Below are positions 1 through 64,000 of a DNA stretch of 64,000 nucleotides, in pieces. The position numbers and the translations under genes were made by a program. Every line of letters starts with the position of its first letter. The first letter of the stretch is position 1. The DNA comes from Variovorax paradoxus (GTDB lineage Bacteria; Pseudomonadota; Gammaproteobacteria; Burkholderiales; Burkholderiaceae_C). The stretch spans positions 3,780,001 through 3,844,000 of the forward strand of contig NZ_CP102931.1 of the NCBI RefSeq assembly GCF_024734665.1, given 5' to 3'. Below the pieces are notes generated by a model that saw nothing but the letters and a program-made list of their open reading frames with translations, was not told the origin of the DNA and did not search any database.

Positions 1-1
1 C

Positions 2-946
2 ATCGTGAACGAGCCGCTGACCATCGCGCTCGACATGACGGTGGCCGGCGACCGGCTGCTGCTCGATTTTTCGCGCACCTCGCCGCAATGCGCGGGGCCT
101 GTGAACATCTCGCGCGCCACGGCGGTGGCCGCCTGCTACGTCGCGCTCAAGCACCTGTTCCCCGATGTCCCCGCCAATGCCGGCGTGCTCGATGCGGTGG
201 ACTTCAACATTCCCGACAAGCTCGTGATCAGCTGCGAGCGCCCGCGCCCGGTCGGCGGCTACACCGAAACCATCCTGCGCATGATCGACGTGATCTTCAG
301 CGCGGCGGCGCAGGCCGACCCGACGCGCGCCGTGGCGCAGGCCTACGGCACGATCAACGCGCTGTCGATCGCGGGCCACCGCAGCGACAAGGGCCGCGAA
401 GGCCAGCGCTGGGTGATGTTCAGCTTCTTCGGCGGCGGCCATGGCGGCCACTCGGGCGGCGACGGGCTCTCGCACGGCAATGCGCCGATCTCGACCGCGA
501 CGATTCCGCCGCTCGAAATTCTCGAAGCCGCCTACCCCGTGCGCTTCACCGAATGGTCGCTGCGCGCCGATTCGGGCGGCGACGGAAAACACCGCGGCGG
601 CCTCGGCGCCGTCTACGAAATCGAGCTGCTGGAGAAAGACGCCGAAGTGTTCGTCTTCGGCGAGCGCGGCACCTCGCCGCCCAAGGGCATCGCGGGCGGC
701 GGCGAAGGCGCGGTCAACAAGTTCAGCTACGAGAACGCGGGCGAGTGGCACACGCCGCCCATGGTGTCGAAGATGCGTGGCATCCAGCTCACGCGCGGCG
801 AGCGCGTGCGGCTCGAAACGCCCGGCGGCGGCGGCTGGGGCCACGCGGCCGATCGGCCTGCGCAACAGCGCGAGGCCGACAGCGCGATGGGCTATGTGAC
901 AACCGGCACCCCCACCGGCGGCAGCAAGAAGAAGGCGTCCGAATGA
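2..946 (+). CDS. hyuB: Hydantoinase B / oxoprolinase subunit, C-terminal part (5' end outside window)
   Basis: This is the C-terminal 314 residues or so of a HyuB-family subunit, which with HyuA forms an enzyme that opens hydantoins, 5-oxoproline or related cyclic amides. The family C-terminus is clear: a Gly/His-rich stretch GGGHGGHSGGDGLSHGNAP near visible residue 140, then the block RADSGGDGKHRGGLGAVYEI, and a final ETPGGGGWG motif. HyuB proteins are usually 500-600 residues, so roughly the first 200-250 residues lie before the window. The TGA stop overlaps the ATG of the next gene (ATGA at 943-946), so the two are translationally coupled. The true substrate cannot be read from sequence. 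Confidence 0.9.
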   Translation: MVNEPLTIALDMTVAGDRLLLDFSRTSPQCAGPVNISRATAVAACYVALKHLFPDVPANAGVLDAVDFNIPDKLVISCERPRPVGGYTETILRMIDVIFSAAAQADPTRAVAQAYGTINALSIAGHRSDKGREGQRWVMFSFFGGGHGGHSGGDGLSHGNAPISTATIPPLEILEAAYPVRFTEWSLRADSGGDGKHRGGLGAVYEIELLEKDAEVFVFGERGTSPPKGIAGGGEGAVNKFSYENAGEWHTPPMVSKMRGIQLTRGERVRLETPGGGGWGHAADRPAQQREADSAMGYVTTGTPTGGSKKKASE

Positions 947-2997
947 CTTCCACTGATAAATCCCTTGTCGTCGGCGTCGATGTCGGCGGCACCTTCACCG
1001 ACCTCTTCGTGCTCGACGAGGCCCACGGTACGGCGCGCATCGTCAAGGTGCCCTCCACGCGCGGCGAAGAAGCGCGCGGCTTCATGAACGGCGTGGCACG
1101 CGTGGCCGACTCGGCCGCGGCCATCGCCACCATCGTGCACGGCACCACGGTGGGCACCAACGCGCTGCTCGAACGCAAGGTGGCGCGCACCGGCATCATC
1201 ACCACGCGCGGTTTCCGTGACGTGCTCGAGATGCGCCGCCGCGACCGGCCCGAGACCTGGGGCCTGCGTGGCAGCTTCACACCGGTGGTGCCGCGCGACC
1301 TGCGCCGCGAAGTCGACGAGCGCGTGCTCGCCGACGGCACGCTGCACACCGCAGTCGATCTGGACCAGGTGCGCGCCGAAGCCCGCTCGCTGCTCGAAGC
1401 CGGCTGCGAGGCCGTGTGCGTGTTCTTCATCAACACCTACGCGAACCCCGAGAACGAGCGCCTCGCCGTCGCGGCGGTGCGCGCGCTCTGGCCCAACCCG
1501 CACGTCACCTCGGCCAGCGAAGTGCTGCCCGAGATCCGCGAGTTCGAGCGCTGCTCGACCGCCACGCTCAACGCCGCACTGCAGCCCGTGGTGGGCGGCT
1601 ACCTCGAGCGGCTCGAATCCGACCTGCGCGGCCAGGGCTTTGCCGGCGAGCTGCTGGTGGTGCAGAGCAACGGCGGCGTGATGTCGCGGCAGACCGCGAG
1701 CGACCTGCCGGTGCGCACGGCGCTGTCAGGCCCGGCGGCCGGCGTGATCGCCTGCGCGGCCATTGCGCGCGCGGCGGGCTTTCCGAACGCGATTACCGGC
1801 GACATGGGCGGCACCTCGTTCGACGTGTCGCTGGTGGCGAACGGCGAAGCCGCATTGGCCGCGCAGACCGCGATCGAGTTTGGCATGGTGATCCGCTCGC
1901 CGATGATCCAGATCGAAACCATCGGCGCCGGCGGCGGCTCCATCGCCTCGGTGGATGCGAGCGGCATGCTGCAGGTCGGCCCCGAGTCGGCCGGCAGCGT
2001 GCCGGGTCCGGCCTGCTACGGGCGCGGCAACATGCGCCCGACGGTGACCGATGCGAACGTGCTGCTGGGCCGCATCGCCGCCGATCGCCCACTGGGTGGA
2101 GGACTGCTCGCGGCACTGGATGCGCAGAAGTCGCGCCAGGCGATCGAGGAGCACGTCGCCCGGCCACTCGGCCTGGACGTGCACGCGGCCGCGGAAGCCA
2201 TCCTCACCGTGGCCAATGCGCGCATGGCGGGCGCGATCCGCCTCGTGTCCATCGAACGCGGCCACGACCCGCGTCGCTTCGCCTACATGCCTTTCGGCGG
2301 CGGCGGTGCGCTGCATGTGTGCGCGATGATGCGCGAGGTGGGCGTCGCGACCGGCATCGTGCCGCGCTACCCCGGTGTGACCTCGGCCCTCGGCTGCGTG
2401 ATCGCCGACATGCGCCACGACGCGGTGCAGACCCTCAACAAGCCTTTGACCGAGCTCGATGTGGGTGACCTGCAGCGCCGCATCGACGAACTGGCCGCGA
2501 GCTGCCAGCAGCGCCTGGATTCATCGGGCGTGCGCTTCGACCAGGTGCGCGAGGTCATCGCACTCGACATGCTCTACGCGGGCCAGACGCACACTCTGCC
2601 CGTGGTGCTCGCCGACGCGGGCAAGGCGCCAATCACGGCCGCATCGATCCGCGCCGCATTCGAGGCCAGCTACACCGCCGCATTCGGCCGGGTGCTCGAA
2701 GGCATTCCGGTCCGCGTGATGAACCTGCGTTATGCACGCATCGGCGTGCGACCGAAGTTCGACCTGAAGGTGCTGGCACCCGAAGGGCGGGGCAGCATCG
2801 TGCCGCTGGGCACGCAGCGCGTGTTCCACCACGGCCAGTGGCACGAGGCGGTGCGCTACGCTCGGCTCGACCTGCCAGTGGCTGCGCGCATCGAAGGCCC
2901 TGCAATCCTCGAACAGGCCGACACCACCGTGTGGCTCGAACCCGGATTCCATGCCGAGGTCGACGCGCACGGCAACCTTCTGGTGAGGCTGTCATGA
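943..2997 (+). CDS. hyuA: Hydantoinase A / oxoprolinase subunit (actin-like ATPase fold)
   Basis: A 684-residue HyuA-family protein, partner of the upstream HyuB, expected to couple ATP hydrolysis to opening of a cyclic amide. Visible motifs are the N-terminal phosphate-binding loop VVGVDVGGTFTD (residues 9-20), VHGTTVGTNALLE, the central SGPAAGV and DMGGTSFDVSL blocks, and IGAGGGSIA followed by GPACYGRG. The ATG at 943 overlaps the hyuB stop and lines up with the family N-terminus; longer upstream reading in this frame is antiparallel-composition noise. Its stop overlaps the next ATG at 2994. Acetone carboxylase and N-methylhydantoinase subunits share this fold, so a carboxylase role is possible but less likely in this context. 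Confidence 0.92.
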   Translation: MTSTDKSLVVGVDVGGTFTDLFVLDEAHGTARIVKVPSTRGEEARGFMNGVARVADSAAAIATIVHGTTVGTNALLERKVARTGIITTRGFRDVLEMRRRDRPETWGLRGSFTPVVPRDLRREVDERVLADGTLHTAVDLDQVRAEARSLLEAGCEAVCVFFINTYANPENERLAVAAVRALWPNPHVTSASEVLPEIREFERCSTATLNAALQPVVGGYLERLESDLRGQGFAGELLVVQSNGGVMSRQTASDLPVRTALSGPAAGVIACAAIARAAGFPNAITGDMGGTSFDVSLVANGEAALAAQTAIEFGMVIRSPMIQIETIGAGGGSIASVDASGMLQVGPESAGSVPGPACYGRGNMRPTVTDANVLLGRIAADRPLGGGLLAALDAQKSRQAIEEHVARPLGLDVHAAAEAILTVANARMAGAIRLVSIERGHDPRRFAYMPFGGGGALHVCAMMREVGVATGIVPRYPGVTSALGCVIADMRHDAVQTLNKPLTELDVGDLQRRIDELAASCQQRLDSSGVRFDQVREVIALDMLYAGQTHTLPVVLADAGKAPITAASIRAAFEASYTAAFGRVLEGIPVRVMNLRYARIGVRPKFDLKVLAPEGRGSIVPLGTQRVFHHGQWHEAVRYARLDLPVAARIEGPAILEQADTTVWLEPGFHAEVDAHGNLLVRLS

Positions 2998-3608
2998 GCA
3001 CAGGCAAGAAATCCGTTGCAGCGAAGACCGCGCTGGTCGTCATCGACCTGCAGAACGACTTTCTCGATGCCAGCGGTGCCTATGCGCGCGGTGGCGACAC
3101 CAATCCGCCGGCGCTGCTGCTGCCGGTGCGCGTGGCCGAGGTGGCGCGTGCGCTCAAGGCGGCGGGTGGCCTCGTGGCCGCAAGCCAGTTCACGCTGTGG
3201 CCGAACGCGGCCGGCGAACCGATGGTGTCGCCGCACCTCAAGGCGATGCGCCCTTATCTGAAAAAAGGCGACTTCGCGCCCGGCAGCTGGGGCCAGGCGA
3301 ACGTCGACGCGTTGACCGGGCTGGTCGACGTGACGGTGAGCAAGGTCGCGTACTCGGCCTTCTTCAACACACAGCTCGACTGGGTGCTGCGCCACGCCGG
3401 CATCGACACGGTGGCGGTCTGCGGCATCGTCACCAATGGCGGCGTCGCGAGCACCGTGCGCGATGCGCACATGCGCGACTACCGCACGCTGGTGCTGTCC
3501 GATGGCTGCGCGGCCTTCGGCGAAGAACGCCACCAGACCTCGCTGGCCGACATGCGCAACGTGGCCGAGGTGACGGACTGCACAACCTTCATCGCATCGC
3601 TCGCATGA
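2994..3608 (+). CDS. Isochorismatase-family cysteine hydrolase (probable amidase)
   Basis: A 204-residue cytoplasmic hydrolase with the isochorismatase-family catalytic triad: Asp18 in VVIDLQNDF, Lys117 in VSKVAYSAF and Cys143 in VCGIVTNGGV. Presence of the nucleophilic Cys points to amide hydrolysis (N-carbamoylsarcosine amidase, maleamate amidase, nicotinamidase type) rather than isochorismate cleavage, where Cys is absent. It is coupled to hyuA and to the next gene by ATGA overlaps. In this setting it most plausibly hydrolyses the linear amide or carbamoyl product released by the HyuAB ring-opening step. The exact substrate is unknown. Confidence 0.88.
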   Translation: MSTGKKSVAAKTALVVIDLQNDFLDASGAYARGGDTNPPALLLPVRVAEVARALKAAGGLVAASQFTLWPNAAGEPMVSPHLKAMRPYLKKGDFAPGSWGQANVDALTGLVDVTVSKVAYSAFFNTQLDWVLRHAGIDTVAVCGIVTNGGVASTVRDAHMRDYRTLVLSDGCAAFGEERHQTSLADMRNVAEVTDCTTFIASLA

Positions 3609-5020
3609 CGACAAAGCCTCCGCGCCACATCCGTCGCGCCGCGCAGGTCGAGGCCGAAGTGCACGTGCCGGTGGCCATCGTCGGCGGCGGCGCCTGCGGG
3701 CTCACGACCGCACTGATGCTGAGCGATGCGGGCGTGGCCTCTGTGGTGCTGGAGCGCGACGCGCTGCCGAGCGGATCGACCGCGCTGTCCTCCGGCTTCA
3801 TCCCCGCGCCCGGCACTCGCGCGCAGCGAGCGCATGGCGTACATGACGACAGCGCCGGGCGCTTCGCCGCCGACATCCAGGCCAAGGCCCATGGCCACGC
3901 CGCACCTGCGCTGGTCGAGGCCTATGCGGCGTCCATCGGTCCGGCGCTCGATGCGCTGCAGGAACGGCACGGCCTGCTGTGGATGCTGCTCGACGGCTTT
4001 CTCTATCCGGGTCACAGCGTGCATCGCATGCATTCGCTGCCGCAGAAAACCGGTGCGTCGCTGATGGCGGCCTTGCAAGCGGCCGTCGAGGCGGCGGGCA
4101 TTCCCGTGCTGACGCAAGCGCTGGTCGACACTCTGGTGCTCGATGCCGAAGACCGCGTGATCGGCGTCGACTACTTGCGCCCCGATGGCAGCCGCGAAAC
4201 GCTGGCCTGCGATGCGCTGCTGCTCGCCTGCAATGGCTTCGGCGGCAACGCGGAAATGGTCCGCACGCTGCTGCCCGAGATGGCCGAAGCCACCTTCGGC
4301 GGTCACGTCGGCAACGACGGCAGCGCGATCCTGTGGGGCCAATCGCTGGGCGCACGTCTGCGCGACCTCGGTGGCTACCAGGGCCATGGCTCGTGGGTCA
4401 CGCCGCAAGGGGCGCTGATGTCGTGGGCCGTGATGATGGAAGGCGGCGTACAGCTCAACTGCGAAGGCCTGCGCTTTCACGACGAGACGCAGGGCTACTC
4501 GGAAGCCGCGGTGCACGTGCTCGCGCAACCGGGCGGCATTGCCTGGAACGTGTTCGACACGCCGCTGCTCGCACTGGCGCGGGGCTTCCCCGACTTCTGC
4601 GAGGCCGAAGCGGCGGGCGCGTTGCGCCGCTGCGAATCGGTGGCTTCGCTGGCGGATTGCATCGGCTGCGAGCCTTCCGTGCTGCAAGGCACGTTCGACG
4701 CCATGCGCGCCAGCACGCCACCGCCCGATGGCCGCGTGTTCGCACGCGCGCTCGAAGCGCCGTACTTCGCAGTGAAGGTTACGGGCGCGCTGTTCCACAC
4801 CCAAGGCGGCCTCGACACCGCGCCCGACATGCGCGTGCTGCGGCACGACGGCACGCCCTTCACCAACCTGTTCGCCGCCGGTGGCGCGGCGGGCGGTGTT
4901 TCTGGCGATGAGGTGTGGGGTTATCTCTCCGGCAACGGCCTGCTGAGTGCGGTGGCCGGAGGCTACATCGCGGCGCACACTGCCGCTGCATTGAGCCATT
5001 CGACGAAAGCGTCTCCATGA
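3605..5020 (+). CDS. FAD-dependent oxidoreductase of the fumarate reductase / KstD flavoprotein type
   Basis: A 471-residue flavoprotein. The dinucleotide-binding motif VAIVGGGACG lies at residues 23-32 and is followed by LERD; the second FAD-contacting block AAGGAAGGVSG with a GNGLLSA helix lies near the C-terminus, as in succinate dehydrogenase/fumarate reductase flavoprotein subunits and 3-ketosteroid dehydrogenases. No signal peptide or membrane segment is seen, so it is probably cytoplasmic. The start is the ATG overlapping the upstream stop. It likely dehydrogenates or reduces a C-C bond next to a carbonyl in the operon's intermediate. The acceptor is not evident from the sequence. Confidence 0.85.
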   Translation: MTTKPPRHIRRAAQVEAEVHVPVAIVGGGACGLTTALMLSDAGVASVVLERDALPSGSTALSSGFIPAPGTRAQRAHGVHDDSAGRFAADIQAKAHGHAAPALVEAYAASIGPALDALQERHGLLWMLLDGFLYPGHSVHRMHSLPQKTGASLMAALQAAVEAAGIPVLTQALVDTLVLDAEDRVIGVDYLRPDGSRETLACDALLLACNGFGGNAEMVRTLLPEMAEATFGGHVGNDGSAILWGQSLGARLRDLGGYQGHGSWVTPQGALMSWAVMMEGGVQLNCEGLRFHDETQGYSEAAVHVLAQPGGIAWNVFDTPLLALARGFPDFCEAEAAGALRRCESVASLADCIGCEPSVLQGTFDAMRASTPPPDGRVFARALEAPYFAVKVTGALFHTQGGLDTAPDMRVLRHDGTPFTNLFAAGGAAGGVSGDEVWGYLSGNGLLSAVAGGYIAAHTAAALSHSTKASP

Positions 5021-5880
5021 CGAACCCTTCCTTCAAGGCCCGGCTCGCACGCCACGACATCGTGCTTGCGCCCGGCGTGTACGACGCGCTCAGCGCCCTC
5101 GTGGCCGAGCAGGCCGGCTTCGAGGCGCTCTACCTCTCGGGCGCCTCCATCGCCTACACGCGGCTCGGCCGTTCCGACGTCGGCCTCACCACCTACACCG
5201 AGGTGGCCGACACCCTGGCCCGCATCACCGAGCGCGTGAGGCTGCCTGTGATCGTCGATGCCGACACCGGTTTCGGCAACGCGCTCAACACCCAGCGCAC
5301 AGTGCGCGGCTTCGAGCGCGCGGGCGCGGCGATGGTGCAGATCGAAGACCAGACCTTTCCCAAGCGCTGCGGCCACCTCGACGGCAAGGCCGTGGTGCCC
5401 GAGCGCGAGATGGTCGGCAAGCTCAAGGCCGCACTGGACGCGCGCGCCTCGAGCGACACGCTGATCCTCGCGCGCACCGATGCGGTGGCGGTCGAAGGGC
5501 TAGCCGCTGCTCTGGACCGCGCCGAGGCGTACCTCGAATGCGGCGTGGACGCGCTCTTCATCGAGGCGCTGCGCTCGCCCGAGCAAATGGACGCGGCCTG
5601 CCGGCGCTTCGGCGACCGCGTGCCGCTCCTGGCCAACATGGTCGAAGGCGGCAAGACACCGATCCAGGACGCGGACGCGCTGCAGAAGCACGGCTTTCGC
5701 ATCGCGATCTTTCCAGGCGGCACGGCGCGCGCGGTGGTGCACACGCTGCGGGGCTACTACGCGAGCCTGCATCAGCACCGCACCACGCAGCCGTGGCGCT
5801 CGCAAATGCTGGACTTCGATGAGCTCAACGAAGTGGTCGGCACACCAGATTTGATACGCAACGGGCAGAAGTACGAATAA
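5017..5880 (+). CDS. Isocitrate lyase / PEP mutase family C-C lyase
   Basis: A 287-residue TIM-barrel enzyme. It keeps VIVDADTGFG (acidic metal ligands at 81 and 83) and the active-site loop KRCGH at residues 116-120 with the catalytic Cys118. That loop is the hallmark of isocitrate, 2-methylisocitrate and dimethylmalate lyases rather than of phosphonopyruvate mutase, so the enzyme probably splits a 2-hydroxy di- or tricarboxylate into a keto acid plus a dicarboxylate. It is the last gene of the five-gene chain, entered through an ATGA overlap. Its TAA stop is one base from the stop of the convergent mdcH gene. The exact substrate is not predicted. Confidence 0.86.
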   Translation: MTNPSFKARLARHDIVLAPGVYDALSALVAEQAGFEALYLSGASIAYTRLGRSDVGLTTYTEVADTLARITERVRLPVIVDADTGFGNALNTQRTVRGFERAGAAMVQIEDQTFPKRCGHLDGKAVVPEREMVGKLKAALDARASSDTLILARTDAVAVEGLAAALDRAEAYLECGVDALFIEALRSPEQMDAACRRFGDRVPLLANMVEGGKTPIQDADALQKHGFRIAIFPGGTARAVVHTLRGYYASLHQHRTTQPWRSQMLDFDELNEVVGTPDLIRNGQKYE

Positions 5881-5881
5881 G

Positions 5882-6799
5882 CTAAGCCGCTGTCATGCAT
5901 TTCTGAACGTAGCGCGCAATGGCTTCCACGCTACGAAATTCGTCTACGGAGCGTGCTGGCGTATCGGCGTACTGGCCGTTCCACATGCGCGCCAATGCCC
6001 GCCCTGGACCAATCTCGATCACGCATGCCACTCGTCGCCCGGCGACGCTTTCCATGCATTCGTCCCACCGCACTATGTGATCGATCTGCATGGCCAACGC
6101 GTGCTTGAGTTCAGGCGGCTCGGCAACGCGGCCCGCCGCATCGCTGAAGAGAGGAACTCCGGCAGCACGAAACGCCAGCGGCGCAATGTGCGCAGCAAAG
6201 CCCTGCGCCGCCGCAGCCATCCACCGTGTATGTGATGCCACCTGCACATTGAGAAGCAAAGCGTGCACGCCCTGGCGTTGCGCCGCTTCGATTGCGAGCG
6301 GCAGCACGACTTGCAGGCCCCCGAGCACAACGCTGTCGATGCCGTTTCGTATGGCGACGACCAGATCGAATTCTTCGCACAGCCGTTCGAGCAGCGATTC
6401 GGTCACCCCGCTGACGCCCATCAGGCCTGTGGAATTCGACTCACCAGCACAGTCCATCAGCGCTGCGCGGCGATGCGCCAACTCAAGGGCCGTGTTCGCA
6501 TCGAAAACGCCAGCCGCCGAGAACGCCGCCAGTTCGCCAACACTGTAGCCGGCCGCCGCCGCTGGCGCTGGCGCTGGAAGACATGGGGCAAGCTGGGCCC
6601 ATGCAGCCAACGCCAGGCCTGTCAGCAGAACCTGGGCATTCGCATTGCGCCCCGCCCAAACGGGATCTTTTACGCATGCTCTCCAGTCATCGATGCCGAG
6701 TAACTGCTGCATGGCGTGCACCGTTTCATCATTCGCGAGCCAAGGCAGCATGTCGGGATGCTGCATGCCCTGGCCCGAAAAGACGACGGCGTAGCTCAT
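5882..6799 (-). CDS. mdcH: Malonate decarboxylase epsilon subunit, malonyltransferase MdcH
   Basis: A 305-residue FabD-type acyltransferase that loads malonyl groups onto the MdcC carrier protein. It begins MSYAVVFSGQGMQHPDM and has the nucleophile elbow GYSVGEL with Ser86; a His in VASHTRWM supplies the general base. The start chosen is the ATG whose first bases overlap the mdcB stop (6796-6799); a GTG 33 bases upstream is less likely. It is the last gene of the mdc operon and meets the plus-strand lyase gene tail to tail with one base between stop codons. Confidence 0.92.
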   Translation of the reverse strand: MSYAVVFSGQGMQHPDMLPWLANDETVHAMQQLLGIDDWRACVKDPVWAGRNANAQVLLTGLALAAWAQLAPCLPAPAPAAAAGYSVGELAAFSAAGVFDANTALELAHRRAALMDCAGESNSTGLMGVSGVTESLLERLCEEFDLVVAIRNGIDSVVLGGLQVVLPLAIEAAQRQGVHALLLNVQVASHTRWMAAAAQGFAAHIAPLAFRAAGVPLFSDAAGRVAEPPELKHALAMQIDHIVRWDECMESVAGRRVACVIEIGPGRALARMWNGQYADTPARSVDEFRSVEAIARYVQKCMTAA

Positions 6800-7671
6800 T
6801 CCGCCACGCCGCAGATGCGCTGCATCCAGCACGCCGCGGCCAGGGTATCCGCAGCGCCACCAGGCGACAGACGAAGCGCGACGAAGTCACGGTGAACCGC
6901 GTGTGCGGCTTCCATGCCCCCCTGCCCTGCTGCACCGCCCTTCGCAAGAAAATCGCGCGCTGCCTGCTGTGCGTCGCGCAGGCCCTGAATTCCGCCGCGG
7001 TGCGCCAGGTTGCTGTCGTCCAGTACAGCCATGACGGCGAACAAGGTATCGACACGCGCCTGCTCCGGGCTCAGACCGCGCCGCACCGCACGAAAAAGTG
7101 TCGGAACCGCCGTGTCGAACAACACCGGGAATCCAAGCGCGGCCTCTTGCGATGCGCTTCGCAATCCATGGCGGCGGGCCGCGATGCCGCCTGGCAAGGT
7201 GGAAACGCGGTCGCTGCGGGCCTGCAACGCATCGCCCCAATGTCGACGCAATGCGATCCGCAGTGCGGCTGGACGCGCCGGCTCCCCATCGCGTCGCGCC
7301 GCACCGGCGGCGGCACAGAGCAGGCCCAAGGTAAAGACGGCGCCGCGGTGTGTGTTCACGCCACCCGTCGCCTCCAACATCTGAGCCTCTGCGGCAATTC
7401 CACAAGCTTCCAGTGCGTTGAAAGGTGCATGCGCCTCGCCCAACTCAGCGATCTGCACGAAGTAGTGCCGCAGCGCAATGAGGCTTCGCATGAAGGTGTG
7501 TGCGTCCATGTCGTCATGACTGCCGTTGTCGACGAAGGACACCAGTCCTGGCTTCGGTGCCAACGCCAGCTCGTCGTACAGCGCCAGCGTTGCCGCGCAG
7601 CCGATTGCGTGCGATGAAGGCGGTGAAGAGAACGCTGTCCAGACGCGGGCGAGAGGTAACGCAGTGCTCAT
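6796..7671 (-). CDS. mdcB: Triphosphoribosyl-dephospho-CoA synthase MdcB
   Basis: A 291-residue CitG/MdcB-family enzyme that makes the precursor of the 2'-(5''-phosphoribosyl)-3'-dephospho-CoA prosthetic group of malonate decarboxylase from ATP and dephospho-CoA. The family blocks PKPGLVSFVDNGSHDDMD near residue 40 and GVNTHRGAVFTLGLL are present. The ATG at 7671 overlaps the mdcG stop, and MSTALPLARVW gives a compact N-terminus; reading further upstream would run through the mdcG tail. It partners MdcG, which transfers the cofactor to MdcC. Confidence 0.92.
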   Translation of the reverse strand: MSTALPLARVWTAFSSPPSSHAIGCAATLALYDELALAPKPGLVSFVDNGSHDDMDAHTFMRSLIALRHYFVQIAELGEAHAPFNALEACGIAAEAQMLEATGGVNTHRGAVFTLGLLCAAAGAARRDGEPARPAALRIALRRHWGDALQARSDRVSTLPGGIAARRHGLRSASQEAALGFPVLFDTAVPTLFRAVRRGLSPEQARVDTLFAVMAVLDDSNLAHRGGIQGLRDAQQAARDFLAKGGAAGQGGMEAAHAVHRDFVALRLSPGGAADTLAAACWMQRICGVAE

Positions 7672-8354
7672 GCCGCAAGCCCCATCTCTTGACTGTCTTC
7701 GGGCACGAAGGCGTTTGTCTCCAGGCGGGCACCGCACACGTGCTTTACGAGCACGCTGCGCGAATGTCCGGCCCGCCAGGCACTCCACTCGCGCCAATTG
7801 ACCGCGCTGCCATCGCGAAAGACAAGTTCGCCATCAAGCCGCAACCGCCCGGGCGCCTGGGCCTGCAGACAGGCAGCCACGAAGTCCGCGTGGCGTGCAT
7901 TGTCGACCGCGATCCACAAGTCCAGATCGGATCCCGGGTGCACGTACCGCAAGCCCGTGAGTTGTTGCCAACCATAGCTGCCGTAGGCGCGCACCTGCAC
8001 GCGCCCCACTTCGAACGCTGTCGCCAACCTGTGCCAGGCCGCGCGCGCATCGCGCGGCAGCAAATGCAGCACCTCGTTTGCGCGCGGAAATTCACCGAAG
8101 CACAGGATGGCCGAACGCGGCACCTGCAAGCTGAGCCGGCGGCGGCCCCAGTGAGTTGGCGCGGGAAGCCCGAGCGAGACAGTTTCCTCCTGCGCGGTCG
8201 CAAGCTCGTGTTGGCGTGTCACGACGAGCGGAAGGCCTCGATCTGCCCAGTGCGCGATGCACGCCCTGCCCTCGCAGTCCCATGGGCGGGCCAGCACTTG
8301 CGTCCAGCCCTGGCCGGAAAGGTGAGCGAGGCGATGGCGGCGCAGCAGCTTCAT
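7668..8354 (-). CDS. mdcG: Malonate decarboxylase holo-ACP synthase MdcG
   Basis: A 228-residue phosphoribosyl-dephospho-CoA transferase that attaches the prosthetic group to the serine of MdcC. It shows a nucleotidyltransferase signature: RAYGSYGWQ (Gly-Ser at 125-126) followed by GSDLDLWI with acidic residues Asp143 and Asp145. Length matches the family. The gene starts 9 bases after mdcE stops, and its stop overlaps the mdcB start, so it sits in the same transcript. Confidence 0.92.
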   Translation of the reverse strand: MKLLRRHRLAHLSGQGWTQVLARPWDCEGRACIAHWADRGLPLVVTRQHELATAQEETVSLGLPAPTHWGRRRLSLQVPRSAILCFGEFPRANEVLHLLPRDARAAWHRLATAFEVGRVQVRAYGSYGWQQLTGLRYVHPGSDLDLWIAVDNARHADFVAACLQAQAPGRLRLDGELVFRDGSAVNWREWSAWRAGHSRSVLVKHVCGARLETNAFVPEDSQEMGLAA

Positions 8355-8363
8355 GCCAGCACC

Positions 8364-9065
8364 TCAGGCAGCATCGAGCACACGTTGCGCCACGTCGGCG
8401 GCGAGCTTGCGGCCGCCGCGCAAGGCGCCATCCTTGGCACGTCGGTCTTCACCTGTCGCTTCGGACAATGCAGCACGCAACGCCACCTGCAGATTGCCCT
8501 CCCAGAGGGCGCGCACGCCGCCCATGGCCACGTAGTTGCCGACACCGGGTGCAAACACAGGATTCGACTCGGAAAGCTCAGTGAGCATGGCCTCGGGCAA
8601 CTTGGTCACGCGTGCCATCGCAGGGATGCGCATGACACGGATTTCCGCCTCGGGCAGCGCATCGCAGGCATCGGCGATCAGGCCCGAGGTGATGAAGCCG
8701 CCCGACAACGCCTGGTCGTACACCAGTCCAATCACTCGATGCCCATTCCGCCGCGCAAGGTCAATACACATGCCGAGGTGTGCCATGGCACGATTGATAC
8801 CGAGCAATTCGTCGCGTCGGCGCAGCTGCTGGCCCTGGGTATCGATGAGCAGCAGGATCGGTCGACCCGGATGCTGCGAGATCGTGTCAAGCACCACGCG
8901 GGCTTGCGCCAACGCGAGCCGAACGCCGATCGATGCGTGATTCGTTGTCCCGATGACCGTGAGCAACTCGCCCTCGAACAAGACCTCCCCTTGAAGAAAA
9001 TCGCCGGCCTCACGCATGCCGTGGAAGGGGCCAAAAAGTTGCGTGACCAACGTGTTCCATTTCAT
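8364..9065 (-). CDS. mdcE: Malonate decarboxylase gamma subunit MdcE
   Basis: A 233-residue carboxyltransferase-fold subunit. With MdcD it forms the malonyl-S-ACP decarboxylase that releases CO2 and leaves acetyl-S-ACP. The crotonase-like core LLLIDTQGQQLRRRDELLGI and the oxyanion-type stretch YDQALSGGFITSGL are visible. The ATG overlaps the mdcD stop (ATGA at 9062-9065). Confidence 0.92.
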   Translation of the reverse strand: MKWNTLVTQLFGPFHGMREAGDFLQGEVLFEGELLTVIGTTNHASIGVRLALAQARVVLDTISQHPGRPILLLIDTQGQQLRRRDELLGINRAMAHLGMCIDLARRNGHRVIGLVYDQALSGGFITSGLIADACDALPEAEIRVMRIPAMARVTKLPEAMLTELSESNPVFAPGVGNYVAMGGVRALWEGNLQVALRAALSEATGEDRRAKDGALRGGRKLAADVAQRVLDAA

Positions 9066-9958
9066 CTTTGTGCCTCCGTGGCCACGCGCAAGGCATGCAT
9101 GGCGGCCACGTCAATGTCGGGAATGCGCTGCGCATCGGCCACGCCCAGGCGCTGCCAGAGCGCCATTGCGTCGTCCAGGTCATCGCTGGGTGGCGGCATA
9201 TCGCGCAAGCGCGCGCTCAGCAGCGCGTGTTCGGTCTCGAGCAATGCCGACGTGACCGGCTTCGCGGCCGAGAGCGCGCAGATGGCCGCCTCGCGGAAGG
9301 CCTGCACATCGTCTTCAACGAGCTCGTCGCAATCGCCTGTCAGCCAACGGTGTTTGCCGCCGGTGGTACGCCACACCAGGGCGCGGTCGCGCGAATCGAA
9401 CTCCTCCACACCGAAGGAAGCCTCGATCACCTCGGGGCCGGACATGGCCAGCCGGCCGCTGTCGCTCATCACGATGTAGTCAGTGCAGCGCGCGACGATG
9501 CCCATGCCACCGAAGCAGCCGTTCGCGCCGCCGATCAGCGTGATCACGGGGATGCCCGCCGCACGCACGTCGAGCACCGAGCGCATCACCTCCGACACTG
9601 CAATCAGGCCGGCATTGGCTTCGTGCAGCCGCACTCCACCGGACTCGGCCAGCAGCAGCACGGCCGTTGGCCGGTCGCGCAGTGCGCGCTGCAGCAGGCC
9701 CACGAGCTTGGCGCCATGCACTTCGCCAACGCCGCCGCCCATGAAGGCGCCCTCCTGCGCGGCAACGAAGACCGTGCGACCGGCCAATGAGGCGCGGCCG
9801 ATCGCAACGCCATCGTCGAAAGCACAGGGCACACCCAGTTGGGCAAGGTGCGGGCTGGTCAGACGCTCGGACGGCGGCAGCCACTCGTGGAAGCTGCCCG
9901 CATCCAGCAGAAGGGCCAGGCGCTCACGCGCCGTGCATTCGGCATAGCTGAGGCTCAT
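9062..9958 (-). CDS. mdcD: Malonate decarboxylase beta subunit MdcD
   Basis: A 298-residue carboxyltransferase-fold subunit that pairs with MdcE in the decarboxylation step. The core GAFMGGGVGEVHGAKLVGLL and AESGGVRLHEANAGLIAVSE resembles the acetyl-CoA carboxylase beta domain, as expected for MdcD. Its ATG overlaps the mdcC stop and its own stop overlaps the mdcE start. It lacks an N-terminal zinc ribbon, which separates it from AccD. Confidence 0.92.
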   Translation of the reverse strand: MSLSYAECTARERLALLLDAGSFHEWLPPSERLTSPHLAQLGVPCAFDDGVAIGRASLAGRTVFVAAQEGAFMGGGVGEVHGAKLVGLLQRALRDRPTAVLLLAESGGVRLHEANAGLIAVSEVMRSVLDVRAAGIPVITLIGGANGCFGGMGIVARCTDYIVMSDSGRLAMSGPEVIEASFGVEEFDSRDRALVWRTTGGKHRWLTGDCDELVEDDVQAFREAAICALSAAKPVTSALLETEHALLSARLRDMPPPSDDLDDAMALWQRLGVADAQRIPDIDVAAMHALRVATEAQR

Positions 9959-10284
9959 GACGATGCTCCCGGCAGTTCGGCCACGGCCTGGCCGAGCCGC
10001 AGGCCCACCACTGCGGGGGTGGCGCCCATGTCATTGATCGAGATGCGGATGCCTCCGAGCGGATGCCGTTCGTGAAAGTCCGCCAGCACTGCCCGCCAGA
10101 TGGGTTCGAAGCCGCGCGCCGAGGTCTCGATGCGCACGGTGCAGTCATCGCCGGCAGCGCTCTCGAGCATCACCTCGAGGTTGCCCGAGCCGACCACGCC
10201 GACCAGGACTGGCGCAAAGGTGTCCGCGATGCGCTGCCCGGGGAAGGAAAAGTCCAGGATTTCGAGTCCTGCTGGAATGCTCAT
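9955..10284 (-). CDS. mdcC: Malonate decarboxylase acyl carrier protein MdcC
   Basis: A 109-residue carrier protein, the delta subunit. It carries acetyl and malonyl groups on a phosphoribosyl-dephospho-CoA arm attached to a serine; the family attachment motif VGSGNLEV lies at residues 31-38, with Ser33 as the expected site. The fold is unrelated to ordinary four-helix ACPs. It lies 12 bases after mdcA and overlaps mdcD by four bases. Confidence 0.93.
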   Translation of the reverse strand: MSIPAGLEILDFSFPGQRIADTFAPVLVGVVGSGNLEVMLESAAGDDCTVRIETSARGFEPIWRAVLADFHERHPLGGIRISINDMGATPAVVGLRLGQAVAELPGASS

Positions 10285-10296
10285 GATGGTTGTTTC

Positions 10297-11979
10297 CTAC
10301 CAGTTCCTGAATCGTCGGGGCGGCTGGTACAGCCCGCCCGAGGCGCGCACGATGTCGCGCATGCTGCGCGCGGCCAGAAGGTTGCGCGTGGCGTCACGCG
10401 GGTCGATGCCCAGATCCTCCGGCCGGCGAATCACGCCGCGGTCGCGCAGGTTCTCCACCGCGCGCTTGTCGCGCCCCAGCCCGACCGCCGTGTAGCCTGC
10501 TACGCCTCGGATCGCCTGCTCGCGCTCTGCATCGTTGCGGCACAACAGCAGGTTGGCGATGCCTTCCTCGGTGAGGATGTGACTCACGTCGTCGCCGTAG
10601 ATCATGATCGGCGGCAGTTCCATGCCCGACTGTTCCGCCAACTGCCATGCGTCCAGCCGGTCGACGAAGGCGGGCTGCATGTGCTCTCGGAAGGTTTCGA
10701 CCATCTGCACCACCAGCTTCTGGCCACGCGGCGTGCCGGCCGCGCCGCCGCGGCCCGCGCGCGCTTCCTGGCCCGCCTTGAGCCAGGCCGGGCTCGTGTG
10801 GCGTCGACCGCGCGCGTCGGCGCCCATGTTGGGCGCGCCGCCGAAGCCCGCAATGCGTCCCAGCGTGGCGGTCGAGCTGTTGCCGTCGAGGTCGATCTGC
10901 AGCGTCGACCCGATGAAGAGGTCGCAGGCGTAGTGCCCTGCGGCCTGGCAGAACGCGCGGTTGCTGCGCAGCGACCCGTCCGGGCCGGTGAAGAACACGT
11001 CGGAGCGCGCGCGGATGTAGTCCTCCATGCCCAGCTCGGAGCCGAAGGAATGCACCGATTCGACCCAGCCTGCCTCGATCGCCGGGATCAGCGCGGGATG
11101 CGGGTTGAGCGCCCAGTGCTTGCAGATCTTGCCCTTGAGGCCGAGCGACTCGGCATAGGTCGGCAGCAGCAGTTCGATCGCTGCCGTGTCGAAGCCGATG
11201 CCGTGGTTCAGGCGCTGAACGCCGTATTCGGCGTAGATGCCCTTGATCGCCATCATGGCCATCAGCACCTGAATCTCGCTGATCTGCGCCGGGTCGCGAG
11301 TGAACAAAGGTTCGATGAAATTGGGGCGCGGCGCTTTCACCACGAAGCTCACCCAGTCCGCCGGTATGTCGATGCGCGGCAGCTTGGTGGTGCGGCCATC
11401 TACCAGCTCGTTGACCTGCGCGATCACGATGCCGCCGGAAAAAGCGGTGGCTTCGACAATGGCGGGAGTGTCCTCGGTGTTGGGGCCGGTGTAGAGGTTG
11501 CCCTCGGCGTCCGCGGCATGGGCAGCCACCAACGCCACGCGCGGTGTGAGGTCGACGAAGTAGCGCGCGAAAAGCTCCAGGTAGGTGTGGATCGCGCCGA
11601 TCTCGATGCGCCCGGCCGACACCAGCTTGGCCAGGCGCGCGCCCTGCGGCCCCGAGAAGCTGAAGTCCAGCCGGCTCGCCACGCCGTTTTCGAACAAGTC
11701 CAGGTGCTCGGGCAGCGCGAGCACCGACTGCACCATGTGCAGGCCGTGCACCCGCGCCGTGTCGACCTGCACCAGCGCGCGGGCCAGGAAGTCGGCCTGC
11801 TTCTGGTTGTTGCCTTCCAGGCAGACCCGGTCGCCTGGCTCCAGCACGGCCTCCAGCAGCGTGCCGATCGCTTCGGTGGCCACCAGCTTGTCCTGGCGCT
11901 GCGTGCCAAGTGCCTGCGCGGCGCGGGCCAACCTGTCCGCGCGGTTTTCGGTCCTGGTGTTCCAGTTCATGCGATCCAT
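10297..11979 (-). CDS. mdcA: Malonate decarboxylase alpha subunit, acetyl-S-ACP:malonate ACP transferase MdcA
   Basis: A 560-residue CoA-transferase-family subunit that swaps acetyl for malonyl on MdcC. Family stretches include VCLEGNNQKQADFLAR, GAIHTYLELFARYFVDLTPR and FGGAPNMGADARGRRH. Three starts are close together. I chose the ATG at 11979 because AGGA lies eight bases before it; the ATG at 11970 and a TTG at 11994 are alternatives. The gene follows madM with a small gap or overlap, depending on the start used. Confidence 0.92.
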   Translation of the reverse strand: MDRMNWNTRTENRADRLARAAQALGTQRQDKLVATEAIGTLLEAVLEPGDRVCLEGNNQKQADFLARALVQVDTARVHGLHMVQSVLALPEHLDLFENGVASRLDFSFSGPQGARLAKLVSAGRIEIGAIHTYLELFARYFVDLTPRVALVAAHAADAEGNLYTGPNTEDTPAIVEATAFSGGIVIAQVNELVDGRTTKLPRIDIPADWVSFVVKAPRPNFIEPLFTRDPAQISEIQVLMAMMAIKGIYAEYGVQRLNHGIGFDTAAIELLLPTYAESLGLKGKICKHWALNPHPALIPAIEAGWVESVHSFGSELGMEDYIRARSDVFFTGPDGSLRSNRAFCQAAGHYACDLFIGSTLQIDLDGNSSTATLGRIAGFGGAPNMGADARGRRHTSPAWLKAGQEARAGRGGAAGTPRGQKLVVQMVETFREHMQPAFVDRLDAWQLAEQSGMELPPIMIYGDDVSHILTEEGIANLLLCRNDAEREQAIRGVAGYTAVGLGRDKRAVENLRDRGVIRRPEDLGIDPRDATRNLLAARSMRDIVRASGGLYQPPRRFRNW

Positions 11980-11990
11980 TCGTCCATTCC

Positions 11991-12764
11991 TCAACCCATC
12001 ACCGCCTTGACGGCAAAAAACAGCACGGACGGGCCCAGGAGGCAGCCCAGTCCGGTATGGAAAGTAGCGACCAGCGCACCGTAGGGCACCAGCTTGCGAT
12101 CGGTGGCCGCGAGGCCGGCCGACACGCCGCTCACAGTGCCGGCAAGGCCGCCGAAGACCATCGCCGAGCGCGGCGTCTTCAGGCGCAGGAAGCGTGCGGC
12201 CATCGGGGTGCCGACCATCACGAGGATGGCCTTGACCAGGCCAGTCGCGATGCTCAGCGCCATCACGTCGGGGCTGGCACCGATGGCCGCCCCCGTGACG
12301 GGGCCCACGATGTAGGTGACGGCCCCGGCGCCGATCGTTGTCATGCTGACCGCGTCGGAGTAGCCGAAGCTCCAGGCGATCGCCGCGCCCACTACAAAAG
12401 GCAGCAGCGTCCCGAGCAACAGCGAGACCACTCCGATGAGCCCAGCCTGGCGAGCCTCGGTGACCTGCACTTCAAAGGCCGTGGCAACAATCGCGAAATC
12501 GCGCAGCATGGCCCCGCCCATCAGGCCGATGCCTCCGAACAGCGACATATCGGCCAGGCCTTTGTGGCCCCCGGTCCGGGTGCCGCCCCAATAAGCGAGG
12601 ATGAGTCCGATCACGATGGCGATGGCCGATCCGTGCACGCGCCCGAAGGTCAGGCGGCGCGAGATCTGGCCAGAAAGCAGCACGATCAGCCCCACGACCA
12701 TGAAGGCGCTGACCAGGCCGTTCTGCAAGGCCGCTTTTTCGAGGATTTCAAGCATGGCGCTCAT
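11991..12764 (-). CDS. madM: Malonate transporter subunit MadM
   Basis: A 257-residue integral membrane protein, the larger half of the two-part sodium/malonate symporter MadLM. It has several hydrophobic segments, for example GLVSAFMVVGLIVLLSG and LIGVVSLLLGTLLPFVVGAA, and Gly-rich loops such as GAGAVTYIVGPVTGAAIGA. The ATG at 12764 overlaps the madL stop. MadLM here takes the place of the unrelated MdcF carrier found in some malonate operons. Confidence 0.92.
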   Translation of the reverse strand: MSAMLEILEKAALQNGLVSAFMVVGLIVLLSGQISRRLTFGRVHGSAIAIVIGLILAYWGGTRTGGHKGLADMSLFGGIGLMGGAMLRDFAIVATAFEVQVTEARQAGLIGVVSLLLGTLLPFVVGAAIAWSFGYSDAVSMTTIGAGAVTYIVGPVTGAAIGASPDVMALSIATGLVKAILVMVGTPMAARFLRLKTPRSAMVFGGLAGTVSGVSAGLAATDRKLVPYGALVATFHTGLGCLLGPSVLFFAVKAVMG

Positions 12765-13177
12765 TCCGCTTCGTTGAGAAGAGGGTTGTCGTTGCGCACC
12801 GGCTCGGCCTGCGAGCTGGCGACCGGATGCTCCATGCGATTGATCAGCGAGATCACCACCGCGCAGACGGCAACGGCCGCCAGCGCCGAAAGTAGTGCGA
12901 CAGGTCCACCGCGCAACGCGGAAACCATGTCCTGCTGCGCCGCCATGGCGACCACCACCGGGATGTACATGGCGCCCCAGTACTCCACGCCCAGTTCGGT
13001 CAACTTGGGCAGGATGCCCTTCCTGTTCATGTAGATGCGCGCCGTGATGAGCAGCAGCATCGCGATGCCCACGCCGCCGACGTTGGTCTTTACGCCCAGC
13101 GCCTGACCCAGCAGGTCGCCCAGAAAAATGCCCAGCAGATGGCACAAGGCCAGCAGCGCGGTGCCGTAGATGATCAT
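12761..13177 (-). CDS. madL: Malonate transporter subunit MadL
   Basis: A 138-residue membrane protein, the small subunit of MadLM. It begins MIIYGTALLALCHLLGIFLG and has about four hydrophobic stretches with a polar C-terminal tail. GGAG precedes the ATG by about ten bases. It is the first structural gene of the malonate operon, 145 bases downstream of mdcR on the same strand. Confidence 0.9.
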   Translation of the reverse strand: MIIYGTALLALCHLLGIFLGDLLGQALGVKTNVGGVGIAMLLLITARIYMNRKGILPKLTELGVEYWGAMYIPVVVAMAAQQDMVSALRGGPVALLSALAAVAVCAVVISLINRMEHPVASSQAEPVRNDNPLLNEAE

Positions 13178-13322
13178 GGGTTATGTCTCCGGAGTGACGG
13201 CGCGCGAGGGGCGCTGTTCCTGGAGACGTACGGTATCGGCTTGCCCGGCCGCAATCAATTAACGGCAGTCGACGACAGTTACTCTCAGCGAAACGATCGA
13301 GGGTGCCAATGCGATGGCGCGC
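13178..13322 (-). promoter_or_regulatory. Probable mdc operon promoter region between mdcR and madL
   Basis: This 145-base gap separates the stop of mdcR from the start of madL, both on the minus strand. It holds an AT-rich patch (ATCAATTAAC near 13254-13263) in otherwise GC-rich DNA and is the natural place for a malonate-responsive MdcR site and promoter. No sigma-70 boxes are good enough to name. The GGAG ribosome site of madL lies at its left edge. Confidence 0.4.
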
Positions 13323-14237
13323 TCAGGCCAGTTCGGCTCTGGCGCTCCTGCATACCGCGAGCAGCGCAAGCAGGTTCGGGTCGCGCTCGCGTGTACGCAG
13401 GAAGCTGACTCCCAAGGTCTGGCGCATCAGGTACTTGGGCGCCAGCGGAATCAGTTGGACCTTCTGCGAGAACAGGTCGCGCACGCGCCCTGGCAGCAGC
13501 GTGTAGCCAATGCCGCCGCTGACCAGGTTCATCAGCGAGAAGATGTCGCCGGTCTTCATCACCACGTTGGGAGTGAAGTTCGCCACGCGAAAGGCCTCCA
13601 CGAACCCGTTGTAGGTAGCGAACCCCTCCTTGAGGCTGACGAATTTCTCGTCGGAACATTCGCTCAGATCGACGCAATCGAGCGTGGCGAAGCGCGATCC
13701 CATAGGGGCCGCGAAGTAGATGTCGTCTTCGAACAGCGGCTCCGAAACGATGTCGCCAGCCTCTTCCGGGACCGCCATCAGCGCCGCATCGACGGCGCCG
13801 TCGCGAATTTTCTGCAGCAGATCCGCGTTGGAGCCGAGTACGAGCTCGGTCTCAAGGCTGGGCTTGCGCACCTTCATGTGGACGAGGACCGCGGGCACAG
13901 TGCGGATGGTCAGCGAGTAGAGCGACCCGATGCGGATGCGATCGGCCGAGTAGCCGGCGACCTCGCGCGTGGAGCGGATGCCCGCGGACATGGTGTGCAG
14001 CACCTCACGCGCCACTTCGGCCAGCGCATGCGCGGCTTCGGTGGGATGAAGGTTGCGACCCTCATGACGAAACAGTGCGCAGCGCACGCCGACTTCCAGA
14101 GAGTGCAAGGCACGGTGCACGCTCACCGTGCTGACCTCGAGCCGCTCGGCCGCGCGCGCGAGATTGCCGGTTTCCATGAACGCGATCAGCGTCTCAAGCT
14201 TGCGGAAAGTGATTTCTTCGTCGACACGGGCGTGCAT
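13323..14237 (-). CDS. mdcR: LysR-family regulator of malonate use, MdcR-like
   Basis: A 304-residue LysR-type regulator. The winged helix-turn-helix is in the first 60 residues (FRKLETLIAFMETGNLARAA, then SVHRALHSLE), followed by a ligand-binding domain. Its place directly before madL makes it the likely malonate-sensing activator. The start is the ATG at 14237 giving MHARVDEEITF; an upstream start in frame would add a 55-residue tail with no family counterpart. It is transcribed in the same direction as the operon, whereas many LysR regulators diverge from their targets. Confidence 0.85.
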   Translation of the reverse strand: MHARVDEEITFRKLETLIAFMETGNLARAAERLEVSTVSVHRALHSLEVGVRCALFRHEGRNLHPTEAAHALAEVAREVLHTMSAGIRSTREVAGYSADRIRIGSLYSLTIRTVPAVLVHMKVRKPSLETELVLGSNADLLQKIRDGAVDAALMAVPEEAGDIVSEPLFEDDIYFAAPMGSRFATLDCVDLSECSDEKFVSLKEGFATYNGFVEAFRVANFTPNVVMKTGDIFSLMNLVSGGIGYTLLPGRVRDLFSQKVQLIPLAPKYLMRQTLGVSFLRTRERDPNLLALLAVCRSARAELA

Positions 14238-14540
14238 GATGGTCTCGCAGATCAGTCCACATCCTAGCCCTTTGGTGCACTCGGCCGGCCTGGCGCTCCA
14301 AGGACGCGGGCGTGCAGTGAACTTTCTGGCCCCCTCGGAGTACGCACCGGAGGCAAAGTTGATGGCATGGCCGCGCCGGGCGTTCGTTCGAAGGACCGGC
14401 ATTCACGCTGGAGAGGTCGGGATGTTCATCGAACCGCTGCTTGCTTGCGCCATGCCGTCCGAACCAAAGTACAGGACGCATCGATGCACAGGGCCAGGTG
14501 ACTGCCGACATGAATTTCTCGCACCCGCATCGCATCGCGG
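14238..14540. other. 303-base gap between mdcR start and pilQ end, nothing recognised
   Basis: Open frames exist on both strands but none has a ribosome site or a recognisable family motif. The stretch must carry the mdcR promoter and the end of the pilQ transcript. I see no hairpin followed by a T run. Confidence 0.5.
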
Positions 14541-16649
14541 CTAGCGGGCCGCATTCCGATCGGTAATCATCTTCGGGGTGATGAAGATCAGCAATTCGCT
14601 CTTCTTGACCTCGCGGGTGCGTGATCGGAACAGCACTCCGACATAGGGCAATTCGCCGAGTACCGGTATCCGTGACTCGTCGTTCGTTTCCGACAGTTCG
14701 AAGATCCCGCCGATCACGACAGTCCCTCCGTTTTCTACGAGCACTTCGGTCTGAACGTGCTTCGTGTTGATGGCGTAGCCCGCAGTGGTCGACTGGCCGA
14801 CGGAATCCTTGTTCACATCCAGCGTCAGGATGATGTTTCCTTCTGGCGTGATCTGCGGCGTGACCTCGAGCCTGAGATTCGCCTTCCTGAAGGAGACCGA
14901 GGTCGCACCGCTCGACGTGGCAGACTGGTAAGGAAGTTCAGTCCCCTGTTCGATCAGGGCCTTGGTTTGGTCGGCCGTGACGACCCGAGGGCTCGCCACG
15001 ACCTTGCCCTTGCCGTCTTCTTCAAGCGCGGATATTTCCAGATTCAAAATCTTCGACATGCTGGAGTTGTAGAGCGAAACCGCGAAGGTTCCCGTGGAAG
15101 TGCCACTGGAACTGCTGGCCGGCAGGTTGACGAAGTTGCTGCTGGAGGTCGACGAGTACGACACGGTGCCGTCGCTGCTCGTCGTCGCCTGGGTGCCGAT
15201 CGAACTGTTGCTGCCCTTGGACGATCCACCCAGCTTGACGCCCAGCGATTTGCTGAAAGTGTCCGATGCCTCGACGATGCGCGCCTCGATCAGTACCTGT
15301 CGCACCGGCACATCGAGCTTCTGGATCAGCTCGGCGACCTGCTGCAGACGCGAGGGGATGTCCGAGACAAAAAGCTGGTTGGTGCGCGCCTCGGCGATCA
15401 CACTGCCGCGCGGACTCAGGATGCGTGTGGGCGTGCCTGAGCCGCCCCCACCGCCACCACCGCCACCACTGCCGCTACCCGTCAGGCCTTGCACGAGGGT
15501 CGCGGCCTTGGTGTAGTTCAGCTGAAACGACTGGGTACGAATCGGCTCCAGGCTCTGTATGGTGGCCTGCGCTTCGAATTCGAGCTTTTCCTTGGCGTTG
15601 ATTTCGTCCTTGGGTGCGATCCACAGTACGCCGCCGTTCTTGCGCACGCCCAGGTTCTTCGCCTGCAAGATGATGTCCAGGGCCTGGTCCCAGGGCACGT
15701 CCTTCAGCCGCAGCGTCAGTGCGCCGCTCACCGAGTCCGAGGTCACGATGTTGAAGTTCGTGAAGTCGGCGATCACCTGCAGCAGCGAACGGATGTCGAT
15801 GTTCTGGAAGTTCAGCGAGAGCTTCTCGCCGCTGTAGCTCACGCCCTGCGTGAGCTTGGTCGGATCGATCTTGCGCGGGCGCACTTCCACGACGAACCGG
15901 TTCTCGCTCTGGTAGGCGCTGTGCTCCCAGTCGCCCTTGGGCTCGATGGTCATGCGCACGCGATCATCCGCTTGCTGCACCGTCACCCACTGGACGGGGG
16001 TGCCGAAATCCGCCACGTCCATGCGGCGGCGCAAACCTTCGGGCAGCGTGGACTTGGTGAATTCGACGACCAGGTTCTTGCCTTGCTGCCGAATGTCGAC
16101 GCCCACCTGGCTGTTGGCCAGATCGACGATCACGCGGCCGGCGCCATCCGAGCCCAGGCGGAAGTCAACGTCGCGCAGCGGCAAGGTATCCCTGCTGCGG
16201 TTCTCCGCAAAGGTGGAAGACATGGGCGCGTTGAGCGCCGCACCGGCGACAGGATCGAGTGACACGAGCAGCGATTGGCCCTGAACCTGGGTCGTGTAGG
16301 TCGTTGCCTGTTTGAGATTCAGCACCAGGCGCGTGCGCTCGCCGGCCTGCGCCACGTTGACGGAGCGCAGATTGCCCTGGTTGATTTCGATGGGCGCGCG
16401 GCCAACGCCGTTCGTGACTCCGGGAAAGTCAAGGGCGATGCGTGCAGGCGACTGGATGGTGAAACCCGTCGGCGCCGTGACAAGCGGCCGGGAAAAATCG
16501 ATGCGGATGACCTCTGCACCGGATTGCACCGAAGACGTGACCGATTCGATCGCGTTTTGCGCCTGGGCTGCCGCGGCGCCTCCCCACACGCACAGCAGCA
16601 GACATGCGGTACGCAGCCATCGCGCGATGGCAGATTGTTGTTCGTTCAC
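14541..16649 (-). CDS. pilQ: Type IV pilus secretin PilQ
   Basis: A 702-residue outer-membrane secretin through which type IV pili are extruded. A signal peptide runs to about residue 30, ending AAAAQA. Two AMIN domains follow (RIDFSRPLVTAP and VDFRLGSDGAG regions), then an STN-type domain (LSLNFQNIDIRSLLQVIADF), a secretin N domain interrupted by a Gly-rich run after LVQGLTG, and the secretin core with ARIVEASD, VASPRVVTADQ and the C-terminal LLIFITPKMI. The start is a GTG at 16649 with AAAGG before it. No pilMNOP genes adjoin it; it lies downstream of an RND permease gene, which is unusual and may mean a second copy. Confidence 0.9.
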   Translation of the reverse strand: MNEQQSAIARWLRTACLLLCVWGGAAAAQAQNAIESVTSSVQSGAEVIRIDFSRPLVTAPTGFTIQSPARIALDFPGVTNGVGRAPIEINQGNLRSVNVAQAGERTRLVLNLKQATTYTTQVQGQSLLVSLDPVAGAALNAPMSSTFAENRSRDTLPLRDVDFRLGSDGAGRVIVDLANSQVGVDIRQQGKNLVVEFTKSTLPEGLRRRMDVADFGTPVQWVTVQQADDRVRMTIEPKGDWEHSAYQSENRFVVEVRPRKIDPTKLTQGVSYSGEKLSLNFQNIDIRSLLQVIADFTNFNIVTSDSVSGALTLRLKDVPWDQALDIILQAKNLGVRKNGGVLWIAPKDEINAKEKLEFEAQATIQSLEPIRTQSFQLNYTKAATLVQGLTGSGSGGGGGGGGGSGTPTRILSPRGSVIAEARTNQLFVSDIPSRLQQVAELIQKLDVPVRQVLIEARIVEASDTFSKSLGVKLGGSSKGSNSSIGTQATTSSDGTVSYSSTSSSNFVNLPASSSSGTSTGTFAVSLYNSSMSKILNLEISALEEDGKGKVVASPRVVTADQTKALIEQGTELPYQSATSSGATSVSFRKANLRLEVTPQITPEGNIILTLDVNKDSVGQSTTAGYAINTKHVQTEVLVENGGTVVIGGIFELSETNDESRIPVLGELPYVGVLFRSRTREVKKSELLIFITPKMITDRNAAR

Positions 16650-16766
16650 GTTGGGCCTTTTGTTACTGCAGCGATCGGGACGTCCGGCGCTTTTGCATCG
16701 GGTGAGCTCAACCATTCCCGTTCCTCGGGCTGGTTTGAAAGGTTGATCAGCGGACCTGCGCGGTCT

Positions 16767-19700
16767 TCATTCGGCCGCCTGCAGGGCCTGCTCGGGCGCA
16801 GCGCGTGTGGCGCTCCTGCGTGACACGAGGCCACGCCCCCACTGCAAGAGGTCGTCGACGTAAGTGAAGATCACCGGCACGACCAGCAAGCTCAGCGCGG
16901 TGGACGTCAGCAGACCTCCGATCACGACGATCGCCATCGGCTGGCGAAAACTGGGCTCCGCACCCAGCCCCAGTGCGTTGGGCAGCATGCCGGCGCCCAT
17001 TGCGATGGTCGTCATCACGATCGGGCGAGCGCGCTTGTGGCAGGCATCGATCAGCGCGTCGAACCGGCCCATGCCTCGGTCGCGGCGCGCCACAATGGCG
17101 TACTCGACGAGCAGGATCGAATTCTTCGTGACGATGCCCATCAGCATCAGAACGCCGATCACCACCGACATCGAAAATGCCTGGTGCGTGAGCCATAGCG
17201 CGAACATGGCGCCGCCCATCGCCAGCGGCAAGGCACTGAGGATGGTGCCGGGTTGCAGGAAGTCATGGAACAGTAGCACCAGCACCGCATAGATGCAGAA
17301 GATCCCGATCGCCATCGCGACGCCGAAGCTCTGGAACAGTTCGGACATGCGCTGCAATTCGCCTTGTTCCACCTGGTGCACGCCAGCCGGCAAAGACTTC
17401 AGTGCGGGCAACGCCATGGCTTCGCGCTGCACCTCGCCGATCGCGCGTCCGTTCAACTCGACACTGAGCGTCACGTTGCGCGAGCGATCCAATCGGTCGA
17501 TCTGCGACGGGCCACTGCCCATCACGATCTCGGCCACCGAGCCCAGGTCCACGTTGCCGCCGCTGCCCTTGACTCGCAGCTGCGCGATGGCATCGAGGTT
17601 GCCGCGCACCGACGGATCCATGAGCACGCGGATCGCGATCTGGCGCTCCGGCAGGTTGAGTTTGGGCAGCGAGTTCGAATAGTCGCCGTAGGTGGCCAGG
17701 CGCACTGCGTCGGCCAGCGCTTCCGACGTGACACCCAGCGCAGCTGCACGAGCGGTGTCGGGGCGCACCTGGATCTCCGGGCGCTGCAGCGAAGCGCTGG
17801 AGGTCACGTTGCCGATGCCCTTGAGCGTGCGCAGCTGCGACTCTGCCTGCGCCGCCGCGCTGGCAAGGATCTGCGGATCGTCACTCGCCAGCGTGATGTC
17901 CAGCGACTCTCCGTTGGCGCCGGCCCCGACTGTGATACGGGCGCCGGGAAGCGCTCGCAGCATCTCGCGCATCTTGGCCTCGACACCCGATTGCTTGAGT
18001 TTTCGCTCGCCACGCGGCACCAGATCGACGGTGAGCGTGGCACTGGTCACCTCGGTCGAGGCGCTGGCGCTCATGCCGCCACCGCTCGTGGCCGTGCCGA
18101 CCGAAGCAAATACGCCTTTCACCTCGGGCAGTGTGCGCAGCATCTGCGACGCACGTTGGCTGGTCGCCGCGGTGTCCTGCAAGGTGCTGCCCGGCGCGAG
18201 CTTGATCGTCAGGGTGCTCTGCGCCTTGTCCTGCGCCGGGATGAAGGCGGTCGGAATGAAGGGGATGATGAGCAGTGCCAAGCCAAAGAAGGCCATGGCC
18301 GCCAGCACCGTGGCCTTGCGCCGCGACAGGCTGGCTCGGACCCAGCCGAGATAGCGGGTCATGGTCGGACCGTCGGTCGAGATCTCGTGATGCCCCGGCG
18401 TCTTCGGCTTGAGCAGATAGGCCGCCATCATCGGCGTCAAAAGCCGCGCCACCAGCAGCGAGGCCAGAACCGCCACCGAGGCGGTCACGCCGAACTGCCG
18501 GAAGAACTTGCCGGGGATGCCTCCCATGAAAGCCGTGGGCAGGAAGACCGCGACAAGTGCGAAGGTAGTGGCGATCACGGCCAATCCGATCTCGTCGGCC
18601 GCCTCCATTGCCGCTTGATACGGCGTCTTTCCCATCAGCAGGTGGCGTTCGATGTTCTCGATCTCGACAATCGCGTCATCCACCAGGATGCCGACCACCA
18701 GCGACAGCGACAGCAGCGTGATGACGTTGAGCGAATAGCCCGCCAGCGCCATGAAGCCGAAGGCCGGAATGATGGACAGCGGCAGTGCGGTGGCCGAGAT
18801 GAGCGTGGCGCGCCAGTCGCGCAGGAACCACCACACCACCAGGATCGCCAGGAATGCACCTTCGTACAGCAGGTGCATCGAGCCTGTGTAGTTGTCCTCG
18901 ATCGGCGTCACCGTATTCGAGGCCTCGGTGATGCTCGCCTCGGGGTGCGCCTTGGAGAAGCGCTCGATAGCGCTGCGCGCGGCCTCGGCCACGCCCACGT
19001 CGGAATAGCCGCGCGAACGCGTGACCTGGAAGCCGATCACCGGCCGGCCATCACGAAAGGCCATGGTCGTGCGGTCGGCATGGATGTCGCTGACCCGCGC
19101 GATCTGGTCCAGCCGCACGTAGAGTCCATTCGAGATCGGCACGGTGATCGCGGCAATCTCCTCGGCCGTGCCGGCGGTGACGATGGTGCGCGTGGACTGC
19201 TTCTGCCCGCCCACGGCCCCCTCACCGCCCGAGCTTTCTTTCTGCACCGCCTTGAGCTGCGTGGAAACGTCGGACGGCGTCACGCCCAGGCCCGCCATCA
19301 GCGTGGGATCGAGGTCCACGTGGACCTCCCGATCAATGCCGCCAACACGCTCGACCTTGGCGACGCCCTTGACGGCCAGCAGCGCCTTGGTCACCGTGTT
19401 GTCGACGAGCCAGGACAGATCCTGGTCGTCGAGCTTGGTCGATTCGACGGTGTAGGTCAGCAACGCCGAGCTCGCCGAAGTCTGCTTCGAGACCGTGGGC
19501 GAAGCCATGCTGGCAGGCAGATCGGCGCGCGCGCTGTCCACCGCGTTGCGGACCTCGCTCAGCGCTTCTTCGCTGTTCTTGTCGATCTCGAAGCTGACGC
19601 TGATGCTCACCGTGCCATCGGTGATCTTGGTGGTGATGTGGTCCAGCCGCGTCAGGGAAGCCAGCTTGTCCTCGATCTTGCGCGCCACCTCGGTCTCCAG

Positions 19701-19874
19701 CTGCGATGGCGCGGTGCCTTCGAGCGTGGCCGAGACCTGGATGGTCGGCAAATCCGTGTCGGGAAAATCCTGGATCTGCAGGCTCTTGAAGCCGATCAGA
19801 CCCAAGGCCGTGAGGAGGATGAACAGCAGAACAGAGGGAACCGGATTGCGGATCGACCAGGAGGAAAAGTTCAC
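16767..19874 (-). CDS. RND efflux permease (AcrB/MexF/MdtB-like)
   Basis: A 1035-residue inner-membrane proton-driven drug exporter of the HAE1 type. It has the N-terminal helix SIRNPVPSVLLFILLTALGL, the usual two large periplasmic loops and twelve membrane segments. The segment SLVVGILVDDAIVEIENIER carries the paired Asp residues of the proton relay. The N-terminal segment with FPDTDLPTIQVSA matches the family. It is coupled to the adaptor gene by an ATGA overlap at 19871-19874, and the outer-membrane factor is encoded before the adaptor. The cargo is unknown. Confidence 0.94.
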   Translation of the reverse strand: MNFSSWSIRNPVPSVLLFILLTALGLIGFKSLQIQDFPDTDLPTIQVSATLEGTAPSQLETEVARKIEDKLASLTRLDHITTKITDGTVSISVSFEIDKNSEEALSEVRNAVDSARADLPASMASPTVSKQTSASSALLTYTVESTKLDDQDLSWLVDNTVTKALLAVKGVAKVERVGGIDREVHVDLDPTLMAGLGVTPSDVSTQLKAVQKESSGGEGAVGGQKQSTRTIVTAGTAEEIAAITVPISNGLYVRLDQIARVSDIHADRTTMAFRDGRPVIGFQVTRSRGYSDVGVAEAARSAIERFSKAHPEASITEASNTVTPIEDNYTGSMHLLYEGAFLAILVVWWFLRDWRATLISATALPLSIIPAFGFMALAGYSLNVITLLSLSLVVGILVDDAIVEIENIERHLLMGKTPYQAAMEAADEIGLAVIATTFALVAVFLPTAFMGGIPGKFFRQFGVTASVAVLASLLVARLLTPMMAAYLLKPKTPGHHEISTDGPTMTRYLGWVRASLSRRKATVLAAMAFFGLALLIIPFIPTAFIPAQDKAQSTLTIKLAPGSTLQDTAATSQRASQMLRTLPEVKGVFASVGTATSGGGMSASASTEVTSATLTVDLVPRGERKLKQSGVEAKMREMLRALPGARITVGAGANGESLDITLASDDPQILASAAAQAESQLRTLKGIGNVTSSASLQRPEIQVRPDTARAAALGVTSEALADAVRLATYGDYSNSLPKLNLPERQIAIRVLMDPSVRGNLDAIAQLRVKGSGGNVDLGSVAEIVMGSGPSQIDRLDRSRNVTLSVELNGRAIGEVQREAMALPALKSLPAGVHQVEQGELQRMSELFQSFGVAMAIGIFCIYAVLVLLFHDFLQPGTILSALPLAMGGAMFALWLTHQAFSMSVVIGVLMLMGIVTKNSILLVEYAIVARRDRGMGRFDALIDACHKRARPIVMTTIAMGAGMLPNALGLGAEPSFRQPMAIVVIGGLLTSTALSLLVVPVIFTYVDDLLQWGRGLVSRRSATRAAPEQALQAAE

Positions 19875-21010
19875 TGCGAGCCCCCTGTCTGCGCTTTGGC
19901 TGCGCCGGCCACCGTGACCTGTACGCCCTCCGACAGGAAAGCGCCTCCGCCGGCAACGACGCGCGCATCGCCCGAGAGCCCGGACAGCACCTCGATGCGG
20001 TCGCCCTGGCGACGTCCGGTGGCGACCGGATGGCTGCTCACCTTGTCACCGCTGCCGACCACGTACACATACGAGCGGCCGTCGCGCATCACGATCGCCG
20101 ACTGCGGCAGCGTGAGCGCGGATTTGGCGTCGAGTTCCAGCGTGCCGTTGGCGAACATGCCCGAGCGCGACGCACTGGCGGCGGGCAGGCTCGCGTAGAC
20201 CGTGCCACGGCCGGTGGTGGTGCTCAGCGTCGGGCCGACCAGCCGGACCTTGCCCTCCACCTGCTCGCCGCTGGGCAATGTGACGCGTGCGATCTGACCC
20301 ACACGCACGAGAGCGACCTGCCGGGCATCGAGCTCCGGGCGCCATTCGACCTTGGCCTGCCGCACCAGGCGGAACAGCTCCGCGCCCGCACTGACCACAT
20401 TGCCCAGCACCGCCGACTTCGAGGAAACGATGCCGTCGTCGGCAGCGACGATGCGCGTCTGGATGAGCTTGAGCTTGCTGCTGTCGAGCTCGGCCTGCGC
20501 GGAAGCGAGCGAAGCGCGCGAGGTGGCCTCGGTGATCCGGTACTCCTCGATCTTCTGCGCCGACAGCGCGCCGCTGCTTTCGGCGATCTTCGCGCGCCGT
20601 GTGTTGGAGACAGCCTGGTCGAGCGTGGCGCGGGCCTGCGCGACAGCGGCTTCCTGCTTGCGCACTTCGGCTTTGACGGTCGCGTCCGCCAGCCGCGCAA
20701 GAAGCTGGCCGCGCTTGACGCTCGCGCCCACATCCACCAGCAGTTCAGCGATGCGCAGGCCACCGGTCTCGGGGCTGACGATGACCTCCTGCCAGGCCGA
20801 GACCGGCCCACTCGCCTGCAGTGTCTGCGGCCAATTCTGCGTCTGGGGGGCGACCACCTCGACCGTCAGCACGCTAGGGGCCCGGGCCTCGGCACCGGGC
20901 ACGCGGGCGTCCCCGGCCGGGCGGGCCAGCCAGGCGACAAGCCCCAGCCCGAGCACCACGGCGAGTGCCGCAGTCCCGATAAAGAACTTTCGATTCACGG
21001 TAAACCTCAT
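19871..21010 (-). CDS. RND efflux periplasmic adaptor (membrane fusion protein)
   Basis: A 379-residue HlyD/AcrA-family adaptor. An N-terminal membrane anchor (FIGTAALAVVLGLGLVAWLA) is followed by half of a lipoyl domain, a coiled-coil rich in Ala, Glu and Lys (roughly residues 100-180: KQEAAVAQARATLDQA), the second lipoyl half and beta-barrel and proximal domains. It links the permease to the outer-membrane channel. Its ATG overlaps the end of the channel gene (21007-21010). Confidence 0.92.
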   Translation of the reverse strand: MRFTVNRKFFIGTAALAVVLGLGLVAWLARPAGDARVPGAEARAPSVLTVEVVAPQTQNWPQTLQASGPVSAWQEVIVSPETGGLRIAELLVDVGASVKRGQLLARLADATVKAEVRKQEAAVAQARATLDQAVSNTRRAKIAESSGALSAQKIEEYRITEATSRASLASAQAELDSSKLKLIQTRIVAADDGIVSSKSAVLGNVVSAGAELFRLVRQAKVEWRPELDARQVALVRVGQIARVTLPSGEQVEGKVRLVGPTLSTTTGRGTVYASLPAASASRSGMFANGTLELDAKSALTLPQSAIVMRDGRSYVYVVGSGDKVSSHPVATGRRQGDRIEVLSGLSGDARVVAGGGAFLSEGVQVTVAGAAKAQTGGSQ

Positions 21011-22470
21011 TGATTGTTTGCCTGCTGCGCCGCCACCGCCTGCGGCGGCAACGCGGGCGAATCGGGCTGCCAGCCGCCGCCCAACGCCTTGTAGAGAGCG
21101 ATCCAGTACTGGACGCGGTTGCGCTGCAGCGCGATCTCATCGACCTGGGCGGACAGCGCCGAGCGCCGCGCCTCTTCCAACGTGAGCAGGCTTGCGCCGC
21201 CGGCACGCCAGTTCACCTCCGTCGCTTCGAAGTAGCGGCGATATTCCTGCGCCGCCTGCCCGGCCTGGTCTGCGCGTCGAGCCGTGCTGTCCAGGCGGAC
21301 CAGCGCCTGCTCGATCTCCTTCACGGCGTCGCGCACACTTTGCCGGTAGTCGGCCAGCGCCGACCTGTAGCTCGCTTGCGCGCTGTCCACTGCCGCGCGG
21401 CGCTTGCCGGCGTCGAAGATCGGAATCGACAGCGACGGGCCCAGGGACCAAGTGGTGACCGACGAAGAGAGGTTGGAGGCCGAGACCGTGATCGATCCAG
21501 TCAGCGAAAGGCTCGGGTACAGATCCGCCACCGCGGCGCCAATCTCGGCGCTCGAAGCCGCGAGCTCCCGCTCGCTCGAGGCCAGATCGGGTCGCTGGCG
21601 CAGGGCCTGAGCGGGCACGCTCGGAACTGCCAGCGCGGCCGGCTGCGGTACCTGTGCGCCAGCGTGCGCCATCAGGGCTCGCAGCGCGGCCTCATCGAAG
21701 CCAGTGAGATTGACGAGCGACTTCACCAGCAGTTCGCATTCGGCGCGCTGCGACAGCAGCGTGGACGTGGTGCTCGCCAGGCTGGCTCGCGCGAGCGCGC
21801 CATCGGAAGGCGCAGTGAATCCGGCGCGCACCGCAACGGCGGTGGCCTTCTCGGTCTCGGTCATCGAGGCCAGCTCGCGCTCATAAGCCTGGGCCAGCAG
21901 CCCGCAGGCGCGGTACTGCACATAGGTGTCGGCCACCTCGGCCGCCAGCGAGACTCGCGCGTCGTGCCAATCGTCCACGCGCGCATCGATGCGCGCCTGC
22001 GCCGCCTGCGCATTGCGGCGCACCTTGCCGAACAGATCCACTTCCCAGGAGGCATCGAGGTCGGCGCTGCGGCTGGTGGCAAGCACTGGCGCGCTGCCTT
22101 CGGTCGTCTGCTGCCTTGCGCGCGATAGCGAACCGCTGCCGCTCAGGCTGGGCAGGCCGCCCGCTCGCGTCGTGGTCAGTGTTGCGCGCGCCTTCTCGAT
22201 CTTCGTCCAAGCTTTGTCCAGACTCGGACTGTCGGCTTCCGCCTGCACGATCAGCCGGCCAAGGACCGGGTCGTCGAACTGGCGCCACCAGTTGACCATC
22301 GCACTGACACTGCCATCGTGCGGCACCACCGCCTGCCAGGTTGCGGCCACCGATGGCGTCGGCGGGTGATATTCCGGACCGGCCGCACAGCCGGCCAGCA
22401 TGACGCCAAGAGCGAGCAGCGCCATCGCGCGCACCCGCCTTCCGGGGGAGAGAATTTGAGAAGCATGCAT
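21007..22470 (-). CDS. RND efflux outer-membrane factor, NodT/OprM-type lipoprotein
   Basis: A 487-residue TolC-like channel. A lipoprotein signal with lipobox LAGC ends at about residue 25 (ALLALGVMLAGCAAGPEY), and two outer-membrane-efflux repeats follow with the typical QRPDLASSERELAASSAEIG helix. The ATG at 22470 is the first plausible start; longer versions have no signal peptide. It is the first gene of the efflux operon and diverges from the response regulator gene at 22613. Confidence 0.92.
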   Translation of the reverse strand: MHASQILSPGRRVRAMALLALGVMLAGCAAGPEYHPPTPSVAATWQAVVPHDGSVSAMVNWWRQFDDPVLGRLIVQAEADSPSLDKAWTKIEKARATLTTTRAGGLPSLSGSGSLSRARQQTTEGSAPVLATSRSADLDASWEVDLFGKVRRNAQAAQARIDARVDDWHDARVSLAAEVADTYVQYRACGLLAQAYERELASMTETEKATAVAVRAGFTAPSDGALARASLASTTSTLLSQRAECELLVKSLVNLTGFDEAALRALMAHAGAQVPQPAALAVPSVPAQALRQRPDLASSERELAASSAEIGAAVADLYPSLSLTGSITVSASNLSSSVTTWSLGPSLSIPIFDAGKRRAAVDSAQASYRSALADYRQSVRDAVKEIEQALVRLDSTARRADQAGQAAQEYRRYFEATEVNWRAGGASLLTLEEARRSALSAQVDEIALQRNRVQYWIALYKALGGGWQPDSPALPPQAVAAQQANNQ

Positions 22471-22471
22471 A

Positions 22472-22490
22472 GGGTTCTTCGTTCGAACCC
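22472..22490. promoter_or_regulatory. Inverted repeat just upstream of the efflux operon
   Basis: GGGTTC at 22472-22477 is repeated in inverse as GAACCC at 22485-22490 with seven bases between. It lies immediately before the start of the outer-membrane factor in the region shared with the divergent response-regulator gene. It could be a binding site for that regulator or a 5' hairpin. The evidence is the symmetry and position only. Confidence 0.3.
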
Positions 22491-22612
22491 ATCGTAGGAA
22501 GAGCCTCTGTTGGATGCGGTTCGGGAGAGTTAAGCTGGGTAAAAAATGGCCGTGGTTCGCCATCGACGCAGCATCTGATGCCAAACTGTTGTCTCTTGCC
22601 CAGAACCAAGCC

Positions 22613-23308
22613 ATGCACCGAGTCCTGCTGATCGACGACGACGTCGAACTCACCACCATGCTGTCCCAGTACCTGGGGTACGAGGGCTTTGATGTTCGCG
22701 CCGTGCACGATGGCGGCACCGGTGCTGGCGAGGCAGCCACCAACCTCTATTCCATCGTGGTGCTGGACATCATGATGCCGCGTCTGTCTGGCATCGAGGT
22801 GCTTCGGCGCATCCGGGAGCGCAGCGCAGTGCCCGTCCTCATGCTGACTGCCCGCGGAGACAATGTCGACAAGATCGTCGGGCTGAACATGGGCGCCGAC
22901 GACTACGTGTCAAAGCCATGCACGCCGGCCGAGCTGGTTGCACGCATACGCGCAATTTTGCGGCGCACGGAAACAAGAGCTGCCGCCGAGCCATCGTCCG
23001 CGCCGCGCGTGCTCAAGGCGGGAGAACTTGTGTTGTGGCCCGGCAGCCGCCGGGCGACGTGGCACGGCGAGCCACTCGAACTCACGGGTACGGAATTCAG
23101 CCTGCTGGAGGTGCTTGCAAGCCATGTGGGCAAGCTCGTCAGCAAGCAGGACATTTCGCTGCAAGCCTTCGACCGTTCGCTCGTACGTTTTGACCGTCGT
23201 ATCGATGTGCACATCAGCGCCATCAGGCAGAAGCTCGGGTCCCGCTCGGACGGCCAATCCTGGATTCAGAGCGTGCGCGGCTTGGGCTACCAGTTGCTGG
23301 AGGGCTGA
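22613..23308 (+). CDS. OmpR/CpxR-family response regulator
   Basis: A 231-residue two-component regulator. The receiver domain has the acidic pocket LLIDDD (residues 5-10), phospho-acceptor Asp52 in VVLDIMMPR, and Lys in VSKPCTP; a winged-helix output domain with ELTGTEFSLLEVLASH and RRIDVHISAIRQKL follows. The ATG at 22613 (MHRVLLIDDD) is chosen because family members begin here. It overlaps the kinase gene by one base (TGATG) and diverges from the efflux operon, which it probably controls. Confidence 0.93.
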   Translation: MHRVLLIDDDVELTTMLSQYLGYEGFDVRAVHDGGTGAGEAATNLYSIVVLDIMMPRLSGIEVLRRIRERSAVPVLMLTARGDNVDKIVGLNMGADDYVSKPCTPAELVARIRAILRRTETRAAAEPSSAPRVLKAGELVLWPGSRRATWHGEPLELTGTEFSLLEVLASHVGKLVSKQDISLQAFDRSLVRFDRRIDVHISAIRQKLGSRSDGQSWIQSVRGLGYQLLEG

Positions 23309-24384
23309 TGCCACTCAGGCCAACAGTCGGAAGGTTGTTCTGGAAGCTCCTGCTTGCCTTGTCGCTGAGCATGATCCTGTCGATGCTCGGCACAGCCGCC
23401 TACCTGACGTTCACCAACCACCCATTCCCTCCGCCGCAGCCGGACGGCATGCCGTCCCTTGGCTACACGCCCATCGTCCCGCTGCTTTCCGGGCTCATTG
23501 CCATACTGGTGATCGGCCTCGCGCTTTCCTGGTACCTGTCTCGCCCGCTGCGCCATTTGCGTTGGGCGCTTCACCGCGTTGCTCAGGGTCATCTCGACAC
23601 CCGCATATCACCGCTGATGGGGCGCCGGCGCGACGAGATCGCCGATCTGGCGCGGGACGTCGACCGGATGGCCGAACAGTTGCAACTGGTCGTGGAATCG
23701 CGACGTGTTCTGCTGCACGACATCTCTCATGAACTGCGTTCCCCGTTGACTCGAATTCAAGCCGCCATCGGTCTGTCACGACAAGATCCCGAGCTGACCG
23801 AGGCCATGCTTCTTCGCATCAAGAACGAAAGCGAGCGACTTGATGGCCTGATCGAGGAGTTGCTCACGCTGCATCGCCTGGAGGCTGGTGCGTCTGTCGC
23901 GCCACTGGAGCGGGTGGATCTGATCGAGCTGCTGGACGACATCACGGAAGATGCCGACTTCGAAGCCCGCGCCACGGGTCGCCGCGTGAGCACCGACGCT
24001 CACGGAAGTTTCGTCGTTGAAGTGCATGGCGAGTTGATCTATCGCGCTTTCGAGAACGTCATCCGCAACGCCGTCAAGTACAGCCCGCCGTGCGGCATCG
24101 TGGAAGTCAATGTGCAGGTCGATTCGCAGACAGGTGCTCTCGTCATCGCGGTGGCTGACCGCGGCCCGGGCGTGTCGCCCTCGTTGTTGGAAAAGATTTT
24201 TGAGCCCTTCTTCCGTGCCGAAGAAGGCGAGCAGGTGCACGGCGTGGGCCTCGGCCTGGCCATTGCTCGTCGCGCGATGCAGATGCACAACGGAAGCGTC
24301 ACGGCATCGCCGCGCGAAGGCGGAGGCCTTTTGGTGAAGCTGATCTTGCCTTCTCCCCAAGGAGCGTCCGCCCCCTTCGAGTGA
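23308..24384 (+). CDS. Sensor histidine kinase (CpxA-like architecture)
   Basis: A 358-residue membrane kinase. The first membrane helix lies at about residues 10-35 and the second at 55-77, framing a very short Pro-rich periplasmic loop of about 20 residues. A HAMP domain follows, then the H box LLHDISHELRSPL with His141, the N box NVIRNAVKYSP, G1 DRGPGVSP and G2 GVGLGLAIARR. It partners the regulator at 22613. The tiny loop argues against binding a bulky periplasmic ligand and suggests envelope-stress or membrane sensing. Confidence 0.93.
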   Translation: MPLRPTVGRLFWKLLLALSLSMILSMLGTAAYLTFTNHPFPPPQPDGMPSLGYTPIVPLLSGLIAILVIGLALSWYLSRPLRHLRWALHRVAQGHLDTRISPLMGRRRDEIADLARDVDRMAEQLQLVVESRRVLLHDISHELRSPLTRIQAAIGLSRQDPELTEAMLLRIKNESERLDGLIEELLTLHRLEAGASVAPLERVDLIELLDDITEDADFEARATGRRVSTDAHGSFVVEVHGELIYRAFENVIRNAVKYSPPCGIVEVNVQVDSQTGALVIAVADRGPGVSPSLLEKIFEPFFRAEEGEQVHGVGLGLAIARRAMQMHNGSVTASPREGGGLLVKLILPSPQGASAPFE

Positions 24385-24499
24385 GGCAGGTGTCACGCGA
24401 CTCTGCGGTGCCCGCATGGCCATGAAGCTTCGCCGGATGGATGGCACCTCTACATAACTTGTGTCGGCCAAACGGCGGCACGCGGCCCCGGCGGTCAGA

Positions 24500-26788
24500 T
24501 CAGGTTGCCCTGGCCGTCAGCCACTTGTCGGAAGTCAGGGGTACGCCGACGATGCGGATTTCACCAATGCTTCCCAAGAAGCCGGTCGACATGTTCCCGG
24601 CCCACTGACCGCAGCCGATGGCAATTTGCTCGGTGGGGCTCACGTATTGAATGCCCTGCATGTTCGTGTTGTTCCGCAGGACGGGCGCTCCTTCCACGTA
24701 CATGGTGGTCGCATACGACGCGGACGGGTCGTTCACGATGGCAATGTGCAGCCACTGGCCGGCCGACACGCCTCCAGACCAGCAGGTCAGATTGGTCGCC
24801 TGGTTCACCGGGACAATTTCCCACTGGAATTCCATCAGGTTTGAAAAGGCGAACATCAGTGCGCAATCGCCCTCGCCCGATCCGAAACCAGGCAGCTGCG
24901 ACCGCGCGCCCAGGCGGTACAGGATGCCCATCCATCCATTCGTCGTCGCATCGAAACCTGGATCGATATTGACGAATGCCTCGATGGTGTAGCCCGAGGG
25001 GAAGGTTTCCACGTTCAGCGCCGAATTCTGGTCGGTGGTGAAGTAGGAAGATCTGGTCTTCGTGGCATTCAGGAAACGCAGGCTTCCGGGCGCGGCCGAC
25101 AGCGGATGATGGCTTGTCGACCACACCAGATCACCGGGCGAGCCCATCCACGTGTTCACCGAAATCGGGTTCTTTCCTCCAGCCGAACTGTCCTGGATTT
25201 GCTGCCCGGGCTGATAGGGAAAAAGATCCCCGTCGGCTGCCGACGCATTGAAGAAGCGCCAGTGCGCCAGAGTGCTGCCGACCTTCGGGTAGTCCTCGGT
25301 GCTCGACGGAAGACTTGCGGCTTTCTGCGGCGGCTGGCTGTAGTTCGTCAGAATGATTTTCTTGGCCGCGTCTGTCAGGCCGGAGTCCGACGAACCGTCC
25401 GCAACGGTGAAGTTCGGATTGAAGGAAGCAAACCTCCGGACAAAATCCAGGTCCAGCGAGAAGGACTGGTTCGAGTCGGACAGCCAGGCGGCGTCGAACT
25501 CGTTGAGCGTGGCCGCCGGCTTCAGGGGAACCCATGGAGAGAACGAGCTGGCAATGATCTTCTTGTTGGTGAGATCGAACTCGAACATCCGCATGAGACC
25601 GTTGCCGCCCATGTAGGCCATCTGGTAGTCCACCACCATCAGGTAGACATCGTTGCCGCGCGAATTCTTCTTCGTGCTCGTGCAGGAGCCGTGGTAATGG
25701 CCGCTGACCGCCATGAAGATCTGGTCGTTGTCCTTGATGAGCTTGTCCCACATGTAATTCGAATAGGCGGTATCGGCTGCGGTCTTCCCGTCGCTGCCGA
25801 TGCCAACCAACTGGTGATTCACCAGGATGACGGGGAGCGTCTTGTTCGCCTGGATGACCTGGTTGGCCCAGGCGATTGCATCGTCAGATGCTCGCCACGA
25901 CATCGACAGCACAAGGAACTTGTTTCCTTCGGCTTCGAAGACGTGATATTCGTGGAAACCGGAAGCGTGCCTTCCGCCGAAGGTTGCCTGCCTCTTCGCG
26001 CGCTCCGCGGGGAACACCTGCAAGTAGGGCTCGAACAGGCCCACGCGATGACTGCCGCCGTCCTGGTAGCCGTCGTTGTTGGCGAATCCGGTGACGCCGA
26101 CTCCCCAATCCGGGCCCCATTGCATATCGGAGCCGATGGCTCCTACGTCATGATTTCCCGCGCAGATTGAATAAGGGCATTGGGCCGCCTCGAGCACCTG
26201 CATTGCCTGGCTTGCAAGCTCCCATTCCTTCGTGACCTGGCCATTGCCGAGTTGGCCATTGCCAACGAGATCGGTCGAGGCGCTCCAGGGGGTCGATTTT
26301 TCCGATGTGTAATACCAGGACTGGTCAACGATATCGCCAAGATGGATGGTGAATGGCATTTTCAGCAGCTTGGCGTTTTGCGCAATCCATTGCGTTTGGG
26401 TTTTGAATGGATTGTCGTATTTCGGATCTATTCCCGAATACAGTTTTTGATAGAGCTCGCCCATTTTTTCCGATGCATACCTGGGATAGAACTGGGTATC
26501 AGGAAGCACGGAAATGGTGAAGCTGGATATCTTTTGAGCGGCGGTGCCAGGACTGGCTGGGGGCGACGAATTGCCCGGCGACGCACCTGCCGATGTCCCG
26601 TTCCCTCCTGTTGCCGGAAAGGCCGTGGCGCCCGCGCCATTGCCGCCGCCGCACCCGGGCAGCGCGATTGCCATGCCGGTAACCGAGCCGGCCAACATGA
26701 GCTTCAGCAGTTCCCGGCGCCTGTTTTCCGGAACGGAAGCCAATTGATCGAGGCCGGCATTTTCTTCAGAAGAGTAATTTTCAGTCAT
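24500..26788 (-). CDS. Calcineurin-like metallophosphoesterase with C-terminal lectin-like domain, Tat lipoprotein
   Basis: A 762-residue exported enzyme. The N-terminus has a twin-arginine-type motif (NRRRELLKL, Arg23-25) running into a lipobox (ALPGC, Cys46) and a Gly/Ser/Pro linker. The phosphoesterase core shows DTQFYP (Asp97), GDIVD (151-155), GNHD (211-214), VNHQL and GHYHG, the usual two-metal site. The last 200 residues or so resemble a concanavalin/LamG sandwich (YTIEAFVNIDP, GQWLHIAIVND). The ATG at 26788 has no clear ribosome site; a TTG at 26866 is the alternative. The substrate is unknown. Codon use is somewhat less GC-biased than that of its neighbours. Confidence 0.85.
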   Translation of the reverse strand: MTENYSSEENAGLDQLASVPENRRRELLKLMLAGSVTGMAIALPGCGGGNGAGATAFPATGGNGTSAGASPGNSSPPASPGTAAQKISSFTISVLPDTQFYPRYASEKMGELYQKLYSGIDPKYDNPFKTQTQWIAQNAKLLKMPFTIHLGDIVDQSWYYTSEKSTPWSASTDLVGNGQLGNGQVTKEWELASQAMQVLEAAQCPYSICAGNHDVGAIGSDMQWGPDWGVGVTGFANNDGYQDGGSHRVGLFEPYLQVFPAERAKRQATFGGRHASGFHEYHVFEAEGNKFLVLSMSWRASDDAIAWANQVIQANKTLPVILVNHQLVGIGSDGKTAADTAYSNYMWDKLIKDNDQIFMAVSGHYHGSCTSTKKNSRGNDVYLMVVDYQMAYMGGNGLMRMFEFDLTNKKIIASSFSPWVPLKPAATLNEFDAAWLSDSNQSFSLDLDFVRRFASFNPNFTVADGSSDSGLTDAAKKIILTNYSQPPQKAASLPSSTEDYPKVGSTLAHWRFFNASAADGDLFPYQPGQQIQDSSAGGKNPISVNTWMGSPGDLVWSTSHHPLSAAPGSLRFLNATKTRSSYFTTDQNSALNVETFPSGYTIEAFVNIDPGFDATTNGWMGILYRLGARSQLPGFGSGEGDCALMFAFSNLMEFQWEIVPVNQATNLTCWSGGVSAGQWLHIAIVNDPSASYATTMYVEGAPVLRNNTNMQGIQYVSPTEQIAIGCGQWAGNMSTGFLGSIGEIRIVGVPLTSDKWLTARAT

Positions 26789-27053
26789 GGCATAAAAGTC
26801 AGGAACGCATCGAAGCTCTTCCGCGGAATTGCGAACGACTTCGAAAAGCGGAACTTTATTTGCCAAATATGATGTTTTCGTGAATTAATTACCATGCAAA
26901 ATGGATGAATTCACGAGCCATTGACTCAATTTTCCGTGAAATCGATCTAGGCAATTAACCCGCCAATTGCCGGCAGAAATTAATTCTGACCTGAGCCTGA
27001 CTCGACAGCCCGGCTTGATCGCGCTCACCGACCATTCATGGTCGATGCATCAC
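26789..27053. promoter_or_regulatory. AT-rich upstream region of the phosphoesterase gene with an inverted repeat
   Basis: About 265 bases without a gene. The part from 26870 to 26990 is strongly AT-rich. It holds an inverted repeat, GGCAATT at 26950-26956 against AATTGCC at 26965-26971, followed by the near-palindrome AGAAATTAATTCT. These could be regulator sites for the phosphoesterase gene, whose promoter must lie here. Confidence 0.35.
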
Positions 27054-27240
27054 TCAAACAAGTGCAGCTCCCGCAGGGTGCGGAGACCGGTCGCAATACT
27101 CGATCAGCAGTTCGGTGAGGACCCGTATCTTCCGTGCGGGATGCTGACCTGGCGGTCGGATGACATATGCACCTGCGGCGGGCGGTGGATGACGCGTCAT
27201 GACCGGCACGAGTGCCCCGGAGGCCACATGTTCATTCAGG
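27054..27240 (-). pseudogene. Remnant: C-terminal end of a LysR-type regulator
   Basis: Reading the minus strand up to a TGA at 27054-27056 gives about 60 residues typical of a LysR C-terminus: ARFLNEHVASGALVPVMTRH, then PPGQHPARKIRVLTELLIEY and a short tail. The rest of the gene (DNA-binding domain and most of the effector domain) is missing. At about 27235-27260 the sequence passes directly into a remnant of an unrelated gene on the other strand. The homology is by eye from the family pattern LVPVL...P...R...KVRAFIDFL. Confidence 0.65.
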
Positions 27241-27649
27241 AATCGCGCAGCGGGACGCAGCCGCGCTGGAACGGCATGCCCAAGAAATCGCGAACGGGCT
27301 CCTCAGCGGCCGCAACGTGCTGGCCTGCACCCGCCCCCTCAAGCCGCTGCCGCTCGACAGAGGCATCGATCCCCAAGCCTTGGCGCGCGCGGGCGGCGAT
27401 CTGCTCGCCAGAGTGCTGGCAATGGTGCCATTGCAACGCGTGGGCATCGCCGGAGGTGACACCTCGAGTCATGCAGTGCAGGCGCTCAACGCCTGGGGGC
27501 TTTCCTACGTGGCAGACATGGGCGCCGGCACCTCGTTGTGTCGCCTGCACAGCGACGACGCCACGCTCGACGGGTTGGAAATCATGCTCAAGGGTGGCCA
27601 GATGGGCTCGGACGACGTGTTCGAGCGTCTGGTGTGCGGCTCAGCCTAG
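27230..27649 (+). pseudogene. Remnant: C-terminal domain of a four-carbon acid sugar kinase (DUF1537)
   Basis: The open frame encodes about 140 residues matching the nucleotide-binding C-terminal domain of four-carbon acid sugar kinases: RVGIAGGDTSSHAVQALNAW, then a stretch ending in LKGGQMGSDDVFERL. Full proteins are about 420 residues, so the N-terminal two thirds are absent. There is no ribosome site at the apparent ATG at 27212, and the first residues belong to the abutting LysR remnant read on the other strand. It is probably not expressed. Confidence 0.7.
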
Positions 27650-27704
27650 ACCTGGCTCCCGGCGTCCAATAGGCTGTCACTTTGCGCATCCTATAAATAC
27701 GGGA

Positions 27705-27744
27705 TCCCGAAGAAGCTCTCTTCAGGTCAACTGCGCCTTCGGGA
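27705..27744 (+). promoter_or_regulatory. Inverted repeat and TATAAAT box before the small gene at 27765
   Basis: TCCCGAAG at 27705-27712 pairs with CTTCGGGA at 27737-27744 around a 24-base loop. TATAAAT lies just upstream at 27692-27698 and could be a -10 box, though no matching -35 is seen. The repeat would sit in the leader of the small gene starting at 27765. Confidence 0.3.
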
Positions 27745-27764
27745 AGTTTGACGGAAGCGAAGCA

Positions 27765-28055
27765 ATGCCTAGACCCCCCATTCACAACGCAACGATCACC
27801 TTGAAGCTGCCATCCGACATGGAGACCAACGCCGAGATCAGGGCCTTGCGCGCCGCCGGCATACCGGTCGACGCGCTCGGCAACGCAGAGCGGGGCTTTC
27901 TCTTCGTGCGCTTCAGCGACGGATGGAGAAACCGCGCCAACATCTTCCGATGGTTCGCCGGAGACATCGGACAAGACCCTCGCAACAGCAGCATCAAGCC
28001 GAGTCCCCGGCGGCGCAGAGCGGCATTCTCAAGCTGCATGCCCAATCATCGCTAG
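27765..28055 (+). CDS. Small protein of unknown function, 96 residues
   Basis: An open frame starting MPRPPIHNATITLKLPSD, with a possible weak ribosome site GGAAG about eight bases before the ATG. The first 70 residues look like a compact alpha/beta protein (NAEIRALRAAGIPVDALGNA, GFLFVRFSDGW); the last 25 are Arg/Ser-rich and may be disordered. I do not recognise a family. It sits between the decayed segment and the convergent lactonase gene, so it may be a leftover of the same event or a free-standing gene. Confidence 0.45.
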   Translation: MPRPPIHNATITLKLPSDMETNAEIRALRAAGIPVDALGNAERGFLFVRFSDGWRNRANIFRWFAGDIGQDPRNSSIKPSPRRRRAAFSSCMPNHR

Positions 28056-28086
28056 ACGCCCATCCATCGATTGGCACCGGGGCGCC

Positions 28087-29193
28087 TCAGACGGCGCCGT
28101 GGGCTTCGACATAGAGCGCATAGAGTGAATGGCTGCTCGCCATGTAGAGGCGATTGCGCTTCGGGCCTCCGAATTCGAGATTCGGGCAGCGTTCGGGCAG
28201 GCGGATGAAGCCGATGGGCTTGCCCTGCGAATTGAAGATCTTCACGCCGTCCATCTCTTCCGACTTGCCTGTCGGCAGGTAGGCCTTCATGCCACCACCG
28301 ATGTCGGTGGGCTCGGATGCAATCGCGCCCGAGTAACCCCAGCCGCACCAGAGATTGCCGTCGCGGTCAACGCGAAAGCCGTCGAGGGAACCCGGCCCGT
28401 CGGCGTCGATCAGCTTGGTCTTGTTCGAAACGCCTGTGCCGTCCGGTGATACGTCGTAGCTCCAGATGCTGCGGTTTGGCGTTCCCTTCCATTCGACGAC
28501 GTAGAGCTTCTTCTCGTCGGGCGAGAACGCCAGGCCATTCGGATTGACGAGATCGGTGATCACCGCGGTGAGCTTGCCGTCCTTCGCGATGCGGTACACG
28601 TTGGTCGTCGCCTGCTCCGGCACGGCCTTGAAACCTTCCCACTCGCCATTGATGCCGAAGGTGGGGTCGGTGAACCAGACGGTGTCGTCCGACTTGACGA
28701 CGACGTCATTCGGCGCGTTGAGGCGTCTGCCTTCGTAGTTGTCGGCCAGCACCGTCATGCGCCCGTCCTTCTCGGTGCGGACCACGCGCCGCGTCACCGA
28801 GTGCTCGCAGGTGATCAGCCTGCCCTGGCGATCGCGCGTGTTGCCATTGGCGTAATTGACGTTGGTCTTGTGCACGGAGAACTTGCCGGTCTTCTCGTCG
28901 TACTTCATCAGCCGGTTGTTCGGGATGTCGCTCAGGAGCAGGTAACTGTGCTCCGGGAAGTAGACCGGGCCCTCGGCCCAACGCATGCCGGTACCGAGTT
29001 GCTCCACCGTGCTGCTGTAGATCCGGTACTTGGCGAAGCTCGGGTCGAGGATCATCACGGACGGATCGGGGTAGCGCTGGTTGGGCTTGAAATCAAAGGC
29101 TTGCGCGCCGGCCAGGCCGCTGAGCGCGACGGCACCGGCGCCCGCAGCCGTCCTGAGCAACTGGCGTCGTCGATGGTTGATTTCGTTCTGCAT
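28087..29193 (-). CDS. SMP-30/gluconolactonase-family lactonase, Tat-exported
   Basis: A 368-residue beta-propeller. The N-terminus carries a twin-arginine signal (RRRQLLR at 8-14, then AAGAGAVALSGLAGAQA). Metal ligands expected for the SMP-30 fold are present: Glu74 in RWAEGPVYF, Asn in NAPNDVVV, Asn in NPNGLAFS and Asp in GSLDGFRVD. It probably opens a sugar lactone in the periplasm to the aldonate, which the Bug protein could bind and the dehydratase process. It is the last gene of the minus-strand sugar-acid operon, 31 bases after the Bug gene. Confidence 0.87.
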   Translation of the reverse strand: MQNEINHRRRQLLRTAAGAGAVALSGLAGAQAFDFKPNQRYPDPSVMILDPSFAKYRIYSSTVEQLGTGMRWAEGPVYFPEHSYLLLSDIPNNRLMKYDEKTGKFSVHKTNVNYANGNTRDRQGRLITCEHSVTRRVVRTEKDGRMTVLADNYEGRRLNAPNDVVVKSDDTVWFTDPTFGINGEWEGFKAVPEQATTNVYRIAKDGKLTAVITDLVNPNGLAFSPDEKKLYVVEWKGTPNRSIWSYDVSPDGTGVSNKTKLIDADGPGSLDGFRVDRDGNLWCGWGYSGAIASEPTDIGGGMKAYLPTGKSEEMDGVKIFNSQGKPIGFIRLPERCPNLEFGGPKRNRLYMASSHSLYALYVEAHGAV

Positions 29194-29224
29194 CAGAGAG
29201 GTCTCCTCATGTGGTTGCGAAAAC

Positions 29225-30205
29225 TCAATCGGCCACCGCGCCCGACTTCTTCACCAGCTCGGCCCAGCGCGGAATTTCCTTGGCCATGAAGTCGCGCAGT
29301 TCTTCGGGCGTGCTGCCCACGATCTCCATCGCCAGCTGGTCCGAGAGCTTGGCCTGCACGTCTGGCTGCCTGAGCGCCTTCACGATCTCGGCATTGAGGC
29401 GCTGCACGATCGGCCTGGGCGTGCCTTTGGGCGCATACACCGCCTGCCACGACGACATCTCGAAGCCGGGAATGCCCGACTCGATCATGGTCGGCAGCTC
29501 GGGCACCAGCGCGATGCGCTTGCCGGTGGTCACGGCCAGCAGCTTGAGCTTGCCGCTCTTGACCAGTGGCAGCGCGGCCGTCACCTGGTCGAACATGAAG
29601 GGCACCTGCCCTGCGGCCACGTCGGTCAGGGCCGGCGGCGTGCCCTTGTACGGCACGTGGGTGAGCTTCACGCCGATGAGGTCGGCGAACATCTCGCCGG
29701 CCAGATGCGTCGAGGTGCCGGCACCGGAAGAGGCAAAGGTGCGCTTGCTTTCGTCCTTCTTCAGCAGGGCCACCAGTTCGGCCACCGAGTTCACGCCGAG
29801 TTGGCTGTTGACGATGAGCACGTTGGGCAGGCGCGCGACCAGCGAGACGGGCTCGAAGTCCTTCATCGGGTCGTAGGTCAGCTTCTTGTAGAGGCTGGCG
29901 TTGATTGCGTGCGTGCTGATGGTCCCGCCGAAGAGCGTGTAGCCGTCGGGTGCGGCCCTGGCCACGTAGGCGGCGCCGATGCCGCCGGCCTGCCCGGGCT
30001 TGTTGTCGACCACCACCGATTGCTTGAGACTCTCGCCCAGCTTCTGGGCCAGTGTGCGGCCCACGATGTCGGTGGAGCCGCCGGGGGTGAAAGGCACGAC
30101 GTAGACGATGGGCTTGGCGGCCGGCCATTCGGGGGTCTGGGCCAATGCGACAACGGGGGCGAGCGCAGCCGAAAGCAGCGCCGCGGCGAGGCGGATGAAA
30201 CGCAT
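29225..30205 (-). CDS. Bug-family solute-binding protein (tripartite tricarboxylate transporter type)
   Basis: A 326-residue periplasmic binding protein. A signal peptide ends near VVALAQT, followed by the Bug hallmarks YVVPFTPGGSTDIVGR, VVVDNKPGQAGGIGA and the YDPMKDFEPVS and TLPTMIESGIPGFE stretches. It probably captures the sugar acid used by the flanking lactonase, RraA-type protein and dehydratase. No TctA or TctB membrane subunit is encoded nearby, as is common for Bug proteins in Burkholderiales. Confidence 0.92.
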   Translation of the reverse strand: MRFIRLAAALLSAALAPVVALAQTPEWPAAKPIVYVVPFTPGGSTDIVGRTLAQKLGESLKQSVVVDNKPGQAGGIGAAYVARAAPDGYTLFGGTISTHAINASLYKKLTYDPMKDFEPVSLVARLPNVLIVNSQLGVNSVAELVALLKKDESKRTFASSGAGTSTHLAGEMFADLIGVKLTHVPYKGTPPALTDVAAGQVPFMFDQVTAALPLVKSGKLKLLAVTTGKRIALVPELPTMIESGIPGFEMSSWQAVYAPKGTPRPIVQRLNAEIVKALRQPDVQAKLSDQLAMEIVGSTPEELRDFMAKEIPRWAELVKKSGAVAD

Positions 30206-30236
30206 GTCTTGTCTCCTTGGATTCTTATCGATGGGC

Positions 30237-30947
30237 TCAGCGGCCCTTGGCCTGGCGCCAGGTTGCGAAGTCAGTGCGGCTTTGCTCTTCAGTGGGCGGA
30301 TAAAGGCCGAGGATGGAACGGCCTTCGAGCACCTTTTCCTGCACGAAGTCTTCGAAGACCGTCATCTCGACAGCTTCGGCCGCGACCTCGTCGGCCATAT
30401 GGGCCGGGATGACGATCACGCCTTCGGCATCGCCCACGATCACGTCGCCCGGAAACACCGGTGCATCGCCGCAGCCGATGGGCACGTTGATGTCGATGGC
30501 CTGGTGCAGCGTGAGGTTGGTCGGCGCGCTGGGGCGATGGTGGTAGGCCGCAAAGCCGAGCTTCGCGATGTCGGGGCTGTCGCGGAAACCGCCGTCGGTC
30601 ACCACGCCGGCCACGCCGCGCTTCATCAGCCGCGTGACCAGGATGCCGCCGGCCGAGGCGGCGCGCGCATCCTTGCGGCTGTCGATGACCAGCACGGCGC
30701 CTTCGGGGCACTGCTCCACCGCCTTGCGCTGCGGATGGTCGCGGTCGAGGAAGACGCTGATCGGGTTCAGGTCTTCGCGCGCCGGCATGTAGCGCAGCGT
30801 GAAGGCCTCGCCCACCATGTTGGGCAGGCCCGAGTTGAGCGGCCGCACGTCCTGGATGAACTGGTTGCGCAGGCCGCGCTTGAACAGGGCCGTGCACAGG
30901 GTGGCGGTGCTCACCTTCATGAGCTGCTCGCGGGTGGCGGGATTCAC
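30237..30947 (-). CDS. RraA-family protein, possible 2-keto-3-deoxy acid or HMG-type aldolase
   Basis: A 236-residue RraA/dimethylmenaquinone-methyltransferase-like protein. The metal and substrate loop GGFRDSPDI and the preceding SAGGILVTRLMKRG are intact, which in catalytic members supports aldol cleavage of 4-hydroxy-2-oxo acids. The start is a GTG at 30947 with GGAG seven bases upstream; an ATG at 30917 is the alternative. Placed between an aldonate dehydratase and a Bug protein, it more probably acts as an aldolase on the dehydrated sugar acid than as a regulator of ribonuclease E, the historical name. This is inference. Confidence 0.83.
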   Translation of the reverse strand: MNPATREQLMKVSTATLCTALFKRGLRNQFIQDVRPLNSGLPNMVGEAFTLRYMPAREDLNPISVFLDRDHPQRKAVEQCPEGAVLVIDSRKDARAASAGGILVTRLMKRGVAGVVTDGGFRDSPDIAKLGFAAYHHRPSAPTNLTLHQAIDINVPIGCGDAPVFPGDVIVGDAEGVIVIPAHMADEVAAEAVEMTVFEDFVQEKVLEGRSILGLYPPTEEQSRTDFATWRQAKGR

Positions 30948-30990
30948 GTGTCGTCTCCGTTCTCGAAATGAATTGGGGTTGGAAGGCCGA

Positions 30991-32718
30991 TCAGAAGATG
31001 TCGGGCTCCGGGACCGGCTTGCCGAAGCTGGTCTCCAGGAAGTCGAAGTCGCAGCCTTCGTTGGCCTGCTTGATGTGGCGGCCGAACATCCATCCATAGC
31101 CGCGCTCGTAGCGCGGCGGCGGCGGCGTCCACCGGGCCTTGCGGTGGGCGAGTTCCTCGTCGCTGATGTCGAGGTGGATGCGCCGCGCCGGCACGTCCAC
31201 GGTGATGCGGTCACCGGTCTGCACCAGCGCGAGCGGCCCGCCGATGGCTGCCTCGGGCGAACAGTGCAGCAGGCAGCCGCCGTAGCTGGTGCCGCTCATG
31301 CGTGCATCGGACAGGCGCAGCATGTCTTTCACGCCCTGCTTCAGCAGCTTGGTCGGAATCGGCAACATGCCCCACTCCGGCATGCCGGCGCCGCGCGGGC
31401 CGGCGTTGCGCAGCACGAGGATGTCGTCGCCCGTCACGTCCAGCTCGGGGTCTTCCACAGCCTTCTTGAGCGCGGGGTAGTCGTCGAACACCAGCGCACG
31501 GCCGCTGTGCTGCAGCAGGTGCGGCGCGCAGGCGCTGGGCTTGATCACCACGCCGTCGGGGGCCAGGTTGCCGCGCAAGACGGCCAGCGCGCCTTCGGCA
31601 TAGATGGGGTTGGCGAGCGGCCGGATGACGTCATCGTCGTAGACCTCGGCGCCTTCGATGTTCTCGCCGAGCGTGCGGCCATTGACGGTGCGCGCGTCGG
31701 TCCGCAGGTGGCCGCGGATGCGCTCCAGCATCGCCGGCAGGCCGCCAGCGTAGAAGAAGTCTTCCATCAGGTAGGTTTCGCCGCTGGGCCGGATGTTGGC
31801 GATGACGGGCACGCGGCGGCTGAAGGCATCGAAGTCGTCCAGGCTCACCGCGTGGCCGGCGCGGCGTGACATCGCGATCAGGTGCACGACGGCATTGGTG
31901 CTGCAGCCCATGGCCATCGCGCAGGCGATGCCGTTCTCGAAGTTGGCGCGCGTGAGCATCTTCGCGGGCGTGAGGTCTTCCCACACCATCTCGACGATGC
32001 GGCGGCCGCAGTCGGCGCTCATGCGGATGTGGTTGGCGTCCGCCGCTGGAATGCTGGAGGCACCCGGCAAGCTCAGGCCCACCGCCTCGGCAATGCCCAT
32101 CATGGTGGCGGCCGTTCCCATGGTCATGCAGGTGCCGTGGCTGCGGGCGATGCCGGCCTCCATCTCGGCCCAGGCCTGCTCGCCCAACCGGCCGGCGCGG
32201 CGCTCGTCCCAATACTTGAAGGCGTCTGAGCCCGAACCCAGCACCTTGCCCTTCCAGTTGCCGCGCAGCATGGGGCCGGCCGGCAGGTAGATGAAGGGAA
32301 TGTCCATGCTGAGCGCGCCCATCACGAGGCCGGGCGTGGTCTTGTCGCAGCCTCCCATCAGCACCGCGCCGTCTATCGGGTGGCTGCGCAGCAGCTCCTC
32401 CGTTTCCATCGCGAGGAAGTTGCGATAGAGCATGGTGGTGGGCTTGACCATGCTTTCCGAAAGCGAAATGGCCGGGAGCTCGAGCGGGAATCCACCCGCC
32501 TGCAGCACGCCGCGCTTGACGTCCTCCACGCGTTGCTTGAAGTGCGCGTGGCACTGGTTGGCGTCGCTCCAGGTGTTGACGATGGCGATCACGGGCTTGC
32601 CCATCCAGTCGGCATAGCTGTAGCCCATCTGCAGCACGCGCGAGCGATGGCCGAAGGAGCGAAAGTCGTCGGGCGCGAACCAGCGGGCGCTGCGAAGGGA
32701 TTCGTAGGGGCGTTTCAT
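30991..32718 (-). CDS. IlvD/Edd-family sugar-acid dehydratase (L-arabinonate dehydratase type)
   Basis: A 575-residue iron-sulfur dehydratase. The three cluster cysteines are Cys56 (NQCHAHF), Cys124 (MGGCDKTTPG) and Cys197 (SHGTCMTMG), the pattern of [2Fe-2S] pentonate dehydratases. Other family blocks are GLSLPGASSIPAADANH and SDARMSGTSYGG. Aldonate rather than dihydroxy-isovalerate is favoured by the neighbours (lactonase, Bug protein, RraA-type protein). The ATG at 32718 has GGAG upstream and gives the usual MKRPYESLRSARWF start. It is the first gene of its operon and diverges from a GntR regulator. Confidence 0.9.
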   Translation of the reverse strand: MKRPYESLRSARWFAPDDFRSFGHRSRVLQMGYSYADWMGKPVIAIVNTWSDANQCHAHFKQRVEDVKRGVLQAGGFPLELPAISLSESMVKPTTMLYRNFLAMETEELLRSHPIDGAVLMGGCDKTTPGLVMGALSMDIPFIYLPAGPMLRGNWKGKVLGSGSDAFKYWDERRAGRLGEQAWAEMEAGIARSHGTCMTMGTAATMMGIAEAVGLSLPGASSIPAADANHIRMSADCGRRIVEMVWEDLTPAKMLTRANFENGIACAMAMGCSTNAVVHLIAMSRRAGHAVSLDDFDAFSRRVPVIANIRPSGETYLMEDFFYAGGLPAMLERIRGHLRTDARTVNGRTLGENIEGAEVYDDDVIRPLANPIYAEGALAVLRGNLAPDGVVIKPSACAPHLLQHSGRALVFDDYPALKKAVEDPELDVTGDDILVLRNAGPRGAGMPEWGMLPIPTKLLKQGVKDMLRLSDARMSGTSYGGCLLHCSPEAAIGGPLALVQTGDRITVDVPARRIHLDISDEELAHRKARWTPPPPRYERGYGWMFGRHIKQANEGCDFDFLETSFGKPVPEPDIF

Positions 32719-32807
32719 CAGGGTTGTCTCCAGGGCGCGCTGCACCATGAGTGCCGCCTTGCCTATCGCAAGCCGGGAATTAAAACATTAATATATCAGT
32801 CGGGTCA
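32719..32807. promoter_or_regulatory. Divergent promoter region between the dehydratase operon and its GntR regulator
   Basis: Eighty-nine bases between two divergent starts. An AT-rich core (AAAACATTAATATATCAG near 32781-32798) stands out in GC-rich surroundings and is the likely operator/promoter for both directions. Symmetry is weak, so no exact operator is named. Confidence 0.4.
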
Positions 32808-33515
32808 ATGACACAATCGCCGGCGATGAGTGCCCCTCCCAAAATTCGACTCGACCGTACCCGCCTGGCCGCGCCCCAGGTGCTGGAAAAACTGCGCGAG
32901 GCCATCCTCTCGCTGGAACTCGCGCCCGGTACCGTGCTGGTGCGGCAAGAGCTGGCCGACCGCTTCGGCGTGAGCCAGACGCCGGTACGCGAAGCGCTGC
33001 TGCGTCTGAGCGAAGAAGCACTGGTGGATGTGTTTCCGCAGCACGCGACGCTGGTCAGCCGCATCGACATCGCAGCGGCGCGCGAAGCCCACTTCCTGCG
33101 GCGGTCCATCGAGCTGGAGCTGGTGCACCAGTTGGCACAGCAGGAGTCCCCTGGACTGGTCGAGCAGATGAAAGGCGTCATCGCCCAGCAGGCGGCACTT
33201 GCAACGTCGCAGCGCTACGGTGACTTCGTCAACGCCGATCGAGCATTCCATCGCCTGATGTACGAAGCCGGCGGCATGCTGGGCCTTTGGGATCTTGTGG
33301 GCCGCGTATCCGGACACGTCGACCGGCTGCGCCGCCTGCACTTGCCTACCGCAGGCAAGACCGAGGCGATCCTGCGCGACCACCGCGCCATCGTGCGCGC
33401 CATCGAGGCACAGGACCCGGCCGCCGCCCAGGCCGCGCTTCGCAAGCATCTGTCAGGCACGCTCAGCGCGGTGAGCGAGATCTGTCGGCAGTACCCCGAC
33501 TACGTGCTCGCCTGA
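32808..33515 (+). CDS. GntR-family regulator, FadR/FCD subgroup
   Basis: A 235-residue regulator with an N-terminal winged helix (RQELADRFGVSQTPVREALL, roughly residues 45-64) and an all-helical FCD ligand domain with a metal-binding His/Asp pattern (ADRAFHRLMYE, DHRAIVRAIEA). It probably represses the divergent dehydratase operon and responds to a sugar acid. The ATG at 32808 is used; an ATG six codons later (32826) is also possible, as neither has a strong ribosome site. Confidence 0.88.
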   Translation: MTQSPAMSAPPKIRLDRTRLAAPQVLEKLREAILSLELAPGTVLVRQELADRFGVSQTPVREALLRLSEEALVDVFPQHATLVSRIDIAAAREAHFLRRSIELELVHQLAQQESPGLVEQMKGVIAQQAALATSQRYGDFVNADRAFHRLMYEAGGMLGLWDLVGRVSGHVDRLRRLHLPTAGKTEAILRDHRAIVRAIEAQDPAAAQAALRKHLSGTLSAVSEICRQYPDYVLA

Positions 33516-33527
33516 ACCTTCGGACGC

Positions 33528-33565
33528 TCGACTTCGGCGAGGCCCCTCCCCCGTTCAGAAGTCGA
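33528..33565. terminator. Weak stem between convergent GntR and UTRA genes
   Basis: TCGACTTC at 33528-33535 pairs with GAAGTCGA at 33558-33565 around a 22-base loop. It lies in the 71-base gap between two convergent genes. There is no T run, so a terminator role is only suggested by position. Confidence 0.22.
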
Positions 33566-33586
33566 ACCGCAACGCGCTGGATGCGA

Positions 33587-34330
33587 CTACGGCTCGGATC
33601 TGTGCAATCGCATCGACACCGAGAACCGGTCGGCCGGATGGACCGACACGGACACTTCGAAGGTCTGCCCGTCCGCATCCATGTAGCGCCGCACGATCTT
33701 CAGCGCAGCCGCACCTTGCTCGATGCGCAGGGCCTTCGCCATCGCTGCGTCCCTGACGGTGTCGGCCCGTACATCCTGGTGGATTTCGGCGATCTGCCGG
33801 CCGTAGCGCTCGGCGATCAGTGAGCTGACGAGGGTGTCGGGCGACTCCTGAACGAGCGCCCCGATTTCCGAATACGCGGGGTCGACATACACATCGGTCC
33901 ATCCGATGGGGTCGCTCTCTCCATTGCCGTCCAGGCGCAGGCTCGAGATACGCAGCCAGCGCACACCGGGCGCACACCCCAGGTCCTTCGCCACCGCGGC
34001 AGCAACGGCAACCTCTTCGATCGATTGCACCTGCCGCAAGTGCTCGGTGCCGAACTGCACCAGATCGTCCACCGACGCGAGCGAGGGACGAAAGGTGTCG
34101 CGCGGCCTGGTCGCCTCGACGCGCGTTCCCACGTTCTTGCGGCGCGACACGAGGCCCAGGCGCTGAAGCTCGGCCAACGCTGCCCGCACGGTGTGCCGAC
34201 TGGTCTTGTAGTGCTCGCAGAGTTCGAGCTCGGTCGGAAGCAGCGAGCCGACGACGAAATGACCGCTCGTGATGGCGTCGGTCAGGTGGCGCGAGATGTC
34301 GCGGTGATGAGGCTTGGATGACGAAGACAT
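33587..34330 (-). CDS. GntR-family regulator, HutC/UTRA subgroup
   Basis: A 247-residue regulator. The N-terminal winged helix (SLLPTELELCEHYKTSRHTV, then RAALAELQRLGLVSRR) is joined to a UTRA ligand domain (SLRLDGNGESDPIGWTDVYV, RRYMDADGQTFEVSVSVHP). The ATG at 34330 has GAGG five bases upstream; an ATG eight codons earlier is possible. It diverges from the lyase, Bug protein and fumarase-like operon, and the double palindrome at 34384-34424 between them is its likely binding site. Confidence 0.88.
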   Translation of the reverse strand: MSSSSKPHHRDISRHLTDAITSGHFVVGSLLPTELELCEHYKTSRHTVRAALAELQRLGLVSRRKNVGTRVEATRPRDTFRPSLASVDDLVQFGTEHLRQVQSIEEVAVAAAVAKDLGCAPGVRWLRISSLRLDGNGESDPIGWTDVYVDPAYSEIGALVQESPDTLVSSLIAERYGRQIAEIHQDVRADTVRDAAMAKALRIEQGAAALKIVRRYMDADGQTFEVSVSVHPADRFSVSMRLHRSEP

Positions 34331-34383
34331 GTTGCCCTCAAGGATCGCATTCATGGCGTCAAGGGTAAACCCCGACTCGGCAA

Positions 34384-34424
34384 ATATGTTCGGACATATT
34401 AAAGTTGGATATGTCCGAACATAT
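34384..34424. promoter_or_regulatory. Double palindromic operator between UTRA regulator and lyase operon
   Basis: ATATGTTCGGACATAT occupies 34384-34399 and its exact reverse complement ATATGTCCGAACATAT occupies 34409-34424, with nine bases between. Each 16-mer is itself a palindrome with one mismatched central pair, so the site holds four equivalent half-sites (ATATGT). Centres are 25 bases apart. It lies between the divergent starts at 34330 and 34458 and is almost surely a cooperative operator for the UTRA regulator. Confidence 0.75.
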
Positions 34425-34457
34425 CTGCATTCGCAGCTTCCACCTTCAACGGCTCCC

Positions 34458-35840
34458 ATGAACACCACCCGCACCTCGATTCCGATGGCCAGTACCGTCG
34501 TCGACTCCATCCTGTTCCGCGATGCGTTCGGCACGCAGAAGATGCGGCAGCTCTTCTCGGACGGCGCGTTGATCCAGCGCTACATCGATGCCGAGATCGC
34601 GCTCGCCAGGGCCGAGGCGCGCGTCGGCGTGATTCCGGTTGAGGCGGCCGAGGTGATCGCGCGCGAATCGAAGCTCGAACGCATCGACTTCGAGCACATG
34701 CGCGAGGAAACCGACATCGTCGGCTACCCCATCCTGCCGCTGGTGCATCAGCTGGTCGAGATGTGCGGCGAGGCGGGCCGCTACGTGCACTGGGGCGCGA
34801 CCACCCAGGACATCATGGACACCGCTGTAGCGCTCCAGGTGCGCGACGCGCTCGACAGCATCGACGTGGACATCCGCGAACTGCGAGGCATCCTGGCATC
34901 GCTCGCGAAAAAGCACCGCGACACGCCGATGGCCGGCCGCACTCATCTGCAGCAGGCGCTGCCCGTGACCTTCGGCTACAAGGTCGCGATCTGGCTGGCC
35001 ATGTTCGACAGGCACCAGCAGCGCATCGCCGAGCTTCGGCCGCGCGTGGCGGTGGTCGAGTTCGCCGGTGCCGCGGGCACGCTCGCCTCGCTCGGCGACA
35101 AGGGCTTCGAAGTGCAGAAGGCGATGGCCGAGGAACTGAAACTGGGCGTGCCCGCCACCACCTGGCACGTGGCACGCGACGGCTTTGCGGAGGCTGTGAA
35201 CCTGCTTGCGCTCGTCACGGGCTCGCTGGGCAAGATCGCGCTCGACATCATGATCATGGCGTCGACGGAGTTCGCCGAGGTGTACGAACCCTTCGTCAAG
35301 GGGCGCGGTGCATCGAGCACGATGCCGCAGAAGCGCAACCCGATCTCCAGCGAGCTGATGCTGGCGGCCTCCAAGGCGGTGCGGCAGCACGCCGGGCTGA
35401 TGGTCGATGCCATGGTGCAGGACTTCGAGCGCGCCACGGGTCCCTGGCATGCCGAATGGATCGCCATCCCCGAGAGCTTCATCCTGACTTCGGGCGCCTT
35501 GCATCAGGCCAAGTTCGCGCTGGGCGGCCTGATCGTGGACGAGGCACGCATGAAGCACAACCTGGGCATCAGCCGCGGCCTGATCGTGGCCGAGGCCGTG
35601 ATGATGGGCATGGCCCCGCACATCGGCCGCCAGCAGGCGCACGACGTGGTCTACGACGCCTGCCGCGCCGTCAACGAGAACGGCGGCACGCTGGCCGAAG
35701 CCCTGTCCGCGCTGCCCGAGGTCACGAAGCACTTCGACCGCGCGGCCATCGACCGCATGACCGATCCGGCCAACTATCTCGGCCTCGCGCCGCAGATGGT
35801 GGACCGCGCCATCGCGCTGTCCGCCGAAGTCGCCGCCTGA
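34458..35840 (+). CDS. Aspartase/fumarase superfamily lyase (adenylosuccinate lyase / carboxymuconate cycloisomerase type)
   Basis: A 460-residue cytoplasmic enzyme of the superfamily whose members mostly eliminate an amine or alcohol to release fumarate. The three conserved regions are HWGATTQD (111-118), RTHLQQALPVTFG (161-173) and the mobile catalytic loop SSTMPQKRNP (286-295). The last motif and the length resemble 3-carboxy-cis,cis-muconate cycloisomerase and adenylosuccinate-lyase-like proteins. No other protocatechuate genes are nearby, and a fumarase-like gene follows, so I favour a lyase releasing fumarate from an N- or O-succinyl-type substrate. That is inference. The ATG at 34458 is the first start after the operator. 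Confidence 0.85.
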   Translation: MNTTRTSIPMASTVVDSILFRDAFGTQKMRQLFSDGALIQRYIDAEIALARAEARVGVIPVEAAEVIARESKLERIDFEHMREETDIVGYPILPLVHQLVEMCGEAGRYVHWGATTQDIMDTAVALQVRDALDSIDVDIRELRGILASLAKKHRDTPMAGRTHLQQALPVTFGYKVAIWLAMFDRHQQRIAELRPRVAVVEFAGAAGTLASLGDKGFEVQKAMAEELKLGVPATTWHVARDGFAEAVNLLALVTGSLGKIALDIMIMASTEFAEVYEPFVKGRGASSTMPQKRNPISSELMLAASKAVRQHAGLMVDAMVQDFERATGPWHAEWIAIPESFILTSGALHQAKFALGGLIVDEARMKHNLGISRGLIVAEAVMMGMAPHIGRQQAHDVVYDACRAVNENGGTLAEALSALPEVTKHFDRAAIDRMTDPANYLGLAPQMVDRAIALSAEVAA

Positions 35841-35877
35841 GCCGCGACCCATCACCAACCCCGAGGAGACAAGACAG

Positions 35878-36867
35878 ATGATCGACATCAAGAAGCTGGC
35901 CGCCCGCGCCCTGCTGGCAGCGACGTTGGCAGTCGGCGCGCACGGCGCCTGCGCCCAGACCTACCCGGCGCGACCCGTGACCTGGATCGTGCCTTTCGCG
36001 GCAGGCGGCCCCACCGATGCCCTGGCGCGGGCCATGGCGGAGAGAGTGGCACGCGAACTGGGCCAGCCGATCATCATCGACAACGCACCGGGCGCCGGCG
36101 GCACCGTGGGAGCCGCGAAGGCATCGCGCGCCGCGGCCGACGGCTACACCATGCTGGTCGGGCACATGGGCTACATGGGCGCCGCGCCCGCCCTCTACAA
36201 GAAGCTCGCCTACGACCCGGTCAAGGACTTCGCGCCGGTGTTCCGTTTTCCTGATACGCCCTTGGTGCTGATGGTGCGCAAGGAGCATCCAGCGAAGGAC
36301 ATCAAGGCGCTGGTCGACTTCGGCAAGGCCAACCCGGACAAGCTCTTCATCAGCAATGCCGGCGTCGGGTCGAGTTCGCACCTCATCGCGGCCTTGTTCG
36401 CCGCCTCGGCCGGCATCCGGATCTCGCAGGTTCCGTACAAGGGCGCGGGGCCGGCGCTGATCGACGTGATCGGTGGGCAGGTCGACGGCATCTTCGACCA
36501 GACCAACACGGCCATGCCGCAGATCAAGGAGGCCAAGGTCCGCGCACTGGCCGTGACGTCCAAGGTCAGGCTTGCCCAACTGAAGGACGTGCCCACGCTG
36601 AGCGAAACCGTGCTCCCGGGCTTCGAGGCTTCGACCTGGTACGGCATCTACGCGCCCAAGGGCACGCCGCAGGCGGTGCTCGACAAGGTGCAGCAGGCCT
36701 ACTTGAAAGTGATGAGCGACAAGGCGTTCACCGACCGCCTGGCCGAGCAGGCCATACAGATGCTGCCGCCGGAGCAATACACCGGCGCCGCGCTCGGCAA
36801 GCACACCGAAGCGGAGGTGGCGCGCTGGAAGGCCGTGGCAGCCAAGGCCAGCATCTCGCTGGACTGA
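35878..36867 (+). CDS. Bug-family solute-binding protein
   Basis: A 329-residue periplasmic binding protein. The signal peptide is LAARALLAATLAVGAHGACA, followed by YPARPVTWIVPFAAGGPTDA, IIDNAPGAGGTVGAA and YDPVKDFAPVF. GAGGAGA precedes the ATG by about eight bases. It lies between the lyase and the fumarase-like gene (four bases before the latter) and so probably binds the carboxylate consumed by the lyase. No membrane subunits are encoded beside it. Confidence 0.92.
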   Translation: MIDIKKLAARALLAATLAVGAHGACAQTYPARPVTWIVPFAAGGPTDALARAMAERVARELGQPIIIDNAPGAGGTVGAAKASRAAADGYTMLVGHMGYMGAAPALYKKLAYDPVKDFAPVFRFPDTPLVLMVRKEHPAKDIKALVDFGKANPDKLFISNAGVGSSSHLIAALFAASAGIRISQVPYKGAGPALIDVIGGQVDGIFDQTNTAMPQIKEAKVRALAVTSKVRLAQLKDVPTLSETVLPGFEASTWYGIYAPKGTPQAVLDKVQQAYLKVMSDKAFTDRLAEQAIQMLPPEQYTGAALGKHTEAEVARWKAVAAKASISLD

Positions 36868-36871
36868 TGCG

Positions 36872-38266
36872 ATGACTGCCACGCGCATCGAGCACGATGC
36901 ATTCGGGCCGGTCGAGATTCCGGCTGGCCGGTACTGGGGTGCGCAGACACAACGCGCCGCGGGCGTGTTCGACATCGGCACCGAGCGGTTTCCCGTCTGC
37001 CTGCTGCACGCGTTCGGACTCCAGAAGATCGCGGCGGCGCGGGCCAACGCACGCTGCGGCGCACTCGATGAGGCACTGGCCGAAAAGATCATTGCCGCCG
37101 CTGAAGAGCTGTCGTGCGGCCTGTTCGACGATCACTTCCCGCTCACGATCTGGCAGACCGGTTCGGGGACCCAGACGAACATGAATGCCAACGAGGTCAT
37201 CGCGAACCGCGCCAACGAGTTGCTCGGGCGGGCACTCGGCACGAAGTCGCCGGTGCATCCCAATGACCATGTGAACGCATCGCAATCGTCGAACGACAGC
37301 TTCCCGACCGTGATGCACATCGCAGCCGCAATGGAGTTGACCGGACGCCTGATCCCCTCGCTCGTCGTGCTGAAGGACGCGCTGGCGGAACGCGCGAGCG
37401 CCTTCGCCGATGCGGCCAAAGTTGCGCGCACGCACCTGATGGATGCCGTGCCGATGACGATGGGCCAGGCGTTCGAGGCGTTCGCATGGCAGGTGGGCAA
37501 TGGAATTGCGCGACTGCAGGACGCCTTGCCGCGGCTCCTGGTCGTTGCCCAGGGCGGTACGGCGGCGGGAACCGGACTCAATGCGCCGCAGGATTTCGAC
37601 GTTCTGTTTTGCGAAGAGATCGACAAGCTCACGGGCCTCCAGTTCAAGCCGCATCCGTGCAAGTTCGAGGGCATGTCGGGCCACGATGCGCTGGTGGAGC
37701 TGTCAGGGGCCTTGAACGTGATCGCAACATCGCTGATGAAGATCGCCAACGACATCCGCTGGATGGGATCGGGTCCGCGCTGCGGCATCGGCGAACTGGT
37801 GGTGCCCGATGACGGGTTGACCTCATCGATCATGCCCGGCAAGCGCAACCCGACCATCGCGGAGGTGGTGGCCCAGGCGGCCATGCAGGTTGTCGGAAAT
37901 CACGTGACGGCGACGATGGCCGGCGCCTCGGGCAACTTCGAACTCAACGTGGCCAAGCCGGTGCTGATCCACAGCGTGCTTCAGTCCATGCGTGTGCTGG
38001 CGGACAGCTCGCGCGTCTTTGCGAACAAGCTGGTGGCCGGCCTGGACATCGATCGCGAGCGCCTCGCATCGAACCTGGGCAATGCGTTGCTGTCCGTAAC
38101 GGCGCTCAACCCGGTGCTCGGCTACGACAAGGTGGCGCGCATCACGCGAACCGCCGTGGAGCGGCGCATTGCTCCACGCGAGGCAGCCATCGAACTGGGC
38201 TACTTGAGTGCTGAGGCGTACGACCGCCTGGTCGATCCGCTTCGCATGGCCAGAGGAAAAATCTAG
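36872..38266 (+). CDS. Class II fumarase-like enzyme (divergent FumC paralogue)
   Basis: A 464-residue member of the fumarase/aspartase superfamily. FumC hallmarks are present: TGSGTQTNMNANEVIANRA (96-114), SQSSNDSFPT (137-146) and the catalytic loop SSIMPGKRNP (318-327). Several positions differ from typical FumC: HVNAS instead of HVNKS, RTHLM instead of RTHLQ, and TSSIMPGKRN instead of GSSIMPGKVN. It may hydrate the fumarate made by the upstream lyase, or may act on a substituted fumarate. It starts four bases after the Bug gene and ends the operon. Confidence 0.82.
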   Translation: MTATRIEHDAFGPVEIPAGRYWGAQTQRAAGVFDIGTERFPVCLLHAFGLQKIAAARANARCGALDEALAEKIIAAAEELSCGLFDDHFPLTIWQTGSGTQTNMNANEVIANRANELLGRALGTKSPVHPNDHVNASQSSNDSFPTVMHIAAAMELTGRLIPSLVVLKDALAERASAFADAAKVARTHLMDAVPMTMGQAFEAFAWQVGNGIARLQDALPRLLVVAQGGTAAGTGLNAPQDFDVLFCEEIDKLTGLQFKPHPCKFEGMSGHDALVELSGALNVIATSLMKIANDIRWMGSGPRCGIGELVVPDDGLTSSIMPGKRNPTIAEVVAQAAMQVVGNHVTATMAGASGNFELNVAKPVLIHSVLQSMRVLADSSRVFANKLVAGLDIDRERLASNLGNALLSVTALNPVLGYDKVARITRTAVERRIAPREAAIELGYLSAEAYDRLVDPLRMARGKI

Positions 38267-38484
38267 CGCATTGGCGCGGGAGCGTGCGAGCCGCGGCCGC
38301 ATCTTTCGGATGCTGGCTGTCGGACGAGTCCTGCTCACTCGCAGCCCGTTTGGGTTCAAAGTCGGTGTCTCAAAAGTCCGTCGGATCGGAGATCGAAGAG
38401 ACGATGATCCGCCACGTAGGAGACACCATGGAAGCGCCAAAGGAACCACCATCGATCTCGCCGCTCGCGGCATCGCCTATGGCG

Positions 38485-39201
38485 TCACAAGCCAGCGGCA
38501 ATTGCCGGTTGCATCGCGGCGCCTGCGGATTCGGCCAGGCGCTGCGCCACGGCATTCAGGAGCGCGCCAGCAAAGCCGCCACGCGCCCGTGCATCGGTGC
38601 GGGCGCTGGTCACGACCCGTGGCCGTGAACTCCAGGCAACGCTGCAGCCGGCATCGACCAGCGCATTCACCAGGGCGACGTCCTCGCTGCACGCGAGGTG
38701 CCTGAACCCGCCGACACGAAGATACGCCGCCGCCGAGACGCCAAGGTTTGCGCCATGCACATGGCGATGAGATTCGCAGTCGAAATAGGTCTCCTGGAAA
38801 TGTGCCTCGAGCAGCGCTGCATGGCGGCCGTGAGGCGACCAGTCCAGCACGGACACCGTTCCGCATACGACGTCTGTCTGAAGAGATAGTTGGGCCGCCA
38901 GCCAGTCTTCGGAGACCAGCGTGTCGGCATCGGTGAACGCCAGCCATCTCGCGCCCCTTGCCAGCAGAGCCTTCGCACCCACGGCCCGGGCCATTCCGAC
39001 ATTTCGCGCGCGAATGGTGACGGTCATGGCGCCACAGCTGGACGCCAGGATGCCTGTGGCGTCCGCGCAGTCGTCCAGCGCCACGATCGTCTCCACGGGC
39101 TCTCCCATCAGTGCGGGGTGCTGCGATGCGATGCGCACTGAAGACAGGCATCCGCGGATGAGTTGCTCTTCGTTGTGCGCCGGGATGACGATACCTAGCA
39201 T
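38485..39201 (-). CDS. Family 2 glycosyltransferase
   Basis: A 238-residue GT-A-fold transferase without membrane helices. It begins MLGIVIPAHNEEQLI, has the metal-binding FTDADTLVSEDW (DxD) and the acceptor-side CSEDVALVNALVDAG (ED). The ATG at 39201 has GAGG eight bases upstream. It probably transfers a sugar from a nucleotide sugar to a small or lipid acceptor. It diverges from Dps and the dehydrogenase, deacetylase and methyltransferase genes, a grouping I recall from other proteobacteria. An antisense frame across it is composition noise. Confidence 0.87.
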   Translation of the reverse strand: MLGIVIPAHNEEQLIRGCLSSVRIASQHPALMGEPVETIVALDDCADATGILASSCGAMTVTIRARNVGMARAVGAKALLARGARWLAFTDADTLVSEDWLAAQLSLQTDVVCGTVSVLDWSPHGRHAALLEAHFQETYFDCESHRHVHGANLGVSAAAYLRVGGFRHLACSEDVALVNALVDAGCSVAWSSRPRVVTSARTDARARGGFAGALLNAVAQRLAESAGAAMQPAIAAGL

Positions 39202-39419
39202 GGTCGAGCCCTCGTGCCGTTGTAGATCGGATTGCCTGCCAAGCACCGAAGATAGAGAGCCGCCCGCACACGCCACGTCAGGAGAAGCGCGGCGGGCCTG
39301 TAGGCGACAGACATCCGGGTCCGACGAAGAAAAACAGCCGCTCGAAGCGGGCGGCTGGACTACGTGCGGGCCACTGCACGGGTGCTAGAAGTCGATCTTC
39401 CAAATTCAGGAGCGCACCC

Positions 39420-40043
39420 ATGGCAGCATCAAAGAACGGCAAGTCAAAGGCGGCAGGCTCGCCGACTTCGCCAACCCCGGCGTCAGCGAAGGAAGTAAAG
39501 CCCAACCTGCATCAGCAGAGCCACGAGACGCAACGGTACGGGGAAATCATCAAGCTCCCCAACGGACTGTCGGAGAAGGTCTGCAAGCAAAGCGTGGCGC
39601 TGCTGAACCAGTGCCTGGCCGACACGATCACGCTGCGCGACATGTACAAGAAGCATCACTGGCAGGTAGTGGGCCCGACCTTCAACCAGTTGCACCTCAT
39701 GTACGACCAGCACTACGAAGGCCAGGTGCTGCTGGTGGACATCGTTGCCGAACGGATTCAGCTGCTTGGCGGCGTTGCGCTCGCCATGGCGCCCGACATC
39801 GCCGAAGCCACCAAGATCGCCAGGCCGCCGCGCGGGCGCGAACCGGCTGCCGTGCAATTGCGCCGGCTGGCCGAAGCCCATGAGCAGATCATCATCTCGG
39901 CGCGCGACGCGGCCGAGCAGGTCGACAAGTCCGGCGACGCCGGCAGCAACGACGTGTTCGTCAGCAATGTGCTTCGCACCAACGAACTGCAGGTGTGGTT
40001 TCTGACCGAGCACCTGGTCGCCGCTTCGCCGGTGACTGCCTGA
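39420..40043 (+). CDS. dps: Dps-like DNA-binding ferritin
   Basis: A 207-residue miniferritin that stores iron, detoxifies peroxide and may bind DNA through its N-terminus. The inter-subunit ferroxidase signature is visible: KKHHWQVVGPTFNQLHLMYD followed by HYEGQVLLVDIVAERIQLLG. A 30-residue Lys/Ser/Ala/Pro-rich N-terminal tail (AASKNGKSKAAGSPTSPTPA) would suit DNA binding. The product is longer than the usual 160-180 residues because of this tail and an extended C-terminus. It lies between the divergent glycosyltransferase and the dehydrogenase gene. Confidence 0.92.
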   Translation: MAASKNGKSKAAGSPTSPTPASAKEVKPNLHQQSHETQRYGEIIKLPNGLSEKVCKQSVALLNQCLADTITLRDMYKKHHWQVVGPTFNQLHLMYDQHYEGQVLLVDIVAERIQLLGGVALAMAPDIAEATKIARPPRGREPAAVQLRRLAEAHEQIIISARDAAEQVDKSGDAGSNDVFVSNVLRTNELQVWFLTEHLVAASPVTA

Positions 40044-40090
40044 CGCCGACCGGTGGTGCCAAAGGCTCCGTGCGATAGCCACTACTTCAC

Positions 40091-41101
40091 ATGTCTGAAC
40101 CCGCGCTCGCCGATGCCTTGCGGCAACTGCAGCTTCGCTACGGTTGCGACCTCGCGCTGAAGCATCTGGTCGACGCGGGTATCGACGTGCTTCCAAAACC
40201 GGGCGCCGGCCAGACCCTGGCGCGCTGGCGTGTGCTGGCCGATGTGGCGGCCCATGACCTTTCGTTGGTGAAGCTGTTCGAAGGGCATACCGATGCTCTC
40301 GCCATCCTCGCCGAACTCGGCGCCGCGTCGGCCGCACCCGCGGGTGCGCGCTGGGGCACCTGGTGCGCGGAGCCGCCCGACGCGCGCGTAGTGCTCGACG
40401 CGGCAGAGGGCCATCGCGTTCGCCTGACCGGCACCAAGGCCTGGTGCTCGGGCGCCGCAAGCGTGAGCCACGCCGTCGTGAGCTGCTGGAACGCGGCCGG
40501 CGAACCGTGCCTTGCGGCTGTGGCCATGGATCAGCCCAACGTACGTGTGACCAGCAATGGCTGGCATGCCGTCGGCATGGCAGCGAGCGCCAGTGTCGAT
40601 GTGCGGTTCGACCGCGCGGTGGCCACGCAGATCGGGCGGCCCGGCGACTACGTGAACCGCGCCGGCTTCTGGCAGGGTGGCGCCGGCATCGCGGCATGCT
40701 GGTTCGGCGGCGCGTTCGGCATTGCGCGCGCGGTTCATCAGCGCGCGGGACCGGCGCCAGACGCCCATCGCCTCGCGCACATTGGCGCCATCGAAGCGGC
40801 CTTGACCGCGGCCGCTGCGCAACTGCGAGAGGCCGCAGCCTGGATCGACCGGCACCCTGAAGACAACGCACAGCGCATCGCCTTGCGCGCACGCCTCGCC
40901 GTCGAGCAGGCGGCCAACGACGTCATGCACCACGCCGGCCGCGCGGTCGGCGCCGGCCCGCTGTGCCGTGACCCGTACTTCGCCCGTGCGATGGCGGACC
41001 TGCCCGTGTTCCTTCGCCAGAGCCACGCCGAGCGCGATCTTGCGGCGCTCGGCCAGCTCGCCGTGAACGAGAAAGAGGAGCCTTCGTCATGGGCGCTGTA
41101 G
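40091..41101 (+). CDS. Acyl-CoA/acyl-ACP dehydrogenase-like flavoprotein
   Basis: A 336-residue protein resembling acyl-CoA dehydrogenases: the middle beta region RLTGTKAWCSGAASVSHAVV (FAD-binding GxKxWxSGA pattern) and a helical C-terminal region with a final SHAERDLAALG. It is shorter than the usual 380 residues, mainly at the N-terminal helical domain, and I cannot place a catalytic Glu. It overlaps the PIG-L gene by 13 bases. With that gene and the methyltransferase it forms a tight operon, so its substrate may be an acyl or amine group on a carrier or sugar rather than a beta-oxidation intermediate. Confidence 0.78.
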   Translation: MSEPALADALRQLQLRYGCDLALKHLVDAGIDVLPKPGAGQTLARWRVLADVAAHDLSLVKLFEGHTDALAILAELGAASAAPAGARWGTWCAEPPDARVVLDAAEGHRVRLTGTKAWCSGAASVSHAVVSCWNAAGEPCLAAVAMDQPNVRVTSNGWHAVGMAASASVDVRFDRAVATQIGRPGDYVNRAGFWQGGAGIAACWFGGAFGIARAVHQRAGPAPDAHRLAHIGAIEAALTAAAAQLREAAAWIDRHPEDNAQRIALRARLAVEQAANDVMHHAGRAVGAGPLCRDPYFARAMADLPVFLRQSHAERDLAALGQLAVNEKEEPSSWAL

Positions 41102-41847
41102 CACGCCGCGCCATTCGGGGCGAGGGCACCACCGAGATCGAGTGGAGCCGCTGGCCCGGCCTTGCACGCCTGCCCGCGATCGCGCCGCAAGAGCTGGTTC
41201 CGCAAAGCGCACGCGCCGTGGTCGTCGCGCCCCACCCCGACGACGAGGTGCTCTCGGTCGGTGGCCTGCTCGCGCTATTGGCCGACTGCGGCAGGCCCGT
41301 TGAAGTGATCGCCGTCACCGACGGCACTGCCAGTCACCGCGGCTCGACCGAATGGCCCGTCGAACGGCTCGCGCGGACCCGGCCGCGGGAGAGCCGAAAG
41401 GCACTGCACTGCCTGGGCCTGGCCATCGAGCCCGCACGGCTGGGCCTGCCCGACGGCGGCCTGAAGGGGCTGCGCGCCTTGCTCGCGGCCGAGCTCGTGT
41501 CCCTGCTCCGGCCCGGTGACGTGGTGTTCACCACATGGCGCCAGGACGGCCATCCCGACCACGAAGCGACTGGCGAGGCCTGCGCGCTGGCGGCCGCAAG
41601 CACGGGCGCCCGGCTGGTGGAAGTGCCCGTCTGGGGCTGGCACTGGTCCCGCCCCGGCGATGCGCGCATGCCCTGGCAGCGCGCCTTTCGGCTTCCGCTG
41701 AGCGAAGAGGCCGTGCGGCGCAAGCGCATGGCAGTCAAGGCTTTCACCAGCCAGTTGCAGCGCGATGCGTCCACCGGCTCGGGCCCGGTGCTTCGCGCCA
41801 CCACCGTCCAGCGCGCGGCGCGCCCCTTCGAGGTGGTCTTTCTTTGA
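41089..41847 (+). CDS. PIG-L (LmbE) family N-deacetylase
   Basis: A 252-residue zinc hydrolase. The metal-binding motif VVVAPHPDDEVLSVGG (His49, Asp51, Asp52) and the downstream GHPDHEATG (His155, His158) are intact, so it should be active. Family members deacetylate N-acetylglucosamine linked to lipids, inositol or small thiols. It overlaps the dehydrogenase by 13 bases and precedes the methyltransferase by nine. The pairing with a NodS-like methyltransferase suggests the freed amino group is then methylated. Confidence 0.88.
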   Translation: MGAVARRAIRGEGTTEIEWSRWPGLARLPAIAPQELVPQSARAVVVAPHPDDEVLSVGGLLALLADCGRPVEVIAVTDGTASHRGSTEWPVERLARTRPRESRKALHCLGLAIEPARLGLPDGGLKGLRALLAAELVSLLRPGDVVFTTWRQDGHPDHEATGEACALAAASTGARLVEVPVWGWHWSRPGDARMPWQRAFRLPLSEEAVRRKRMAVKAFTSQLQRDASTGSGPVLRATTVQRAARPFEVVFL

Positions 41848-41856
41848 GCAGCGGCA

Positions 41857-42459
41857 ATGAATGACCAGCGGCCCTATTTCGAATCGCTCTACGCGGCCAG
41901 CGAAGACCCCTACGCGCTGCGCCACCGCTGGTACGAGGCTCGCAAGCGGGCGCTGCTGCTGGCCGCCTTGCCGCAGGAGCGCTACCGAAGCGGCTACGAG
42001 CCCGGCTGCGGCACCGGCGAACTCACGCTCGCCCTTTCGCAACGCTGCGACCACCTGCTGGCAAGTGACTTCTCGGCGCATGCCGTGGACATTGCGCGCA
42101 AGCGCACCGGCGGGCTCGCCAACGTGCACGTCGCACACCACGTGCTGCCTGCCGACTGGCCGCGCGAGGCCGGCCGCTTCGACCTCATCGTGCTGAGCGA
42201 ACTGGGCTACTTCCTCGACCACAACGACATGCACCTGCTGGCCGCCCGCTGCCAGGACACTCTGGAGGCCGATGGCACCCTGGTGGCCTGCGACTGGCGG
42301 CCTGATTTCGCACAGCGCAGGCTTCCCACGCAGGAAGTACACGGCGCGCTGGCCTCGCTCGGCCTGGCACGCCTGGTGTTCCACGAGGAAGACGATTTCG
42401 TGCTCCAGGTCTGGACACGCGATGGCCGCTCGGTAGCTGAGCGGGAGGGCATCCGGTAA
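41857..42459 (+). CDS. NodS-like SAM-dependent methyltransferase
   Basis: A 200-residue class I methyltransferase. The SAM-binding motif YEPGCGTGELTLAL (about residues 47-60) is preceded by the N-terminal YFESLYAASEDPYALRHRWY stretch typical of the NodS family, whose founding member N-methylates deacetylated chito-oligosaccharides. In some genomes, from memory, this domain is fused to a PIG-L deacetylase, which would fit the adjacency here. It is the last gene of the three-gene plus-strand operon. Confidence 0.86.
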   Translation: MNDQRPYFESLYAASEDPYALRHRWYEARKRALLLAALPQERYRSGYEPGCGTGELTLALSQRCDHLLASDFSAHAVDIARKRTGGLANVHVAHHVLPADWPREAGRFDLIVLSELGYFLDHNDMHLLAARCQDTLEADGTLVACDWRPDFAQRRLPTQEVHGALASLGLARLVFHEEDDFVLQVWTRDGRSVAEREGIR

Positions 42460-42612
42460 TCGGCGGCGTCGTTGTCCGGTATCGCAGCCCTCTGCTCCAG
42501 CTCGGCGAGTTACCTTTTGCCTGGCAACCGGAAGTGCCGGTGGACGAGGGCTCGAAAACCGACCATCGTCCTTCTCGCTGCTTCGAAGAACACCCGCATT
42601 GGCAGCGGAAAG

Positions 42613-43011
42613 TCATTCGCCCTTTGCCGTTGGCGCGGGCGCTTCCGTGTGCATGACACATCGCCAGGCATCGCCGTCACGGATCCACGTCGACGTGTCC
42701 GTCATGTGCTGCTCCACCTTTTCGGACTTTCCTCTCGGCGACAGAATCTGATGGACTTTGTAGCTCAGGACAGCGGCTCCATCGCTGGGGAAGGTGGCCT
42801 CCATCTCGCTCAGCGAGAACGATTTGACGACCATGGTTCCTTGCTCTGCCATTTTTCGGTAGCCAGCATGGTCAAACTTCATCGAGCCATGAGAGCTCAC
42901 CATGAAGGCTGGCTCATGCAACAACTCGATGGCCGTGTCCGTGTCGGTGTCCACCATCGACTGCCAGAATTTCTTTTCAAGAGCGAAGAGCTCGCGGCTG
43001 TTGTCTTGCAT
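42613..43011 (-). CDS. SnoaL/NTF2-like protein (DUF4440 type)
   Basis: A 132-residue single-domain alpha+beta barrel protein: an N-terminal helix RELFALEKKFWQSMVDTDTD, then sheet strands with KVEQHMTDTSTWIRDGDAWR. AGGAG six bases before the ATG at 43011 gives the start. Such proteins can be small isomerases or binding proteins, and no catalytic residues can be assigned. It is transcribed alone, convergent with the methyltransferase gene. Confidence 0.75.
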   Translation of the reverse strand: MQDNSRELFALEKKFWQSMVDTDTDTAIELLHEPAFMVSSHGSMKFDHAGYRKMAEQGTMVVKSFSLSEMEATFPSDGAAVLSYKVHQILSPRGKSEKVEQHMTDTSTWIRDGDAWRCVMHTEAPAPTAKGE

Positions 43012-43095
43012 GGGCGTCTCCTGATGCTTTGGGAAGGCAACGATCGAGTCACCATGGATTCTGCGATGCAGGGTCATCTGCAGAGTTGCGGTCAG

Positions 43096-43325
43096 CTACT
43101 TCCTACGAAATCGCGGTGGTGTTTTCGTCGCCCGGTCGAACAACGCCTGGAGTTCCCGAACCGAATAGGGCTTGTGCAGGAGTTCGAACTCCCGGCCAAG
43201 GTCACGACATCCGAAAAGACCAGATCAAAGTTGGCGTTCTGCTGCTCCAGAATCTTCAGCGCCTCGGCTGCGCTTGCTGCACGCGTGTCTGGATGACCCA
43301 GATAGCCAGCCTTCGCCGGATTTCC
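43096..43325 (-). pseudogene. Decayed receiver domain of a hybrid kinase or response regulator
   Basis: On the minus strand one frame reads AGYLGHPDTRAASAAEALKI, then LEQQNANFDLVFSDVVT, the first half of a receiver domain with its phospho-acceptor Asp. The sequence then jumps, with a frame change, to REFELLHKPYSVRELQALFD and a TAG at 43096-43098, the last helix of a receiver domain. About 50 residues between the halves are lost, and the upstream part also shifts frame. The kinase or output domain is absent. It is a non-functional remnant. Confidence 0.65.
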
Positions 43326-43452
43326 GGCAATTCATTGAAAGTGTTTCGCCGTTTCGCTGCTTTTCATGCGCCTGCTCAGCCATGACACTGACTCGCAGAG
43401 AGTCCGCGACACGACGGACTCTGGTAGTTCAAAAACGACTGGAGACTAAAAA

Positions 43453-44664
43453 ATGAGCACGATTTCCCGCAGCCGCATGCGCGCGGTCCTGGTTGGCTGC
43501 GCCTATATCTTTGCTATCGCCATTGCGCCGTCTTCGGCGTTCGCCGAAGCCAATGCGAGCGACGCCCCAGTGGCGAAGCCAGAGCTCTATGCAGAACTGG
43601 ATGCCGCCGGCGTCGGCGGCATTACCCAGTTGGGCAACGGCCAGATCGTGATCGGCTACCACCCCTTCTACTCACCGACAGTGCAGGTCGCCTTACTGAA
43701 CAAGGACCGCAAGTCCACAACGCCCTATCCAAGTGCCGAATGGCAGAGTTGCAAGAACCCCGACGGCAGCTGGAAAAAGGAATTCGACCACTGCCTCGAC
43801 TGGGTGCTTGGCCTGCACACAGACAGCAAGGGAATCCTCTGGATGCTGGATTCGGCCAAATCGGTCGACAAGGCATCAGGGCGTCCCGCTGGCCTGGTTC
43901 CCAAGTTGGTGGGGTGGAACACCCGGCGCAACAAATTAGAGCGCGTCATACGAATCACCGATGAGGCGACGGTCACAGAGTCACAGCACAACGACTTCGT
44001 CGTGGACGCAAAGCACAACGTGATTGTTGTGGCGGACGAGGCGATCGGCGAGGATTCCAAAGGTACGGGCGACAAGGCGGCGCTGGTGGTCGTCGATCTT
44101 GCGACCGGCAAGAGTCGACGTCTTTTGCAAGGGCACCCGAGCGTTCAGCCCGTCAAGGACCCCATCCGGTGGGACCAAGGCACGTCGACCGCCGGGACCT
44201 TCGCGCTTCATGTCGGCGTGGACGGCATCGCACTGGATCACCGCAGCGAATGGCTCTATTTCGCACCGCTTTCCGGCTACAAGATGTACCGCATTCGCAT
44301 GAGCGATTTGCTCAATCGCAAGCTCGATGCAACCCAGCTGGGCGCCAAGGTCCAGACCTATGCCGACAAGCCTTTCAACGGCGGCCTGTCGATTGACCGA
44401 GACAACAATCTGTACCTCACCGAGGTCGGCGAACGCGCCATTGGCATCATTCCGCCGGACACCCGAAAGTACCGTCGCCTTGTCGCTGATCCTGACATGG
44501 TGTGGCCCGATGGCGTGACCTACAACAGTGACGGCCACATGTACACCGGCGCAGCACAACTGACATTGACGAGCGCCTTGCAAGCCGATGGCATTGCGAA
44601 GAACAAGGCACCCTATCGGGTCTACCGCTTCAAGCCACTCGCCGCCGGCCAGCCGGGTTTCTGA
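43453..44664 (+). CDS. Exported major royal jelly / yellow-family protein
   Basis: A 403-residue beta-propeller protein with a signal peptide (AVLVGCAYIFAIAIAPSSAFA). The stretches DWVLGLHTDSKGILWMLDSA, HNDFVVDAKHNVIVVADEA and DGIALDHRSEWLYFAPLSGY follow the royal-jelly-protein fold. Bacterial members are poorly characterised; lactonase-like activity is a possibility because the fold is close to SMP-30. Its stop lies one base before the start of the next gene, so the two probably act together in the periplasm. Confidence 0.8.
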   Translation: MSTISRSRMRAVLVGCAYIFAIAIAPSSAFAEANASDAPVAKPELYAELDAAGVGGITQLGNGQIVIGYHPFYSPTVQVALLNKDRKSTTPYPSAEWQSCKNPDGSWKKEFDHCLDWVLGLHTDSKGILWMLDSAKSVDKASGRPAGLVPKLVGWNTRRNKLERVIRITDEATVTESQHNDFVVDAKHNVIVVADEAIGEDSKGTGDKAALVVVDLATGKSRRLLQGHPSVQPVKDPIRWDQGTSTAGTFALHVGVDGIALDHRSEWLYFAPLSGYKMYRIRMSDLLNRKLDATQLGAKVQTYADKPFNGGLSIDRDNNLYLTEVGERAIGIIPPDTRKYRRLVADPDMVWPDGVTYNSDGHMYTGAAQLTLTSALQADGIAKNKAPYRVYRFKPLAAGQPGF

Positions 44665-44665
44665 G

Positions 44666-45526
44666 ATGGTGCGATACCTTCTCGCCTGCCTGGCTGTCTG
44701 TGGGGGCGTCGGAGCCCACGCGGCTTGCCTTGACGATGCGGCCGTTGCTGACTTCGTCGAAAAGTACACCACCCGAACCCCCGTCGCCGCACCCGAGGGT
44801 CTCAGCGATGTCGATGCCGCGTGCACCCGCGCGAAGCTCCATGCGCTTCTCGTTCCGCGGCTTGGCCCGGCGATCGGCTACAAGGCCGGGCTGACCAACG
44901 CCGCAGTGCAAAAGCGCTTCAACACCGACAAGCCGGTGTGGGGACGACTCTATGAGGGCATGGTGCTGGCCAATGGGGCGGTCGTGGGTGCCACGTTCGG
45001 CGCGCGGCCGCTGTTCGAAGCCGACATGCTGGTGCGCGTACGCAGCGATGCCATCAACGTCGCACAGACTCCGCAGGAAGTTCTCGATGCGATCGATCAG
45101 GTGATCCCGTTCATCGAATTGCCCGATCTCATGGTGCAGGCACCGCAACGGCTGGATGGCGCGGGACTCGCTGCAATCAACGTCGCCGCCCGGCTTGGCG
45201 TGGCGGGTCAGCCGATTGGCATACCGGCCATGCGCGCCGATCGCTATGCGATGCTGGACGCGCTGCGCGACATGAAGATCCGGGTGACCGATGACAAAGG
45301 CACGGCACTCGCGGAGGGCCGCGGCAGCGACCTGCTCGGCCATCCGCTCCAGGCGGTCGTCTGGCTTGCAGGAGCGCTCGCAACCGAGGGATTGAAACTG
45401 AAGCCGGGCGATCTCATCAGTCTCGGTTCTTTTTCACCTCTGCTGCCGCCCCGATCGGGATCCGGCATTACCGCGACCTATGAAGGATTGCCAGGCAAGG
45501 TCTCTGTCAACGTGAACTTCAAATAG
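44666..45526 (+). CDS. Exported 2-keto-4-pentenoate hydratase / FAH-fold protein
   Basis: A 286-residue protein of the MhpD/fumarylacetoacetase C-terminal fold (AIGYKAGLTNAAVQKRF, GRLYEGMVLANGA, FEADMLVRV, ALRDMKIRVTD). It carries a signal peptide (VRYLLACLAVCGGVGAHA), which is odd because the family is usually cytoplasmic. The metal-site acids appear as FEAD and IELPD rather than the usual ExE, so activity is uncertain. It is translationally coupled to the royal-jelly-family gene. A periplasmic hydratase, lactone-product handler or binding role are all possible. Confidence 0.78.
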   Translation: MVRYLLACLAVCGGVGAHAACLDDAAVADFVEKYTTRTPVAAPEGLSDVDAACTRAKLHALLVPRLGPAIGYKAGLTNAAVQKRFNTDKPVWGRLYEGMVLANGAVVGATFGARPLFEADMLVRVRSDAINVAQTPQEVLDAIDQVIPFIELPDLMVQAPQRLDGAGLAAINVAARLGVAGQPIGIPAMRADRYAMLDALRDMKIRVTDDKGTALAEGRGSDLLGHPLQAVVWLAGALATEGLKLKPGDLISLGSFSPLLPPRSGSGITATYEGLPGKVSVNVNFK

Positions 45527-45535
45527 CACGTCCAT

Positions 45536-46453
45536 TCAACCAGGCGACTGCAGTATTGGCACCTGCGCCAGACGAGCGGCAATGAAATCGACAAAGCTCC
45601 TCACCCGCTGGGGAATGAAGCGGTTACTGGGAAACACTGCGTTCAACGGATAGCGTTCACCACGCCACTGCGGCAGCAGGCGCACCAGTTGCCCCGATGC
45701 CAAAGCGTGCAACAGATCCAACTCCGACTTGTAGAGGATGCCCTCGCCCGCCAGCGCCCACTGGTGGGCAATGGATGCGTCATCGACCTCGCGATCGCCT
45801 GCTACTTGCACGCCAACCCATTCGCCATCTCGCTCGAAACGCCAGTCGACATATCGCGCGCTGCGCAGTTCAAAGATCAAGCAGTTGTGGCGATGCAAGT
45901 CCTCGGGTGTTTGAGGCGTGCCAAAACGTTCGAGATAACGTGGGGACGCGCACAACACGCGGCGCGTCATGGCAAGGCCTCGCACGACGGCGTTGGGGTC
46001 GGTAGTCGTGCCGTAGCGCAGGGCGACATCGACAGGGTCGCGCAGCACATCGTGCACCCTGTCACTGACCGACAACCCCAGACGCAAAGCTGGATTGGCA
46101 GCAAGAAACTCGTCGAACCAAGGCAGCAACACGCTGCGAGCCAGATCCGACGGCGCCGCGACGCGCACCATCCCCGACAACGTGGAGCTTTCCGACAGCA
46201 CCTGCGCCTCACCTTCGTCGATCAGCGCCAACGCGCGGCTGGCGTAGCCCAACAGGTTCTGGCCTTGGCTCGTCAGCCGAATGGAGCGCGTGGATCGCTC
46301 GAAGAGCCGTGCCCCCAACTGGCCTTCGAGTCGCTTGAGCATGCTGCTGGCAGTTGCGGGTGTGACTTTCAGCACCTGGGCTGCAGCGGTGAGAGAGCCG
46401 GTGCGCGCGGTCTCGACCAGGAGACGCAGATCTTCGATGTTCTGAATTTTCAT
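45536..46453 (-). CDS. LysR-family transcriptional regulator
   Basis: A 305-residue LysR regulator of the AaeR/DsdC-like group. Helix-turn-helix residues 5-65: DLRLLVETARTGSLTAAAQV, then PATASSMLKRLEGQLGARLF. The effector domain ends RGERYPLNAVFPSNRFIPQR. The ATG at 46453 is preferred to one at 46465. It converges on the exported hydratase-fold gene with nine bases between stops; its target is not obvious. Confidence 0.9.
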   Translation of the reverse strand: MKIQNIEDLRLLVETARTGSLTAAAQVLKVTPATASSMLKRLEGQLGARLFERSTRSIRLTSQGQNLLGYASRALALIDEGEAQVLSESSTLSGMVRVAAPSDLARSVLLPWFDEFLAANPALRLGLSVSDRVHDVLRDPVDVALRYGTTTDPNAVVRGLAMTRRVLCASPRYLERFGTPQTPEDLHRHNCLIFELRSARYVDWRFERDGEWVGVQVAGDREVDDASIAHQWALAGEGILYKSELDLLHALASGQLVRLLPQWRGERYPLNAVFPSNRFIPQRVRSFVDFIAARLAQVPILQSPG

Positions 46454-46653
46454 CGATCCATTCAACTTGGCGAGACTACGAACTGCTCTACAACAGCGCC
46501 GAATGTTATTCGTCCCAAGGGGGAAAGCAATCGCCTAACCGTCACGCCCGGGCTCTTCTAGCGCGCTCGTGGTCCTGCCACGCCAAGGACCTCATCATTC
46601 GTCGAGGGTGTCAGCAACCTTTTCCAGCGTCTCCCCGGTCGCGCGCCACCATG
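46454..46653. other. 200-base gap upstream of the LysR gene, nothing recognised
   Basis: This stretch separates the LysR start from the end of the quinone-oxidoreductase-like gene, both on the minus strand. It should hold the LysR promoter and the end of the long aromatic operon. No clear terminator hairpin or named operator is seen. Confidence 0.4.
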
Positions 46654-47670
46654 TCAGCGCCCTCGCACAGCCGGAGGCAGCAACACGCTCTTGCCGAGCA
46701 TGCCTCCGCTGTCGAGCAGTTCGTGCACGCGGCGCGCGTCTTCAAGCGCAAAGAGTGCCGCCTTCGGCGCACGAACGCGGCCCGCGGCCATCAGGGCAAT
46801 GGCCGACTCCATCAGCCCCCGCCGTTGAGCGGCATCGGCGTCGATGGCGTGAATCGAAAAAGTGCGCACCGCCAGGCTCTTGCCCAGCAACTTGCGCAGT
46901 TCCTCGAACACGTCACCCGCCGGCGGGCCGGTGACGATGTTGTAGGAGACTGCCATTCCGAACGGCGCCAGGGCACGCAGGCAGGCAATGAAGTGCGCGC
47001 CTCCGAGATGGTCGAAGGCCAGGTCGACGCCGCGCCCGCCGGTGAGCTGCATGACCTTCTCGGTCAGTCCCTGGGGGTCGCTCTCGATGACTTCGTGCGC
47101 ACCATTGGCCAGCGCGAAGTCCTTCTTCTCCGGCGTCGAGGCCGTCCCGATCACATGCAGGCCGCGATCGCGCGCCACCTGCACCAGTGCCGTGGCCACG
47201 CCACCCGCCGCACCGGGAATCAGGACGGAAGCCGCAGGCGAGTTGCCGTTGCTCGACAGCATGGCCAGTGCGAGCTGGAAGTTTCCAAGACTGACGGCAT
47301 CCTCGAAGCGGATCGCATCGGGAAGAACGAATGGCGCGGCCTCGGGCACGCAGATGGCTTCGGCGTAGCAGCCGCCGCGCTGCTTCAGTTCCCGCGCGCT
47401 CACGAACACGCGCTGGCCGACCCGCAAGGCCGTAACGCCGGGTCCGACTGCATCGACGACGCCGGCCATCTCGTTGCCGGGAATCGCCGGCATGGGCGGC
47501 ATCCACTTGTAGGTGCCGTTGCGGATCAGCACGTCGGGGCCACCGGCACCGATGGCCATCGCCTTGACGCGCACTTCGCCCGCCTGCGGCTGCGGCAGGG
47601 GCAGCTCCACCAGTTGCAGAACATCCGGGCCGCCGGGGGCCTCGAGTTGAATCGCCTTCATGGTTGGCAT
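46654..47670 (-). CDS. Zinc-independent MDR oxidoreductase (quinone oxidoreductase type)
   Basis: A 338-residue medium-chain dehydrogenase. The N-terminal MKAIQLEAPGGPDVLQLVEL and NADPH site LIPGAAGGVATALVQVARDR are typical of quinone oxidoreductases; the zinc-ligand cysteines of alcohol dehydrogenases are absent. The ATG at 47670 overlaps the preceding stop by one base (TGATG). It is the last gene of an eight-gene minus-strand operon and probably reduces an enone or quinone-like intermediate. Confidence 0.88.
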   Translation of the reverse strand: MPTMKAIQLEAPGGPDVLQLVELPLPQPQAGEVRVKAMAIGAGGPDVLIRNGTYKWMPPMPAIPGNEMAGVVDAVGPGVTALRVGQRVFVSARELKQRGGCYAEAICVPEAAPFVLPDAIRFEDAVSLGNFQLALAMLSSNGNSPAASVLIPGAAGGVATALVQVARDRGLHVIGTASTPEKKDFALANGAHEVIESDPQGLTEKVMQLTGGRGVDLAFDHLGGAHFIACLRALAPFGMAVSYNIVTGPPAGDVFEELRKLLGKSLAVRTFSIHAIDADAAQRRGLMESAIALMAAGRVRAPKAALFALEDARRVHELLDSGGMLGKSVLLPPAVRGR

Positions 47671-48248
47671 CACCGTTGCCCGTCGTGCACGACCACCTGC
47701 TCCTTGGTGAGCCCGCCCAGGCGTGCGTGCACCCGCCCTCCCGTGCCCATCACCAGTGCGAACAGGATCTCGTTCGGACGCGGCGCATCCTGGATGCCCA
47801 CCTCCATCGAGTTGTAGTGGCTGCGCACGTACGCGGCATGGATGTAGTGCAGCGGCACCATGAGCCGGTAGCCGGTGGCGGCCACCGCCTTGGCCGAGGG
47901 AACGATCGCCTTCGGCTCGCCCAGGATGCTGCGCATGGCCCATCCCCCGGCTTCGTGCCAGACCGCGCCGTGCTCCAGCTCTCCGTTCACGCCGACGATC
48001 GCGGCCTTGCTGTAGACCTCGATCTTGTCCCGCCCGAGCACCTCGACCAGTTCGGTGGCAAGCAGCGTGCCGAGCGAGCGCAGCTCGGCCATGAAGGGCA
48101 TCAGGTCCGGCTCGTACCGTCCCGCGTAGGGGTTGTGAATGACCGCGCAGGCGGCCGCCAGCCTGAGCGGCGTCGCGGCCGGTGGGCCGCCTTCGTGGTA
48201 GATCGTTTCAATGGAAAGGCTGCGCTTGCGGATCTCGATCAGTGACAT
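47670..48248 (-). CDS. Amino acid synthesis family protein (DUF1185/PF06684)
   Basis: A 192-residue protein matching the family named amino acid synthesis: SIETIYHEGGPPAATPLRLA near the N-terminus, HNPYAGRYEPDLMPFM, and SKAAIVGVNGELEHGAVWHE. The function of this family is not established; members often sit in catabolic operons beside Bug proteins. GAGG lies eight bases before the ATG at 48248. It is coupled to the MDR gene downstream. Confidence 0.82.
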   Translation of the reverse strand: MSLIEIRKRSLSIETIYHEGGPPAATPLRLAAACAVIHNPYAGRYEPDLMPFMAELRSLGTLLATELVEVLGRDKIEVYSKAAIVGVNGELEHGAVWHEAGGWAMRSILGEPKAIVPSAKAVAATGYRLMVPLHYIHAAYVRSHYNSMEVGIQDAPRPNEILFALVMGTGGRVHARLGGLTKEQVVVHDGQR

Positions 48249-48258
48249 GGAATTGACC

Positions 48259-49230
48259 TCATTGCTTGGGAATGTGTGCATCGTTCACGACGGCGGTCCA
48301 CCGCTTCAGCTCGGCGGCCACCATCGTGGTCATTTCTTCCGGCGTGCTGCCGCGCGCTTCGCCGCCCATCTCTTCCAGCCGCGCACGCACGCCCGGCGCC
48401 TGCAGGGCTTTGAGCGTCTCGGCTTGCAGGCGATCGACGATCGGGCGCGGCGTGCCGGCCGGTGCCATGAAGCCGGCCCAGGAGCGCACGTCGTAGCCGG
48501 GCACGCCCTGCTCGGCCACGGTCGGCAACTCCGGCATCTGGCTCCATCGCTGCGCGCCAGTGGTGGCCAGCGCCCGCAGCTTGCCTGCCTTGATGTTGGC
48601 CATCACGGCCGTGGGCGGCGCGATGATCATCGGCACCTCGCCGCCGAGCAGCGCCGTGACCACGGCCGCATCCCCTCGATAGGGGATGTGCAGCATCTCG
48701 GCCTTGGCGCTCTTCACCAGCAGCTCGCCGGCAAGGTGGTGCGTCGAACCGATGCCCGCGGACCCGTACGACACGCTGCGCGCATCGGCACGTGCCGCGG
48801 CCAGCACTTCGGAAAGCCCCCGGTATGGCGAGTCGGCCCGCACCACCAGCAGGAAAGGGAAGTAGGTGATCGTGGAGACCATCTGGAAGTCCGACACCGT
48901 CTGGTAGCCGAGCTTGTTGTAGAGGGCGCCGGCCACGGCATGGCCGCCCGTGGCCAGCAGCAGCGTGTACCCGTCGGGCTTGGCACGCGCCACCGTCGCC
49001 GCGGCGATGGTGCCCCCTGCCCCGGCCTGCGCCTCCACCACGAAGGGCTGCGCCAGCCCCTTGGTCATTTCCGCGCCGACCACGCGCGCGATGGTGTCGG
49101 CGTTGCCGCCGGCTGCAAAGCCCTGGTAGACCTTGATCGGCTTGTCCGGGTAGCCTTGGGCCATGCCGTCAAGGGGAGCCGCGCAGGCCATGGCAAGGCC
49201 TGCGGCGACGAGCAATCGTCTGCGCCGCAT
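48259..49230 (-). CDS. Bug-family solute-binding protein
   Basis: A 323-residue periplasmic binding protein. The signal peptide is RRRRLLVAAGLAMACAAPLDG, followed by YPDKPIKVYQGFAAGGNADT, AQAGAGGTIAAATV and PELPTVAEQGVPGYDV. GGAGAC before the ATG at 49230 supports the start. It is the only transport gene of the aromatic locus and probably binds its carboxylated substrate; no TctAB partners are nearby. Confidence 0.92.
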   Translation of the reverse strand: MRRRRLLVAAGLAMACAAPLDGMAQGYPDKPIKVYQGFAAGGNADTIARVVGAEMTKGLAQPFVVEAQAGAGGTIAAATVARAKPDGYTLLLATGGHAVAGALYNKLGYQTVSDFQMVSTITYFPFLLVVRADSPYRGLSEVLAAARADARSVSYGSAGIGSTHHLAGELLVKSAKAEMLHIPYRGDAAVVTALLGGEVPMIIAPPTAVMANIKAGKLRALATTGAQRWSQMPELPTVAEQGVPGYDVRSWAGFMAPAGTPRPIVDRLQAETLKALQAPGVRARLEEMGGEARGSTPEEMTTMVAAELKRWTAVVNDAHIPKQ

Positions 49231-49298
49231 GAATTTGTCTCCGAATGGTTCTTGTAGGAAGGCCGGTGCTTGTGCCGCCACCGCGCGGCCGAAAGACG

Positions 49299-50162
49299 TC
49301 AGTCCTGCTGCACGATCGGGTTTCGCAGCACGCCGATGCCTTCGATCTCGACCTCGCACACGTCGCCCGGCTTCATGAAGCGCGGCGGTTTCTTGCTCCA
49401 GCCCACGCCTGCGGGCGTGCCGGTGGCAATCACGTCGCCGGGCGTTAGCGTGAAGATCGTCGAGGCATAGCTGATGAGCTTCGGAATGTTGAAGATCATG
49501 TGGCCCGTGTGGCTGCTCTGCACGACTTCGCCGTTGAGCCGGGTCTCAAGCTTGAGCTCGCGGCCGGGCGCGATCTCGTCGGCCGTCACCATCCAGGGAC
49601 CGAAGCCGCCAGTCGATTCGAAGTTCTTGCCCGAGGCGATCTGCTTGGCATGGAACTGCCACTCGCGAACGCTGCCGTCGTTGTAGCAAGAGTAGCCCGC
49701 CACATGGTCGAAGGCGTCGGCCTCCGCAATGTTGCGCCCGCCCTTGCCGATGATGACGGCGAGCTCGCCTTCCCAGTCCAGCGATTCCGACACGTGCGGC
49801 CGCACGATCGGCTGGTTGTGCCCGCACTGCGAACGCCACACGCGCAGGAAGATCGGCGGCTGCTCCGACAGTTCGCGATGCATGCCGGCGGCCAGCACCT
49901 CCTGGTGATGGTCCATGTAGTTGCGCACGGCGCACACGATCTTCTCGGAGCGCGGGATCACCGGCAGGAAGGTGATGTCGGCCAGCTTCGCCGCCACCGG
50001 CAGGCCTTCGACGTGCTGCGCCGCCCGCAGGTACTCGCCCGAGGCGATGTAGTCGGCCAGGCCCGCATGCTGGGGCCGCGCCTTGCCGAGGTCGACAACG
50101 CCGTCGCCGACGACTGCGCCCCAGGTTTCGCGGCCTTGATGGACAAATGACAAAAGCTTCAT
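49299..50162 (-). CDS. Fumarylacetoacetate hydrolase family protein
   Basis: A 287-residue FAH-fold enzyme. The core is SESLDWEGELAVIIGKGGRN (metal-ligand Glu residues), VAGYSCYNDGSVREWQF, GGFGPWMVTADEI and LTPGDVIATGTPAGVG. Members cleave C-C bonds in acylpyruvates or act as hydratases or decarboxylases on ring-cleavage products. It follows an extradiol-type VOC gene, so it likely handles the ring-opened product. The start at 50162 (MKLLSFVHQGRE) is the family N-terminus. Confidence 0.9.
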   Translation of the reverse strand: MKLLSFVHQGRETWGAVVGDGVVDLGKARPQHAGLADYIASGEYLRAAQHVEGLPVAAKLADITFLPVIPRSEKIVCAVRNYMDHHQEVLAAGMHRELSEQPPIFLRVWRSQCGHNQPIVRPHVSESLDWEGELAVIIGKGGRNIAEADAFDHVAGYSCYNDGSVREWQFHAKQIASGKNFESTGGFGPWMVTADEIAPGRELKLETRLNGEVVQSSHTGHMIFNIPKLISYASTIFTLTPGDVIATGTPAGVGWSKKPPRFMKPGDVCEVEIEGIGVLRNPIVQQD

Positions 50163-50212
50163 GTGAACTCCGGTTGAAATGGGTGTGCGGAAAAGACGGG
50201 ATGCGTCAGGCG

Positions 50213-50779
50213 TCAGGTGGCAGGCGCCGTGCACGCAGCGGGCGAACGCGACTCGAACTGCGCCTGCCACTGCGCAAGCGGCATGAAGGTGGGGTCCTTG
50301 CGGCAGGCCTCCTCGGTCTCGCGCATGAGCGTCTCGTCGTCCTTCGAAAGATCGAGCGGATCGCCGTGCGGCTGCGCCACGTAAAACGGCGTGTCGACGT
50401 AGATCTCCACCGTGTTGCCCTCCGGGTCGAGCATGTAGACCGAGAGCGCGTTGCCGTGATTCAGGCCGCGGATGCTGGTGGCGCCCCGGGCCTCGGCGCG
50501 CGCGGAAATATCGCGCAGGTATTGAATGCTCGGCACCACGAAGGAGATCTGCATCACGGTGCTGAACTTCGCCTCGGCCGGGCGGCCCGAGGCCAGCACC
50601 AGCTGGTGATGCTGGTCCGGGCTGGCGCTGGTGAACACCAGCTGGTTCTTGAAGGTGCGGCCTTCGCCGCGATCGGTGATCGTGAGGTCGAAGGTCTCGG
50701 TGTAGAAGGCCACCATCCGGTCCAGGTCCGTGACGAAGATTCCGAAATGCGAAGGCGTGGGTCGGGCGACCTTGAGCAT
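50213..50779 (-). CDS. VOC-family protein, possible extradiol ring-cleavage dioxygenase
   Basis: A 188-residue vicinal-oxygen-chelate protein. The likely metal ligands are His12 (PSHFGIFVTDLD), His58 of the HHQLVLASG segment and a Glu in NTVEIYVDTP, the 2-His-1-Glu set of type I extradiol dioxygenases. A 40-residue C-terminal tail follows the core. With a flavin hydroxylase and an FAH-fold hydrolase in the locus, ring cleavage of a catechol-like compound is a reasonable guess; glyoxalase-type isomerisation is possible too. Confidence 0.8.
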   Translation of the reverse strand: MLKVARPTPSHFGIFVTDLDRMVAFYTETFDLTITDRGEGRTFKNQLVFTSASPDQHHQLVLASGRPAEAKFSTVMQISFVVPSIQYLRDISARAEARGATSIRGLNHGNALSVYMLDPEGNTVEIYVDTPFYVAQPHGDPLDLSKDDETLMRETEEACRKDPTFMPLAQWQAQFESRSPAACTAPAT

Positions 50780-50807
50780 GCTGTCTCCTGTGAAGGGGCC
50801 GGTGGCC

Positions 50808-51527
50808 CTACGATTGCGCGGCCTGGGCGGCCTTGAGTGCGGCCAGCACGTTGCGCTGCGTGCTCAGGATGTGCTCTTCGAGCAAGGCGCAGGCCGTGTC
50901 GGCGTCGCGGCGCAAGGTGGCGTCCATGATCTTCCTGTGCTCGTTCGACTTGCGGCGCGCGGTCTTCCTGTGACGAGCAGAAAAGCGCCGGTACCGCTCC
51001 GCCTGGTCGAACAGGCTCGCGCCCCAGACGCGCTGGCGCAAGGAGGGGCATGCAGCCACCAGCGCGAGGTGAAAGGCACGGTGCAGCTGCGACCAGTCGT
51101 TGTCGAGAATGACGGGCCCGTCACTCAGGCGAGACTCGACCTTCTCCAGGCGGTGGTACGCAGCCAGGATGTCCGCCTCCCAGGCGTCGTCGCCATGGGC
51201 AATAGCTTCCCGCAGCGCAGGCACGTCGAGCATGACGCGCATGCGCGTGATGTCGGCCAGGTCGTCCTCGGAGATCGGCGCCACGCGAAAGCCGCGGCGC
51301 TCGTCGGCGCGGATCAGCCCTTCCTGCGCCAGCCGGCTGAGCGCCTCGCGCAGCGGGCTGCTCGAATAGCCGTAGGCCGACTGGAGCTCGTCGAGCTTGA
51401 GCTTGGCGCCGGCTTCGAACGTGCCGGCCAGAACGTCTTGCCGCAAGCGGGTGAAGGCCTGCTCGACCAGTGGTGGCTCGTAAGCGGTGGAGGTTTCTTG
51501 TTTGTGCATGGAATTAATTTTATGCAT
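50808..51527 (-). CDS. GntR-family regulator, FCD subgroup, of the aromatic locus
   Basis: A 239-residue regulator: winged helix (AKLKLDELQSAYGYSSSPLR, then EALSRLAQEG) and FCD domain (HRAFHLALVAACPSL, EHRKIMDATLRRDADTACAL). Two ATGs compete. The one at 51527 has AGGGA nine bases upstream and is used; the one at 51509 has no ribosome site. Both lie inside a 24-base operator copy at 51504-51527 that recurs twice in the divergent promoter at 53205-53335, pointing to autoregulation plus control of both transcripts. Confidence 0.88.
   Translation of the reverse strand: MHKINSMHKQETSTAYEPPLVEQAFTRLRQDVLAGTFEAGAKLKLDELQSAYGYSSSPLREALSRLAQEGLIRADERRGFRVAPISEDDLADITRMRVMLDVPALREAIAHGDDAWEADILAAYHRLEKVESRLSDGPVILDNDWSQLHRAFHLALVAACPSLRQRVWGASLFDQAERYRRFSARHRKTARRKSNEHRKIMDATLRRDADTACALLEEHILSTQRNVLAALKAAQAAQS
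51504..51527 (-). promoter_or_regulatory. Operator copy 1 overlapping the start of the GntR gene
   Basis: On the minus strand the site reads ATGCATAAA, six bases, then TCCATGCAC. Arms and spacing equal those at 53232 and 53318. It covers both candidate start codons of the regulator, so binding would also block translation initiation or early elongation of transcription. Confidence 0.6.
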
Positions 51528-51533
51528 GGTCTT

Positions 51534-52085
51534 TTATCCCTGGCCTCCCGCTCGCCTGGTGCCCACGAGCACGAACAGCATGGTCGCGGGCCGGTCGCCG
51601 AGGTTGCGCCATGCATGCCGGTTGCCGTGCTGCACGGCAACCTCGTGCTGGCGCAGCAGCACCTGTGCGCCATCGTCCAGCTCGAGCGTGATCTCGCCTT
51701 CGAGCACGATGTCGTAGTCGATGCTGTCGGTGGTGTGCATGCCGGGGTGATCGGGCTCGAAGGTCTCCGCCAGGCCGGGAACCAGGCGGCCGAACTCGGC
51801 GCCGAAGGCGGCTGCGTCGAAGTCGGCGCGCATCATCACCGCATCGGGCGGGAACGTGACCATCATGAGCCGCGTCCCGCCAGCGGCAGGCACGAAGCCC
51901 GCCTCGCCCGAGCGGTCGCCCACGGCGCCGGTGCCCACGCAGTCGGAAGCATCGGTGGCCCACAGCAGCGCCGCGGCAAAGCCGGGCACGGTCGTGAACA
52001 GGGCGCTGCGCGGCGCCGCGCCATCCGAAAGGAACTTCGCCTTGCCGTCGGCACCCGTGCCAGCCACTACCCGTCTGATCTTCAT
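51534..52085 (-). CDS. Cupin-domain protein
   Basis: A 183-residue protein with one recognisable cupin barrel in its C-terminal half: HPGMHTTDSIDYDIVLEGEI, then LLRQHEVAVQHGNRHAWRNL. The His, Glu and His residues in these two motifs could bind a metal. It lies 9 bases after the zinc-type MDR gene and 6 bases before the GntR gene. It may be a small dioxygenase or isomerase of the aromatic pathway; nothing specific can be assigned. Confidence 0.82.
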   Translation of the reverse strand: MKIRRVVAGTGADGKAKFLSDGAAPRSALFTTVPGFAAALLWATDASDCVGTGAVGDRSGEAGFVPAAGGTRLMMVTFPPDAVMMRADFDAAAFGAEFGRLVPGLAETFEPDHPGMHTTDSIDYDIVLEGEITLELDDGAQVLLRQHEVAVQHGNRHAWRNLGDRPATMLFVLVGTRRAGGQG

Positions 52086-52094
52086 GGCGCGCTT

Positions 52095-53204
52095 TCAGGG
52101 ATTGATGACGAAGTTGCTGAAGCCGCCGTTGCGGCTCGCGATGCCCGAGATCGCTTCATTGATGCGGTCCAGCGGATAGCACACGTGCTCGAACACCGAG
52201 AGATCGAGCGTGCCCGCCTCGGCCATGTCGGCCATGTCTTGCCCTTCACCGGCCGTGAACCAGGCCGAGCCCTCGATGCTCTGCTGCTCGTCCATCATGG
52301 TGTGCAGGTCCATCCCCACCATGCCTGCGATGGCGCCGATGTTGTAGGCGCGGCCGCCGCGCTTGAGGGCACGCACGCCCTGCTGGAAAGTGTCGTGCGG
52401 CGCGCCGGGGCCCAGAGCGTCGATGAAGGTGTCCACGCCCAGCCCGTTCGTGCGGGCCTTGGCCCAGGCGTCGATGGCCTCGCCGTCGGCATTGGAGAAG
52501 ACCTCGATGCGATCGGGTGCCAGCGCCTTGACGCGCTCCAGCAGTTCGCGGTTGCGCCCGGTGCCCAGGATGCGCGTGGCGCCCATGGCCAGGCCGAAGA
52601 GCGCGCCGCCGATGCCGAGCGTGCCGCTGATGCCGTTGATCAGCACGCTCCTGCCGGGGCCGACCTGCGCCTTGCGCATCGCGGAGTACATGGTGCCGAG
52701 GTAGCCGAAGCGCGCCGCCTGGTTGAAGCTCACGTTGTCCGGCAGCTTCACCAGCGCGTACTGGGGCGCGATCATGTATTCGCACAGGCCGCCGAACGGA
52801 TAGTTCTTGTAGAGCTTGAGCGAGTTCTGCGAGAAGCCGAAATAGCCGCTGAACGCGTAGTGCGTGCAGTTGATGAGGTCGCCGTTGCGGCAGGCGCGGC
52901 AGCCGCCGCAGTAGAGACTCGGGTTCACGTAGACGCGGTCGCCCGGCTTCCACGTGTGCACATGGGAGCCGACCGCCGTCACTTCGCCGGCCGGGTCCAG
53001 CCCGAAGACCGCGGGCAGCGGCGGCAGCGGCAGCTCCGGGAACCAGGTCGTCCAGTTGGCCAGGATGTTGCCGAGGTTGGGCACGATGCCGCACGCACGC
53101 ACCCTCACCTGCACATCGTTGGCGGCGGGCTGAGGAATCGGAAGTTGCTCGACCTCCATCGGGGCGCCGACCTGGTGCAGTCGGGCGGCTTTCATCGTCG
53201 TCAT
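52095..53204 (-). CDS. Zinc-type MDR alcohol dehydrogenase-like oxidoreductase
   Basis: A 369-residue medium-chain dehydrogenase. The structural-zinc lobe is intact (YCGGCRACRNGDLINC) and the catalytic Cys may be the one in ACGIVPNLGN, but the usual catalytic GHE is replaced by GLDPAGEV, so the catalytic zinc is doubtful. The Rossmann motif is GISGTLGIGGALFG. The ATG at 53204 (MTTMKAARLHQ) has AGGAG upstream; the ATG at 53255 is part of an operator and not a likely start. It is the first gene of the eight-gene operon and diverges from the hydroxylase. Confidence 0.85.
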   Translation of the reverse strand: MTTMKAARLHQVGAPMEVEQLPIPQPAANDVQVRVRACGIVPNLGNILANWTTWFPELPLPPLPAVFGLDPAGEVTAVGSHVHTWKPGDRVYVNPSLYCGGCRACRNGDLINCTHYAFSGYFGFSQNSLKLYKNYPFGGLCEYMIAPQYALVKLPDNVSFNQAARFGYLGTMYSAMRKAQVGPGRSVLINGISGTLGIGGALFGLAMGATRILGTGRNRELLERVKALAPDRIEVFSNADGEAIDAWAKARTNGLGVDTFIDALGPGAPHDTFQQGVRALKRGGRAYNIGAIAGMVGMDLHTMMDEQQSIEGSAWFTAGEGQDMADMAEAGTLDLSVFEHVCYPLDRINEAISGIASRNGGFSNFVINP

Positions 53205-53231
53205 GGCGTCTCCTGGCTGATTGATGTCTAG

Positions 53232-53255
53232 ATGCACAAATCTTGTTTTGTGCAT
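53232..53255. promoter_or_regulatory. Operator copy 2 in the divergent promoter
   Basis: ATGCACAAA at 53232-53240 and its exact inverse TTTGTGCAT at 53247-53255, with TCTTGT between, form a perfect 9-base inverted repeat. It lies just upstream of the MDR operon. It shares 20 of 24 bases with copy 3. Confidence 0.7.
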
Positions 53256-53317
53256 TCTTTTCGACCGCGAGGCACGGCGTCATCAGTGATAACCCTTTGC
53301 GCACGAAATCATGTTTT

Positions 53318-53341
53318 ATGCACAATTCTTGATTCATGCAT
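53318..53341. promoter_or_regulatory. Operator copy 3 overlapping the hydroxylase start
   Basis: ATGCACAAT, then TCTTGA, then TTCATGCAT: the same arm spacing as copy 2 and nearly the same spacer. It overlaps the ATG at 53336 of the hydroxylase, for which there is no ribosome site, so the transcript may be leaderless and repressed directly at its start. Confidence 0.6.
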
Positions 53342-54982
53342 TCAACACAGACCATGCTCCAACAGAACCCGGAACCCGTCGACGTGGCGATCATCGGCTT
53401 CGGCCCCGTCGGCGCAACGCTCGCGGCGCTGCTCGGCCAACGCGGCTTGCGCGTCGCGGTGTTCGACAAGTCGCAGCAGATCTACCCGCTGCCGCGCGCC
53501 TTCGCGCTCGACCACGAAGCGCTGCGCGTGTTCCAGGAGATCGGCATCGCCGGCACGCTGGCGCCGCACATGACGTCCTACCGCCCGACGATCTACCAGG
53601 GCAGCGACGGCGAACCCATCCAGCACTTCGACATGGGGCCGTCGCCCTATCCGCTCGCGTGGGCGCCGTCGTACACCTTCAACCAGCCGGCGCTGGAAGC
53701 CTCGCTGCGCCAGGCCGTCGGCAAGCTCCCCGGCGTGTCGATCCATCTCGGGCACGAGGTGCTGCAGCTGAGCCAGTCACAGGCCCATGCACAACTCGAC
53801 GTTCGCAGGCCCGACGGCACGCAGGTGCAACTGCGCGCACGCTACGTCGTCGGTTGCGACGGCGGCACCAGCCCCACGCGCAAGCAGATGGGCCTGACGC
53901 TCAAGAGCCTCGACTTCGACGAGCCCTGGATCGTGGTCGACATGCATGTCGACGAAGACAAGCTCGACCGGCTGCCCGCCACCAATGTCCAGTACTGCCA
54001 CCCGTCGCGGCCCTGCACCTACGTCGTGGGTCCGGGCACCCACCGGCGCTGGGAGTTCCTGCTGCTTGCCGACGAGGCCGAGCAGCGCGAGATGCCGCAC
54101 GAGGCCATCTGGCAGCTGCTCGCCCCCTGGCTCACGCCCGCGGACGCACGCATCTGGCGCGCGGCGGCCTACCGCTTCCATGCGGTGGTGCTCGAGCAAT
54201 GGCGCAAAGGCCGCGTGCTGCTGGCGGGCGACAGCGCGCACCAGATGCCGCCCTTCCTGGCCCAGGGCATGTGCCAGGGCTTGCGCGATGCCGTCAACCT
54301 CGCCTGGAAGCTCCAATGGGTGCTCGAGGGGCGCGCCCCCGAAAGCCTGCTGGACAGCTATGGCGACGAGCGTGGACCCCAGGTAGAGGACGTGACGGCG
54401 ACCGTCAAGCGGCTGGGCCAGATCATCTGCGAGCGCGACCCGGTGCGCGCCGCCGAACGCGACCTTCGCCTGCGCGAGCAGCAAGGCGGACAGGTGCGGA
54501 TGCAACTGCGCCAGAGCCTGCTGCCCGGCGTGCACCACGGACTGATCGAACGCGACGAGTTGCCCGCGGGTACGCCCTTTCCCCAGGCGATGGGATGCAT
54601 CGAGCCCGGCGTTGCGCCGCAGATGATGGACGACCTGCTGCAGCCCGGGTTCCTGCTGGTGCTGCGTCATGCGCCCGACCCGGTGGCGCTTCAGGCCTTG
54701 GAGACGTCGGCAGCGAGCCTCGGCGCGCAGCTGCTGTGCATCGATGCCACGACGACGGCGCCCGGCGTGGTGAAGCTGGCCGAAGCCGACGGCATTCTGG
54801 CGGCCTGGTTCGAGCGCCATGGATGCGAGGCCGCACTGGTGAGGCCGGATCATCTGGTCTATGGCGTGGCACGCACCCTCGAAGACGCCGCGGTTCTGAT
54901 GCAACGAGCCTCCCGGGACATCGGCATCCAGCCTCCAACCCGAGCGAATCCGAAAACTCCCACTGCCCGGAGCGCAGCATGA
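53336..54982 (+). CDS. FAD-dependent aromatic hydroxylase, MhpA-like
   Basis: A 548-residue class A flavin monooxygenase. The FAD motif VDVAIIGFGPVGATLAALLG lies at about residues 15-34, the DG motif in VVGCDGGTSPTRKQMGL, and the GD motif in GRVLLAGDSAHQMPPFLAQG, followed by the C-terminal thioredoxin-like region found in 3-(3-hydroxyphenyl)propionate and resorcinol-type hydroxylases. It probably hydroxylates a phenolic acid. The ATG at 53336 or the one at 53354 may be the start; neither has a ribosome site. Its stop overlaps the next gene (ATGA). Confidence 0.9.
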   Translation: MHSTQTMLQQNPEPVDVAIIGFGPVGATLAALLGQRGLRVAVFDKSQQIYPLPRAFALDHEALRVFQEIGIAGTLAPHMTSYRPTIYQGSDGEPIQHFDMGPSPYPLAWAPSYTFNQPALEASLRQAVGKLPGVSIHLGHEVLQLSQSQAHAQLDVRRPDGTQVQLRARYVVGCDGGTSPTRKQMGLTLKSLDFDEPWIVVDMHVDEDKLDRLPATNVQYCHPSRPCTYVVGPGTHRRWEFLLLADEAEQREMPHEAIWQLLAPWLTPADARIWRAAAYRFHAVVLEQWRKGRVLLAGDSAHQMPPFLAQGMCQGLRDAVNLAWKLQWVLEGRAPESLLDSYGDERGPQVEDVTATVKRLGQIICERDPVRAAERDLRLREQQGGQVRMQLRQSLLPGVHHGLIERDELPAGTPFPQAMGCIEPGVAPQMMDDLLQPGFLLVLRHAPDPVALQALETSAASLGAQLLCIDATTTAPGVVKLAEADGILAAWFERHGCEAALVRPDHLVYGVARTLEDAAVLMQRASRDIGIQPPTRANPKTPTARSAA

Positions 54983-55389
54983 ACGAAGCCACCCCTCCCC
55001 CGTCCTGTGACACTGAACGCCTGTTGCTCGATCTCGAAGCACAGCGATGCAACGCCATGAAGCGCGCAGACTTCACGCGCCTGCGCGAGATTCTTCATCC
55101 AGACCTTGTTCACGTTCACGCCAAGGGCCAGACCGACAACTACGAGAGCTACTTCCGCTCGGGCGGTACGCATGTCGACTACAGGCAAATCGACCGCTCG
55201 GAACTGAAGGTCCAGGTACTGGGCAGCACGGCCCTCATGACGGGCCGGCAGCTGCTCGTGGCCGTGCGCAAGGACGGCAGCGGCACCGTGCGCATCGACT
55301 CGCGCGTGATGCAGGTCTGGGCCCGGGAAGGTGATCGCTGGCGGCAGCTGGCGTTTCAGACGACGCCGCTGGAGATGAGCATCTCGTGA
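54979..55389 (+). CDS. SnoaL/NTF2-like protein (DUF4440 type)
   Basis: A 136-residue single-domain protein: helix LLLDLEAQRCNAMKRADFTR, HPDLVHVHAKGQTDNYESYF and a final sheet VMQVWAREGDRWRQLAFQTT. The fold suits a small isomerase, lactone-forming enzyme or accessory. It overlaps the hydroxylase stop by four bases, so it is co-translated and likely acts on the hydroxylase product. Confidence 0.82.
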   Translation: MNEATPPPSCDTERLLLDLEAQRCNAMKRADFTRLREILHPDLVHVHAKGQTDNYESYFRSGGTHVDYRQIDRSELKVQVLGSTALMTGRQLLVAVRKDGSGTVRIDSRVMQVWAREGDRWRQLAFQTTPLEMSIS

Positions 55390-55471
55390 TTGACGAGGGC
55401 TCGATCAGGTAGACAGCCATGAGCGGGCCAGTGGGACATCGTATGCTGTGGCATTCTTCGATTGCACACAG

Positions 55472-55483
55472 TTTGTAGACAAA
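55472..55483. promoter_or_regulatory. Candidate GntR operator before the gene at 55488
   Basis: TTTGTAGACAAA is a near-perfect palindrome ending four bases before the ATG of the GntR gene, where a ribosome site would normally be. A related core (ATGTATACAA) occurs at 59360-59369 between the ABC and dehydrogenase operons. Confidence 0.45.
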
Positions 55484-55487
55484 TCAT

Positions 55488-56285
55488 ATGAAACCCAAAG
55501 CCGCGATCAAGCTAACGTCGCACGCGAAGCCCGGGAAGACGGCTTCGCCCGGCAAGGTCTCGCGCGCTCGCAAGCCCGCGCAGGTGCCCGTGAAGCGCAC
55601 GAAGACCGCTGCGACCGCGCCGGACGCTTCCGGCGAAGCCTCGACGAACCTGACCGACCGGGCCTACGCGGTCGTGCGGCGGCTCATTCTGCAGCGCGAG
55701 CTGACCGGCGGCGAAGTACTGGTGGAGGGGCGCCTGGCCGAGCGGCTCCAGATGTCGCGCACGCCCCTGCGCGAGGCCCTGCTTCGGCTCGAGGGCGAAG
55801 GCTTGCTGGTGCGGGCCAACGCGCGCTCCTATGCGGTGCGACGCATCACGGCGTCGCACTACTTCCAGTGCCTGCAGGTGCGCGAACGGCTCGAGTCGCA
55901 GGCCGTGTCGCTCTCCATAGGGCATGTGCCCGCGGACCTGGTGCAGCGCCTGCGCGACGACATCCTGTCCCTGGATTCGAGCCAGCAGGGCTCGAGCCAC
56001 TGGCACGCCGATGACGAGATTCACGGCATGTTCGCGCGTGCATCCGGCAATGCAATGCTGGCCGAGACCATCGCCCATCTGCGCGTGCTGTGCCGCCTCT
56101 TCGAGGTGGTCGACCCCTTCAATCGCATCGAAGAAGACAGGGCCGAGCACCTGGCGATCCTGGACGCCTACATCGCAGGCAACGAGAAGGCAGCCGAGCA
56201 AGCGGTCGTCGCCCATCTGCGCAACCTTGCGCGCTATACGCTCTCAAGGCTCAGCAACGGGCTGGTGACCGAGCTGCCGCAGTAG
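55488..56285 (+). CDS. GntR-family regulator, FCD subgroup, with basic N-terminal tail
   Basis: A 265-residue regulator. The first 50 residues are Lys/Arg/Ala/Pro-rich (PKAAIKLTSHAKPGKTASPG) and likely disordered. The winged helix follows (EGRLAERLQMSRTPLREALL) and then the FCD domain (DDEIHGMFARASGNAML, EHLAILDAYIAGNEKAAEQA). There is no ribosome site before the only suitable ATG. It converges on the ABC transporter operon and probably controls it and the dehydrogenase operon through TTGTnnACAA-type sites. Confidence 0.87.
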   Translation: MKPKAAIKLTSHAKPGKTASPGKVSRARKPAQVPVKRTKTAATAPDASGEASTNLTDRAYAVVRRLILQRELTGGEVLVEGRLAERLQMSRTPLREALLRLEGEGLLVRANARSYAVRRITASHYFQCLQVRERLESQAVSLSIGHVPADLVQRLRDDILSLDSSQQGSSHWHADDEIHGMFARASGNAMLAETIAHLRVLCRLFEVVDPFNRIEEDRAEHLAILDAYIAGNEKAAEQAVVAHLRNLARYTLSRLSNGLVTELPQ

Positions 56286-56308
56286 GCCCGCAGCGGCGCA
56301 CGAGCCGA

Positions 56309-57046
56309 TCAGTGCCGCAGTATCTTGCCGACGAACTCGCGGGTACGTGCCTCGCGGGGTTCGTCGAAGATCTGTCGCGGCGCGCCGATCTCGACCACGT
56401 GCCCGTCGGCCATGAAAACGACCTTGCTCGATACCTCGCGCACGAAACCCATCTCGTGCGAGACGATGAACATCGTCATGCCCTCGGCCGCCAGGAGCCG
56501 CACAGTGTCCAGCACTTCGTTGACGAGTTCAGGGTCGAGGGCCGCCGTGACTTCGTCGAGCAGCAGGATGCCCGGCTGCAGCGCCAGTGCGCGCGCGATT
56601 GCCACGCGTTGCTGCTGGCCGCCCGACAGCTGGTCGGGATATGCCTTCAGCTTGGCACCCATGCCGACCTTCTCGAGCAGCTGGATTGCATAGTCTTCGA
56701 CCTGCTTGCGCGGCCTTCCCTTGACCTTGATCGGTGCGACGGTCACGTTGTCAAGCACCGTCATGTTCTGGAACAGGTTGTACTGCTGGAACACAATGGC
56801 CATCTGCGAACGCAGGCGGCGCAGCTGTTCGCGGTCGTTGTAGTCGAGCGCCTGGCCGTCGATGCGCACCTGGCCCTCGATCGGCGGCAGCAGGCCCATC
56901 AGTACGCGCAGCAAGGTGCTCTTGCCCGAGCCTGACGGGCCGATGAGGCTGACGATCTCGCCCTTGTCGACCGACAGGTTGATGCGCTCGAGTACGGTGT
57001 GTGAGCCGTAGTTGGCCTTCAGGTCAACGATTTCGAGTTGGGGCAA
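56309..57046 (-). CDS. Polar amino-acid ABC transporter ATPase (GlnQ type)
   Basis: A 245-residue ABC ATPase. Walker A GPSGSGKST, Q-loop VFQQYNLF, signature LSGGQQQRVAIARAL and Walker B ILLLDEVTAALDP are intact. The start is a TTG at 57046 with GGAG seven bases upstream, inside the end of the permease gene (23-base overlap); this gives the normal family length and N-terminus LPQLEIVDLKANYG. It powers the two permeases upstream. Confidence 0.93.
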   Translation of the reverse strand: MPQLEIVDLKANYGSHTVLERINLSVDKGEIVSLIGPSGSGKSTLLRVLMGLLPPIEGQVRIDGQALDYNDREQLRRLRSQMAIVFQQYNLFQNMTVLDNVTVAPIKVKGRPRKQVEDYAIQLLEKVGMGAKLKAYPDQLSGGQQQRVAIARALALQPGILLLDEVTAALDPELVNEVLDTVRLLAAEGMTMFIVSHEMGFVREVSSKVVFMADGHVVEIGAPRQIFDEPREARTREFVGKILRH

Positions 57047-57722
57047 GCTTTTTCTCCAGGTGTTTTCCGAACCGGGCAAGCGGATAGGACAGCATGAAAT
57101 AAAGGGCCAGCACCGTGCCGTAGACAAGCGTGGCCGAGAAGCCCTTGTTGTTCATCGTCTTGCCGGCAAAGGCCAGCTCGACAACGCCAATTTGCGAGGC
57201 CAGCGCGGTGTCCTTGATGAACAGGACGAAGAAACCGAAGACCGGCGGAAGAATGATCTTCCAGGCCTGCGGGACGATCACGAGGCGCAGCGTCTGCAGG
57301 TAGCTGAAGTTCATCGCCGCGGCGGCGTCCCACTGGTTGCGGTGCACCGATTCGAGTCCGCTTCGCACGATTTCGGCGATGAACGCGGTGGCGATCAGGC
57401 AGACGCTGATCAAGGCCACGGTGAACATGGCGAGGTCGGCGTTGAGCCCCTGGAAGATGAAGAACACCAGCATCAGGGTAACGAGGAAGGGGATGCGCCT
57501 GAACAGCTCGATGAAGACCGTCGAAGCAACGCGCAGGGGCCGGCCTGCCGGTCGGGTGTCCAGCCTCACGGCCGCGAGCAGAAAGCCCAGCGAGAACCCG
57601 ACGACGCAGCCGATGGCCGACAAGGCAAAGGTCACGCCCAGCGCCTTCGCGAAGAAGAGCAGGTTGTAGTAGCTGAAGAAGCGAGGCAGCTCCTGGATGA
57701 TCTGGTCGAGCATCAGAACCAC
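57024..57722 (-). CDS. Polar amino-acid ABC transporter permease (second)
   Basis: A 232-residue HisM/GlnP-type permease with about five membrane segments and the cytoplasmic EAA-type loop QWDAAAAMNFSYLQTLRLVI. Its start overlaps the first permease gene by ten bases and its end overlaps the ATPase gene. Together the two permeases form a heterodimeric channel. Confidence 0.92.
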   Translation of the reverse strand: MVLMLDQIIQELPRFFSYYNLLFFAKALGVTFALSAIGCVVGFSLGFLLAAVRLDTRPAGRPLRVASTVFIELFRRIPFLVTLMLVFFIFQGLNADLAMFTVALISVCLIATAFIAEIVRSGLESVHRNQWDAAAAMNFSYLQTLRLVIVPQAWKIILPPVFGFFVLFIKDTALASQIGVVELAFAGKTMNNKGFSATLVYGTVLALYFMLSYPLARFGKHLEKKLAPTRNR

Positions 57723-58381
57723 CTCATCTTGGCGCGGAAGAATCGCTTTCCGACGAAGGCCAGCGACAGCGTGGCTATCAGCGTGATCACGATGTAGAGC
57801 ACCGCGGCAACCGAGAACACCTCGATCGAGCGGAAGGTCTCGGAGTTGATGTTGTAGGCCCGTCCGGTGAGTTCCTCGACACCGAATACGGCCGCCATCG
57901 ACGTGCCGAGGGTCATCAGGATGTACTGGTTGGACAGCGGCGGAAACAGCACGCGCACGATGTGCGGCAGGATCACGTAGCGGATGGTCTGGATGCGCGA
58001 GAAGCCCAGCGTTTCGGCGGCCTCCAGTTCAGGCAGGCGCACCGATTCGAAGCCCGCGCGCTGGATCTCGGTGAGATAGGCACCGGCATTGAGCGTCATG
58101 CCGATCAGCACGGCCTGGTACGGCGACAGCAGGATGCCAGCATCGGGCAGTGCGAAGAAGATGAAGAAGATCTGAACCAGCTGCGGCGTATTGGTGAAGA
58201 ACACCACGTAGACGCCGACGACGCGGCGCGCCCAGCGCGGGCCATAGGCGCGCACCGAGGCGCCGCCAAGGCCGAGCAGCATTCCGAAGGCAAACGCGAG
58301 GAACGCGATCTGCAGGCTCAGCCAGGCGCCGCCGATCAGATAGGGCATGCGCTCCAGCACCGGTGAGTAGTCGAATTGCAT
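57713..58381 (-). CDS. Polar amino-acid ABC transporter permease (first)
   Basis: A 222-residue HisQ/GlnP-type permease. Hydrophobic segments such as LSLQIAFLAFAFGMLLGLGG are followed by the EAA loop ELEAAETLGFSRIQTIRYVI, which docks on the ATPase. It lies 17 bases after the binding-protein gene in the same transcript. Confidence 0.92.
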   Translation of the reverse strand: MQFDYSPVLERMPYLIGGAWLSLQIAFLAFAFGMLLGLGGASVRAYGPRWARRVVGVYVVFFTNTPQLVQIFFIFFALPDAGILLSPYQAVLIGMTLNAGAYLTEIQRAGFESVRLPELEAAETLGFSRIQTIRYVILPHIVRVLFPPLSNQYILMTLGTSMAAVFGVEELTGRAYNINSETFRSIEVFSVAAVLYIVITLIATLSLAFVGKRFFRAKMRWF

Positions 58382-58398
58382 GCCCTCCCCTCGCAGCC

Positions 58399-59232
58399 TT
58401 ATTTATAGGTCGGTGCGGTGCGCGGATCGTGCAGCATCGGGCCGCCGAACCACTTCTTCCAGCGCTCGTCCACGTAGCCGCTCTTGTGCATTTCCTTGAC
58501 GGCCGCGCTGAGTTTCTCGCGCAGGGCGTCATTGCCCTTCTGCACGCCGATGCCGCAGAAGTAGACCTCGATCGGTGCGTCCACGATGCGCCAGTCGACC
58601 TTGTGCTTGGCCGTGTGCTCGGTCATGAAGTCCATCACGTCGATCATTGCATCGGCCCGGCCCTGTGCGATGGCGCGCACCGCATCGGGGTAGTTGTCGA
58701 GCAGCAGCAGTTGGGCCTTCGGCAGCTTTTCCTGCACCAGCTTCACGGGCGTGGCGCCGCGCACCTCGACCAGTCTCACTGCCGGGTCGTTGAGCTCCAT
58801 CCAGTCCTTGTAGGGCTTGGCCTTGGTGGTCAGCACGCCCAGCACTTCGGTGTGCAGCGGCACGGTGAAGTCGATCACCTTCTGGCGCTCGGCCGTGATC
58901 GTCATGGCGCCGAGCACCGCATCGATCTTGCCGCTGCTCACGAAGGGAATGCGGTCGGGTGAGCCGACCTGCACGATCTCGGTCTTGACGCCCAGCAGTT
59001 CGCCGAGCTTGCGCGCGATGTCCACATCGAAGCCGTCGATTTCATTCTTGTCATTGAAGATGCCCAGCGGAGGCAAGGTCGGATTGACGCCGATCACGAG
59101 CTTCTTGCTGGCCACGATTTCATCGAGCGTGCGGGCCGAGCTCACGGCCGGCAGGCCCATCAGCGCCGAACCCAGCGCGAGCGATCCGGCAACCAGGAGG
59201 GTGCGGCGGATGGTGTTCCTTATCTGCTTCAT
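58399..59232 (-). CDS. ABC transporter substrate-binding protein, family 3
   Basis: A 277-residue periplasmic binding protein. A signal peptide (TLLVAGSLALGSALMGLPAV) is followed by the family-3 pattern KLVIGVNPTLPPLGIFNDKN, FDVDIARKLGELLG and DAVLGAMTITAERQKVIDFT. Family 3 usually binds polar amino acids, opines or related zwitterions. It is the first gene of the operon and diverges from the ferredoxin-like gene at 59437. Confidence 0.92.
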   Translation of the reverse strand: MKQIRNTIRRTLLVAGSLALGSALMGLPAVSSARTLDEIVASKKLVIGVNPTLPPLGIFNDKNEIDGFDVDIARKLGELLGVKTEIVQVGSPDRIPFVSSGKIDAVLGAMTITAERQKVIDFTVPLHTEVLGVLTTKAKPYKDWMELNDPAVRLVEVRGATPVKLVQEKLPKAQLLLLDNYPDAVRAIAQGRADAMIDVMDFMTEHTAKHKVDWRIVDAPIEVYFCGIGVQKGNDALREKLSAAVKEMHKSGYVDERWKKWFGGPMLHDPRTAPTYK

Positions 59233-59436
59233 CGAGAAAAACTCCTAGAGGGTGAAGGTTGAACCAGTCGCCGAAGCGGCCCGGATGTCGGGGAAAACGG
59301 ATGCAAGACGAATGCCAGATCGCATTTTGTCTTCAAAAAATATAAGATATATATATTGAATGTATACAATAAACTTCGAGCGGTCCAGTCCAGTCTTCCA
59401 GTTCGCGTTTACCCGTTCATTCCGTCACTTCCTCTC
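59233..59436. promoter_or_regulatory. Divergent promoter region with AT-rich core and palindrome
   Basis: A 204-base region between the ABC operon and the dehydrogenase operon. From 59327 to 59375 it is very AT-rich (ATATAAGATATATATATTG near its middle), giving likely -10 elements for either direction. At 59360-59369 lies ATGTATACAA with the perfect 8-base palindrome TGTATACA at 59361-59368, similar to the site before the GntR gene at 55488. It is the probable shared control point for uptake and oxidation. Confidence 0.5.
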
Positions 59437-59763
59437 ATGACGAAAAGCTCAACTTCTGCGATGCCATCGCTGCGCGCCGACCAGGCGGTGCAGCGCGGGC
59501 CCGCGGTGCGTTTCATGGCCGACGGCTGTACGGTCGACGCGTTCGAGGGCGAGAGCGTCGCGGCGGCACTCTTTGCCGCAGGACAGCGCGAACTCCGGCG
59601 CAGTCCGCGCGACAACGCACCGCGCGGAATGTTCTGCCTCATGGGCTCCTGCCAGGAATGCCTCGTATGGGTCGGCGGGCGCAAGCTGCCGGCCTGCCAG
59701 GTGCCGGCGGCGGCGGGCCTGGAGATCGAATCGCTCGACTTTCGGGAGCAGCGTCTTGGCTGA
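59437..59763 (+). CDS. (2Fe-2S)-binding subunit of an HcnABC/LhpBEF-like dehydrogenase
   Basis: A 108-residue ferredoxin-fold protein. The four cluster cysteines are Cys67, Cys72, Cys75 and Cys87 in MFCLMGSCQECLVWVGGRKL and ACQVP. Small subunits like this pair with two flavoproteins in hydrogen cyanide synthase, opine oxidases and D-hydroxyproline dehydrogenase. The ATG at 59437 gives the family length; an ATG at 59356 would add an unrelated tail. It overlaps the next gene by eight bases. Confidence 0.88.
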   Translation: MTKSSTSAMPSLRADQAVQRGPAVRFMADGCTVDAFEGESVAAALFAAGQRELRRSPRDNAPRGMFCLMGSCQECLVWVGGRKLPACQVPAAAGLEIESLDFREQRLG

Positions 59764-61204
59764 AGCGCCCCCTTCCCCCATCGATCTGCTGGTGATCGGC
59801 GCCGGACCGGCCGGTGCACGCGCCGCGCTGCGCGCGCAGGCCTGCGGCCTCGACGTCCTGCTGGTCGATGAGAACTCCGACGCTGGCGGACAGGTGTGGC
59901 GCCCCCTGCCCCCGGGCTTCACGCGGGCGGCGGGCGCACGGCCCTCGGCCGAAGCCGTACAGGGCGACGCCCTGCGCGAAGAGCTGAGCCGTTCCGGCAT
60001 CCGATGCCTGTTCGGCCACAAGGTATGGAACGTGGGCAGCAGCCTTCGCACCGACCTGATCGGCCCCAAGGGCGTGACGAGCTGGCAGCCGCGTGCATTG
60101 CTCGTGGCAACAGGCACGACCGAGCGGGTCGTTCCCTTCACCGGCTGGACCCTGCCCGGCGTCATCGGCCTGGCCGCTGCCACGATCCTCCTCAAGTCCC
60201 AGAACATGCTGCCCGGGCGCCGCACGCTGGTGGCAGGCAGCGGCCCCCTGCTGCTGGCTGTGGCCAGCGGCATCCTCAAGGCCGGCGGTGAGGTCGCTGC
60301 CGTGCTGGACCTGGCCAGCCGGGCCGACTGGCTGCAGACCTTGCCCTCGCTGGCAGGCCGGCCCGATCTGCTGTGGCAGGGCGTGCAATGGAAGGCGCTC
60401 TTGCGCAAGGCGCGTGTACCGCTGCTCTATCGCCACGGCATCGCGTCGGTCGAGGCGCTCGGCAACGGATTCCGCGTTCACGCGCAGCAGGTCGACATGA
60501 CCGGTGCACCGGTTGCGCATGCCGCGCCTGTGGCTTTCGAGGCGGACGCCGTCGCGGTGGGGCACGGCCTTGTGCCGGGCACCGACGTCACCCGGCTGCT
60601 GCGCGCACGCCACCGCTACGAAGCGGCGCGTGGCGGCTGGATTGCCGAGACCGATGCACAGGGTCGCACCTCCGTCGCCGGTCTGTACATCGCCGGCGAC
60701 GGGGCTGGCATTGCCGGCGCCGCCGCGGCCGGCGCCCACGGCGAACTGGCAGCCGTGGCCTGCGCCCACGATCTGGGCCGATTGACGGCCGAGGCCCACT
60801 CCCGCGAGCGCGATCGACTGCTCGCGCAATGGCACAAGCCAGCCCGCTTCGGGCGCGCGATGGCGGGTCTGATGGCACTGCGTGCAGGCGCCGTCGCGAG
60901 CATCGCACCCGACACGGTGGTTTGCCGCTGCGAAGACGTGACGCGAGCCGAAATCGATGCCGCCGCGCGCGATGGCGCCCGCGACATGAACCAGCTCAAG
61001 GCCTGGACACGCTGCGGCATGGGCCCCTGCCAGGGCCGCACCTGCGGGGACATCGCGGGCGCCCTGCTCGCTGCTCACGCTGGCAGCCGCGAAGCCGTGG
61101 GCTGCTTCACGGGCCGGGCCCCGCTGCGCCCGGTCTCGCTCGCCGAGGTGGCTGGCGACTACACCTACGCCGACATCCCGATCCCCAAGGCGGCTCCGCT
61201 GTGA
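59756..61204 (+). CDS. FAD/NAD(P)-binding subunit with C-terminal Fe-S domain (HcnB/OoxA/LhpE type)
   Basis: A 482-residue flavoprotein. The first dinucleotide motif is LLVIGAGPAGARAAL, a second lies at LVAGSGPLLLAVASG, and the C-terminal bfd-like domain has Cys390 and Cys392 (VCRCEDV) and Cys420 and Cys425 (RCGMGPCQG) for a second [2Fe-2S] cluster. The start is a TTG at 59756, with GGGAG upstream, inside the end of the previous gene. It would carry electrons between the catalytic flavoprotein and an acceptor. It is coupled to the next gene by a GTGA overlap. Confidence 0.9.
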   Translation: MAEAPPSPIDLLVIGAGPAGARAALRAQACGLDVLLVDENSDAGGQVWRPLPPGFTRAAGARPSAEAVQGDALREELSRSGIRCLFGHKVWNVGSSLRTDLIGPKGVTSWQPRALLVATGTTERVVPFTGWTLPGVIGLAAATILLKSQNMLPGRRTLVAGSGPLLLAVASGILKAGGEVAAVLDLASRADWLQTLPSLAGRPDLLWQGVQWKALLRKARVPLLYRHGIASVEALGNGFRVHAQQVDMTGAPVAHAAPVAFEADAVAVGHGLVPGTDVTRLLRARHRYEAARGGWIAETDAQGRTSVAGLYIAGDGAGIAGAAAAGAHGELAAVACAHDLGRLTAEAHSRERDRLLAQWHKPARFGRAMAGLMALRAGAVASIAPDTVVCRCEDVTRAEIDAAARDGARDMNQLKAWTRCGMGPCQGRTCGDIAGALLAAHAGSREAVGCFTGRAPLRPVSLAEVAGDYTYADIPIPKAAPL

Positions 61205-62349
61205 GCGACAACGCGCACTCATCGGCCGCATACGACGCGGTCGTGATCGGCGGCGGCGTCATGGGCTGCTCGACCGCGCTGCATCTCGCGCAAGGCGGCA
61301 TGCGGGTCGCGCTGGTCGATCGCGGGCCCCTGTGCCGTGAGGCATCCGGCGTCAACGCCGGCACGCTGACGCTGCACATGACGCGTGCTGCGCTCGTGCC
61401 CTATGCAATGCGCGCCTGGCAAATGTGGATAGATGCCGAGAAATGGCTGGGCATGAGCGTGCTTGCAACCCATGTGCCGGGCCTCACGCTGGCCTTCACC
61501 GAGGCCGAGTGCGAGCTGGTCGAACTGCGCGCCAAAGCCCGACGCGAATACGGTGCGCCGATCGAAGTCATTTCTCCGGCGCGCGCGAGAGAGATCGAGC
61601 CCGGCGTGCATCCCGGCCTGCTGAAGGCGGGCTACTGCGACATCGACGGCTTCGCGAGCGCCTATCTCACGGGCCGCGCCTTCCGCCATGCGCTCACGGC
61701 CGCCGGCGTCGACGTGCTCGAGAACACGCCTGTCGAAGGCATCGACTCCGGGGACGCGGGCCACGTAATCCGATTCGATGGCGCGGCGAGCCGGCCGCCC
61801 TTGCAGGCGACTCGCGTGGTTCTCGCGGGCGGGGTGTGGATCGAGAACATGCTCGCCTGGCTCGGCGTGCAGATTCCGATCAAGGTGCTGATCAACCAGC
61901 TCATCATCACCGAGCGTGTGCGGCCAGTGATGCGCACCGTGCTCAGCGTCGCCAACGGGTTGTTGTCGCTCAAGCAGTTCGCCAACGGCACGGTGCTGAT
62001 CGGCGGCGGCTGGCAGGGCGAAGGCGACCGCGAGCGCGGTGGCGTCGAGGCCCGTCCGCAGAATCTCGTGGGCAACATGCGCCTGGCGGCCTATGCACTG
62101 CCCGCCCTGGCCGAGGCCCGCATCGCGCGCATCTGGCTCGGCCTGGAGGCCGAGACGGCCGACGCCATGCCGATCATCGGCGACGTGCCCGGCGTGCCGC
62201 GGGCCTACGTGGTTGGCAGCGCCCACTCGGGCTACACCAGCGGTCCGTTCATGGGCCGGATCATGGCCCAGCACATCCTCGGGCAGCAGCCCGAACTGCC
62301 TCTTTTCGATCCCGCCCGCCTGTTGGGCATGCCGATGCCCGGCGCTTGA
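61201..62349 (+). CDS. FAD-dependent amino/imino acid dehydrogenase subunit (HcnC/OoxB/LhpB type)
   Basis: A 382-residue DadA/sarcosine-oxidase-like flavoprotein. It starts with GTG at 61201, overlapping the previous stop, and has YDAVVIGGGVMGCSTALHLA near residues 11-30, the ASGVNAGTL flavin loop and the C-terminal MPIIGDVPGVPRAYVVGSAH and GYTSGPFMG. This is the likely substrate-oxidising subunit, acting on a secondary amine or D-amino acid. Twelve bases separate it from the DapA-family gene. Confidence 0.9.
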   Translation: MSDNAHSSAAYDAVVIGGGVMGCSTALHLAQGGMRVALVDRGPLCREASGVNAGTLTLHMTRAALVPYAMRAWQMWIDAEKWLGMSVLATHVPGLTLAFTEAECELVELRAKARREYGAPIEVISPARAREIEPGVHPGLLKAGYCDIDGFASAYLTGRAFRHALTAAGVDVLENTPVEGIDSGDAGHVIRFDGAASRPPLQATRVVLAGGVWIENMLAWLGVQIPIKVLINQLIITERVRPVMRTVLSVANGLLSLKQFANGTVLIGGGWQGEGDRERGGVEARPQNLVGNMRLAAYALPALAEARIARIWLGLEAETADAMPIIGDVPGVPRAYVVGSAHSGYTSGPFMGRIMAQHILGQQPELPLFDPARLLGMPMPGA

Positions 62350-62361
62350 TAACCCGTTCCC

Positions 62362-63297
62362 ATGATTCCCCAACAATCCGACGCTTTCCACGGCATCTAT
62401 GCCGCCACCCTGTGCCCGCTGCTCGACGACGGCCGCATCGACGAAGCGACGCTGGCGCGTCATCTCGAGGCCAACGCCTTTGTGCCGGGCATGAAGGGCC
62501 TGCTGATCAACGGCCATGCCGGCGAGAACTTCTCGCTCTCGCGCGAGGAGAAGCGCCGGGTGACCAAGATCGCATTCGAGGTTTGCGGCGAACGATCGCT
62601 GCTGGTGTGCGGCATCAATGCCGAAGACAGCCTCGAGGCCCAGCGTCATGTCGACGACGCCAAGGCGGCCCGGGCCGATGCCGTGCTGGTCTTTCCGCCG
62701 TTCTCGTGGGCGCTCTCGCAAGATTCGCGCATGGCGGTAACGCACCACCGGATTGCCAATGCCAACGCGCAGATGCCCCTGATGCTCTACCAGGCCGGCG
62801 TCAACGCAGGCACCCTCGCCTATCGTCCCGAGGTGCTGGCAGAGCTCGCCCAGATGCCGCATGTGGTCGGCATCAAGGAGGGAAGCTGGGAGGCAGCAGC
62901 CTACGAGGCCAACCGCCGCCTGGTGAAGCGGGTGGCGCCGCACGTCGCAATGATGGCCTCGGGCGACGAGCATCTGCTGACCTGCTTCGCGATCGGCAGC
63001 GAAGGCAGCCTGGTGAGCCTGGCCGCGGTCGTGCCCGAGCTGGTGATCGACCTCGACCTTGCGATCAAGCGTGGCGATCTCGCGCAGGCACGCAATCTCA
63101 ACGACCGCATCTACCCGCTCGCCAAGGCGATCTACGGCACCGCGCCCGGCGGGTACGCCACGGCGCGCCTGAAGACCTGCCTCAAGCTGCTGGGCCGCTT
63201 TCCGAGCGACGCCATGCGCCCGCCGATAGGACCGCTGCCGCGCGATGAAGTCGCGGCACTGGAACGTGCGCTGGCCGAGGCCGGCGTGCACGCCTGA
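62362..63297 (+). CDS. DapA-family aldolase/deaminase
   Basis: A 311-residue TIM-barrel enzyme. The Schiff-base Lys172 is in VVGIKEGSWEA and Tyr143 is in LMLYQAGVNAG, both expected for the family. The usual GTTGE phosphate-like motif reads GHAGE (51-55), so it is not dihydrodipicolinate synthase. After an LhpBEF-like dehydrogenase, a pyrroline-hydroxycarboxylate deaminase role (LhpC/HypD type) is attractive; a keto-acid aldolase is the alternative. Confidence 0.86.
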   Translation: MIPQQSDAFHGIYAATLCPLLDDGRIDEATLARHLEANAFVPGMKGLLINGHAGENFSLSREEKRRVTKIAFEVCGERSLLVCGINAEDSLEAQRHVDDAKAARADAVLVFPPFSWALSQDSRMAVTHHRIANANAQMPLMLYQAGVNAGTLAYRPEVLAELAQMPHVVGIKEGSWEAAAYEANRRLVKRVAPHVAMMASGDEHLLTCFAIGSEGSLVSLAAVVPELVIDLDLAIKRGDLAQARNLNDRIYPLAKAIYGTAPGGYATARLKTCLKLLGRFPSDAMRPPIGPLPRDEVAALERALAEAGVHA

Positions 63298-63325
63298 ACC
63301 GAACCGACCAAGGAGAGCCCCGCCC

Positions 63326-64000
63326 ATGACCCGCAAGATCATCCGCAACGGCCGCATCGTCACGGCCGTGGACGACTACACCGCCGACCTGCTGATCGAC
63401 GATGGCTGCATCGTCGCCATTGGCCGCGCACTCGATGTCGGCGCCGACGTCGAGGTCATCGATGCCGCCGGCATGCTGGTGCTGCCTGGCGGGGTGGATT
63501 GCCACACCCACATGGACAACACCTTCGGCGACTCGACCACCTGCGACAGCTTCGAGTCGGGCACGCGTTCGGCCGCTTTCGGGGGCACCACGACGATCGT
63601 GGACTTCGCCTTCCAGCGCAAGGGCGTGGGCGTGCTCGAGGCCATCGAACGGGCCCGCGCGAAGGGCGCCGACGGGGCCTGCATCGACTACGGCTTCCAT
63701 GTCATCGTGACCGGCGTGGATGACCAGGCGCTGGCCGACATGCAGCACGCGATCCGGCATGAAGGAGTCTCGAGCTTCAAGATGTTCATGGCCTACCCGG
63801 GTTCGGTGATGGTCGACGACGCGGCCATCTTCCAGGCCATGCGCATGGTCGGGCAGCACGGCGGCATGATCGCGCTGCACGCCGAGAACGGGACCATCAT
63901 CGAGCTCCTCATCAAGGAGGCGCTGGCGCAGGGGCACACCGCACCCAAGTACCACGCGCTCACACGGCCGGCGATCATGGAGGGCGAGGCCACGCACCGC
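63326..64000 (+). CDS. Dihydropyrimidinase / D-hydantoinase, N-terminal part (3' end outside window)
   Basis: The first 225 residues of a cyclic amidohydrolase. Metal ligands are visible: His60 and His62 in DCHTHMDN, the to-be-carboxylated Lys152 in SSFKMFMAY, and His185 in ALHAENG. AAGGAGAG precedes the ATG at 63326, 28 bases after the DapA-family gene. It opens cyclic ureides or imides such as hydantoins or dihydropyrimidines. Its presence suggests that the operon's substrate is cyclic or is produced from a hydantoin-like compound. Full members are about 460-480 residues, so half is missing. Confidence 0.92.
   Translation, partial: MTRKIIRNGRIVTAVDDYTADLLIDDGCIVAIGRALDVGADVEVIDAAGMLVLPGGVDCHTHMDNTFGDSTTCDSFESGTRSAAFGGTTTIVDFAFQRKGVGVLEAIERARAKGADGACIDYGFHVIVTGVDDQALADMQHAIRHEGVSSFKMFMAYPGSVMVDDAAIFQAMRMVGQHGGMIALHAENGTIIELLIKEALAQGHTAPKYHALTRPAIMEGEATHR

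Follow-up and report, generated by a model that had tools for sequence, protein, structure and literature searches.

The genes for a family 2 glycosyltransferase (GT2), an acyl-CoA-dehydrogenase-fold (ACAD-like) protein, a PIG-L/LmbE-type N-deacetylase and a NodS-like SAM-dependent methyltransferase (MT), which lie close together in the 64,000-nucleotide stretch of Variovorax paradoxus DNA analysed here (the window), are inherited as one unit. Since presence of one of the four genes tends to go with presence of the others across the genomes compared, and loss with loss, they point to one shared pathway. Our best reading, tentative and held at a little under even confidence, is a patchily distributed four-enzyme cytosolic pathway for a modified amino-sugar conjugate, with a chemistry predicted from the enzyme families.

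In the window, the genes for the ACAD-like protein (40091-41101), the PIG-L enzyme (41089-41847) and the MT (41857-42459) all lie on the plus strand, the first two frames overlapping by 13 bases and the third following after a gap of 9 bases; positions, strands, overlap and gap had been given in a preliminary description and agree with the list of open reading frames. The GT2 gene lies on the minus strand, beyond a plus-strand gene for a Dps-like ferritin (39420-40043; PF00210, 5.8e-22, 78.6 bits against a cut-off of 24.5). Its strand and its end at 38485 stand as first described, but its start does not. The frame as called (38485-39276) begins at an upstream GTG at 39276, and the first residue of seven aligned GT relatives (alignment A4) corresponds to M26 of the window's GT, so that the frame is probably 25 codons too long and the gene would span 38485-39201, from an ATG at 39201. 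The 13-base overlap goes beyond chance, being found again in 45 of the 74 loci with a computed distance, in 10 genera, a count in which three loci with implausible distances are scored as misses. No sigma-70-type promoter was found between 39100 and 42700. The idea of an EcfG-type promoter upstream of divergent operons outside the class is unsupported, the motif lying within about 450 bases in two of nine ACAD loci, and the one candidate gene fusion (P0040, 506 aa) shows merely a long N-terminal extension.

The preliminary description had stated that the set recurs in other genomes and proposed a gene-neighbourhood search; the four families do co-occur across the Proteobacteria genomes compared, and strongly so. 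Among 25 Variovorax genomes all four are present in the same 12 and none is present in the other 13 (E 1e-20), three of these negatives being merely 62-89% complete. Within 200 genomes of the order, the ACAD-like protein occurs in nine (at least 217 bits; next match 28.7) and the GT in exactly those nine (at least 273 bits; next 80.2), while the MT occurs in the nine and in one further genome, G095 (at least 213 bits; next 89.5), and PIG-L in seven, all among the nine (at least 204 bits; next 105.5). Across 397 genomes of the phylum, 25 (about 6%) carry the ACAD-like protein at 259 bits or more and 24 carry the GT at 240 bits or more, every one of the latter among the former (hypergeometric 1.3e-37, phylogeny ignored). 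The association extends to GTs that lie apart from the other genes. When 20 of the 22 seemingly GT-less loci were followed up (L037 and L038 being left out), 18 of the genomes proved to hold the GT elsewhere; in one of the 20 (L092) the GT is broken by the contig end directly after the MT, with a full-length match elsewhere. Twelve unlinked GTs co-vary with their own ACAD-like proteins with r = 0.874, the best of 500 shuffles reaching 0.468. The notion that the four genes belong to separate pathways and are mere neighbours could appeal to the window's GT, which is on the opposite strand and beyond Dps, but it is contradicted by the all-or-none presence in the genus and across the phylum, even where the genes are unlinked, and is hardly credible.

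There are exceptions to this pattern. One genome (G348) has the ACAD-like protein and the MT but lacks a GT orthologue anywhere, and its 18 kb contain no PIG-L gene; G095 has the MT without an ACAD, GT or PIG-L orthologue, and locus L087 has the ACAD-like protein alone. Weaker ACAD matches (91-145 bits, in 11 genomes outside the class) were excluded from the orthologue counts; at nine of these 11 loci that were inspected, the MT lies beside the ACAD gene in all nine and PIG-L is present in seven, one of the remaining two (L179) consisting of N at 13,000 of 19,001 positions. The loci compared represent the top 80 among at least 503 relatives, and Variovorax and Pseudomonas are therefore over-represented among them. 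The genes of the set are under purifying selection (dN/dS 0.08-0.31 against four Variovorax loci). Internal stops are listed neither in any four-family match of the 12 same-genus genomes nor in the orthologue-level ACAD or PIG-L matches; the MT matches in G127 and G130 and the GT match in G491 each hold one stop, which could be the gene's own end.

Dps had been described as lying between the GT gene and the other three. It accompanies the set in one of 87 other loci, that of Variovorax gossypii, and so is ruled out as a member, although it adjoins the set here and is perhaps co-transcribed with it. A fixed extra partner is rejected as well for the neighbours covered, the recurring ones that were annotated belonging mostly to large generic families. 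Homology clustering of the neighbours gave recurrence in at most 20 of the 87 loci, and the representatives of ten clusters are a LysR regulator, an ABC ATPase, a histidine kinase, TctC, an HMGL-like protein, a Crp-type regulator, a short-chain dehydrogenase, a long catalase and two without a match. No widely shared Pfam family emerged from the neighbours scanned (84 of 159 for the ACAD loci and 70 of 105 for the unlinked GTs). Among the matches listed, with tallies covering 25 families each out of totals of 63 and 110, response regulators (4/84) and alpha-amylases (3/84) accompany the ACAD loci, and molybdopterin oxidoreductases (4/70) and catalases (3/70) the unlinked GTs. These neighbours had been predicted with a crude gene caller, so that some genes are missed.

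Three of the four enzymes match their families above the Pfam cut-offs, and their catalytic motifs are intact, as the preliminary description had stated. The GT, a soluble enzyme of GT-A fold, belongs to GT2: PF00535 scores 47.7 bits against a cut-off of 23.3, and the DxD motif is retained in 94 of 95 alignment rows, the remaining row being a gap. The window's GT scores 339 bits against an orthologue profile that includes it, and Foldseek and VIA comparisons gave no identification of its donor sugar. The PIG-L protein is an N-deacetylase by its Pfam match (PF02585, 92.7 bits against 28.2) and by eight motif residues (H49, D51, D52, E53, D153, H155, D157 and H158) that are the same in all 93 alignment rows; its best solved relatives are diacetylchitobiose deacetylases. 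The MT exceeds the Pfam cut-offs for Methyltransf_25 (46.8 against 27 bits) and NodS (37.7 against 24 bits), keeps its catalytic residues and matches the structure of NodS (3ofj, 2.1e-27) and, as a close relative, 4isc (3.6e-65). It also provides the sole PADLOC match (mad2, 50.4 bits), and an anti-phage role for the set was set aside. None of the matching family models names a product, in line with the earlier remark that none is assigned.

The remaining protein had been called acyl-CoA dehydrogenase-like, and this description holds for its fold. Its only Pfam match, to the middle domain, falls below the cut-off (24.7 against 33.3 bits), and S311 aligns with the catalytic-position Glu of L011, a dehydrogenase-type relative. 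Glu at this position is the catalytic residue of acyl-CoA dehydrogenases, and it occurs in none of 108 alignment rows (Ser in 92, Pro in 7, Cys and Ala in 2 each, and His, Gln, Asn, Gly and Thr in 1 each); the protein thus lacks both the residue and the domain matches expected of that family. DszC and TdsC are its best profile matches, Foldseek ranks 1-7 are held by TdsC, KijD3 (with FMN and an amino-sugar nucleotide) and MsuC, and His66, kept in 107 of 108 rows with a gap in the other, aligns together with a CSGA loop with DszC-type proteins. Counting against this kinship are the structure 5gj7 at Foldseek rank 8, a tie in VIA-align, and hhalign scores of 63.1 to L011 against 53.1 to L018. 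The protein is best read as closest to the flavin monooxygenases (DszC/TdsC, KijD3) by most, though not every, measure. A true acyl-CoA or acyl-carrier dehydrogenase, which would provide an N-acyl amino sugar with its unsaturated acyl chain and so lead to a lipid-like glycoconjugate comparable to a Nod factor, is distinctly unlikely: in addition to the missing Glu and the monooxygenase profile matches, which themselves make an acyl step less likely, the ten annotated neighbour clusters include no recurring acyltransferase, carrier or ligase.

If the ACAD-fold protein is indeed a flavin monooxygenase, we suggest the following sequence of steps. The GT2 would use a sugar nucleotide as donor and attach its N-acetylated amino sugar to a small acceptor, the PIG-L enzyme would strip the N-acetyl group from the transferred sugar, the NodS-like enzyme would methylate the freed amine, and the monooxygenase would oxygenate what results, the simplest site being the nitrogen of the amino sugar. 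The glycoconjugate pathway proposed earlier survives as one pathway of four families, but a hydrophobic stretch long enough to span a membrane is absent from all four proteins, which favours a small cytosolic molecule over a glycoconjugate at the cell surface. Probably a soluble metabolite is made, with a putative protective role. As a long shot, it may be an N-methylated, N-oxygenated (hydroxylamine or nitrone) amino-sugar conjugate, possibly on trehalose, which would serve as a cytosolic osmolyte and radical trap of a new class, encoded on chromosomes and plasmids of Pseudomonadota and Actinomycetota. Among the open-licence papers listed in full-text searches, no title or opening of an abstract is evidently about the four-gene set, which could nevertheless figure in full texts.

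A stress role is suggested by the otsA and otsB genes on either side of the set in Comamonas and by the islands on Acinetobacter plasmids, though few of the 87 loci have such neighbours. Two Comamonas species carry otsA-ACAD-PIGL-MT-GT-otsB in one run, with gene ends overlapping or nearly abutting; on Acinetobacter plasmids the set sits with catalase and with otsA and/or otsB, and otsB (as annotated) is near the set in Legionella lytica, as are otsA and/or otsB in Duganella L078 and in G292. These arrangements would fit a stress-protectant pathway in which trehalose or a similar sugar, supplied by OtsA/OtsB, serves as the acceptor that the four enzymes then decorate, an unlikely but not negligible alternative: sequence search places OtsA/OtsB in 3 of 87 loci, and the proximity of catalase and ferritin-like genes could be due to shared regulation only. 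The presence of the set in about 6% of the 397 phylum genomes sampled and its all-or-none pattern within the genus imply that the pathway should make a definite molecule. The set is carried by soil, plant-associated and clinical bacteria, Acinetobacter plasmids included, and its pattern ties four enzymes into one testable question, that of a metabolite depending on the operon. Oxygenation of the sugar nitrogen by the flavin enzyme, if it occurs, would give a chemically unusual molecule.

Among known systems, rhizobial Nod-factor synthesis combines sugar transfer, N-deacetylation and N-methylation (NodC-NodB-NodS). The preliminary description had drawn this parallel, and the order of chemistries does fit the families, the MT having both the Pfam and the structural likeness to NodS; however, the likeness is one of logic only. 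The set has a small soluble GT2 where Nod-factor synthesis has the membrane enzyme NodC, a PIG-L deacetylase where it has one of the NodB family, an additional flavin enzyme, and an MT under the NCBIfam NodS equivalog cut-off (45.1 against 300 bits); no NodC- or NodA-type family was found among 10 open reading frames scanned at 35.9-45.5 kb of the window. Mycothiol and bacillithiol synthesis likewise use a glycosyltransferase and a deacetylase on a small acceptor (MshA/MshB, BshA/BshB), and BshB1 is the best NCBIfam model for the PIG-L protein. A thiol-cofactor-like pathway of this kind, its glucosamine conjugate (GlcN-X) methylated rather than joined to cysteine, is nevertheless very doubtful: PIG-L falls below the equivalog cut-offs of BshB1 (60.5 against 182.5 bits), BshB2 (39.4 against 195.25) and MshB (19 against 224.35), MshA and BshA belong to GT4 whereas the set's enzyme is a GT2, and the set has the MT and flavin enzyme where those pathways have a cysteine ligase, which is absent among the annotated neighbour clusters. 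The nearest NCBIfam models to the GT are TIGR04283 (arsenosugar glycosyltransferase) and MftF, matched by 8/8 and 5/8 members, but the window's GT scores 45.1 bits against the TIGR04283 equivalog cut-off of 182 and the set's GT carries its own HRH[IV]HGANLG motif. Finally, the ACAD-fold flavin monooxygenases (DszC, TdsC, SfnB/MsuC and the nitrososynthases KijD3 and DnmZ) share with the set's protein the fold, the missing catalytic Glu and the aligned His66 and CSGA loop. The protein is set apart from them by an identity of about 20%, a score of 31.8 bits against 430.9 for the SfnB equivalog (TIGR04022), a length of 336 aa against about 400, and its own conserved QSHAERD end.

The four genes encoding a protein of acyl-CoA dehydrogenase fold (the ACAD-like protein; 40091-41101, plus strand), a PIG-L N-deacetylase (41089-41847, plus strand), a NodS-like SAM-dependent methyltransferase (41857-42459, plus strand) and a divergent family 2 glycosyltransferase (38485-39201, minus strand) are a unit. 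With the ACAD-like protein alone as bait we collected 87 loci, 7 from plasmids and 80 from genome contigs, the latter being the best 80 of at least 503 relatives, with Variovorax and Pseudomonas over-represented. All four families occur in 55 of the 87, which bears out the preliminary description's statement that the set recurs in other genomes; 20 hold all but the glycosyltransferase, 10 all but the deacetylase, one the ACAD-like and PIG-L genes, and one the ACAD-like gene alone. A shorter-frame search added one glycosyltransferase, interrupted by a contig end (L092). The genera represented include Variovorax, Pseudomonas, Paraburkholderia, Caballeronia, Achromobacter, Halomonas, Salinicola, Acinetobacter, Legionella and Kitasatospora, and the 13-base ACAD/PIG-L overlap of the window is found in 45 of 74 loci, across 10 genera. 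In a small control (8 versus 8 loci, 1.5 kb flanks), loci of weak ACAD paralogues (L011-L016, L018, L019) had no partners, whereas L003-L010 had at least two in 8 of 8. In Cupriavidus basilensis (L021) the usual PIG-L gene is missing between the ACAD and methyltransferase genes, and a different PIG-L-family gene adjoining a catalase about 3 kb away (L021:5976-6698) may substitute for it. Some Pseudomonas-type loci (L073, L095, L105, L191) carry a second PIG-L gene (227-236 bits, orthologue profile).

The same association is seen when whole genomes are compared. Among 200 genomes of the order, the ACAD and glycosyltransferase orthologues occupy the identical 9, the methyltransferase those 9 plus one, and PIG-L 7 of the 9, with a wide score gap between each orthologue set and the next match. 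One locus (L136, genome G095) has a methyltransferase orthologue (213 bits) and no orthologue of the other three. Among 397 genomes of the phylum, all 24 with a strong glycosyltransferase (240 bits or more) are among the 25 with a strong ACAD (259 or more); at E 1e-20 the numbers rise to 31 and 36, and 5 of the 7 extra glycosyltransferase genomes fall among the 11 extra ACAD genomes, the other two (G355, G014) having no ACAD. The strictest test is the comparison within a single genus, where all four genes are present in the same 12 of 25 genomes, PIG-L in G599 and ACAD in G602 being divided across contig ends, and absent from the other 13, of which 3 are 62-89% complete. Five genomes of this genus (G593, G594, G599, G609, G616) have two glycosyltransferase orthologues each, and G593 also has two methyltransferases. 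Of 20 genomes with a seemingly GT-less ACAD locus, 18 carry a glycosyltransferase at another site, as does G116. Distance matrices for ACAD and glycosyltransferase correlate with r of 0.866 for 66 linked and 0.874 for 12 unlinked pairs, values that shared species history on its own would also raise.

Within the window, the open reading frames initially described held up, the sole correction being the glycosyltransferase start, probably at 39201. This leaves 218 bases (39202-39419) before the Dps-like ferritin gene (39420-40043, plus strand), which 47 bases separate from the downstream ACAD-PIG-L-methyltransferase genes. The product of a gene downstream of the set (43453-44664) matches PF03022 (major royal jelly protein; 4.1e-14). 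The window ACAD shares 95% identity with its V. gossypii counterpart, which makes a Variovorax host very likely, 86% with that of V. boronicumulans (L028) and 85% with that of V. paradoxus (L029). In the glycosyltransferase tree the window protein groups with that of V. gossypii, away from those of L028 and L029, from which it has diverged far more than have the other three genes, and therefore it was probably replaced by a different copy from the same orthologue group, now lying across Dps. It has thus probably been exchanged, yet not dispensed with.

The deacetylase and glycosyltransferase motifs, reported earlier as intact, are kept in the alignments: all 93 rows share the eight PIG-L motif residues, and the glycosyltransferase DxD is present in 94 of 95, the remaining row being a gap. 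Against four Variovorax loci dN/dS is 0.08-0.31, with glycosyltransferase synonymous sites near saturation for three. No hydrophobic stretch of membrane length occurs in any of the four proteins (maximum 1.36 over 19 residues).

We considered whether the ACAD-like protein is a dehydrogenase or a flavin monooxygenase. Its structure is modeled with high confidence (pLDDT 93.2). In favor of a monooxygenase, the best solved profile matches are DszC/TdsC, and in Foldseek TdsC, MsuC and the amino-sugar nitrososynthase KijD3 (a structure containing FMN) take ranks 1-7, DszC and DnmZ coming lower. Against it, Foldseek rank 8 (5gj7) is titled a putative acyl-CoA dehydrogenase, VIA-align gives a tie between the two kinds, and hhalign places dehydrogenase-type L011 slightly above DszC-type L018, both from one genome. 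The dehydrogenase reading is the less likely: none of 108 rows has Glu where a dehydrogenase-type protein aligns its catalytic Glu. Because this Glu is missing and His66 and a CSGA loop align with DszC-type proteins, a flavin monooxygenase is favored, and on sequence comparison the active site tips the balance towards a putative DszC-type enzyme.

The neighbors of the set vary. In Comamonas antarctica and C. endophytica it is flanked by otsA and otsB; in Cupriavidus it lies near catalase and maltosyltransferase genes, in Kitasatospora near ferritin-like and spore photoproduct lyase genes, and on Acinetobacter plasmids in an island that also contains trehalose genes, a catalase, DUF421 and an iron redox enzyme. 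Four of these plasmids (L024, L195-L197), from several species of the genus, are mobilizable; otsA accompanies the set in all four, the catalase, DUF421 and the iron-containing enzyme in three, and IS elements are close by. Catalase also occurs near 3 of 13 unlinked glycosyltransferase loci (L133, L138, L140, the first and last being close relatives) and three additional ACAD loci (L143, L177, L185). OtsA/OtsB and KatE-type catalase are each found in 3 of the 87 loci, a rarity that speaks against a general stress role.

We suggest that the glycosyltransferase would attach an N-acetyl amino sugar, the PIG-L deacetylase would take off the acetyl group and the NodS-like enzyme would methylate the amine, the order that would follow naturally from the enzyme families; the amine could afterwards be a target of the putative flavin monooxygenase, which would be related to amino-sugar N-oxygenases. 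As far as a search of open-licence papers can show, there seems to be no earlier description of the set, of its all-or-none inheritance or of its product; the kinds of enzyme that compose it are already known.
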